Below the pieces are notes generated by a model. The model was not told the origin of the DNA. It did no database searches and was given only the letters and a program-made list of their open reading frames with translations. From Massiliimicrobium timonense (GTDB lineage: Bacteria > Bacillota_I > Bacilli_A > Erysipelotrichales > Coprobacillaceae), in assembly GCF_002160865.1 (NCBI RefSeq), contig NZ_NFLJ01000032.1, forward strand, positions 1 through 37,687: DNA of 37,687 bases, written 5' to 3'. The stretch's first letter is position 1. Each line of letters begins with the position of its first letter. Positions 1 through 37,687 of this stretch are shown here, one piece after another. Both the position numbers and the translations under genes were made by a program.

Positions 1-47
1 CTTGCTAATTTATCAAGTAATACACATATAATTTTTTTGATGTCCAT
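1..47 (-). CDS. Start of a small gene cut by the left edge (possible AgrD-like peptide)
   Basis: Fifteen codons are visible before the window ends, beginning MDIKKIICVLLDKLA. An excellent ribosome site (AAGGAGG) lies 7 bases before the ATG, which is the main reason to call it a gene. The visible part is a short amphipathic, Leu/Ile-rich helix. That resembles the leader of AgrD autoinducer precursors, and an agrB gene lies about 550 bases away on the opposite strand. The family match is inference: the part of an AgrD that becomes the peptide is beyond the edge. Any small membrane-active peptide or larger protein with such an N-terminus would fit equally well. Confidence 0.42.
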   Translation of the reverse strand, partial: MDIKKIICVLLDKLA

Positions 48-250
48 ATTTTTTCCTCCTTATTTTTATATTTGAATTAATATTAAAATATATAATTAAA
101 GCTTCAATTAATACTAAATGATTAGTCAATTGTTTCAGTGATCTATTGATTTGAACAATCTTATTTTTTCACTTATATAGTACTATTGTTTAAACATTAA
201 ATATATTTTTTTTCGCTGAATGCATATTTATGTTTATATAAGACAAAAAA

Positions 251-287
251 TGTTACTTATTGTGCCATTGTTACCTATAGTGTCATT
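251..287 (+). promoter_or_regulatory. Direct-repeat operator upstream of XRE-agrB
   Basis: Two imperfect direct repeats with an 18-base period, TGTTACTTATTGTGCCATT and TGTTACCTATAGTGTCATT (16 of 19 identical), lie 31 to 67 bases before the XRE start codon. A weak -10-like TATAGT (276-281) falls inside the second copy. Tandem same-face repeats of this kind usually bind a regulator dimer at a promoter. The XRE protein encoded next is the obvious candidate, but this is inference. Confidence 0.45.
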
Positions 288-317
288 ATTTGATGTAATT
301 TATCATTGGTGATATAA

Positions 318-629
318 ATGAATTTTGGAGAAAGACTTAAAAAATTGTGTCAGGACTATCAGTATACACAAAATACTTTGGAAGAAATTACAGGAATTGA
401 TAGAAGTACTATTTCCGCTTATGAATTAGGGACTCGAAAGCCAAGTATAGAAAATCTTGAAACATTAGCAAGGGTTTTTAAGGTAAGCATTGATTATCTT
501 TATTGTAATTCAAATAAACATTTTCTAGATATAACTAACATTTCTGAGACTAACTATTACAAGATTATTGCAATTATAAAAGAAGAAGATTTAAATTTTG
601 AAAAAGATACTAGATTATTTAATAAATAA
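318..629 (+). CDS. XRE-family helix-turn-helix regulator
   Basis: A 103-residue DNA-binding protein. Residues about 5-62 form a Cro/C1-type HTH domain (GERLKKLCQDYQYTQNTLEE, then TGIDRSTISAYELGTRKPS and a final DYLY). The last 40 residues are a short tail with no recognised domain. The start is an ATG preceded by GGTGAT. The gene overlaps agrB by 32 bases, so the two are co-transcribed and probably translationally coupled. Direct repeats just upstream suggest autoregulation. A regulator directly fused in transcription to agrB, with no AgrC kinase or AgrA regulator in view, hints that it may replace the usual two-component output. That role is inference. Confidence 0.88.
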   Translation: MNFGERLKKLCQDYQYTQNTLEEITGIDRSTISAYELGTRKPSIENLETLARVFKVSIDYLYCNSNKHFLDITNISETNYYKIIAIIKEEDLNFEKDTRLFNK

Positions 630-1101
630 ATTACAAGATAGTGACACTTTAAATGAATATAATAGTGAAATCTTAGTATATGGTCTTGAAGTATTATTGT
701 ACAATGGATTTACTGCTTTTTTAGTTTTAGGCATATCACTTTTTTTTAATGAATTGTATTTTGGTACCCTGTTTTTGATAGCGTTTAGTATATTTAGGGT
801 TCTTTTTGGTGGATTTCATGCGAAAACGATTTATAGTTGTACAATAATAATGATAATAATAGTTTTGGGAGTCCATTTTATTAATAAGTTTGAATTTTTT
901 CATTATTATTTTATAACTGCAGTCACATTAATTGTTTATTGTCTAATTTTCTTTATTATGCAAAATAGGTATGTATACAGAAAATGTATAATTGTTATTT
1001 TATTTTGTACTATATTAATTTTATGTAACATACCAGATATGTATACTCCTGTTATTTTGGCATTATTTATTGCGGAAATGCTTTATTTTTTTAAAAAATA
1101 A
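598..1101 (+). CDS. agrB: AgrB-like accessory gene regulator protease
   Basis: A 167-residue polytopic membrane protein. AgrB proteins are membrane cysteine peptidases that cut and cyclise the AgrD precursor to make the autoinducing peptide. The family signature is clear: VYGLEVLL near residue 27, then RVLFGGFHAKTIYSC, with catalytic His74 and Cys81 seven residues apart as in the family. Several hydrophobic segments follow. The start codon is TTG at 598, inside the end of the XRE gene. It gives the expected AgrB length, but only a weak purine-rich ribosome site precedes it, so coupling to the upstream gene is likely. No agrD, agrC or agrA follows; a strong terminator does. It may serve a peptide encoded at the left edge or beyond. 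Confidence 0.9.
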   Translation: MKKILDYLINKLQDSDTLNEYNSEILVYGLEVLLYNGFTAFLVLGISLFFNELYFGTLFLIAFSIFRVLFGGFHAKTIYSCTIIMIIIVLGVHFINKFEFFHYYFITAVTLIVYCLIFFIMQNRYVYRKCIIVILFCTILILCNIPDMYTPVILALFIAEMLYFFKK

Positions 1102-1151
1102 CTTATTTGCATATAATGTTTTAAAAACCAAAAAAGTATTATTTCTCTAGC

Positions 1152-1185
1152 ATCACCATCACGCTAGTGTGATGGTGATTTTTTT
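1152..1185 (+). terminator. Intrinsic terminator after agrB
   Basis: A perfect 11-bp stem (ATCACCATCAC / GTGATGGTGAT) with a six-base loop is followed by a run of seven T. It closes the XRE-agrB transcript 51 bases after the agrB stop. Confidence 0.93.
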
Positions 1186-1556
1186 CATTTCAAATTGTTA
1201 TTTGTTATTGTAATTTAATTAAGAAAAATTAAACGGAAAATTCATATCACATTTAATATTGGTTCATAAAATAGTATTCTTTATTCCTAATGAGGCTACA
1301 GAACAAAAGCAGTGTGATATTTTTTGGAAAAAAGTACAAATGAGCGTATTTAAATTCATCTATTGAGTATATTTAATACTATAAAGCATTAAAAGTTTGC
1401 TTTTCTAACAGAAAAGATATATGTATTCTGTGCACTATTTTTGCATTTCATATATATAATTAGGTATTTAACAAAAAAATATATATAATAGAAGTATAGA
1501 TATAATGTAATGTGTACATTGGTAATTTTCTATTTTTTAAACAAGGAGGTGTGGTT

Positions 1557-1982
1557 ATGATTGAATATATATTAATGGGTACAAAAAAACATGGATGTTC
1601 AATTGATAATCGTAAAAAGGAAATTATATATTACCAATTGCTAAGTTTGTACGAAAAAATTTTAAAAAAACCCCAGCAATTATTAATTAAATATTCGGAT
1701 ATAAAAAAAATTAAGATATGCTATGGGCTTACTACAGGAGTTCGATTTGATAGTGCACAAATTACTATGGAGGTATTAACAAATAACGATACAAGTTATG
1801 ATATTCCAGTTACGTATAATTCAACAAAAGATAAAGATATACTTTCATTTATAGAAATACTTAAAAGTTCAAATTTATTAATCGAGGATCCATACAACAT
1901 TTTCAGTTTATATCCTGAGACGAATCTAGATTTTATAGATTTTATAAAATTTATAAATAAAGAGCATTATCAAAAAGGATAA
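1557..1982 (+). CDS. Hypothetical protein, possibly missing a C-terminal membrane tail
   Basis: A 141-residue protein I do not recognise. The ATG at 1557 is chosen because AAGGAGG lies 7 bases before it; an upstream GTG at 1512 has no ribosome site. The protein is mixed alpha/beta in appearance, charged, with no signal peptide or membrane segment in the called frame. The stop follows a run of five A. In the -1 frame, 34 further codons (1979-2080) stay open and encode a hydrophobic segment (FLYFLGLITLLLWLLI) ending in IDK. The protein could therefore once have been a C-tail-anchored membrane protein, or be made so by slippage. The 370 bases upstream of the gene, after the agrB terminator, hold no other gene I can support. 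Confidence 0.7.
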   Translation: MIEYILMGTKKHGCSIDNRKKEIIYYQLLSLYEKILKKPQQLLIKYSDIKKIKICYGLTTGVRFDSAQITMEVLTNNDTSYDIPVTYNSTKDKDILSFIEILKSSNLLIEDPYNIFSLYPETNLDFIDFIKFINKEHYQKG

Positions 1983-2237
1983 TTACTGCTGGTTTATTAA
2001 TTGAAAATACAAAGATTTCAAATTCCTTTCTGTATTTTCTTGGATTAATCACTCTATTATTATGGTTATTAATTGATAAATAGCATTTTGATTAAATGAC
2101 GTGAAAAATTTATTTTTTAGATATAATCAATGTATACAAAATTAAACATTATAAGAACACCACAAATAAAAAAAGTAACTCTAATATAGATAATTTCTCT
2201 GTATTAGGGTTTCTGTGCTGAAAATTGAAACCTTTAA

Positions 2238-2270
2238 AAAAAATGTAGACGTTTTATGCCTACATTTTTT
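2238..2270. terminator. Bidirectional terminator between convergent genes
   Basis: An 11-bp stem (AAAAAATGTAG / CTACATTTTTT) with an 11-base loop carries an A tract on one side and a T tract on the other. It can end transcription from the gene at 1557-1982 on the plus strand and from the gene at 2314-3045 on the minus strand. Confidence 0.85.
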
Positions 2271-2313
2271 ATAAAGTAAATATTTTATATTACAATGTTC
2301 AAGATAGAAAATC

Positions 2314-3045
2314 TTATATATTTTGATTATCTGATTCTTGTAATCTGTCTAATATGTTTAATTGTTGAATAAAATCATCAAATTCTTTATTTTTGTTATG
2401 CGTTATGAGGCTTGACTTATAATGTTTAGGTGATTCATTTTCATAGGAAATAATTGTATTTAATAAATGTTCTTTGAAACGAGAGATACTTGAAACCTGT
2501 GTTCCTTTAGTTAGTCTGTGCTTTATATATTTTTTAACAAAATAAACAAATTGCTCAAAAAATATATCACGTTTTATAGGATTATTATCAAATAGACTGA
2601 GCAATGATTCATGGTCGTGTCCGTTATCTCTATATAAATTGATTGCTGAAAATCCATATTTTATATCTGCTTCAAAAAATGGATTTGTTTTTAGGTACGC
2701 TAGTTTATCAAAAAGCCAAATTGCTTCAAAGACAGCTGCATCACGAAGCATCAAACTTGATCTTTTAAATTTACAATCTTCTTCATTTAGCATATTGATA
2801 TAGTTGACAAATTGGTCAATAGGCAGATATTTGATAGTATAAATATCATTCAAAAAAGCATAAGCAAGATAATGTATATTTGATTCGTGATTTGGTAATA
2901 AATCTAATGATACATGTTCTTCTAATAAATCCTCAATTTTATATTGTCCATAATAAATTACTTTTCCTTTTGGAAAGCAATCAAAATCGGGTAAGTATTC
3001 TTTTCTTAACAATTTTAAAGATTTTAAAAATTTAAATATATACAT
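2314..3045 (-). CDS. Hypothetical protein divergent from a small XRE regulator
   Basis: A 243-residue soluble-looking protein, mostly helical, rich in aromatic and charged residues, without signal peptide or membrane segments. I recognise no family. The start is supported by AAGGAG nine bases upstream. It is transcribed away from a 72-residue XRE protein. The 135-base spacer between them carries a symmetric operator, so the pair looks like a regulator/target module of the type seen in toxin-antitoxin or defence loci. Nothing in the sequence identifies a catalytic motif, so the role stays open. Confidence 0.8.
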   Translation of the reverse strand: MYIFKFLKSLKLLRKEYLPDFDCFPKGKVIYYGQYKIEDLLEEHVSLDLLPNHESNIHYLAYAFLNDIYTIKYLPIDQFVNYINMLNEEDCKFKRSSLMLRDAAVFEAIWLFDKLAYLKTNPFFEADIKYGFSAINLYRDNGHDHESLLSLFDNNPIKRDIFFEQFVYFVKKYIKHRLTKGTQVSSISRFKEHLLNTIISYENESPKHYKSSLITHNKNKEFDDFIQQLNILDRLQESDNQNI

Positions 3046-3077
3046 ATAATTATTCTCCTTTTAACATTTTATAATTA

Positions 3078-3121
3078 TATATTACCTTACTAAATAGTAA
3101 ATATCTATATAGTAAGGTAAT
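3078..3121. promoter_or_regulatory. Symmetric operator in a divergent promoter
   Basis: A perfect 12-bp inverted repeat, ATTACCTTACTA (3081-3092) and TAGTAAGGTAAT (3110-3121), has a 17-base centre that holds a further TAGTAA half-site (3095-3100). That half-site also makes the local palindrome TTACTA-AA-TAGTAA. A -10 for the leftward gene (TATAAT, complement of 3074-3079) abuts it, and a TATAAT for the rightward XRE gene lies at 3155-3160. Three half-sites overlapping the leftward promoter fit repression by the adjacent XRE protein. Confidence 0.65.
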
Positions 3122-3180
3122 AAATTGTAAATTATTATATTGTAAATATTTTCATATAATAAATACATAGAGGTGATGAT

Positions 3181-3399
3181 ATGGAATATGGTCATATTGA
3201 ATTAAGGATTAATCAGCTTTTAAAAGAAAAGAACATTAGTAAAAATAAAATATGTAAAGATTTGGATCTGCCTAGACCAAATTTTAATAGATATTGTAAT
3301 AATCAATTCCAAAGGATTGATGCAAACTTAATAGCAAAATTATGTTGGTATTTTGAATGTGGTATAGATGAATTGATTATATATAAAAGTGATTCATAA
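3181..3399 (+). CDS. Small XRE-type (HTH_26-like) regulator
   Basis: A 72-residue single-domain Cro/C1-type DNA-binding protein. RINQLLKEKNISKNKICKDL is helix 1-2, LPRPNFNRYCN the recognition region, and LCWYFECGIDELI the closing helix typical of short phage and element regulators. The ATG is preceded by AGAGGTGATG. A TATAAT at 3155-3160 would give a leader of about 14 bases. It is divergent from the unknown 243-residue gene and probably controls both through the inverted repeat between them. Confidence 0.85.
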   Translation: MEYGHIELRINQLLKEKNISKNKICKDLDLPRPNFNRYCNNQFQRIDANLIAKLCWYFECGIDELIIYKSDS

Positions 3400-3441
3400 A
3401 TTATAAGATACTTAAAGTTTTTTGAATTTAGTGGTATTTAA

Positions 3442-3521
3442 AAAAATGTATGATTATCTAATTATATGTAAACTTATATGTAAACAGATGTTTGAATTAT
3501 TTTAGATAATCATACATTTTT
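3442..3521. repeat. Long perfect inverted repeat with tandem 12-mers in the loop
   Basis: A perfect 20-bp stem (3442-3461 with 3502-3521) encloses a 40-base loop. The loop begins with two exact tandem copies of TTATATGTAAAC (3462-3473 and 3474-3485). T runs lie outside both arms, so it could terminate the XRE transcript from the left and the pseudogene transcript from the right. The stem is longer and the loop larger than a normal terminator. It may instead be a small mobile-element remnant or a protein-binding site. Confidence 0.7.
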
Positions 3522-3646
3522 AATTTATTTTCAAATGGGTTTCAACATGTATTATATCATGTTGAACTTAATATTTTAATCATATAAAAATATTATATAA
3601 CTACGAAGTTGTAAATATTATTATTTATCTTGAAGTTGAATTAATT

Positions 3647-4021
3647 TTAATGGTTAGTATTAAATTTATCTAATGAGCAGGTTGTTTTATGCCAATCTTT
3701 TTTTGCATCTACAAATGTGTTAGTCACTCCATCAAAAATTCTTTCAATATAAGAGAATAGAGCACCAACTGCTAATCCATTAGATTTTATTAACTTGTCT
3801 AGATATACTTGTAACAACCAATTAACAACCACCCATAAATCTGAGAGAATATTCGTAGATTTTAAAGAAACGTTCCTATGCAAGTCATGTGCATTGTCCG
3901 TAAAGGGTTGCACTTGAATATATATTGTTAATCCATATTCAGCCAATTTAACCCATTCACTTCTATGGTTATACATATTATTTAAATATTTTTGTGCTTT
4001 TATAATATTGTCATCTGTCAT
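3647..4021 (-). pseudogene. Chimeric fossil of the DUF1906-protein and CHAP-protein genes
   Basis: The 124-codon frame begins MTDDNIIKAQKYLNNMYNHR, nearly the same as the N-terminus of the 755-residue protein at 5810-8077. After about residue 32 it changes to a degraded version of the C-terminus of the CHAP hydrolase at 10380-12002 (KSNGLAVGALFS against KSNEPAVGAVFS; DGVTNTFVDAKKDWHKTTCS against DGVTNTFADAKKDWHTATYS). The CHAP Cys-His region has been lost or shifted out of frame and the C-terminal strand is gone. The ribosome site (AGGAGG) of the DUF1906 gene is also missing here. The joint lies near 3924-3932, where the two parents share a short GTTA-like stretch. I read it as a decayed recombination product, not a working gene. 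Confidence 0.85.
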
Positions 4022-4250
4022 TTTTCTTTTTAAATTTAGTGGATTTTTTCTGACAGTAAAGAATTAGGCTTTTTCCTTCTATTCTGATATCTATCTGCTG
4101 TTTCTTTACTAATTCTAATATTTTTTATTCAACATATTTTTATGCCTTTTTAAACATTAACTTATTTATCCCAAAAATAATATATATTATCTAAATTATG
4201 ATTTTAACAATGAAAATATTAGAGATTTTGATCAATTCAATTATTTTTTA

Positions 4251-4763
4251 TTATGCAATACCCATACTATATTTAATGTCAATTCTATAGTTATGATTAT
4301 TATAACCATTTTCAAACTGTATAATTAAATCGTCTGTTCTAATCATTGTTTTTTCTTCTCGTATATATTTAACATTTTGTAAGGCACTTACAAATCCTTC
4401 ATCAATGGTACTTACATCTATTTTTCCATTATGAAAGCTTTTGTGATTTTCATCTGGTCGAAGTATTAAGCATTTTGAAGTTGTTCCAACAAAAAAATAA
4501 CTTGTTTTCTCTTGGAATGTAAGTACATTGAGATAATTTTTAACAACTTCATTGTCAATATAATATGTTATATTGATACAGCCATCTTCTATGGCATTAT
4601 CAATGATAAACTTATAAGTTTCCACATTTTTATTTTCATATAATTGATCCATTATGGTTTCTGCTTCAGTTTCTACAGTATAAATACTTATATTTTTCGA
4701 AGATGCAGCAATACAAAAATAGCCAATGCACAAAGTTGTTAGGATTAAAAGTGTTTTCTTCAT
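4251..4763 (-). CDS. Exported protein of unknown function
   Basis: A 170-residue protein beginning with a typical signal peptide (MKKTLLILTTLCIGYFCIAA, with probable cleavage just after). The rest is mixed and unrecognised, with two Cys in the mature part. The ATG directly follows the TAA stop of the lipoprotein gene (TAA then ATG with no gap), and GGAGG lies inside that gene's end. The two are therefore one translationally coupled operon, and their products may act together at the cell surface. The 229 bases downstream before the pseudogene hold no gene or clear terminator. Confidence 0.78.
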   Translation of the reverse strand: MKKTLLILTTLCIGYFCIAASSKNISIYTVETEAETIMDQLYENKNVETYKFIIDNAIEDGCINITYYIDNEVVKNYLNVLTFQEKTSYFFVGTTSKCLILRPDENHKSFHNGKIDVSTIDEGFVSALQNVKYIREEKTMIRTDDLIIQFENGYNNHNYRIDIKYSMGIA

Positions 4764-5387
4764 TTATTGTTCCTCCAAAATGACTGATAATTTGATATGT
4801 TCTTCGTTATCTTCGTTCCACTGTTCATCACCATGCACCATAACTAATGTAGTATCATAAATAACAAGATCGTTGTCTAATTTTTGACTTAAGCCAATAG
4901 GGGTTATCTTATTATTAGTACTAGATTTACATACAAAGTTTTCGCTTTCTTGATTATATTGATTTATATCTAATGTTTGTTTAGAGATTAATTCAGTTCC
5001 ATTAAATAAACCGACTATGAAATTATAATTATCCATAGTTATATATAAGCTCGTAATAGTTGATGCAGTTGGCATATCCATTTCTAGATAATCAATACTT
5101 TCTTGATATTCAGATTTGATAATAATTTTATAAGATGATGAGTGAATACCAATATCATATTTACTAATAAATGTTGAAGAAAATTCATTTTCTTCATTCA
5201 TTAAATAAATCCCTGATATAGCATTTTCATCATTGCTTATATCAACATGTAGAATTTGATTATCTAAAACAGATGTATTCTTTTTATTTGAAGTTTCTAC
5301 TGTTTTTTGTTGACATCCAACTAATATAAAAATGATAAGAAACAGTATAGGTATTTTTAAATTCGATTTTTTAGTTACATAATTCAT
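4764..5387 (-). CDS. Lipoprotein of unknown function
   Basis: A 207-residue protein with a lipoprotein signal: basic start (MNYVTKKSNLK), hydrophobic core (IPILFLIIFI) and lipobox LVGC. It should be anchored on the outer face of the membrane. The ATG at 5387 is chosen over one 15 codons earlier because GAAGG sits six bases before it and the signal peptide then has normal length. The mature domain (about 180 residues) is probably beta-rich and unrecognised. It is the first gene of a two-gene operon with the exported protein directly downstream. A likely -10 (TATAAT) lies at 5424-5429. Confidence 0.8.
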   Translation of the reverse strand: MNYVTKKSNLKIPILFLIIFILVGCQQKTVETSNKKNTSVLDNQILHVDISNDENAISGIYLMNEENEFSSTFISKYDIGIHSSSYKIIIKSEYQESIDYLEMDMPTASTITSLYITMDNYNFIVGLFNGTELISKQTLDINQYNQESENFVCKSSTNNKITPIGLSQKLDNDLVIYDTTLVMVHGDEQWNEDNEEHIKLSVILEEQ

Positions 5388-5423
5388 AAAATGCCTTCTT
5401 TCATATACATAATTATTTAATGT

Positions 5424-5429
5424 ATTATA
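5424..5429 (-). promoter_or_regulatory. Probable -10 element of the lipoprotein operon
   Basis: A TATAAT hexamer on the minus strand lies 37-42 bases before the start codon. No good -35 hexamer lies 17 bases upstream; a CACAATT there resembles half of the palindrome used in the lysis-cassette promoters, but at different spacing. The rest of the gene-free stretch 5430-5809 holds only the terminator at 5700-5732. Confidence 0.45.
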
Positions 5430-5699
5430 CAAAATATTCAGTAATTGTGTTTTCTTGTTGATTGAATTTCATCATTGCGAATATTTGTATTGTTATTAAC
5501 ATATATATTACTTTTTCTTCATTAAATATGTGTTAGTATCCTTAAAGTTTGGTTTTAGAATACTAAAAATATCTTATCATAAATTTATATAACTATCGCA
5601 ATTTTTTGTAAACTTTTTTTGTTTTAATATATAAAAGTTATATTTAAAATGCAAAATAATTTTTTGATAAACAATTCAAGATCCTTTTTTTAGAAAAAT

Positions 5700-5732
5700 A
5701 TAGTCATCAATAGCTTTGCTAAAGATGACCAT
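5700..5732 (-). terminator. Terminator downstream of the lysis cassette
   Basis: On the minus strand ATGGTCATC pairs with GATGACTAT (one G-U). An inner AGC/GCT step closes on AAA, and TTTTTC follows. It lies about 75 bases after the stop of the 755-residue gene. Confidence 0.6.
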
Positions 5733-5809
5733 ATTCATGAGGATATATTTTTTTATTTATATCAATGTTTTTGCATGATATTAATTTTTAAAAATATGAT
5801 GCTATAAGT

Positions 5810-8077
5810 TTATACTCCGCCTGCTGCTGCTTGACTCAAGACACCGATTGTTATTAAATATTGTACAACTAAGGCTTGTCCTCCAGGCGTAAAAGCTAGT
5901 GCCATTAGTCCAATAATTGTCGCAGCTGTTAATCCAAAAGCAAGCAATTCTTCAACATTAATTTCAAAATTATATTCTGGTTCATAAGTTGGAATAAGTT
6001 CAAAACTAATTTCCACAGTAATTTCTTCATCTAATTCATCTGAATCAGGCAAAATATCTTCTGATGTAATAATAAAAGTTAATTTTGGAAATGCTGAAGT
6101 TAAATCAACTTTTACTCCTATTTTTCCTGATGTAATTGATACTGCTACTTCTTTTAAATCATCAATTGTAGAGTTAATTATATCAATACCTTCAAAATCA
6201 CCTAATTCTATACCACTAATTAATCCTTCAATTTCTGCTTCACAAGATGCGGTTAATTTTCCGGTATTGTCAACATCAATTGTAATTGGATTACCATCAA
6301 AATTAGTTGCTAGTGTATCTGACACTTCTGCTGTTACTCTGACAGTTAATCCATTTAGTGAAATAGTATCTAATAAAAATTCTTGGTTATAAGTAAGGCT
6401 TGCATTACTAACTACATCTAAATATCCTAATGGTTCAAGTACATTATAGACAAACTGATCTCTTTGAATTTCAACCATATTTTCAGAATTGGATTCTGCT
6501 AATTGATCAGGTGTTAAATATGGTACTTCATCAAAATTAGAAATTCCTGTATCTCGTCCGGAATATCCTACTTTATCTAAGTCAAACGAAGGTGTTGAAT
6601 TGAATTGTTCGTTTCCTTTCAATTCATAAAACTGATCAAAAGCCCAGTTTTCTGGAATCGGATAACCTAAATTACAGCTATATCCACTAGACATATCTGC
6701 AACAAATGAGTATTTGGCTAATCCTAAATCACTGATGTAAGAACAGATGTATCTTGGAGCATAAATACCAATCTTATAATTCTTGCTATTTGTTGAACTC
6801 TTAAAAACTAGGTTTAATTTTTTAAAGTAAGGAACAATAAATGATGTCATTTGATAGCTGTAACAGTCAAAGTCTACTGCAAAGTAGATAACAGTACCTT
6901 CTGGAACTCCAATTCGTTTTGCTGCAGAAATTGCAGTATGTGCATCAACCGTTCCTTGTTTTAAATCTTGAAAATAACTTAATTGGTAACCTCCGTCTTG
7001 ATAGATAGGGAATACTCTTAAACCTGCATTTTTAATATTTTCAATTTCTTCAAAAGTAATGAATTTTCTTCTTGATCCAGCCACTGTCCCAGTTAAATAT
7101 CTTCCAACAACCTGATAACCGGCTGATTTTAAATCTTGAGCCTGTTGACTATTTAATACAGTTGAACAGTCACACGCTTTTGCAGTTCTGTTTGTATCAC
7201 CTTTACTTGTTAAAAGTGATTTCATTGTTGAGCAATTTACTTCTCCTGAAGTGACTAATCCAATACCTGTTAATGCATAGAATTCTTGGAACGCAGCTAC
7301 TTGAGATTTTGTAGTACTATCAAAATTCCCATCAAATCTTCCAGGATCATAACCGTTTAGGTACAATCCGTATTGAACTAATTTATTGTACTTGACATAC
7401 TCTCCATTTTGACCTTGTTTTAATACAGTAGGGAAATTAGCTGTTGTCTGATCTCCGAAATTAGTTCCATCTAAACTACCAATAAAATCTGTATAAATTC
7501 CTTCGGCAGCTTGTAGTGCAGCAATAAGTGCATAGGCAGTAAATCGTGAAACAACGCCATCACAAGGTCCAACACCGATAATATCTGACCAGTCAGCATT
7601 TAACTGTTGCTGAATTTGAACGATTTTATCTTTTCCACCACTAGTTTTATTAAACCAGTTCAATGAAACAAGTCCCATCCATACTTTCCAGTCGATAATT
7701 CCAGTTACTTCAATGTTTGCATCATCTTGAAATTCTCTTACTGCATTTACACCTGTTGTATAATAAACTCCAGTAATTCCTCCTGCATTATATCCTTTTG
7801 CAAATAATGCACACTGTAAAATACATACATTTGGAATTCCTTCATCATCAGCATTCATCTTAGAAATTGGATCTAATGATCTCATTTTAGACAATGTTAA
7901 ATCACCAACATTTCCAGTTACTGGAGAAATGCCATTTTCAATCTGGAATGCTCTGATAATTCCTTGACATAGAAGTGTTCCTGTTAGTCCATCTTCTTCC
8001 AATTTAACCCATTCACTTCTATGTCCATACATATTGTTTAAATATTTTTGTGCTTTTAAAATGTTAGCATCTGCCAT
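5810..8077 (-). CDS. Peptidoglycan-binding / DUF1906 glycoside-hydrolase-like protein, candidate released effector
   Basis: A 755-residue protein. Residues about 1-290 contain peptidoglycan-binding-like units (AQKYLNNMYGHR...GLTG; LQCALFAKGYNAG; YVKYNKLVQYGLYLNGYDPG...FDGNFDSTTKSQVAAFQEF). Residues about 302-505 are a DUF1906 (Rv2525c-like, GH25-related) domain with YQVVGRYLTG, VIYFAVDFD and YKIGIYAPRYICSYI. About 520-700 is an acidic, beta-rich region I do not recognise. About 709-750 is a hydrophobic tail (FGLTAATIIGLMALAF) that could enter a membrane. There is no signal peptide, although every recognisable domain acts on cell wall. It is last in the holin/lysozyme cassette and has its own promoter, so release by the holin and lysozyme is plausible (inference). 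The start is supported by AGGAGG. Confidence 0.85.
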   Translation of the reverse strand: MADANILKAQKYLNNMYGHRSEWVKLEEDGLTGTLLCQGIIRAFQIENGISPVTGNVGDLTLSKMRSLDPISKMNADDEGIPNVCILQCALFAKGYNAGGITGVYYTTGVNAVREFQDDANIEVTGIIDWKVWMGLVSLNWFNKTSGGKDKIVQIQQQLNADWSDIIGVGPCDGVVSRFTAYALIAALQAAEGIYTDFIGSLDGTNFGDQTTANFPTVLKQGQNGEYVKYNKLVQYGLYLNGYDPGRFDGNFDSTTKSQVAAFQEFYALTGIGLVTSGEVNCSTMKSLLTSKGDTNRTAKACDCSTVLNSQQAQDLKSAGYQVVGRYLTGTVAGSRRKFITFEEIENIKNAGLRVFPIYQDGGYQLSYFQDLKQGTVDAHTAISAAKRIGVPEGTVIYFAVDFDCYSYQMTSFIVPYFKKLNLVFKSSTNSKNYKIGIYAPRYICSYISDLGLAKYSFVADMSSGYSCNLGYPIPENWAFDQFYELKGNEQFNSTPSFDLDKVGYSGRDTGISNFDEVPYLTPDQLAESNSENMVEIQRDQFVYNVLEPLGYLDVVSNASLTYNQEFLLDTISLNGLTVRVTAEVSDTLATNFDGNPITIDVDNTGKLTASCEAEIEGLISGIELGDFEGIDIINSTIDDLKEVAVSITSGKIGVKVDLTSAFPKLTFIITSEDILPDSDELDEEITVEISFELIPTYEPEYNFEINVEELLAFGLTAATIIGLMALAFTPGGQALVVQYLITIGVLSQAAAGGV

Positions 8078-8104
8078 TTTTCTTTTCCTCCTGTTTTTCT
8101 ATTT

Positions 8105-8170
8105 TGTAGAATTTATACCGGTATGTTTTCTACATTTAAATAATACATCTACCGGAGAACACAATTGTGC
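8105..8170 (-). promoter_or_regulatory. Promoter and dyads of the DUF1906 gene
   Basis: On the minus strand the palindrome CACAATTGTG (8160-8169) is followed after exactly 14 bases by TATTAT (8140-8145). The same arrangement occurs before the ArpU-like gene. Downstream, near the expected transcript start, is an inverted repeat TGTAGAA / TTCTACA (8105-8111, 8128-8134) around the palindrome ATACCGGTAT (8115-8124). It may be an operator or a leader hairpin. Confidence 0.6.
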
Positions 8171-8185
8171 TTTTTTTAATTCTCA

Positions 8186-9034
8186 TTAATATAAATTGCT
8201 TGATGATATAGCTCCAGTGACTTTTCCGTTTACCCCAATTACTACTCTATCCCCATTGATTTGAATGATTTCATATTCATTATTGAATACAAAACTTGCA
8301 ATTGATTGCCCATCGTACCATTTTGAATCTGCTTTTACCTTTACTTTATCGCCAACGTGAAATGATTTGTTTTCACTTATTTGGTTATCTTTGACAAATG
8401 TATTTATCAGACCGTGATCATAACTGCAATCAAGATTACTTGAACTAATTCCTTCAATATTTTTTAATACACCGTTTTTAGCATTAGAAGTAAACTGATG
8501 CAATAAAACATGATTGAAAGGATTATACTGCAATTCATTGTTCCAGGTGTTATAGCCATTATTGTTCCCATAGTTTGCTAACCATAAAGTCCAGGCTGAA
8601 AATCCATCATTTGTGAGCTTGGTTTTAAACCAATTTTGGTTGGCATAAATACCAACTGAATATCCCGCATTTTCAATGGCATCACAAAATACTTTAGCTA
8701 TTTTATAATACATATCATTGCTTAGATTGCCTTGATAATCTGAGAACTCAAGATCATAGTAAATAACATTTACCTGGTACTTTTGACACGCTTTTAGTGC
8801 TAAATTTGCTTCTTTTTTTGCTTCTTCTTCATTTCTTGCATAGCAGAAATGATAAGCAAATAGTGGAATATTCAATTCATTAGCCTGTTTTGCATTATTG
8901 TCCCACTGTTTATCGATATTCGATGAACTCCATCCATAAGAGCATCTAGCAACAACTCCTGCAATATATTTCTTTGCCTTGCTTAAATCTACTGTTCCAT
9001 TATGATAAGAAATATCAATAATATAATTACTCAT
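8186..9034 (-). CDS. GH25 lysozyme (phage-type endolysin) with SH3-like tail
   Basis: A 282-residue muramidase that cleaves the glycan strands of peptidoglycan. Family marks: IIDISYHNG at the start, VIYYDLEFSD with the catalytic Asp and Glu of GH25, GIYANQNWF and LWLANYG. Residues about 225-282 (VGDKVKVKADSKWYDGQSIA) form a small SH3-like wall-binding domain. There is no signal peptide, as expected for a holin-dependent endolysin. The ATG at 9034 (MSNYIIDISYH) is preferred to an in-frame GTG three codons earlier. The gene overlaps the end of the holin gene by 8 bases, so the two are translated together. Confidence 0.92.
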   Translation of the reverse strand: MSNYIIDISYHNGTVDLSKAKKYIAGVVARCSYGWSSSNIDKQWDNNAKQANELNIPLFAYHFCYARNEEEAKKEANLALKACQKYQVNVIYYDLEFSDYQGNLSNDMYYKIAKVFCDAIENAGYSVGIYANQNWFKTKLTNDGFSAWTLWLANYGNNNGYNTWNNELQYNPFNHVLLHQFTSNAKNGVLKNIEGISSSNLDCSYDHGLINTFVKDNQISENKSFHVGDKVKVKADSKWYDGQSIASFVFNNEYEIIQINGDRVVIGVNGKVTGAISSSNLY

Positions 9035-9479
9035 TTTCTTCACCGATACTTTCTATATTTTTAGAAGCAGTTTCTAAACCTTTGATAAGTATTTGAGGAA
9101 CTTTACATCCTGCATCTACTAGATTTTCAAGGATACTTCTACATTCATTGATGATCAGAGAAGCAAGAACAAACCATCCAAGAAAAATCGTTACAGATAA
9201 ATCTATACTGATGATTTTTCCTAATTCCTGAAATCCCACAGGAATTAAGAAAGCAATCAATATCATTATCCAATATCCCATTTTTCTAATAATTCCTATC
9301 AATGCTACTGATGAGCTTTCTTGATTATTGATTCTTGCTTTTGCCCATCCAGTTAATGTATCGATAATATTCAGTAAAAGATACAGTAAAAATAGAATCC
9401 AGTGTTCTCCAAAAAGGGATGTAACGATTGTTAAAATAATAGAATATAACCATTGCATATATTCTGACATCTTTAACAT
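9027..9479 (-). CDS. Phage holin (Phage_holin_4_1 / TcdE-type)
   Basis: A 150-residue membrane protein with three to four hydrophobic segments and the family core LLLNIIDTLTGWAKARINNQESSS..IIRKMGYW. The charged C-terminus is usual for holins. Holins of this family make the membrane lesion that lets an endolysin, or toxins such as TcdA/B through TcdE, leave the cell. The ATG has AGGAG eight bases upstream and overlaps the stop of the ArpU-like gene by 7 bases. The lysozyme gene in turn overlaps its end. Three tightly coupled genes form the cassette. Confidence 0.93.
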   Translation of the reverse strand: MLKMSEYMQWLYSIILTIVTSLFGEHWILFLLYLLLNIIDTLTGWAKARINNQESSSVALIGIIRKMGYWIMILIAFLIPVGFQELGKIISIDLSVTIFLGWFVLASLIINECRSILENLVDAGCKVPQILIKGLETASKNIESIGEENE

Positions 9480-9817
9480 TTATGAATCTCCTGTAAACTT
9501 AATTTATTGAGTATATTTTTATATTTTCTAATAACAGAGCTATGATTTGCATAACCAAGCTGAATTGCAATAAAATCAAAGGTCTTTTTATCGATAATTC
9601 TTTTCTGAATAATTTCTGCTTCATCTGGCAATAAGGTATTTATCCAAGAATGAACAATATCAATAATATATGAATAATAATGATAGCAATTCTTTTCAAA
9701 GTTTGTAGCATTACTTTCACCATTGATTAATTGTTTTCTTTCCAAATCATTCAAATGTACTTTTGCAATAGAGTATAAATTTAGAGTAAGTTCAATTTCT
9801 TCACGAGAATAAAACAT
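9473..9817 (-). CDS. ArpU-like phage late-gene transcriptional regulator
   Basis: A 114-residue protein with a C-terminal helix-turn-helix resembling sigma-70 region 4 (LPDEAEIIQKRIIDKKTFDFIAIQLGYANHSSVIRKYKNILNKL), as in the ArpU/RinA regulators that control phage packaging and lysis genes. The N-terminal half is helical. It is first in the holin-lysozyme operon. Its promoter carries a palindrome at the -35 position and a second perfect palindrome over the probable transcript start. It may activate both cassette promoters, which share the -35 palindrome. That link is inference; the family assignment rests on size, the HTH and the gene order. Confidence 0.75.
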   Translation of the reverse strand: MFYSREEIELTLNLYSIAKVHLNDLERKQLINGESNATNFEKNCYHYYSYIIDIVHSWINTLLPDEAEIIQKRIIDKKTFDFIAIQLGYANHSSVIRKYKNILNKLSLQEIHKC

Positions 9818-9842
9818 TCTATCACTTACCCTTCTTTTAGTA

Positions 9843-9898
9843 ATTTGTAAAACGTTTTACAAATAAGATAATATATGTATTCTTAAGCACAATTGTGC
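9843..9898 (-). promoter_or_regulatory. Promoter and operator of the ArpU-holin-lysozyme operon
   Basis: GCACAATTGTGC (9887-9898) lies 14 bases (from the CACAATTGTG core at 9888-9897) before TATTAT (9868-9873, minus strand). A perfect 22-bp palindrome at 9843-9864 (half-site ATTTGTAAAAC) covers the expected transcript start. A further half-site, TTTACAAATTAC, lies upstream at 9917-9928. The layout fits activation at the -35 and repression at +1. Confidence 0.65.
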
Positions 9899-9928
9899 CT
9901 TTTATAGTGTGGTTTGTTTACAAATTAC

Positions 9929-10379
9929 GATAGTTTATTTCCTATGGGTAATCATTATAGAGAGAGTAAATATGAATTCTACAAACTTATCTATAATATG
10001 AAAATTTACTGAAATTTTGACGATAGAATCACATTTTGTTTTGTCGATTTTTAAGTGATAATGTAATATTATGAACATTATTGTCATAAATTATCTTTTG
10101 CGATTTTTTAAAGTTTTTAAGTATATAATGTTTATAAAAAAATAATAAAAGGACATGTTTTGAATGCCCTTTTATAAATTCAAGCATGATTAATGACTAT
10201 TTTAAGTGATAATTAAGCTGGTTGTTTTTTATAACTGGTTAGAAGTTAATAGTAATTAAATGTAAAAGAATAAATACAATGATGGAATTTATACTACAGT
10301 AGATTTATTAGTCAATTTTAAGGGTTGTAAAATTTTATTTAGTTGATTTTTTGATTGTTTTTTATTTTATTTATATTAA
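9929..10379. other. Gene-free AT-rich stretch
   Basis: No coding frame with a ribosome site is visible on either strand. The only structure I can support is the terminator at 10145-10175; the rest is AT-rich with small imperfect palindromes near 10060-10100. Confidence 0.6.
10145..10175 (-). terminator. Terminator of the transfer operon
   Basis: On the minus strand ATAAAAGGGCAT pairs with ATGTCCTTTTAT (12 bp, one G-U) around a seven-base loop. A T-rich tract ending in seven T follows. It lies about 200 bases after the CHAP gene and would close the long leftward transfer transcript. Confidence 0.8.
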
Positions 10380-12002
10380 TTATTTGGGCACTGCAAATAC
10401 TACTCCTTTGCATTTGGTGCGAAATTGGTCTAATGAGTAGGTTGCAGTATGCCAATCTTTTTTTGCATCTGCAAATGTATTGGTCACTCCATCTAGATTT
10501 CCTTCTTGAATTGTTATATTCTTTCCATTCCAACCAATAACTATTCCAACATGATTTCTTCCAACACATGAGAATACGGCACCGACTGCTGGTTCATTGG
10601 ATTTTATAAACTTATCTGGATGTGCCTGTAACAATTGATCAACACATTTCCAACCATCACCAATAAATCCGGGAGAATATCCATAGATTTCATAGAAACG
10701 TCCCCAAGCAAACCAAGTGCATTGGCCATAAAGATTTGCTCTTGAATATGGATTGTTGCTACCCCATGCATCCATATTATCAAAATTAGGTTGTTCTCGG
10801 TAATTCCCGAATCCTAGCGATACATATCGCATGACATGTTCTACATAATTTGGGTCGCCATAGACATCAGTACCTAGTTCAGCTTTTTTCTGATCTGAGA
10901 ATACTTTAGCATTGGCTTTAGAATATCCTCCAAAGTTTTTAACTGCCCAGTCTATATAACCATTACCGTAGTTGTAGCCCTGTAAAGCTAAAAAGATATG
11001 TTCATTATCAAAGCTGTCCTTGACTTGAGCTGATTTAAAGCAGTCTGACAGATAGTGTATACCTACATCAATGGAGTACTCTGGTTCCTGTATGGCATTA
11101 GGCTTATTTGGATACTTTGTATTGTAGGGACATTCTGAACTTTGCATGGGATCAGTTCCTTTTCCACCAGATTCCTGCATCATGACTGCCTGTATGATTG
11201 GAATATAATCTTCCATTTCATATTGCTTAGCATATTTTTCTATTGTATCAGTGTAAGCCAATACTTCTGCACTTAGTGGAGCATTTGTAGAGCTAACAGA
11301 TGAATTATCAGATAGGGCTGCAAAAACACCAATAAAAAGAAGGAGTACAAGTAATAATATGAGAGATATTCCAGCACCTATTAAATTGGAAACACTGAGT
11401 GCTGTTCTTCTGATGAATGTAAGAGAACCTTTTAGGGTTTTCATGGCTGATTGAGTGCCTTTTTTGATACGATTGCTTTTTTTTGAAGAATCTTTTATCT
11501 GTTTATAATTTTTTAATTTAACAAAACTTTTTATCTTATGTTGATAAGTCTTTTGATTAGCTGTTTCTTTTTTGATAGCAATATTTTTATTTTTAATTGG
11601 CAAAGACTTTGAATATTTTTTTATTTTTAAATCTTTTTGTACAGTTTTTCTTTTGTTAAGAGTATTGTTTTCAGATACTGCTTTATCTGATTTATGCTGA
11701 GAAGAAGATGATGGGGTAGGGGTATAAACATTTTGATTCTGCCTTTCAATAATCTTATTCTTTTTTCTTTTGACATATTGTTTTTTTGCATTTTTTATTG
11801 ATTGTTCTTTAACATTGTTTATAGCTTTTTTACCATTTTTAGATACATGATCAACAGCATATGTGTTCTGTGTCTCTTTTTCATCAGTATTACTATTTTC
11901 TTTTGAGTGTATAGTAATATTTTTAATATGCTTTCTTACATCCACAATTTTGTCTTTGCTTTTAATTTCCATGTTTTCTGTTTTTTTCTTGATTTCATTC
12001 AT
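10380..12002 (-). CDS. Membrane-anchored lysozyme/CHAP cell-wall hydrolase (CD1108/CwlT-like, VirB1 role)
   Basis: A 540-residue protein. Residues 1-200 are a very lysine-rich, low-complexity cytoplasmic region. About 207-230 is a single membrane helix (ISLILLLVLLLFIGVFAAL). About 245-400 is a lysozyme-like transglycosylase domain with the probable catalytic Glu277 in MMQESGG and a GYNYG motif. About 410-540 is a CHAP amidase/endopeptidase domain with Cys428 (YGQCTWFAWGR) and His485 (NHVGIVIGWN). In Tn916-type and Tn1549-type elements such two-domain enzymes open the wall for the conjugation machine. The gene follows virB4 with a 37-base gap that holds a hairpin. The 200-residue basic N-region is longer than I would expect and may bind DNA or other transfer proteins (inference). 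Confidence 0.93.
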   Translation of the reverse strand: MNEIKKKTENMEIKSKDKIVDVRKHIKNITIHSKENSNTDEKETQNTYAVDHVSKNGKKAINNVKEQSIKNAKKQYVKRKKNKIIERQNQNVYTPTPSSSSQHKSDKAVSENNTLNKRKTVQKDLKIKKYSKSLPIKNKNIAIKKETANQKTYQHKIKSFVKLKNYKQIKDSSKKSNRIKKGTQSAMKTLKGSLTFIRRTALSVSNLIGAGISLILLLVLLLFIGVFAALSDNSSVSSTNAPLSAEVLAYTDTIEKYAKQYEMEDYIPIIQAVMMQESGGKGTDPMQSSECPYNTKYPNKPNAIQEPEYSIDVGIHYLSDCFKSAQVKDSFDNEHIFLALQGYNYGNGYIDWAVKNFGGYSKANAKVFSDQKKAELGTDVYGDPNYVEHVMRYVSLGFGNYREQPNFDNMDAWGSNNPYSRANLYGQCTWFAWGRFYEIYGYSPGFIGDGWKCVDQLLQAHPDKFIKSNEPAVGAVFSCVGRNHVGIVIGWNGKNITIQEGNLDGVTNTFADAKKDWHTATYSLDQFRTKCKGVVFAVPK

Positions 12003-12023
12003 GATGTTATCAACTCCTTTCTA

Positions 12024-12059
12024 TAAAAAGATGAAAGGACTACCTTTTAAGCAGTCCCT
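12024..12059 (-). terminator. Weak terminator-like hairpin at the virB4 stop
   Basis: AGGGACT and AGTCCTT pair on the minus strand (one G-U). The stem covers the virB4 stop codon, and TTTCATCTTTTT follows. The ribosome site AAAGGAG of the CHAP gene starts a few bases later, so any transcript of CHAP from the operon must pass through it. Confidence 0.5.
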
Positions 12060-14403
12060 GTTGAATAAGTTTTTCTTTTCTATCATTTGGATTGGTTGTA
12101 TTAGTTTGATACATAAACGTATGTTTTGGTATTTTGTTGATGAATGGAACTAGATTTGGACCATGTTTGATAAGTCCTGAACCTGGTTGAGAATTGGTGA
12201 TAAAACTCATCTGTTCATCACTGATTTTTAATAATTTAGCAAGCTGTTCTCTATCTTTGGCTGCCTGATTCAGCATGACGATAAATTCAGTATTGGATAG
12301 AATCGAACGTGCTTCTTCATCTTTCAACAGATATTCTACATTTTGTGTGATTCCTGTTGGAAATGCATCTCTTTTACGGAACTGACGCCATGCAGAGTTG
12401 AAAAAGGTTGCACTTTCAGGGTTACTGTAGACCACATGGAATTCATCTAAGAAGATATGTGTTCTTTTCCCATTCTTCCAGTTTTCATTGACTCTGTTGA
12501 TGATCTGATCCGTGATAACGAGTAGTCCCATCGTCTTCATGTTCTTATCGAGTTTATGAATATTGTAGGAAATAACACGACTCTTTGTATTCACATTTGT
12601 GTGATGAGCAAACAAATCCATGGAACCTATCGTGAATAGCTCCATTTTAAGTGCTAAGGATTTAGCCTGTGGTTCTGGCTGTTGAATCAGCGTTTCTCTT
12701 AATGTCTTTAAGGTTGGCATAACACCAGTTTTCTCAAAATCTTGATAAACGATATTGATACATCTATCCAGAATACTTCGTTCTTCTAATGAAACAGTAC
12801 CACGATTAGCACTTTCTATTAGTGATAGGATAAATTGGGCCTTATCCTTATAAGGATCTCCAGAGTCACCATAACCGAGTGTTATATCCATAGCATTGAT
12901 ATAGTCCTTACCACCGGCATAGATTTCTATGATTTCACCACCAAATTCCTGCATGATGATATCATATTCCCCCTCTGGATCACAGATAAGGATATCATCA
13001 TCAGTTGAAGCCATAGCTAGTTCTATTTCCTGTTTGACTAGGAAAGACTTTCCTGCACCTGGAACACCGAGGACAAAAGCGTTAGGGTTTTTTAAATTTT
13101 CCTTGTTGCAGATGATCATATTGTTAGTGATTGCATTGTTACCGTACCAGATACCGCCTTTTTCCATAATCTCCTGCGCTCTAAAAGGCATAAAAGCTGC
13201 AACGCTTTCCGTCAAAAGAGTACGAACCATCGTATCAAGACGATTGATACCAATAGGAAGCGTTGTGACAAGTCCATCCAATTGCCTGCTTGCAAAGAAT
13301 AGGGGAGTTAATTCACAGACATTGGAACGGGCTATAGATTTCAAGACTTCAGTATCAGCATCCAATTCTTCTAATGAATCTGCTAAATGAACGATAGTGA
13401 TATTAACTAGCATCATTTTTTCATCTCTTACGGTTAAATCATCTAAAAATTCCTTGATTTCCTCCTGCTGCTTTTCCATATCGTAGGGGATACTTCCTGC
13501 AAAGTTATTATTTGCAGCCTGTTTACGGGAATAATTAGCAATATTGGTTGCAATGCCCAGTAGTCTGTTTTCTGTTTCTGTCACTGCTTCATCTGTTGGT
13601 ATGGAGATGATGTCCATTGAATACATGAGATTCTTATTGATAGAACATAAGTCAGCAACGATTTTGTCCTTTAAGAATTGTGGATATTTGGAAATGTATA
13701 ATACTCGACCATATTTATCACCTAATTGGAAATACTTATTTTTAAATACAGGTGCTCTTGGGCAGATGTCATCCTTGAATGAGCGACCATTTTTTGCGTT
13801 GTATGATAAGTCAAAATCAAAATATTCTTCTTCACCATTTCTGTAAAAATCATGAAGTATCTTTAATCTTTCATTTAGGTTCAGTTCAATCAATGCTGAA
13901 CCTAAACGTGAAAAATGAGAAGAAAGATCATTGAACAGTCTTGAAAAGAATATTCTGGCATCTGTTACATCTTTTTTATAGCAGGTAACTGTAATGTATT
14001 TTTCCTGTATGATGTTTTCACATCTTGCCATGTTTTCTAGAAGCATCTGGTTATATTCTCTTATAAATCGGTCATATCTTTCATCATTTTTGAGCTTTAA
14101 TAATACATCATCCTTGAACTGGGCAAGATCAATTTTATGGTTATTGATTGTAATCTTAACTGTAACCGTAGAATCAAATGAGTTTAGAATATCTTTATAG
14201 TTCTTGATGATATTTTCTTTGCTTTCTTCTGATGCAATCGAATAGTTGATATCAACAAAACGATATGTCTTTGAATAACGTGTTCCCAGGCGAAAGATAC
14301 CGTCTTCATAGACAGTGTCAATAGGAATTGTCTGTTGTGCAGTTCTTGGAACATGAATTTTTTCTTTATTTTGTTTTCTTATTTTTGCGTAGCTTTTTAA
14401 CAT
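12040..14403 (-). CDS. VirB4/TraE-type conjugation ATPase
   Basis: A 787-residue cytoplasmic ATPase that energises the type IV secretion channel. Walker A is GVPGAGKS near residue 447; Walker B is THIFLDEFHVV near residue 650. The FRKRDAFPTGITQNVEYLL stretch and the N-terminal mixed domain match VirB4 of Gram-positive ICEs. Its start overlaps the prgI gene by 38 bases, the usual coupling for this pair. The length is normal and all motifs are present, so it should be active. Confidence 0.97.
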   Translation of the reverse strand: MLKSYAKIRKQNKEKIHVPRTAQQTIPIDTVYEDGIFRLGTRYSKTYRFVDINYSIASEESKENIIKNYKDILNSFDSTVTVKITINNHKIDLAQFKDDVLLKLKNDERYDRFIREYNQMLLENMARCENIIQEKYITVTCYKKDVTDARIFFSRLFNDLSSHFSRLGSALIELNLNERLKILHDFYRNGEEEYFDFDLSYNAKNGRSFKDDICPRAPVFKNKYFQLGDKYGRVLYISKYPQFLKDKIVADLCSINKNLMYSMDIISIPTDEAVTETENRLLGIATNIANYSRKQAANNNFAGSIPYDMEKQQEEIKEFLDDLTVRDEKMMLVNITIVHLADSLEELDADTEVLKSIARSNVCELTPLFFASRQLDGLVTTLPIGINRLDTMVRTLLTESVAAFMPFRAQEIMEKGGIWYGNNAITNNMIICNKENLKNPNAFVLGVPGAGKSFLVKQEIELAMASTDDDILICDPEGEYDIIMQEFGGEIIEIYAGGKDYINAMDITLGYGDSGDPYKDKAQFILSLIESANRGTVSLEERSILDRCINIVYQDFEKTGVMPTLKTLRETLIQQPEPQAKSLALKMELFTIGSMDLFAHHTNVNTKSRVISYNIHKLDKNMKTMGLLVITDQIINRVNENWKNGKRTHIFLDEFHVVYSNPESATFFNSAWRQFRKRDAFPTGITQNVEYLLKDEEARSILSNTEFIVMLNQAAKDREQLAKLLKISDEQMSFITNSQPGSGLIKHGPNLVPFINKIPKHTFMYQTNTTNPNDRKEKLIQQGLLKR

Positions 14404-14761
14404 TCTTTTTCACACCTTCCTTTTGTTTTCTATCAATATAGTCTTTCATGATCTCGTAATAGAGATTATATGGCTGATCAATAAGATTTGTGTATTGTAA
14501 AATCAGTGAGCGAATGCTGGTCATGAAAATCTGTTCAGCGTTCATGCCCTGATAGTTAATAAATCCTAAAGCAGCAAATGGGGCAGCCCCCAGCATACAG
14601 CACCAGCTTGTCATTTCCATTCCTAGATGATCTATAAATAGAAAGTAGATTGCTACTGCAACGATACAGGCTAGTACAGAAAAAAAGCATTGTCTAAGGT
14701 TGAGTCCGAAGGCAATGCTTTCTGTATAGTTTCTTATTTCTTTGTTTACTTTTATTTCCAT
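14366..14761 (-). CDS. PrgI-family membrane protein (VirB3-like)
   Basis: A 131-residue protein with two adjacent membrane helices (residues about 22-45 and 50-68), a short N-terminus with IRNYTESIAFGLNLRQ, and a basic C-tail (KKNVKKLRKNKKTK). PrgI proteins sit beside VirB4 in Gram-positive T4SS loci and are taken as the VirB3 equivalent that ties the ATPase to the channel. The start overlaps the upstream small gene by 10 bases and the end overlaps virB4 by 38, so the three are translated in series. Confidence 0.92.
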   Translation of the reverse strand: MEIKVNKEIRNYTESIAFGLNLRQCFFSVLACIVAVAIYFLFIDHLGMEMTSWCCMLGAAPFAALGFINYQGMNAEQIFMTSIRSLILQYTNLIDQPYNLYYEIMKDYIDRKQKEGVKKNVKKLRKNKKTK

Positions 14762-14967
14762 TCAATCATTCCTTTCTTTAATAATTTTTTTAACTGTTTA
14801 AATTGAATTTTGAATACATAATAAGAAAAATCTTCAAGTTGCTTATCTGAATAGATACTAAGATTCATCTTTTTCATTTCTAAAAGAACACGATGTTTAT
14901 AATAGGGCATATCTGAGATATATGAAACATTTATTCTAGACTGCATATCTGAAAAAATATCATTCAT
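14752..14967 (-). CDS. Small conserved-position transfer gene, function unknown
   Basis: A 71-residue soluble protein, Met/Lys-rich and helical, with no recognised domain. It is supported by GGAGG seven bases before the ATG and by its 10-base overlap with prgI. It is the first of the coupled trio ending in virB4. A terminator-like hairpin lies 25 bases before its start. Confidence 0.75.
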   Translation of the reverse strand: MNDIFSDMQSRINVSYISDMPYYKHRVLLEMKKMNLSIYSDKQLEDFSYYVFKIQFKQLKKLLKKGMIEWK

Positions 14968-14992
14968 CTATATTCCTCCATTCAGTGAAATT

Positions 14993-15025
14993 AAAAAGGC
15001 AGTTAATCATAAAAACTAACTACCT
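14993..15025 (-). terminator. Terminator between the M23 peptidase and the prgI-virB4 genes
   Basis: AGGTAGTTA and TAACTGCCT pair on the minus strand (9 bp, one G-U), then five T. Only 13 bases separate the T run from the ribosome site of the next gene, so no promoter fits between them. Confidence 0.75.
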
Positions 15026-15027
15026 CA

Positions 15028-15900
15028 CTATTTTTTATTTTCTACTATATGACCTCTTGCTATATATGGACTCGTTTTACATGTGGTATGGTTTATAATG
15101 TCAGCGAAACATATGGGTAAGCTTGCTGATAAAAGAAAACTCTTTCCTTGCTGTATCTGAAAATGTATATGTGGTTCACTTGTATTTCCACTATTACCAC
15201 AACAGGCTATCTGTTGTCCTCTTTGAACGTGGTCACCTACTTTGACATAGAAGCTATCTTTTTTAATATGAGCTATTGTACTGTATTCATGTTCTGAATG
15301 TTTAATAATGATATAATTTCCTCGTATGTCCGAGGCACTGCAGAGTGCTTCTGGTTCATCGGAGATGGGTGTATCATTGAAAAGATTCTTGATTTCAACA
15401 ACTATTCCATCAGCAGGGGCTAAAATGGGTTTTCCATAGCAGTAGTAATCTGTTACAGACTTTCCGCTATCACAGAAAGTTTTACCGTTTATTTCGATAT
15501 AAAAATCATAGGCGTATCTCTGATTGCAGATATTCCATGAATGCGAGGTTTCTCTATCGACTCCTCCGTTTGCAACATTCCAGCTGCCTTGAAATGGCAG
15601 GCTGTATAAAATCTTTGGTTCATAGCTTTTTGCATCAGGAAGGTGAAATCTATTTCGTAAATAAATAATTGGTATGCCGATCAGCATGCCTAGATTTTGA
15701 AACAGAAATTTAATGTCGCTTACTGTTTCATTAGTATCTTCCATTCTAAGAACAATAATAATTGATAAAACAAAATCGACTAATGCAAGCAAAAAGAATA
15801 GATAAAATAATTCTAGTGAAGGAATATCAAGAAATGAGCCTACAAAACCTAATAATCCAAGCCAATACAGTTTCTTAATAACTTTTATAAAAGTTTTCAT
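15028..15900 (-). CDS. Membrane-anchored M23 (LytM-like) metallopeptidase
   Basis: A 290-residue protein with two or three N-terminal membrane segments (residues about 8-50 and possibly 75-85) and a C-terminal LytM-like domain. Conserved parts are NQRYAYDF (Asp ligand), ILAPADGIV, GNYIIIKH, YSTIAH, VQRGQQIACCGNSGNTSEPHIHF. The closing His-x-His is intact. The usual first zinc ligand (His four residues before the Asp) is Arg here, with an upstream SHSW that might take its place. The domain may cleave peptide cross-links in the wall or be a non-catalytic binder. The start at 15900 is chosen because GGAAGG then lies seven bases upstream. Confidence 0.85.
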   Translation of the reverse strand: MKTFIKVIKKLYWLGLLGFVGSFLDIPSLELFYLFFLLALVDFVLSIIIVLRMEDTNETVSDIKFLFQNLGMLIGIPIIYLRNRFHLPDAKSYEPKILYSLPFQGSWNVANGGVDRETSHSWNICNQRYAYDFYIEINGKTFCDSGKSVTDYYCYGKPILAPADGIVVEIKNLFNDTPISDEPEALCSASDIRGNYIIIKHSEHEYSTIAHIKKDSFYVKVGDHVQRGQQIACCGNSGNTSEPHIHFQIQQGKSFLLSASLPICFADIINHTTCKTSPYIARGHIVENKK

Positions 15901-15991
15901 CAGCATTCCTTCCTTCTTTGAATTTTCTTGTAAATAATTATATTGTACTTGCCAGATTTAATCAATCTTATTCATATTTTTGGATATAGAA

Positions 15992-16017
15992 AAGAGGTTG
16001 ATCGAAATCAACCTCTT
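15992..16017 (-). terminator. Terminator after the membrane-bound XRE gene
   Basis: A perfect 11-bp stem (AAGAGGTTGAT / ATCAACCTCTT) closes on a UUCG-type tetraloop when read on the minus strand. A short T run follows. It lies 25 bases after the XRE stop. Confidence 0.8.
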
Positions 16018-16041
16018 GTAAAAAGCAAATACTATACGTAA

Positions 16042-16404
16042 TTACTTTACAAAAAATACACCATACAGAACGATAATAGCAAAGAAAATCAATACCATTG
16101 CTCCAAAAACAAAGAACGCACTGATAAATTTTTTGGCACTGTTCATATCATCATATATTGATGATAGTTTTTCGTTATTGATATTCTTGTTTCTTACTTC
16201 TTCTACATCAATATCTTTGACTAACTCATCTAGTGTTAAACCAAAATAATCACTAAGAAGCACAAGGCGTTGAAAGTCTGGATATGATTGGCATGATTCC
16301 CATTTGGAAATTGTTTGACGGGATACATGCAGTTCTGCACCTAATTCTTCTTGCGATAAGCCTTTAGATTTTCTCAAATTGATTAGTTTTTCATTGAAAT
16401 TCAT
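16042..16404 (-). CDS. XRE-family regulator with C-terminal membrane helix
   Basis: A 120-residue protein: HTH at residues 1-62 (LINLRKSKGLSQEELGAELHVSRQTISKWE, then LLSDYFGLTLDELV), a linker, and one membrane helix at about 95-117 (ISAFFVFGAMVLIFFAIIVLYGVFF). The type is common in Firmicutes. The membrane anchor suggests a sensor at the membrane or regulation by membrane proteins. The promoter region carries a 16-bp palindrome 28-43 bases before the start codon, a good autoregulatory site. The gene is bracketed by its own terminator, so it is likely a single-gene unit within the element. Confidence 0.9.
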   Translation of the reverse strand: MNFNEKLINLRKSKGLSQEELGAELHVSRQTISKWESCQSYPDFQRLVLLSDYFGLTLDELVKDIDVEEVRNKNINNEKLSSIYDDMNSAKKFISAFFVFGAMVLIFFAIIVLYGVFFVK

Positions 16405-16431
16405 ATATTAATTCTCCTTTAAGTTAAATTC

Positions 16432-16447
16432 ATTTGCGATCGCAAAT
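16432..16447 (-). promoter_or_regulatory. Palindromic operator of the membrane-bound XRE gene
   Basis: ATTTGCGATCGCAAAT is a perfect 16-bp palindrome just upstream of the XRE ribosome site. The remaining 190 bases up to the next gene are non-coding and show only weak small dyads (for example GTCAACTGTTGA near 16498). Confidence 0.55.
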
Positions 16448-16640
16448 TTAGTATTGCAGATATATAGATTTTCTTCAACCAACCATTATTGGAAATCTGT
16501 CAACTGTTGATAACATGGCTTATTTCCATGAAATCATGCAAAATTTCTAATATCTATTGGCATTGATTTTTATATAGAATCAGAAATATGATCTGTATCA
16601 GAACTATTTGTCTGATTTATCTTTTTTGTTAGTCTATTGA

Positions 16641-16907
16641 TTAGTTTGTTTTTTTCTTGATATACTGATATTGAATTTCTTTATAGGGTATCCAGATTTC
16701 AGCTTCAATAATTCTATCATAGATGGCGTCAACAACAATGCTGCATTGCTTACCATAAGGCATTTTATGCTTATTCATATAGTAATGTAATGTTTCTTCA
16801 TACATCCATTTATAGATTTTTTCTCTCTGTTTCGTCTTTAACTGAGAGAATCTTTTATCAGTTTGAAGTAGTTTTCCATTGACTATTTTATGATTTTTTC
16901 TTGACAT
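16641..16907 (-). CDS. Small basic conserved-type ICE protein, function unknown
   Basis: An 88-residue Lys/Tyr-rich protein (MSRKNHKIVNGKLLQTDKRF...KIYKWMYEETLHYY...IWIPYKEIQ) with no membrane segment. I recall similar small proteins in related elements but have no family name. The ATG follows GGAGG by seven bases. It lies between the XRE gene and the coiled-coil gene on the same strand. Confidence 0.7.
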   Translation of the reverse strand: MSRKNHKIVNGKLLQTDKRFSQLKTKQREKIYKWMYEETLHYYMNKHKMPYGKQCSIVVDAIYDRIIEAEIWIPYKEIQYQYIKKKTN

Positions 16908-16997
16908 GATGTAGCCTCCAGTAATAAAAAGATTTATATATAGTATAGCATATGAAAAAATATCAAGAATAGCAGAATGTTTAAATATCTCAGTAAA

Positions 16998-17771
16998 TCA
17001 TCTTTCTTTTTGAACTGTTTTATTGATTTCTTTTTTATCGACTTTTGTTTTCTTTATATCATTCAGAGCTTTTTTTACAGAAGTTTTTTTTGACGTGATT
17101 CTTGATGTTAGCTCTTGTTCTTGCTTTTCTATTTTCTTGATGTTTTCTTTTGTTTTTGCAGATAAATAAGTCATTTTTTCCATGACCTTGAAAAGCCCAC
17201 TTTGTGTTAGACTGATAACTCCTTTATCATGATTTCTTCTTTTGACTTCCACTGGATTTTTTCCAACGATGATACGACGGATATTCTTGAAATGATTATT
17301 GACTTGATGAATCTCATTTCCTAATCGTGTGAGTGTATCTATTGATTTATCAGCAGATTGCTGAATCTTGTCAAAACATTGCTGACATTTTTGTAGCAAT
17401 CCTTTAACATTTAAGGCTTTCATAGTTGAAACTAAAGCGTCTTTTCCTTTTGATTTGAATTCTTTGATACCATGTTCAATAGTGGTTTTGATGAATTCTT
17501 TAGTCTTGATGATATTATCTTTAGCAAGATTGACTTTATCAGTCACGTTATCTACAGCACGAAGTGCAGTTGCTTTTAATGTCTTTTGTTGAATTGTTCC
17601 TAATTCCATTCTTACATTGTGAAGTTCATTAAGCACAGCATCTAGCTGTTTTTCTGTTGTATCGACATAATCGATAATGAATTCTAATTGCTTTTTTTCG
17701 TTATTCATTCCCTGATATTCCAGCAGTTCGATAAATTCTTTGATATTTTCGTAATCTTTTAATGATTTCAT
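16998..17771 (-). CDS. Coiled-coil ICE protein (DUF6674-like)
   Basis: A 257-residue, highly charged, mostly helical protein. Heptad-like patterning is strongest at about 30-70 (DTTEKQLDAVLNELHNVRME) and 200-250. There is no signal peptide or membrane helix. The N-terminal pattern (EFIELLEYQGM..EKKQLEFIIDYVDTTEKQLD) resembles the DUF6674 family that travels with Tn1549-like transfer genes. That name is from memory and is tentative. It lies just downstream of the VirB6-like gene, separated by a terminator-like hairpin. Confidence 0.75.
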   Translation of the reverse strand: MKSLKDYENIKEFIELLEYQGMNNEKKQLEFIIDYVDTTEKQLDAVLNELHNVRMELGTIQQKTLKATALRAVDNVTDKVNLAKDNIIKTKEFIKTTIEHGIKEFKSKGKDALVSTMKALNVKGLLQKCQQCFDKIQQSADKSIDTLTRLGNEIHQVNNHFKNIRRIIVGKNPVEVKRRNHDKGVISLTQSGLFKVMEKMTYLSAKTKENIKKIEKQEQELTSRITSKKTSVKKALNDIKKTKVDKKEINKTVQKER

Positions 17772-17797
17772 TGTTGTTAGCTCCTTTCTTTCAATAG

Positions 17798-17826
17798 AAA
17801 AACCAGCCTTGTAAAAAAGACTGGTT
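17798..17826 (-). terminator. Terminator-like hairpin before the coiled-coil gene
   Basis: AACCAGTC and GGCTGGTT pair on the minus strand (one U-G) around a ten-base loop, then five T. The ribosome site AAAGGAG begins about nine bases later. Confidence 0.65.
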
Positions 17827-17897
17827 AAAAAATATAACTATTTTGATTTTATATAATGAGTTGTTAAATTCTATAGTAAACTTGTCAATTTTCTAGA

Positions 17898-18728
17898 TTA
17901 CAGTCCCATCATATCTTTTACAACACGGTCAGACATCTTGACAGTGCCTACCAGCACGAGCATATTAAATATGATTTCACCTACATAGCTCCATACCATG
18001 CTTACAGCACTTGCCTCTGGATCAATGACCGGTGGACTTCCTGCAAATTTTGTAAATATGATGCAGGACAGTATGATGATTGCCCCTTCCAGACACACAC
18101 CAGCATATGACCTTAGAAATGAGTAACATACACTTTGTGTAGATTCTCCAGCAGCTGCAGAAAAAGGAATAGGGGAGATAGCTGTATACATATACAATTT
18201 AAAGAAGCGACTGTATACTGTTAGTATCATAATGAAAGACAATATAGTAATAAATATACTTCCCAGCAGAGTTACTGCCCATAAAGGTATGCTTTCTAAA
18301 AAACCAACATCCTCGATTGCTGTAATGATTGCATCTGGCAGTACGGTTTCAGTCGCAGTGCCAACACCTACAGTTGTCATGATAGTACTTGTAATTCCCT
18401 GTATTATGTCAAAGATTGCTAACATGAATTCCATGCCATATACCACAAGACCACGAGCTATGGCAAAACGAATGAATAATTTTGCAGCCTGTTCTGGTCT
18501 TTTGATGTCCTGAAAGCTTGTACAGGTTTTAACCAAGCCTAATACAAAAAATAAGACAAGAAGAGCCAATCCAATGGCAATGAGTGCATTATGGATTGTT
18601 GTTATGGATTGCCATATGCCACCACCTTTGAAATTTTGTGGGGATTGGGTGAGAAGCAGCCATATTTCAGCTAACTTTTCATTCCAAGTGTTGATTGCAT
18701 TAGTGAGATTGTCGAGGATTCCACCCAT
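17898..18728 (-). CDS. VirB6/TrbL-like polytopic channel protein
   Basis: A 276-residue protein with about six membrane helices (residues about 45-68, 85-105, 150-172, 180-195, 215-232, 250-265). It has an N-terminal amphipathic start (MGGILDNLTNAINTWNEKLAEIW) and a conserved YSRFFKLYMYTAISPIPFSAAAG loop, typical of the TrbL/VirB6-like proteins of Tn1549-type ICEs. It should form the inner-membrane part of the DNA channel. The ATG follows GAGGTG. The pilin-like gene lies 35 bases upstream. Confidence 0.9.
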   Translation of the reverse strand: MGGILDNLTNAINTWNEKLAEIWLLLTQSPQNFKGGGIWQSITTIHNALIAIGLALLVLFFVLGLVKTCTSFQDIKRPEQAAKLFIRFAIARGLVVYGMEFMLAIFDIIQGITSTIMTTVGVGTATETVLPDAIITAIEDVGFLESIPLWAVTLLGSIFITILSFIMILTVYSRFFKLYMYTAISPIPFSAAAGESTQSVCYSFLRSYAGVCLEGAIIILSCIIFTKFAGSPPVIDPEASAVSMVWSYVGEIIFNMLVLVGTVKMSDRVVKDMMGL

Positions 18729-18763
18729 TTGTTTTCACCTCACTTTTTGTATTATTAAAATGC

Positions 18764-19072
18764 TTAACCACCGACAATCAGATTTAATATTTCTTTTGCA
18801 AAGGTAATGACGATTCCGCCTGCGACAGTCAAAAATCCATTAGCCCTTTGGCTGGGATCATGGCTTTTTAAGGATAAACCAATCTGAACAACACCAAAGC
18901 CAAGCAGAATCATCCCAATCGCACGAATAAGACTGAAGATAAAATCACTTAGATTATTGACTACAGCAATTGGGTCACCTGCTGCATGTACATGAAGTAC
19001 ATTGAAGTTCACTAAAAGTGCAAATACTGCATAGATTATTAATAATTTCTTTGTTTTTTTGTTTAATTTCAT
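18764..19072 (-). CDS. VirB2/TrbC-like pilin (Maff2-type)
   Basis: A 102-residue protein with a cleavable signal peptide (MKLNKKTKKLLIIYAVFALL...VHAA) and two membrane helices (residues about 42-64 and 78-98) joined by a short polar loop (SLKSHDPSQRANG). This is the layout of VirB2/TrbC pilins and of the Maff2 family of Firmicute mobile elements. It lies between virD4 and the VirB6-like gene, 14 bases after virD4. It has a strong AAAGGAG ribosome site. Confidence 0.9.
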   Translation of the reverse strand: MKLNKKTKKLLIIYAVFALLVNFNVLHVHAAGDPIAVVNNLSDFIFSLIRAIGMILLGFGVVQIGLSLKSHDPSQRANGFLTVAGGIVITFAKEILNLIVGG

Positions 19073-19086
19073 TTATAAAATCTCCT

Positions 19087-20856
19087 TTACTGTTTTTCTT
19101 GTTCCTTGAAATATTCTTCAAGGTCTTCTTCGCTTAAGAGTTCATATTCATTATCAGTAAGAACAATATTCTGCCAGTCATCAATGGTATGCCTAATCTC
19201 GTTATGGTAGTAAGTAATACCACTTCCGTCTTTGGTATATTTGACATTAGGATGCTTGAGAATATCGTATTTTTTATCCATAATAGGCAGTTCACCTCTT
19301 ATGAATAGAAGGGCATAATCATTGTTGAGCAGACGGACTTCATCTGCTGTTAGAAGTTCACGACCTGCTTGCTGATAGTTGGTAGAGTAGCTTCCACTTT
19401 TTCCACTTGATTTACCATAGGTGTTTGTATCCAGTGTTTCTTTACCTAAATATTCACTCATGAATTTATGCGTCGACTGTTCGTTTCCACCTAGATAATA
19501 GAGTTCATCACAGTTTCCAACGATTGATTCCCATGCATCTTTATAGAGAGCCTTTATCTGTGCTAAGTTCTGTATAATGATAGATACAAAAATCTGTCGT
19601 GAACGCATGGTAGCAAGTAGTTTATCAAATTCATCTGGCAAAGCTACATTGGCAAACTCGTCCATAACAAAATGTACAGGAATTTGAAGTTCGCCATTAT
19701 GGAGAATATCGGCACTGTAATACAACATTTGAAAAAGTTGAGTATAAAGCATTCCAATTAGAAAATTAAATGTTGAATCATTGTCGGGAATGACTGCAAA
19801 CAATGCTGTTTTTCTTTCACCCATTTTTTCAAGCTCTAGTTCATCATGACAGGTTAGCGAAGCAATGCTTTCAAGATTAAAAGCTGCCAGACGTACACCA
19901 ACAGAAATCAGAATTGACTTTGCAGTTTTTCCAGCAGCTTGTTTATAGATCTTATATTGTTTAACAGCTAGACTTTCTGGCTTAACTTTTTCTAAATCAT
20001 AGAATAAATAATCGAGAGGACTCATATAATCTTCATCATCTTCCTTTGGATCAGCTGCAACAATCATTTCCATAATCATGGAAAAGTTTTGTTCATCTTC
20101 AGGAGCTTCATTAAGCAGATAAAGACATAAAGCTTCAAGAAGAGCAGTTTCCGATTTTTCCCAAAAGGGGTCAGTCGATTGGGAATTCTTAGGAGTTGTA
20201 TTTCTAATAAGATTTGTTATCAGCTTAAGAACATCTTTATCATCTTTGATATAGGTAAATGGATTGTATCCATGCGATCTATTCATATTGATGAGATCAA
20301 TGACTCTGATAATATATCCTTCCTTTTCAAGCAGTGCTCCTGTATCACGAAGTATCTCGCCTTTAGGATCAAGAATTACATAGGATGTGTTGCACTGCAT
20401 GATATTGGGCTTACCATAGAAACGTGTTTTCCCAGCTCCTGATCCACCGATGACAAGGGTATTGAGGTTCCTTCTATGTTTTTTTCCATTCAAACCTATA
20501 TAGACGTTTTGACTAAGTATTTTATTTTGTGACATATCCTTATCTGCATATTTTTTATTTATGGTCTTGGGATTTGCCCATTTTGCAGAACCATATTCCT
20601 CCTGTCTGCGATAGTTTCTGCGAGTTGAATAATAAATACCAATTCCGATGACATAAATCAGCAAAAAGATGAATATGGTTTTGAATGTATCCTTGCACCA
20701 ATGAAAAGAGAAAGGGTGATTGATGGCATTGCTTAAATAAGGCAATGCACCAATCAGACCTTTATCCATGTAAGGTGCAATAAGGACTGCTAGCCAGATG
20801 ACAGGAATAATAAAAAATCCTATGAGAATATAGTCGGTTGTTCTATCGTTCTTCAT
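19087..20856 (-). CDS. VirD4/TraG-type coupling ATPase
   Basis: A 589-residue coupling protein that brings the relaxase-DNA complex to the secretion channel. Two N-terminal membrane helices (about 10-27 and 59-75), the EYGSAKWANPKTI segment, Walker A GGSGAGKT (137-144), SYVILDPKGEILRDTG, and Walker B HFVMDEFANVALPDEF identify it. SIIIQNLAQIKALY follows. The C-terminus is acidic, as is common where these proteins meet their substrates. The start overlaps the preceding 62-residue gene by 14 bases. All motifs are intact. Confidence 0.97.
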   Translation of the reverse strand: MKNDRTTDYILIGFFIIPVIWLAVLIAPYMDKGLIGALPYLSNAINHPFSFHWCKDTFKTIFIFLLIYVIGIGIYYSTRRNYRRQEEYGSAKWANPKTINKKYADKDMSQNKILSQNVYIGLNGKKHRRNLNTLVIGGSGAGKTRFYGKPNIMQCNTSYVILDPKGEILRDTGALLEKEGYIIRVIDLINMNRSHGYNPFTYIKDDKDVLKLITNLIRNTTPKNSQSTDPFWEKSETALLEALCLYLLNEAPEDEQNFSMIMEMIVAADPKEDDEDYMSPLDYLFYDLEKVKPESLAVKQYKIYKQAAGKTAKSILISVGVRLAAFNLESIASLTCHDELELEKMGERKTALFAVIPDNDSTFNFLIGMLYTQLFQMLYYSADILHNGELQIPVHFVMDEFANVALPDEFDKLLATMRSRQIFVSIIIQNLAQIKALYKDAWESIVGNCDELYYLGGNEQSTHKFMSEYLGKETLDTNTYGKSSGKSGSYSTNYQQAGRELLTADEVRLLNNDYALLFIRGELPIMDKKYDILKHPNVKYTKDGSGITYYHNEIRHTIDDWQNIVLTDNEYELLSEEDLEEYFKEQEKQ

Positions 20857-21031
20857 AGGCTCTTTTCCTTTTTATTGGAACTGCATCACATGATTTAATG
20901 ATAAGATCATCAATGAAATCGTAATTCTTATCTTCCTTGATTTGCTTTTCTTTTAGAAGAGTCAGTGCCTTGATGAGTATTCTTCGTTCCATATCAGTAA
21001 CTTTTATTGCATACTGTTCTTCCTTGTTCAT
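20843..21031 (-). CDS. Small hypothetical protein upstream of virD4
   Basis: A 62-residue charged, helical protein (KVTDMERRILIKALTLLKEK) with a basic C-terminus. It has no recognised family. It overlaps the ArdC-like gene by ATGA at its start and virD4 by 14 bases at its end, which is good evidence that it is translated and part of the same operon. Confidence 0.75.
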   Translation of the reverse strand: MNKEEQYAIKVTDMERRILIKALTLLKEKQIKEDKNYDFIDDLIIKSCDAVPIKRKRAYEER

Positions 21032-21891
21032 CTTTCATGCTCTCCTGCTTCTTTTTGTTTTGTCTGTTCCTGTTGAGCATACAATCCATATTTGATATTT
21101 GTAGAGACGCTGTCAGTAACACGACTGATGTTTTCAAGTTCCTGCTTGATTTCTTTAGGGTTCATGGAAAAGAAATGTTCATTTGAAGATGAAACAAACA
21201 TAGTGTTATAATCACCAATTCCATATCTTCTTGAAATCATATATGCTGAACATTCAGCTTGAAAGGATACTTCTTCTCTGGTTCCACCCATATCCATATA
21301 TTCAATCATGCAGTATTCTCTGATAATGCCATTAATCATTGCTTTGGGATCTAATCCATCTTTGACAAGAATTTTTTGAGATTCTGGATCAAAATATACT
21401 CGTTCAAAACTCTTTGTATCCTGTTCGATGACCTCTGGCAGTATATCTTTTTTATAGATCAAGGCACTTAGTATTTCCTTTGTGCTATATTCTGGAGAAT
21501 GAATATGATTATTTTTACCTTGCAGCTGAGAAATATCAAATACAAACTTTGGATTGTAAGAGATTCCAGCACTTCCATCTTTTCGAGTATATTCTCCGGG
21601 TTCTAATATTTGGATACCTTTTTGTCCTTTTCGAATATACTTGTTATCTTCTCGCCAATGACTGATGTCCTTTAGCTGTGTTGCATTGGGATTTTGTGCC
21701 ATGACAAGTAATGTGTTAGTGACGGTATAATCAAGCTGAGATTTCAGATTAAGATAAGTTAAAAAGTTATCTGCACTTTCCACAGCTTTTTCAACCTGTT
21801 CATTTGCTATGTTGAATAATGATTGTCTTTTTTCATTCATCATCTTAGCAAATTCTTCTTTAGACCATTTATGTTGTTTCTGTTCGTTCAT
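21028..21891 (-). CDS. ArdC-like ssDNA-binding protein
   Basis: A 287-residue protein. Residues about 5-130 match the N-terminal ssDNA-binding domain of ArdC antirestriction proteins (LLVMAQNPNATQLKD, HWREDNKYIRKGQKGIQILEP). The C-terminal half has the helical arrangement of the ArdC metallopeptidase domain (IIREYCMIEYMDM...EEVSFQAECSAYMISRRYGI), but no HExxH is visible, so peptidase activity is unlikely. ArdC-type proteins bind the incoming single strand and protect it from host nucleases. The gene follows pcfB by 3 bases. Confidence 0.85.
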   Translation of the reverse strand: MNEQKQHKWSKEEFAKMMNEKRQSLFNIANEQVEKAVESADNFLTYLNLKSQLDYTVTNTLLVMAQNPNATQLKDISHWREDNKYIRKGQKGIQILEPGEYTRKDGSAGISYNPKFVFDISQLQGKNNHIHSPEYSTKEILSALIYKKDILPEVIEQDTKSFERVYFDPESQKILVKDGLDPKAMINGIIREYCMIEYMDMGGTREEVSFQAECSAYMISRRYGIGDYNTMFVSSSNEHFFSMNPKEIKQELENISRVTDSVSTNIKYGLYAQQEQTKQKEAGEHER

Positions 21892-21894
21892 GAT

Positions 21895-22620
21895 TTATCT
21901 CTCCTTTGTTTTTTTATTTTTTGATTTGTTTCTTTGTTTTGAACGTCCTGATTTTTTATGCGACATCTTGTATTCATTGAGTTTAGCTCGAACAGAAGGA
22001 CGTTCAGTATTTTCTTGCATTGAGATATGCTCGAACGGATTGTCTTTTGTTTTCTCTGTCCAAGCTTTCTTCGGGTTTATATCACTGTTTTCCTTTCTGT
22101 TTTTCTGTTCCTTGTTTTTTGTTGAAGCCATTAGCTTGTGAACAAGATCATCATGTTCTTTGTCATTGAGAATAGGAACATCTTTCAGTGGGTTTTGTCT
22201 TTCATTGAGGATTGAATTTCGAATAGCGTTGGTATCGATGGTTGCTAATTCATACTTGTCAACAATTCTGCTTATCTTCGCAGCATCTTCAGCACGAACC
22301 ATGATGTCACAGATACCATCAGTGTTGTTTTTTTCTTTGAGCACAGAATATAGAACTCCATAACGTTTGGCTTCTTCACAGAAAGTTTTTAAATCCTTAT
22401 GTCTTATGGCAAAGACTTTTAATTCTTTGTCAGACTTTAACATGGAATTAAGTCTAGCCTTTCCTTTGATTTTTTTTCTGTCTGTCAAAATAGCATAAAG
22501 CGTTGCCGCCAAAGATTTAGATGCCATACCACCAGCTTTGAGTGCCACATTAGCAGCAACTTCAATGCCCTGTAAAGTCATTCGTGTCATTTGATCGGCA
22601 GTTTCTCCACCTGTTGCCAT
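21895..22620 (-). CDS. PcfB-family protein (DUF3801)
   Basis: A 241-residue protein. Residues about 10-135 match PcfB/DUF3801 (TADQMTRMTLQGIEVAANVALKAG, FAIRHKDLKTFCEEAKRYGVLYSV, VRAEDAAKISRIVDKY). The C-terminal 100 residues are a basic, probably disordered tail (KKSGRSKQRNKSKNKKTKER). In pCF10 PcfB acts near the coupling protein in substrate handling, and here it precedes the ArdC-like and VirD4 genes. The ATG at 22620 is preferred over an in-frame GTG three codons earlier because of spacing from AAGGAG. Confidence 0.9.
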   Translation of the reverse strand: MATGGETADQMTRMTLQGIEVAANVALKAGGMASKSLAATLYAILTDRKKIKGKARLNSMLKSDKELKVFAIRHKDLKTFCEEAKRYGVLYSVLKEKNNTDGICDIMVRAEDAAKISRIVDKYELATIDTNAIRNSILNERQNPLKDVPILNDKEHDDLVHKLMASTKNKEQKNRKENSDINPKKAWTEKTKDNPFEHISMQENTERPSVRAKLNEYKMSHKKSGRSKQRNKSKNKKTKER

Positions 22621-22670
22621 TGTTTTCACACTCCTTTAATTTTGAATTGATTGGAAATATTTAGAAATGC

Positions 22671-22699
22671 AAAAAAGCGATGAAATGAATCATCGCTTT
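22671..22699 (-). terminator. Terminator between the DUF3800 RNA and pcfB
   Basis: A perfect 10-bp stem (AAAGCGATGA / TCATCGCTTT) with a six-base loop, then six T on the minus strand. The ribosome site of pcfB starts about 35 bases later. Confidence 0.9.
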
Positions 22700-22721
22700 A
22701 GAAATAGAATTGATTAAATTG

Positions 22722-22803
22722 TATAGAAAAAGGTATGGCTCCGCATCAATCTGCACATCCAACCTCGAGCGGTCAGAAAACCATACCTATAAGAGTATAC
22801 TCT
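22722..22803 (-). ncRNA. Candidate DUF3800-associated structured RNA
   Basis: Just after the DUF3800 gene, on its strand, are a perfect palindrome AGAGTATACTCT (22792-22803), an 8-bp stem AGGTATGG / CCATACCT (22781-22788 with 22731-22738), and inside it a CCGC/GCGG step. The 24 bases inside that (minus strand from TCGAGG to TTGAT) are markedly G-rich for this AT-rich region. Five U follow the stem. DUF3800 RNA motifs, several structured-RNA classes found beside DUF3800 genes, are known from comparative genomics. This one fits by position and shape, but I cannot assign the class. Confidence 0.6.
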
Positions 22804-22858
22804 CTTTCTAAGAAGAATATACCATGAATATTGAATAATGTCAATATTATTCTATATA

Positions 22859-23431
22859 TTAGTTGACTTCATAGTAATTGGATAATAAATAATACAGTGT
22901 ACTTTCTTTTCTATCTATATGAAGACGAATAACACTACATATATTATCTATAAACTGCAATCCAAATTCTAAACGAGAATCCTGTTGGATAATTGACAAA
23001 ACATTATGATTAAGTTTGATAGAATTTATGATTTTTTCTTCAAAGTCTTTTTTATTAAATGTGTCGAAAATAATATCTATTTGTTCATCGATATTTAAAA
23101 CGATATTATTTAGAAGTTGTAAATAGATTCGTTCTTTAATATCTTGATTAAATTTATTGCCATCTTTTTTATATACGCTATAAATTACAGAGTAGTTTAA
23201 AGAATCGATATGTTCGAGCATACAAACTTTTATTTTCTGATATTCCTTATCCAACAGAACTGATTTAAATTCTGTAAACAGTTTTTCCTTTTTCTTGGGA
23301 GGGATTGGGAAATTTTTTACCTTCTTTTTAAACCTTTTAAAAGCATCATCAGTTTTTGACTTTGATTCAGTCAACAACCCAGCAACTATAAAGTAATCTT
23401 TGCACTCTGTTTCATCAACAAATAATATCAT
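22859..23431 (-). CDS. DUF3800 protein (predicted RNase H-fold)
   Basis: A 190-residue protein. The start MILFVDETECKDYFIVAGLL has the family opening (acidic Asp6-Glu7 on the first strand). IDIIFDTFNKKDF gives Asp123, and LEFGLQFIDNICSVIRL gives Asp162 in the position of the family's conserved late Asp. The spaced acidic residues suggest an RNase H-like nuclease fold; activity is not shown. The ATG at 23431 has AGGAG eight bases before it. The frame runs 14 codons further upstream, but without a ribosome site. It lies between the relaxase and pcfB, where transfer genes are normally contiguous, so it looks like an inserted cassette together with the RNA behind it. Confidence 0.82.
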   Translation of the reverse strand: MILFVDETECKDYFIVAGLLTESKSKTDDAFKRFKKKVKNFPIPPKKKEKLFTEFKSVLLDKEYQKIKVCMLEHIDSLNYSVIYSVYKKDGNKFNQDIKERIYLQLLNNIVLNIDEQIDIIFDTFNKKDFEEKIINSIKLNHNVLSIIQQDSRLEFGLQFIDNICSVIRLHIDRKESTLYYLLSNYYEVN

Positions 23432-23483
23432 TGTATATTCTCCTTTTTCTATTTCTGTAAATAGTCTTTTCATATTCTATCAG

Positions 23484-24839
23484 TTATCTGTTAACATTTC
23501 TATATTCTTTGTTGATTTTTGTATCTTTTTGATTGTCGTTCACCGATTTAATAATACTTTTCATTTTTAGTGAACGATCTTTTATCCTCTCATAAAGCAC
23601 CACCTCCTTTCGTAGTGATTTGATTTGTTCTGTCATGGTTTCAACGTCTTGTTGAAGTAATGTTTTTGATTCTGCATTGCGACAGCGTTTAATTTTTCCA
23701 TACACACATTTACGTTCATTCTCAAGCGAACGCTTTTGTGTATTTGTTTTCTCAAGGCAGGATTCTAATTCTTCTATAGTGTTGATATTCTTCTTTGCAA
23801 GAAATGTAACCTCCTCAGTAATCTGATCCAGTTTCAATAAATCTTGTTTAAGATAGTAATGTACTTTTGGAGCAGGTCTTTGATGAGGAATCACCCCAAG
23901 GATAAACATGTAATGTACATATAATGCTTTGAAGCCAGTCAGTTTTCTTGCTTTGTTTAAATCACCTTTATAGTAGTATTTCTTTGGTGATATATGGGCA
24001 GGTGATTCAAACTGTGCATAGCGACGTTCATATAAACGTTGTTCAATAATGCTCATATCATAGCGTCCGTCTTTTGTTAGTTTATGCAAGCGAAAGGCTC
24101 TTTCACCACCTTGTGGCTTGAGTGAAATATATTTTCCTTCACGAATGGAGTATCCCATATCCTTTAATGCCTTTAGGAATTGTTTTTTAGTGGTTGATTT
24201 AGAAATTGCATATTCAACATCCTCAACAACTAGACTTCGTTTTGTTGGTCGGTTTTCTTTTTCTGCTTTCCATTCTGCATAATGACGAGAGTGACTACTT
24301 TTATCTTCAATGACTGAAAGCTGATACTTTTCACAAAGTGCATCGGATACCTCTCTCATTCTTTTATAGGTAGCTTTATTATCGTAATAACGTTTGCCAT
24401 CTTTAAAAGATACAGAGTTGATTACGAAATGATTATGGTAATGATGTTTATCAATATGTGTTGATACGAGGACTTCAAAGCGATCGCCCCATAAAATATT
24501 GGCAAGTTCAATACCAATCTGATGTGCAGTTTCAGCATCAACTTCACCGGGCTTGAATGACTGATAGCCATGAAAGGCAAGAGTGCCATCTTCTTTGCTG
24601 TATGTTTTTTTTGTTAGGACCATATCCTCAAAGGCAGTGGAAAGATGAGTGTTGATTCCAGTAACATATAATTGCTTTTCTGTTTTCATATCCTGAGTTG
24701 TATAATGGATACTTTGAGAAAGTCCATTGAACTGAAAGTCAATGTCATCAAGAGTGTCAGTCTTTTCTGGATTGCTGGTATAGTCAAGCACACGTTTAAG
24801 ATGATTTTTTACTGGCCATATTTTAGTTGTTGCCATCAT
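23484..24839 (-). CDS. MOB-P relaxase/mobilisation nuclease
   Basis: A 451-residue relaxase that nicks oriT and stays on the 5' end. The catalytic Tyr is probably Tyr20 (VLDYTSNPEKT). The metal-binding motif HIDKHHYHNH is at about 128-137, followed by FVINSVSF. The C-terminal third (about 330-430) is coiled coil. The start (MMATTKIWP) is chosen because AAAGG lies six bases upstream; it overlaps the end of mobC by 17 bases, the usual coupling. The protein has normal length and complete motifs. Confidence 0.95.
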   Translation of the reverse strand: MMATTKIWPVKNHLKRVLDYTSNPEKTDTLDDIDFQFNGLSQSIHYTTQDMKTEKQLYVTGINTHLSTAFEDMVLTKKTYSKEDGTLAFHGYQSFKPGEVDAETAHQIGIELANILWGDRFEVLVSTHIDKHHYHNHFVINSVSFKDGKRYYDNKATYKRMREVSDALCEKYQLSVIEDKSSHSRHYAEWKAEKENRPTKRSLVVEDVEYAISKSTTKKQFLKALKDMGYSIREGKYISLKPQGGERAFRLHKLTKDGRYDMSIIEQRLYERRYAQFESPAHISPKKYYYKGDLNKARKLTGFKALYVHYMFILGVIPHQRPAPKVHYYLKQDLLKLDQITEEVTFLAKKNINTIEELESCLEKTNTQKRSLENERKCVYGKIKRCRNAESKTLLQQDVETMTEQIKSLRKEVVLYERIKDRSLKMKSIIKSVNDNQKDTKINKEYRNVNR

Positions 24840-25176
24840 CAACAGCCTTTCTAGGGAGAAGAACATCAGTTCTGATTTGTACAATATTTTTATGAAGATC
24901 ATCTAGAGCATATCTCATTTTATGGTAATCTATATTTCCAGTTTTGTTGGCTATGATGCAGAGCTGATTAAGATTGTTTCCAATCATTCGCAGTTGTTTT
25001 ATCATATCATAAAAATCTTTCTTTGGTTTTGATGGCGGTTCATAACCGGCAATGAGCAGACGGATATATCCTTCTCTTTTATAACCTGTCTGCTGTACTT
25101 TTTCGTTGAGTGAATTCAATTCCTTGTCATTAAGATGAATGATCACTCGATGAGGTCTTTTTCTGTTTTCTGCCAT
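24823..25176 (-). CDS. mobC: MobC-type relaxosome protein
   Basis: A 117-residue protein with an N-terminal ribbon-helix-helix-like part (HRVIIHLNDKELNSLNEKVQQTGYKREGYIR) and the family's KQLRMIGNNLNQL motif near residue 63. MobC proteins open oriT DNA for the relaxase. The ATG at 25176 follows GGAG by eight bases. Candidate oriT hairpins lie directly upstream, and the relaxase gene overlaps its 3' end. Confidence 0.92.
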   Translation of the reverse strand: MAENRKRPHRVIIHLNDKELNSLNEKVQQTGYKREGYIRLLIAGYEPPSKPKKDFYDMIKQLRMIGNNLNQLCIIANKTGNIDYHKMRYALDDLHKNIVQIRTDVLLPRKAVDDGNN

Positions 25177-25205
25177 TGGCAATTCTCCTTTCAGTAGTAG
25201 GGGTC

Positions 25206-25286
25206 TTAGGGTGAAACCCTAACAAGCGAATGAGGTGGGCAACCGAATTCAGTGCTTGCTAGTATACAGGACACTCTTGGAGTGTC
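25206..25286 (-). other. Candidate origin of transfer (oriT)
   Basis: Just before mobC are a perfect hairpin TTAGGGT-GAA-ACCCTAA (25206-25222), an imperfect arm pair CAAGC / GCTTG (25223-25227, 25254-25258) with two CGAAT repeats inside, and a perfect hairpin GACACTC-TTG-GAGTGTC (25270-25286). The G+C content is clearly higher than in the surroundings. Inverted repeats next to mobC-relaxase are where MOB-P oriT sites lie. The nick site would be between the repeats, near GCTTGCTAGTATACAGG, but its position is a guess. Confidence 0.62.
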
Positions 25287-25488
25287 AGTTGTTATTAATT
25301 GTATTCTTAGGTTGATAAAAATCATTGATTGCAGTCTGAAGCTTATCCTGTTCATTCTTGAATGTATATAATCTTTTCAAATCTGTGTTTATTGAGGATA
25401 GTTCATGTTCAATTTTTTCTTTTTCACTTAGCTTTTTTTGCTTTAATGCTTCCAGTTTATTAATTGATTTTTGTACTCTTGAATCCAT
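25285..25488 (-). CDS. Short coiled-coil protein (DUF4315-like)
   Basis: A 67-residue helical protein (KLEALKQKKLSEKEKIEHEL) matching the small DUF4315 family beside MobC in such elements. It has an AAAGGAAG ribosome site. Its stop codon lies inside the rightmost hairpin of the candidate oriT. A terminator-like hairpin sits 30 bases before its start. Confidence 0.78.
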   Translation of the reverse strand: MDSRVQKSINKLEALKQKKLSEKEKIEHELSSINTDLKRLYTFKNEQDKLQTAINDFYQPKNTINNN

Positions 25489-25519
25489 TTTTTATTCACT
25501 TCCTTTCAGTGTTCATAAC

Positions 25520-25551
25520 AAAAAAGAGAGATAAAAGTGCATTTATCTCTC
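25520..25551 (-). terminator. Terminator overlapping the end of the PcfM-like gene
   Basis: A perfect 10-bp stem (GAGAGATAAA / TTTATCTCTC), six-base loop and six T on the minus strand. The stop codon of the PcfM-like gene is within the stem. The next ribosome site follows about 14 bases later. Confidence 0.88.
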
Positions 25552-25740
25552 ATCATGATTCATTATTCTTGTTTCTTTTATGACATGAAAATCTGTATCA
25601 ACATAGTCATTTTCGTTTAAAATGATGTCTTCATTTTTATATCTTTCCTTGACTTTTTGTTCAGCTTCTTCACGGGAATTAGCCGAAACAGTAATCTGTT
25701 TTTGCAAAGTTTCAGTAATTTCAACAAGATATTTTTTCAT
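25543..25740 (-). CDS. DpnD/PcfM-family small protein
   Basis: A 65-residue protein with the family's pattern: YLVEITETLQKQITVSANS, then REEAEQKVKERYKNEDIIL. Its function is not known; such proteins recur near relaxosome genes in conjugative plasmids and ICEs. AAAGGAG precedes the ATG. Confidence 0.85.
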   Translation of the reverse strand: MKKYLVEITETLQKQITVSANSREEAEQKVKERYKNEDIILNENDYVDTDFHVIKETRIMNHDER

Positions 25741-25765
25741 AGATATTCACTCCTTTAACATAATG

Positions 25766-25796
25766 AAATAGCCATTGTCTCATGGACGAATGGCTA
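25766..25796 (-). other. Hairpin before the PcfM-like gene
   Basis: TAGCCATT and AATGGCTA (8 bp), extended by GTC/GAC after a one-base bulge, form a good stem. Only three T follow on the minus strand, so it is a weak terminator or an RNA processing or stability hairpin. AAAGGAG comes shortly after. Confidence 0.5.
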
Positions 25797-25895
25797 AAAA
25801 ATAGACAGATTGATTTTTAAATGATTGAAAGTTATATGGATCATTGAATGATATTTTTGATTTCATAAAAAGATGAATAGAAAAGATGATACAAT

Positions 25896-26351
25896 TTATG
25901 AACATTTCTTTAATTGTTTTTGACGATATTCATCAACTTCTTCTTTGCTTATAATACCGTTATCAATAAGTGGTTGAATGCATTCATCAGATTGCATTAT
26001 TAAATCTACAGCATCATCACTTAATGAACAGATGAATTTAGGCATTTCATTGTTTTTAATATAGTAATGTATAATTGTCCCAGAAGCTACTATTCCACAA
26101 ATATCTGGACAGTCGGGAACTTTCATTGGTTCATGACATGGACGGACTATTGAAATCTCATCATTAAGATATGCATCTATCGCAAAGAGAGTATAGTCAT
26201 CAATCTTTGCTGGAAGTTTTTCAAAAATGGTCATCTTCAATGAAACAATTCCAGCTAGTTTTGTATCAGATTCATTGGCAAGATAGTAATAATCAATAAC
26301 ATCATCTTTCTGTTCCTTTAGTATAATGGTCAATATTTTTATATTATCCAT
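25896..26351 (-). CDS. Hypothetical ICE protein
   Basis: A 151-residue acidic soluble protein with several Cys (RPCHEPMKVPDCPDICG), possibly a metal site, and a C-terminal helical stretch (DNGIISKEEVDEYRQKQL). I do not recognise the family. The ATG follows GAGGTGATTTACTG. It lies between the toprim gene and the PcfM-like gene on the same strand. Confidence 0.75.
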   Translation of the reverse strand: MDNIKILTIILKEQKDDVIDYYYLANESDTKLAGIVSLKMTIFEKLPAKIDDYTLFAIDAYLNDEISIVRPCHEPMKVPDCPDICGIVASGTIIHYYIKNNEMPKFICSLSDDAVDLIMQSDECIQPLIDNGIISKEEVDEYRQKQLKKCS

Positions 26352-26451
26352 CAGTAAATCACCTCATCATTATTATGCAATATTTTTATTTGAAAAGGAA
26401 TTGTACAAAATTAAAATTTGCATATTTTTAGAAAAATCTTCTGCAATTGAC

Positions 26452-27393
26452 TTATCTTTGCATGTCAGTATGAAATACTCTAGTCTGCAATTCTTGATTA
26501 ACATCTTTATATTTTTGTGGTGAGCAGTCAATGATTTTATACTGATTTTTTAAATGATATTGAATTTTTTTGACAGTATCCTTTCCAGCTTTATCATTAT
26601 CCATATGAAGAAATATGGAATTGATTTCATTGTTCTTTAAAAAATGATTAAGGGCTACAGGTATTTCAGTATCATGGATATTTTTCCCGATGAGAGTTGC
26701 TCCATCTATGGAAAGGTAATTATTGTTAAGATAATCTTTTTTATTTCCTTTTAGAATCGTCATATATGATAGCAAATCTATAGCAGATTCAAAGACATGC
26801 AGCTGATGATTATGCTCATTTTTAATGCAGAAACTGTATGCTTTATTACTTCCTGGAATGTTTTTTTTCATATCAGAATCTATTGAGCGTGTGCTTGCAA
26901 ATTTAGGCATATGGCTTTCATCATATCCAACAAATACAACAGCATGATCATGTGCTGATTCATAGATGAGTTTTTTCTTGATGCAATAATCTACTATGCT
27001 CTTATCGAGCTTTCGTTCATTGACAAGATAGCTGATAATCTTGTTGTCATTTTCGTAGCGATAGGGGAGGCGAAAATGATAACTAGATTTATTTGATTGA
27101 ATAACTTTTGTTGGAGGTTGTTTATCAATCAGATCCTTTAGATATAATGCAGCATCTAAAAATTCCATACCTTCTACTTTAATGAGATATTGAAGTGCAG
27201 TTCGTCCTCCAATGTTCTGTGCCCACCAGCACCATAGACCATTGCTTATATGAAGTGAACCATGAGTGCGAGTCACATAATCATTTCTGCTCTTTTTAAC
27301 AAGTTCCTGCGGTTCATAATTTTTGAGATAGGTTAGAAGGTCAAGCTCCTTGATTCTTGCGAGATCTTTTTTACTGATGAATCTTTTTGCCAT
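26452..27393 (-). CDS. Toprim/DUF3991 primase-like protein
   Basis: A 313-residue protein. The N-terminal 90 residues resemble the zinc-finger domain of DnaG-type primases (HISNGLWCWWAQNIGGRTALQYL) but lack the usual Cys ligands, as is common for DUF3991. The toprim fold follows, with Glu in HVFESAIDLLSY and Asp pair in LHMDNDKAGKDTV. It may prime or process transferred DNA. The ATG at 27393 (MAKRFISKKDL) has GGAG nearby and removes a 56-residue out-of-family extension. A paralogue of the N-terminal domain is encoded directly upstream and overlaps it by 23 bases. Confidence 0.88.
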   Translation of the reverse strand: MAKRFISKKDLARIKELDLLTYLKNYEPQELVKKSRNDYVTRTHGSLHISNGLWCWWAQNIGGRTALQYLIKVEGMEFLDAALYLKDLIDKQPPTKVIQSNKSSYHFRLPYRYENDNKIISYLVNERKLDKSIVDYCIKKKLIYESAHDHAVVFVGYDESHMPKFASTRSIDSDMKKNIPGSNKAYSFCIKNEHNHQLHVFESAIDLLSYMTILKGNKKDYLNNNYLSIDGATLIGKNIHDTEIPVALNHFLKNNEINSIFLHMDNDKAGKDTVKKIQYHLKNQYKIIDCSPQKYKDVNQELQTRVFHTDMQR

Positions 27394-27682
27394 TGTTAAG
27401 CTCCTTGCTATAACATTGATAGAGAATATACAGAGCATCGATATATTCCATTTCTTCAACGAAAACAAGATACTGGATGGCTGTTTTGCCATTAAGATGA
27501 TGTGATTTCCATGCCCATCTATTCTTATAAATTGTAAGACCATTATGCGTAATTGAATCATAATGGCTCTTATTTTTGATAATTGAATTTGGTTCGTATT
27601 GCTTTAAATATGACAGTAAATCAATTGTCTTGATCTGTATAACATGTTCGACTGGTATCTTTTTTATAAGTTTTGTATTCAT
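27371..27682 (-). CDS. Stand-alone copy of the primase-type N-terminal domain
   Basis: A 103-residue protein whose residues 15-90 (IDLLSYLKQYEPNSI...NRWAWKSHHLNGKTAIQYLVFVEEMEYIDALYIL) parallel the N-terminal domain of the toprim protein downstream (LDLLTYLKNYEPQEL...GLWCWWAQNIGGRTALQYLIKVEGMEFLDAALYL). It ends where the toprim part would begin. Its ATG has GGAGA nine bases upstream and the 3' end overlaps the toprim gene. It is either a partial duplicate kept as a DNA-binding partner or the remains of a second primase gene. Confidence 0.8.
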   Translation of the reverse strand: MNTKLIKKIPVEHVIQIKTIDLLSYLKQYEPNSIIKNKSHYDSITHNGLTIYKNRWAWKSHHLNGKTAIQYLVFVEEMEYIDALYILYQCYSKELNNGKKIHQ

Positions 27683-27700
27683 GTTTGATTTCTCCTATAT

Positions 27701-27734
27701 AAAAAACAACAACAAAAGATTTTTCGTTGCTGTT
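27701..27734 (-). terminator. Terminator-like hairpin before the small primase-domain gene
   Basis: AACAGCAAC and GTTGTTGTT pair on the minus strand (9 bp, one G-U) around a 12-base loop, then six T. GGAGA of the next gene begins only five bases after the T run. Confidence 0.7.
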
Positions 27735-27813
27735 AAGATAATATTGATATTTGATCTAATGAAATAATAAATTCATATTCTAAAAAGGAAAACGTTACTG
27801 ATGTCATTGAAAT

Positions 27814-27847
27814 AAAAAGAAGTAACGAAATTATTGACGTTACTTCT
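27814..27847 (-). terminator. Terminator after the 68-residue gene
   Basis: A perfect 10-bp stem (AGAAGTAACG / CGTTACTTCT) with a ten-base loop and five T on the minus strand. Confidence 0.88.
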
Positions 27848-27866
27848 GTAGGGAATTCTTTATTGT

Positions 27867-28073
27867 TTATTCAAATGTCATTGTTCTAACAATATGTTTT
27901 GCTAACCATCTAGGACCTTTATGAGCTAAAGGACTGCCATCAGAAAAATCAGTTAAACGTAGCTTTCTATTAGCAATGCTGTTTGCTTCTTTTTCTGAAA
28001 TCTTACCATTAGAAAATTTAATCAACGCTTGAATAAAATCCAATCTAAGAAATTCATTTCTTGTTGTATTCAT
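27867..28073 (-). CDS. Small hypothetical protein
   Basis: A 68-residue protein, basic and helical at the N-terminus (NEFLRLDFIQALIKFSNGKISEKEANSIANRK), ending with KGPRWLAKHIVRTMTFE. No family is recognised. AAAGGAG precedes the ATG. It follows the giant gene by 117 bases and is ended by a strong terminator. Confidence 0.72.
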   Translation of the reverse strand: MNTTRNEFLRLDFIQALIKFSNGKISEKEANSIANRKLRLTDFSDGSPLAHKGPRWLAKHIVRTMTFE

Positions 28074-28190
28074 CTACGTCCAACTCCTTTCAATTTCCTT
28101 TTTAATTATAATCTTATTTTACAATAAATTCTATATTGATGATATTATATCATTTTATACTATATTTATATCTTATATCAATTTGAAAAT

Positions 28191-31100
28191 TTATCTTTCA
28201 TGATTGATAGTCTTATCTTGAATGATTACTGATGATTCCTCTAAAGGGATTGTTTCTTTATTATTTTGATTTCCTATATCCAGCTCTTTGTTCAGTATAG
28301 CTAAACGAGATGACTTATCCTGCAGTTCCTGTTCCTTGTCAAATGGTCGAACAACTTCTTCCTTTGCATTATGAAATTGTTGTTCTATAGTTATTAGAAG
28401 GCTTTTTTCAGTCTCTAATTTTTTTGAAATTGAATTGATCTGATTATCAATTCTTGTAATATTTCCGTAAACATCATTTCCTAGATCTATCATGTATGTT
28501 CCGTTTTTCTTTAATGTCAATTGATGATAGGAATGGAACTGGTCATAAGAGAGGTGTAATTCAAAGCCACGATATTCACCAATCAGTTTTTGATTCGATG
28601 ATTTATCTTTCTCACATAAGATCAGCAATGCTTTTCCTGCAGTTTCCTTTTCCAAGTAAAAATGATTCTGTAATGTCATTCCACTAAATTCCTCAACAGG
28701 TGAAGTGCTGTCCAGATCTTTTTGATAGTCATTGATTTTTTCCTTGATGGAGGCAATTTTCATTGGGTAATACTTAATAATTTTATCTTCCAAATCATAT
28801 TTTTCGCTTAGATAATTAGCTTTTGCTAGTTTCAATCTATTGACTTGTATGTCGAGATCCATCTTTTCCTTTATCTTTGGATTTCCACTTGCGAGGGCTT
28901 TGATTTCAGCATAGCTTAACGTAACTTCATCTATATCTTCTGCTGAGCGGACAGGACTCTTTGATGTCTGTATCTGTGAAATAAACTTTTGCTTACTTTC
29001 TATAAGCTGGTATAAATAACTATCAAATGTCTGTTCCGTTACATATCTATAGATTTCTACATCACTGTTTGTATTCCCCTGACGGATAATTCTTCCTGAT
29101 CTTTGCTCCAGATCGCTTGGTCTCCAAGGACAATCGAGGTCATGAGAAGCTATCAGTAAATCTTGGACATTCGTACCAGCACCCATTTTAGCAGTAGATC
29201 CAAGCAATATACGAACACTTCCTTGTCTTACTTTTGAGAAGAGTTCTTTCTTTTTTGTATCTGTTGCAGCATCATGAATATATGCAATCTCATTGGGTGG
29301 AATGCCATGTTCAATAAGTTTTTTGTAGATGTCATCATAAACATTTGTGTATGGAATATTTACATTTTGTTCTAGCTTTTCAAGAAATGCTTTAGAGGTT
29401 TTCTGTGGAGTAGACATGTCACAAAAAATAAGCTGAGTAGATTTTTTATCTTTGGTATCTTCATAGATGCGAATGACATTATCAATACACGTATTGACCT
29501 TGCTATGAGGGTTGTCTCCTAGAGTTGGATCAATGAGTCTTTGATCGAGTGCAAGTTTTCTTCCATCATTGGTAATCTTTAGCATATTGTCCACCGTTGG
29601 ATCGATATTTTCATTACGTATGGCTTCAGCTCTTTTTGCAAATTCTGCAACGATTTCTTTCTGTTCTTCACTTGGCTTGACTGCAATATTGTGATAATGA
29701 GCAGTTGGAGTAGGGAGATTAAGCATATCTGCTGTCTTGATATCTGCTACTTCTTTGAACATGTTAATCAGTTCTGGCAGGTTGAAAAATTTTGCAAATC
29801 TTGTCTTCATTCTGTAACCAGTTCCTTCGGGTGCCAACTCAATAGCTGTTACTGTTTCGCCGAATGTTGAAGCCCATGAATCAAAATGTTCCAATCCGTG
29901 TTCTTTTAATGTGTTGTATTGAAGATAACGCTGTATTGTGTACATTTCCGTCATGGAGTTGGATATAGGAGTACCCGTCGCAAAGACAACGCCTTTGCCA
30001 CCTGTGATTTCATCTAGATATTGGCATTTCATGAACATATCCGAAGATTTTTGTGCCTCTGTTTGGGTTAGACCTGCAACATTTCTCATCTTGGTATAAA
30101 GGAAAAGATTCTTATAGTTATGGCTTTCGTCAACAAATAATCTATAAATGCCAAGTTCCTCGAAGTAGATAACATCATCTTTTCTTTCATCATTGTTTAG
30201 CTTTTCGAGCCTTTTCTTTAACCCTTTTTTAGTTCTTTCCAATTGTTTGACTGAGAATCTTTCACCACCATTTGCCTTAAGGTCCTGAATGCCGTTTGTT
30301 ATGCTTTCGATTTGATCTTCAATGAGTTTACGTTGTCTTTCTACAGAGATAGGAATTTTTTCAAACTGTGAATGTCCAATGATAACTGCATCCCATTCAC
30401 CAGTAGCAATACGTGAACAGAACGTCTTTCGTTTGCTTTTTTCAAAATCCCTTTTTGTTGTTACAAGAATATTTGCACTTGGATAGAGTCTTAGAAATTC
30501 AGAACCCCATTGTTCAATCAGATGGTTTGGTACAACGAACATTGCTTTTTGAGATAATCCAAGACGTTTTAATTCCATACACGCAGCAATCATTTCAAAA
30601 GATTTCCCTGCTCCAACTACGTGAGCAAGAAGTGTATTCCCACCATATAGAATGTGAGCAATCGCATCTTTTTGATGCTTCCTTAAACTGATTTCATTGT
30701 TCATGTTTGGAAATTCCAGATGATCTCCGTTGTACTCACGAGGACGAATGGAATTGAATAGTTCATTATATCTTTTTACAAGATGTTCTCTACGATCGTA
30801 ATCTTTCCATATCCAGTTGGTGAATGCTTCCTTGATAGCTTCTTGCTTTTGTTGGGCAATCATCGTTTCTTTTTTATTAAGAATAGCGACTTTCTTGCCT
30901 TCATCATCATATTCGTAATCGTAGATTTTTGTTGTCTTTAAATTAAGGCAGTCTTCCAACAGACGATACGCATTCGCTCGATGTGTCCCATACGTTTTTT
31001 CGGCTTTGGCATTGCCTCTATCCCAGTTCTTGTTCGATATATTCCAGTTTCCAGTAGCTTTTGAATAGGTAATATTGATTCTTGATTGAACAAAAGTGGA

Positions 31101-34100
31101 GGTCGATAGAAGTTCATGCATGAAATCTTCATAGATATTTTCAGGTATCCACGTTGCTCCAAGCCTTACTTCAATCTCTGAAGCGGACAGTTCATCAGGC
31201 ATAGCCTGTTTTAATGCATCAATATTTTCTTGATAGATAGGATTGATGGAAACTGCCATCTCTGCTACTTTCAATTTTTGGCGAATATTGCCACTCAAAT
31301 ATTCATCAGCAGTGACATAGACTTCATTGTTATCATCAATGTCAGGAAATTGATAGATGACACCCTTTAAATCTTCTACCATTTTCTCTTTATCAAATCC
31401 TGTCAGCTGATTCATGTAATCAAAATCTATCTTTGCTTTTTCGGCTAGTGAAATCATAAGTGCTTCATTGGAAGTTTCAACACTTTCAACAGGAACATGT
31501 TTACGGATTGTACGTTTAGAAAACATATCGGCTTTTGACTTAAGCGTACCATCTTCATTTAAGTTTTCCAGCGAACACAAAAGATAGTAGGAACTGTCAT
31601 CACGGAAAGCTAAACTATTTCCACGGGAATTGATGAGTCCATATTTTTCTGTGAATGCATCATAAAGGATATTTAGTCTTTTCTGTTCGTTTTCAATGAC
31701 TAGCTCTTCAAAATCTTCTTTCTGATAGTTGATAAGATTACGTACACAGTCACGAATTTCTATCATGTCGGTAATACGATTTCTTGCAGTTTCAGTCAGT
31801 TCCATTTTCGTCATAATGCTGTTTTCTCTGAAATAGATATCACCATCAATGAGCGTGTAGCTGAAGTTTTTTACTGTTGGATCTGCAGGTATCGTCACTA
31901 TTTCTTCATTGGAATCTTCAATGACGTTATCGTCGAAGATGATCTGATCCATCTTACCTTGGATATTTGAAATAGCTTTTTCAAGTGAATCCTTCAATGG
32001 AATATCATCAAAAGGAACAACGGTCAATTCATCACGTCCATACATTGACTTTGACATTTCAAAGTTTCCCAGTACCATGTCCGGATGGTTCTGGAAATAG
32101 GCATTATAGACAAAACCATTTGCATCCTCTTGTGTATATAGCCATGGTTCATCAACCACCATCGGTCTTTCACGTTTCTTCAAAAACAGGATATCACTGA
32201 CCGCTTTGGTGTTTGCACTTTCTTTGAAAGCTGTATTAGGAAGTCTGATTGCTCCAAGCAGTTCAGCATGTTCGGATATATATTTTCTGACAGAAGAATT
32301 AGCTTTGTCCATCGTGTATTTCGATGTTACGAAGGCAATGATACCACCAGTTCTTACTTTATCCAGTGTCTTTGCAAAATAGTAATCATGGATATTGAAA
32401 TTAAGTTTATTATATCTTTTATCAGATACCTTGAACTGTCCAAATGGAACGTTACTGATGGCAACATCGAAGAAACTGTCCGGAAGATTTGTATTTTCGT
32501 ATCCATCTATCGTGATATTGGCTTTCTGATACAGTTGTTTAGCAATTCGTCCTGTGATTGAATCCAGTTCGATTCCATACAATTTCGAATTCTGCATTTG
32601 TTGAGGCAGTCTTCCCAAGAAGTTACCAGTCCCGCAGGCTGGCTCCAGTATATTTCCATACTTGAATCCAAGATTGTTCAAAGTAGAATAGATGGAATCA
32701 ATCACGATAGGTGGAGTATAGAAAGCTGTTAAAGTAGACTCTCTTGCTTGTGTATATTCTTCATCATTAAGTAGTGATTTCAATTCTGTATATTCATTTG
32801 CCCAGTTCGATTTTGTAGAATCGAATACATCAGAAAGTCCACCCCAGCCAACATATTTAGCAAGGATTTCCTGTTCATCTTTATTTGCCAGACGATTTTC
32901 CTTTTCCAAAGAAAAAAGCAGCCTGATGGCTGCAATGTTGTTCCTATATCTTTCTTTTGGTGTACCTGATCCAAGATGTTCATTATCGATGTGATAGTTA
33001 ACTGGCTCTTCTTGAGATTTGTTCTGTTCAGCTTGATTGTTAAGCTCTTGAATAATGTTATTGTTATCAAATTTATGAGAATTTTTGATAGAATTGGTAA
33101 GATTATGTACATCTGCATAATCTATAAGTTTGTCGTAAGGCATACTTGAATAGATGATTTCTCCATTATCATTATAATCCACATGATACGTACCGATTTT
33201 TTCATCATTCATGTAAATTTGTTCAGATTCCAGATAATAATCTTTATCCTTAATATTTTGTAACCATGTTAAGGCATACTGAAGCATATCGTTTTGTATG
33301 AATTCATTTGAATCATTATCAGTATTAAATTCAACATTGAGTAGAGGATTGCTGTAATAGATAGGGCTAATTGCCTTATCAGTGGAATCATAGAAAAACT
33401 TCATATGCGGTTCAGTTATCTCGATACCATTAAGTTCATACCAGTGATACATTTCAATGATTTTCTCATCACTATTATAGAAAATAGTAAGAGGATGTTC
33501 TTCACTGTTTTTCGAATAAAATGTCATCATGTAGGACTGAACATCTAAAATGTTTGGTACAAGTTCGTATAGTGCATTATAAAGTTCTGATGTTTCCTGA
33601 ACAGGTAATGTCGAAATATCATTATAGACCTTATCAATAAGATGATCTATAACCTTTTCTCTGAAAACATCATTGGTTGTATAAAGATTATAGATAGCTT
33701 CATCTGTCATGTTTATAGATGTCATGATGTCAATCATAGTTTCTCGAATCAGCAACTCTGCCTCATGTACATCTGTATCACGATTTCTTAATCGAGGGTA
33801 GTATTCACTTCGTTGAATCCTATCAATAAATACAGGAATATATTCATCAAGAAGCTGTTGTTCGCTAGTTTTATGATTATCTTCTTCGATTGCAACTAGT
33901 AATTTATCATTAAGTGGGTTTTCCTTTAAAAGAGATTTGAATTCTTCTCTTGATAGGTAATCAATAAATAAAGGAAATTCATCACTTTGGATAGCAATCT
34001 GATTTCCATCTTCAATGATTGTATATTTGTCAGCACCTTTGTAGAGCTTATCACCAATTTTCCAACGATAGTCTTTTTTGATATTTTCATCTGTACTGTT

Positions 34101-36467
34101 TTCCACAACCATACCAGCTGGTTCATTATTTGACATTTTATGTTCATACTCAAGCTGCTGTTCCATCTGCTTCTGAAGAAATGCAGGGTATCCTTCCATT
34201 TCTTCCTCATTGAGATAACGATTTGTAGCAACAAGCTCACTGATTCTTTTAGCAATCTTTTTCCAGTTAAGGGTTATCTTTATTTCTTCTTTGCCTATCT
34301 GTCGGCTTCTAGAAAATTTGATTCCTCTGCTGTCGTAATTTATATCAATCAGTCCTACTACTGGAGCAAAACCACCAATTCCATATTCTTCTTTTAAAAA
34401 CAGGGCATTTTCATTGACTGAATGTTTTTTGAGCATTAGCTGATAGATTCTGTATTTCCCATTTTCAAAACCACTGCCACGAACAAGAGCACGGTCTATT
34501 TCCTCTTGAGAAAAATAAATACCGTTTTTGAGCTGTTCCTCATTTTCATATATAGCTGTTTGCTGTTCTTCAATAGTTGGAATTTGAACACTAGGATCAA
34601 AATAGCGTGATAGAATCATGCCGTCTATTTCGCTTTCTACAAGGGACCAACTGTAATCACTAGATGCTTTCTGATCATCATACGGTCCCATGTAGATATG
34701 CAGATGCTCATTCTCTTTCTTGAATCCAAGAATGACACCATCCACTTCCATTTCTACAATCTGGTCAGGATAAAAGTCCTTTATGAACTGTATACGCTTT
34801 TGTCGATCTTGTTCATTGTTTAGAAATTCAATAATTTCGGTAGAGTTTTTTCTGAACTCATTTTTATATGAAAACAGATAATAGTCTACATTTCTATTCA
34901 TTAATCCTTTTTCATAGGTCAGTTGAATAGGAGTCATGCCTTTCTGTCTAGAATATAGATATTCGTCGTTCTCAATTAATTTTGCGACTTCCAATTGAAG
35001 CTGAAAGAAAGATAAATGAGATTTGGATTTTTTGTTTTGCCAGCTACCAGCCCATACATTAAGCCCGTTACCATCTTTCTTGTAACCAATATAAGAGTAG
35101 TCATTTTTTTCTGGACGTCGGAATGTTTCCACTAGAGTATCATCATAACATTCTGCAAGATAATCGGCACGTTCCTTATCGTCCGTATGTTCCATAAAGA
35201 ACTGTTGAATTTCTTCACGAGAATGTTGAAGTGAAACATCTTCACGTAATAACGTAGGTAAATCCTGCAAATCAAAAGGTGGTAAAGCATTTTTTATTTC
35301 TTCACCACCTAATCCTAAATCTAATTGTAGATTATCTCTGCTAAGATTATTTCCTCGGCTTGTTCTTTTAGATTGTCCATATGTTGTACCCATTCCATCT
35401 GATGAGTTTCCTTGTCTGGAGCTGGCTGTTTCTTCAGCAATTCCTCCATCAAAATTTCCATTTTTTGTACTGCTTCCTGATTGATTGTTTTTAAATGTTT
35501 GTTCAGTTTGTTCTTCGCTTTCAATGCGAGAAGATGTGCCGGATAGTTTGTTTTGAGGTAATTGTATCTCATCCTTGCGTATCGGCTGTTGAAGATTGGT
35601 TCTTCTGCTTTCAGATTTGGCATTAGATAATCTCCCACTTGATTGTACGTCAATTCTTTCATGTATATCGCTCCTTTCGTTGTTTACACCTCTATTTTGT
35701 ATCATTTGTTTGGACTGTTCAAATGTACGAATCATAATTTCTTTTGCTTTTGCAGAAATATCATTCATGCCTATTTCACATATGTCACGACTTGCTGTTC
35801 CAAGCTGCATGATCATGTCAATGGAATTGAAATCTTTTATAGCATAGAAATCTTCAGCAGTAAAGTAATCATTAACATTCAATCCACTTCTATGAATGAT
35901 CTCGAATGCTATGGAGTTTGCTAATAATGACTTAAATTCAGTCATGATTTCATGTTCTTCCATATGCTCAAGTTCGCTATCTTTTCGAAATTTGAGTAGG
36001 GGAGGAAGATAATCCTGCATATTTTCTTCAGCAATGATAGATGACATTTCAATGATTGCATGTCCTAGTTCTATAGAAAAATTCATATTCCCATACTTAT
36101 TTTCAAGCATATGGATATATTCTAATTCGTCTTTTATTTCTACTCTCCATAGATGGAGAGGCTTAAAGCTGGGACTGCGGGTATCCTTGATATCAAATAC
36201 ATATCTTAAGGTGTTATCATCATTTAAAAGAGCAATACCTTTAGAGCCTTTGCGTATCCATCGACTATGTTTTTCATTCCATGTTTCAAAAGATGCACAT
36301 GCTTTCGCATCTGGCTTTTGAGCATAAATTAAAAGTTGATCAGCAAAATCGTATTTAAACATATAAGCTGATGTTTTTAAGAATGCCATCCAATTATAAG
36401 GGGATTTGGAAAGGTTCTCAGCTTGTTCAAGTAGAAGCTCATGTATATATTCATATTTTGTTTTCAA
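28191..36467 (-). CDS. Giant ArdC-like / N6-methylase / SNF2-helicase protein (LtrC-like)
   Basis: A 2758-residue multidomain protein. Residues about 1-250 include an ArdC-like region ([30 protein letters not shown]). About 260-420 is low complexity. About 430-1150 holds repeated mixed domains I cannot assign. About 1170-1500 is an N6-adenine methylase ([15 protein letters not shown] near 1271; [10 protein letters not shown] in place of the usual NPPF). About 1900-2500 is a SNF2-type helicase: Walker A VVGAGKS near 1945, DESH near 2106, [20 protein letters not shown] near 2455. The end is coiled coil. The start codon is TTG, supported by AGGAGG seven bases before it. Such giants are common in Tn1549-like ICEs and may protect or process transferred DNA. 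Confidence 0.93.
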
Positions 36468-36493
36468 TGTTGAACCTCCTCTCGTTTGTATAT

Positions 36494-36524
36494 AAAAAGA
36501 GATTCCTAAAAATTGGAATCTCTT
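36494..36524 (-). terminator. Terminator-like hairpin in the leader of the giant gene
   Basis: A perfect 10-bp stem (AAGAGATTCC / GGAATCTCTT), eight-base loop and five T on the minus strand. AGGAGG lies 13 bases after the T run, leaving no room for a promoter between them. Confidence 0.85.
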
Positions 36525-36585
36525 ATATTATTAAATTATATTTTTAATATAATTTGCAATTTAATTTCATAAATTGTAATTTGTA

Positions 36586-36795
36586 TTACTTTGAACTTTT
36601 CTTTTTTATTTTAGCAATGAACAAGACAAATGATAAAATTAACCAAGCAACAAATCCTACTTTAAATCCTACAAGCCAAGTATTTTCATAACTTAATTTA
36701 AATAGTATATCTAAAATTTTCATTGTTGTTGTTGCACATAATAACATCACAACTAAAAATAAGATTTCTAAAATTATAAACTTTATTTTTTTCAT
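36586..36795 (-). CDS. Small two-helix membrane protein
   Basis: A 69-residue protein with two membrane segments (FIILEILFLVVMLLCATTT and VGFKVGFVAWLILSFVLFIA) and a basic tail (KIKKKSSK). The function is unknown. The ATG at 36795 gives better spacing from GAGGTG than one four codons earlier. A 14-base motif shared with the two genes upstream lies just before the ribosome site. Confidence 0.65.
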   Translation of the reverse strand: MKKIKFIILEILFLVVMLLCATTTMKILDILFKLSYENTWLVGFKVGFVAWLILSFVLFIAKIKKKSSK

Positions 36796-36812
36796 AATAG
36801 CATACACCTCTA

Positions 36813-36826
36813 CAAATTACTATTTA
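36813..36826 (-). repeat. Leader repeat, copy 1
   Basis: TAAATAGTAATTTG on the minus strand, just before the ribosome site of the small membrane protein. Identical copies are at 37327-37340 and 37568-37581. Confidence 0.6.
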
Positions 36827-36903
36827 ACAATTACTAAATTTATTTGTTTTTCTTTATATAAATAAATCCTCCATACAACTTACTATTATTCACATAATGT
36901 ATA

Positions 36904-37311
36904 TTACTTTCTATTAGGTTTTCTTTTAATTAAAAGTAATTTTTTTAAATCCTCTAATATTGAGTTATCAGTTATATCAAACATAACCCATTTTCCATCG
37001 TGATATGTTTGTGCATTATCATAGGTTTCTAGTACATCAGATGAAAGTTCATTTCTTATTTCTTCCAATTTACTTCTCTCATCTTTACCAAAGATAATCA
37101 TAAATCCCAATGTATTATCTTTAAAATAAAAAGCACATAAAGTTTTTCCACTTTTTCTAAATTTATATTCATAAGTCCATTTTTTTCCACCATTATTCCA
37201 TACTTGTTCCATATCATAAAGTTTTGTTATTTCATTCACAATATTATAAAAAGTATTAACTTTATCAATTTCAACTAATTTTTCTAGTTCTTCTCTCTTT
37301 ATATTTTCCAT
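36904..37311 (-). CDS. DUF3788-family protein
   Basis: A 135-residue soluble protein matching DUF3788: WNNGGKKWTYEYKFRKSGKTLCAFYFKDN, then GFMIIFGKDERSKLEEI and a final DGKWVMFDITDN...LLLIKRKP. The family's function is unknown. The ATG at 37311 (MENIKREE) is preferred over an in-frame TTG six codons earlier. The stop of the zinc-ribbon gene lies 22 bases upstream. Confidence 0.85.
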   Translation of the reverse strand: MENIKREELEKLVEIDKVNTFYNIVNEITKLYDMEQVWNNGGKKWTYEYKFRKSGKTLCAFYFKDNTLGFMIIFGKDERSKLEEIRNELSSDVLETYDNAQTYHDGKWVMFDITDNSILEDLKKLLLIKRKPNRK

Positions 37312-37326
37312 TTTATATCTCACTTT

Positions 37327-37340
37327 CAAATTACTATTTA
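37327..37340 (-). repeat. Leader repeat, copy 2
   Basis: TAAATAGTAATTTG on the minus strand; here it also contains the TAG stop of the zinc-ribbon gene. Confidence 0.55.
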
Positions 37341-37552
37341 TCTTTATTCTTTAATATTAATTTTCTAACTTTAGAAATATCTTGAATGTAAATTTCAGTA
37401 TAACCACACTCTGGACAAACAGCACATTTAAACTTGCCCAAATTATCTTTAAAAATTCCCTGTTGTGTAATCTTAATTCCGTATGCTCCCCCTTCAACTT
37501 TAACATCTAAATCTTCTACCATTTCAGTATCACATCTTAAACATTTTCTCAT
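37334..37552 (-). CDS. Zinc-ribbon protein
   Basis: A 72-residue protein with two Cys pairs (KCLRCDTEM near the start; CAVCPECGYTEIYI near residue 50), a typical zinc ribbon of the nucleic-acid-binding type. The function is unknown. The ATG at 37552 follows AGGAGG by seven bases. It precedes the DUF3788 gene in the same direction. Confidence 0.82.
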   Translation of the reverse strand: MRKCLRCDTEMVEDLDVKVEGGAYGIKITQQGIFKDNLGKFKCAVCPECGYTEIYIQDISKVRKLILKNKDK

Positions 37553-37567
37553 AACTATCCTCCTATA

Positions 37568-37620
37568 CAAATTACTATTTATTAAACAAATCACTAAATT
37601 GTAATTTTAGTGAATAGTAA
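37568..37620 (-). repeat. Leader repeat copy 3 within a two-part stem
   Basis: TAAATAGTAATTTG (37568-37581) is followed upstream by CACTAAA / TTTAGTG (37592-37598, 37606-37612). TTACTATT / AATAGTAA (37572-37579, 37613-37620) pairs around it with a 12-base bulge. It separates the partial right-edge gene from the zinc-ribbon gene and could be an operator or leader structure. Confidence 0.5.
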
Positions 37621-37621
37621 C

Positions 37622-37687
37622 TTAATTTTCTTTTTTATTAAACATATGGCGTACTTTATCTATTCGATTATTTGGTCTACGTGATTG
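37622..37687 (-). CDS. 3' end of a gene cut by the right edge
   Basis: Twenty-one codons and a TAA are visible, ending RIDKVRHMFNKKEN. The basic composition would suit the end of a DNA-binding or replication protein, but this is too short to assign. The frame is open to the window edge. Confidence 0.45.
   Translation of the reverse strand, partial: QSRRPNNRIDKVRHMFNKKEN

Follow-up and report, generated by a model that had tools for sequence, protein, structure and literature searches.

A probable half of a divergent agr-type quorum-sensing locus on a conjugative element, with a candidate XRE-controlled AgrB maturase and an apparent pseudokinase receptor in relatives

The window, the whole 37,687-bp stretch of DNA from Massiliimicrobium timonense analysed here, is an entire contig (C40) and carries close to its left end a short operon in which xre, coding for a helix-turn-helix (HTH) regulator, is followed by agrB, coding for a predicted peptide maturase and exporter (Table 1). 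The two genes overlap by 32 bases and agrB starts with TTG, as an earlier sequence-only reading of this DNA had described, and the His74 and Cys81 of AgrB that it reported as intact are both present and invariant across four aligned relatives. The operon ends in an intrinsic terminator, the only one found by a scan for which shuffled sequences gave an expectation of 0.1, and none of the genes to the right of agrB is an agrD or encodes a kinase or regulator of agr type, again as had been noted. A scan for sigma-70 promoters gave matches no more numerous than in shuffles. The proposed coupling of agrB to xre is borne out by the related genome G033, where an overlap (20 bases) and a TTG start recur with an AgrB just 35% identical to that of the window.

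Table 1. Features of the locus; coordinates are those of the window unless a locus handle (L) is given.
Feature	Coordinates	Strand	Basis and remarks
agrD, 5' part	1..47	-	MDIKKIICVLLDKLA; contig end cuts frame ahead of core peptide
agrD ribosome site AGGAGG	55..60	-	sequence reading; G001 has the same site
Tandem dyad (GNNAC-N5-GTNNC) x2, candidate XRE operator	252..284	.	33 bp, 18-bp spacing, 4 divergent loci
xre, 103-aa Cro/CI-type HTH regulator	318..629	+	Pfam HTH_3, 54.9 bits
agrB, peptide maturase/exporter (predicted)	598..1101	+	TTG start inside xre; Pfam AgrB PF04647, 66.9 bits, cut-off 23
Intrinsic terminator ending the xre-agrB operon	1152..1185	+	stem 1152-1179 plus T run
141-aa conserved neighbour	1557..1982	+	no Pfam match; tie to agr positional only
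G001 agrD, 37 aa	L006:8892-9005		MDIKKIICVLLDKLARISCNSYSFIGCYEPEKPKDLK; continuation of the window's cut frame
AgrC group without ATP motifs	L031, L007, L033, L034, L037-L040, L096, L097, L100		

At the left edge, a minus-strand frame running from position 47 to position 1 is still open where the contig stops, and the strong ribosome site attributed to it is indeed there, AGGAGG being the reverse complement of the window's letters. Because the window is the whole contig, its own assembly (2.78 Mb in 113 contigs, 99.6% complete) holds no DNA to the left of position 1. The same DNA can be followed further in G001, a genome of the same genus in which it lies on a single contig; positions 1-682 of the window are 99.7-100% identical to G001, with 95-99.7% identity extending over almost all of the contig (1-36,540). 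In G001 the cut frame continues into a complete AgrD that scores 33.9 bits against NCBIfam TIGR04223 quorum_AgrD (cut-off 19 bits), which confirms the earlier suspicion of an AgrD-like gene at the edge. Next to it come genes for AgrA, a LytTR response regulator of 233 aa, and then for an AgrC-like receptor. Genes for AgrA and AgrC also lie just beyond in G033 and in G004 (an uncultured Massilimicrobiota MAG of the window's genus, CALVFK010000029.1), and in Stoquefichus (G032, Candidatus Stoquefichus massiliensis AP9, NZ_HG005294.1) agrA is present together with an agrC that is cut by a contig end. The description of agrB as an orphan hence does not hold: its orphan appearance is an effect of the contig end, since the same DNA in G001 runs on into agrD-agrA-agrC. 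We infer that this half of the locus lies just past the contig end in the window's organism as well.

A complete agr locus just outside the window had been named as the outcome that would speak against the earlier reading, and such a locus is found in the relatives but not in the window's own assembly. There, a search for agrD-agrA-agrC DNA returned only a 59-bp overlap at the contig end and one 55-bp match of 78% identity, while protein searches returned only distant paralogues of AgrA (best ≤26% identity) and no AgrC, so that we infer, and do not observe, agrA and agrC in this cell. The agrD-agrA-agrC half could alternatively have been lost or replaced in this organism, leaving xre-agrB as a remnant or in the service of an AgrD encoded elsewhere, and the near completeness of an assembly that lacks this DNA, an AgrC protein and a close AgrA is what such a loss would produce. 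The contig stops inside agrD, however, and up to that point the gene is undamaged and matches G001 exactly in its start, its ribosome site and 15 codons; a stretch of 2 kb flanked by the contig end and a transposase-like gene (L006:11011-12021) can readily go missing from an assembly. We regard a loss as improbable.

Four lineages of the family share the divergent arrangement of xre-agrB and agrD-agrA-agrC. Relative to the window, AgrB is 39% identical in Stoquefichus and 29% in G004, and XRE is 55% identical in G033, 38% in Stoquefichus and 46% in G004; the AgrD of G033, Stoquefichus and G004 is 69%, 49% and 46% identical to the G001 copy. An AgrB search at order level matched 57 of 315 genomes at E 1e-6, and E values below 1e-40 were reached by only five of the 315, all of this divergent type, four of them being rows of the query alignment itself and the fifth, G001, a near copy of one of these rows. 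A phylum sample of 392 genomes yielded only the window's own genome at E 1e-20, the other carriers evidently falling outside that sample. Viral contigs, plasmids and phages gave no AgrB match, and four loci that an XRE scan picked out in viral contigs were all without AgrB.

The AgrD of G033 likewise passes the TIGR04223 cut-off (25.8 bits), that of G004 stays below it (15.6 bits), that of Stoquefichus has no match to this family, and none of the AgrDs matches Pfam. Among 20 AgrD candidates, 14 have Ser five positions ahead of the tail anchor, four have Cys and two have Thr; a core Cys or Ser was required by the filter that picked the candidates, which partly accounts for the occurrence of such a residue but not for where it stands. 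Ser occupies this position at 12 of 12 loci of the main group with a degenerate AgrC (described below) and its kin, including G001 and Stoquefichus, in an alignment in which L034 and L100 were placed by eye; at L033 an AgrD was sought and not found. The predicted signal is a five-residue lactone closed through Ser, SFIGC in both G001 and G033.

The AgrC receptors were compared in an alignment of 33 of 50 AgrC-profile matches, from which we excluded fragmentary sequences, near-identical copies, a number of other loci and the G001 protein, which is split over two frames. The H-box His is invariant (33/33), and Pfam HATPase_c_5 matches 20 of the 33, with no HATPase match for the AgrC of G033, G004 or G001. 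In 12 of the aligned proteins neither an N-box nor a G-box is found (0/12 each), compared with 18/19 and 16/19 in the others and two unclear cases; as the 12 were selected by the state of their N-box, independent evidence comes from the G-box and from Pfam. Homology between these degenerate proteins and the remaining ones extends over 406 columns of a forced global alignment, and a tree computed with the ATPase part removed puts 11 of the 12 in a single group (support 94/98, not starred), the AgrC of L091 standing apart on a long branch. The proteins of G033 and G004 and a G001 fragment, which is 50% identical to the G033 AgrC, belong to this group, and on that account so does the window's type. 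Judged by sequence, this group of receptors extends across the family and shows no visible ATP site, and its AgrC seems to be a pseudokinase receptor; a structure model of AgrC was poor (pLDDT 49) and is excluded from the evidence.

Asp54 of AgrA, the phosphorylation site, is kept in 53 of 53 proteins, partners of degenerate AgrCs included, and Lys102 in 51 of 53. LytTR and receiver domains are both over their cut-offs in the G033 protein, and in G001 the LytTR domain scores 41.6 bits and the receiver 28.1, under its cut-off of 30.2. Receptors without ATP-binding motifs also stand beside an intact AgrA at loci without an XRE gene. The invariant H-box His and the intact AgrA receiver would also fit a catalytically active AgrC whose ATP site goes unrecognised, making this an ordinary agr system in a new gene order. 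This, too, seems improbable to us, given that N-box and G-box are missing in all 12 and that HATPase_c_5 is matched in 20 of the 33 relatives collected in the same way.

Some copies of the locus look damaged. The agrB of G001 is disrupted by a roughly 2.6-kb insertion (L006:5690-8260) that by eye looks like an IS21 element, the window's copy being uninterrupted, and the agrC of G001 is split over two frames; in G004, a transposase-like gene or insertion separates xre from agrB. Where the reading frames of G001 and the window disagree, several of the differences lie in homopolymer runs, and for those sequencing error is the likely cause. The insertions in G001 agrB and in the xre/agrB gap of G004, together with the G001 frameshifts, could be taken to mean that the locus is decaying cargo of a mobile element with no present function, a reading that we hold to be slightly less probable than either of the two above: in G033, all five genes (xre, agrB, agrD, agrA and agrC) are open at 35-69% protein identity and the dyad is present, as with genes that are being kept, and the G001 frameshifts may be no more than sequencing errors.

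Between the two halves lies the tandem dyad, which is preserved in all four spacers, sequences that otherwise hardly align. Its distance to the xre start is equal in three of the four loci, and in Stoquefichus the half-sites co-vary (GCGAC...GTCGC). With a pattern drawn up by eye after inspection of all four loci, the dyad occurs once per genome in five of five carriers, always at the locus, and in neither of two other genomes of the same genus. Across the window's family it matches six of 43 genomes (five at the locus, one further), compared with one of 43 for a reversed-pattern control, and at order level 26 of 315, with pattern and control both matching more often outside the family. A stricter version of the pattern matched one viral contig, which carries no agr genes. 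The four XRE proteins have in common the recognition stretch TGIDR[ST]TISAYE. At other agr loci the XRE proteins carry different recognition helices, and four spacers that were checked there contain no dyad, which points to an operator specific to the window's type of locus. The dyad is likely the XRE operator, and the simplest reading is that XRE is a dedicated local regulator; we assume that it acts by repression, as is usual for such proteins. A direct repeat at 72-87/103-118, ahead of agrD (16 nt, AT-rich, 31-bp spacing), may be a site for AgrA.

Other agr loci also have XRE genes nearby. An xre lies within 2.5 kb of agrB at 16 of 55 AgrB loci, compared with 8.9% of positions drawn at random from 400 kb of control DNA (binomial p 1.5e-5), the 55 being a chosen subset with family members first, in which related loci are not independent. 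Because these XREs differ in recognition helices and in position, a coupling of XRE to agr seems recurrent. One further arrangement is found in G002, of the same genus, where L091:579-4193 reads xre-xre-agrB-agrA-agrC with a divergent agrD that has a Cys-type core.

Peptide receptors of the RRNPP type, such as Rgg, ComR and PlcR, combine an HTH with a C-terminal TPR domain that binds the peptide. The window's XRE matches HTH families only, and its 103 residues are far too few for a TPR-type receptor. The suggestion of the sequence-only reading that XRE reads the signal inside the cell, which would make AgrA and AgrC secondary, finds an opening in the coupling of xre to agrB beside a peptide gene and in an AgrC that looks catalytically dead, yet it appears very improbable, as only some 40 residues follow the HTH, no ligand domain was found, and the relatives keep agrA and agrC with the phosphosite of AgrA intact. 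Most likely, XRE gates its own operon and with it the peptide maturase, not the read-out of the signal.

We consider it fairly probable, from sequence comparison, that the window holds one half of a divergent agr-type quorum-sensing locus on a conjugative element, with a pseudokinase AgrC and an XRE-gated maturase. In such a circuit, AgrB would cleave AgrD, close it to a small ring (predicted to be a Ser-Phe-Ile-Gly-Cys lactone) and export it, and the ring would act on the membrane receptor AgrC, which would in turn control the LytTR regulator AgrA. Because the ATP-binding part of AgrC is degenerate and the AgrA receiver intact, AgrC would most likely steer AgrA through sequestration, dephosphorylation or phosphate transfer, and not as a kinase. 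XRE would bind the tandem dyad before its own gene and regulate xre-agrB, which would place the maturase outside the autoinduced operon and under separate control.

The textbook agr quorum-sensing circuit has one autoinduced operon and one kinase. By sequence, the present locus has AgrB, AgrD, a LytTR AgrA and an AgrC-like receptor in common with the agrBDCA system of Staphylococcus. It differs in that agrB stands in a separate operon behind xre, with the remaining genes in the order D-A-C, in a predicted Ser in place of Cys at the ring position, and in an AgrC that lacks HATPase_c_5, N-box and G-box. The agr system of S. intermedius and the Fsr system of E. faecalis use ordinary kinases, neither is known to have an XRE-gated maturase, and the ring of GBAP, the Fsr signal, is four residues larger than the one predicted here. 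A lactone closed through Ser, as predicted here, is known from the former (PMC10482373) and from the GBAP signal of the latter (PMC3673130). Phage phiCDHM1 likewise carries agr genes on a mobile element; its description (PMC3901668) lists B, D and C but no response regulator, and the term XRE does not occur in it.

For a catalytically dead AgrC, a model is offered by the LytTR Regulatory Systems, in which a LytTR regulator is controlled by a membrane protein outside known signalling paradigms (PMC6193735); here the regulator differs in having a full receiver, and the membrane protein in being an AgrC homologue with, presumably, a peptide ligand. The pseudokinase DivL is similarly a repurposed histidine kinase, of another family and with another input (PMC4211667). 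Open-licence literature, searched by titles and abstract openings, yielded neither an XRE-coupled agrB nor an AgrC pseudokinase. That the locus represents a new agr class, in which a pseudokinase receptor relays a lactone signal by sequestration, phosphatase action or phosphotransfer to a LytTR regulator that can be phosphorylated but receives no ATP-driven phosphorylation from this receptor, and an XRE autoregulator controls only AgrB, switching signal output, is a possibility that we put forward tentatively and with less than even confidence. What sets the locus apart is a maturase split off beside a dedicated regulator with a visible, locus-specific candidate operator, and a receptor that seems to have lost its kinase function. 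Should this hold, peptide signalling in these gut bacteria, as a family, would proceed without receptor phosphorylation, and the separate gating of AgrB would give the cell a second way to decide when it may speak.

The surrounding DNA bears out the integrative and conjugative element proposed earlier, as the window contains a relaxase (PF03432) and a coupling protein (PF02534), along with a weak AAA_10 match for a type IV secretion ATPase. The window is collinear with G001, and tyrosine-integrase-like frames, read by eye, lie beyond. The 141-aa neighbour of agrB has a 57% identical homologue directly behind agrB in G033 and a 27% identical one in Stoquefichus, and none in the G004 contig; its predicted structure (pLDDT 71.5) resembles a PH domain, the best VIA match being that of SSRP1 with Z 9.3. 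Further into the element, window positions 5810-12002 hold three genes for cell-wall hydrolase-like proteins (one glycoside hydrolase-like with peptidoglycan binding, one GH25 and one lysozyme-like with CHAP), and a 2758-aa protein with SNF2/helicase and methyltransferase matches is encoded at 28191-36467.
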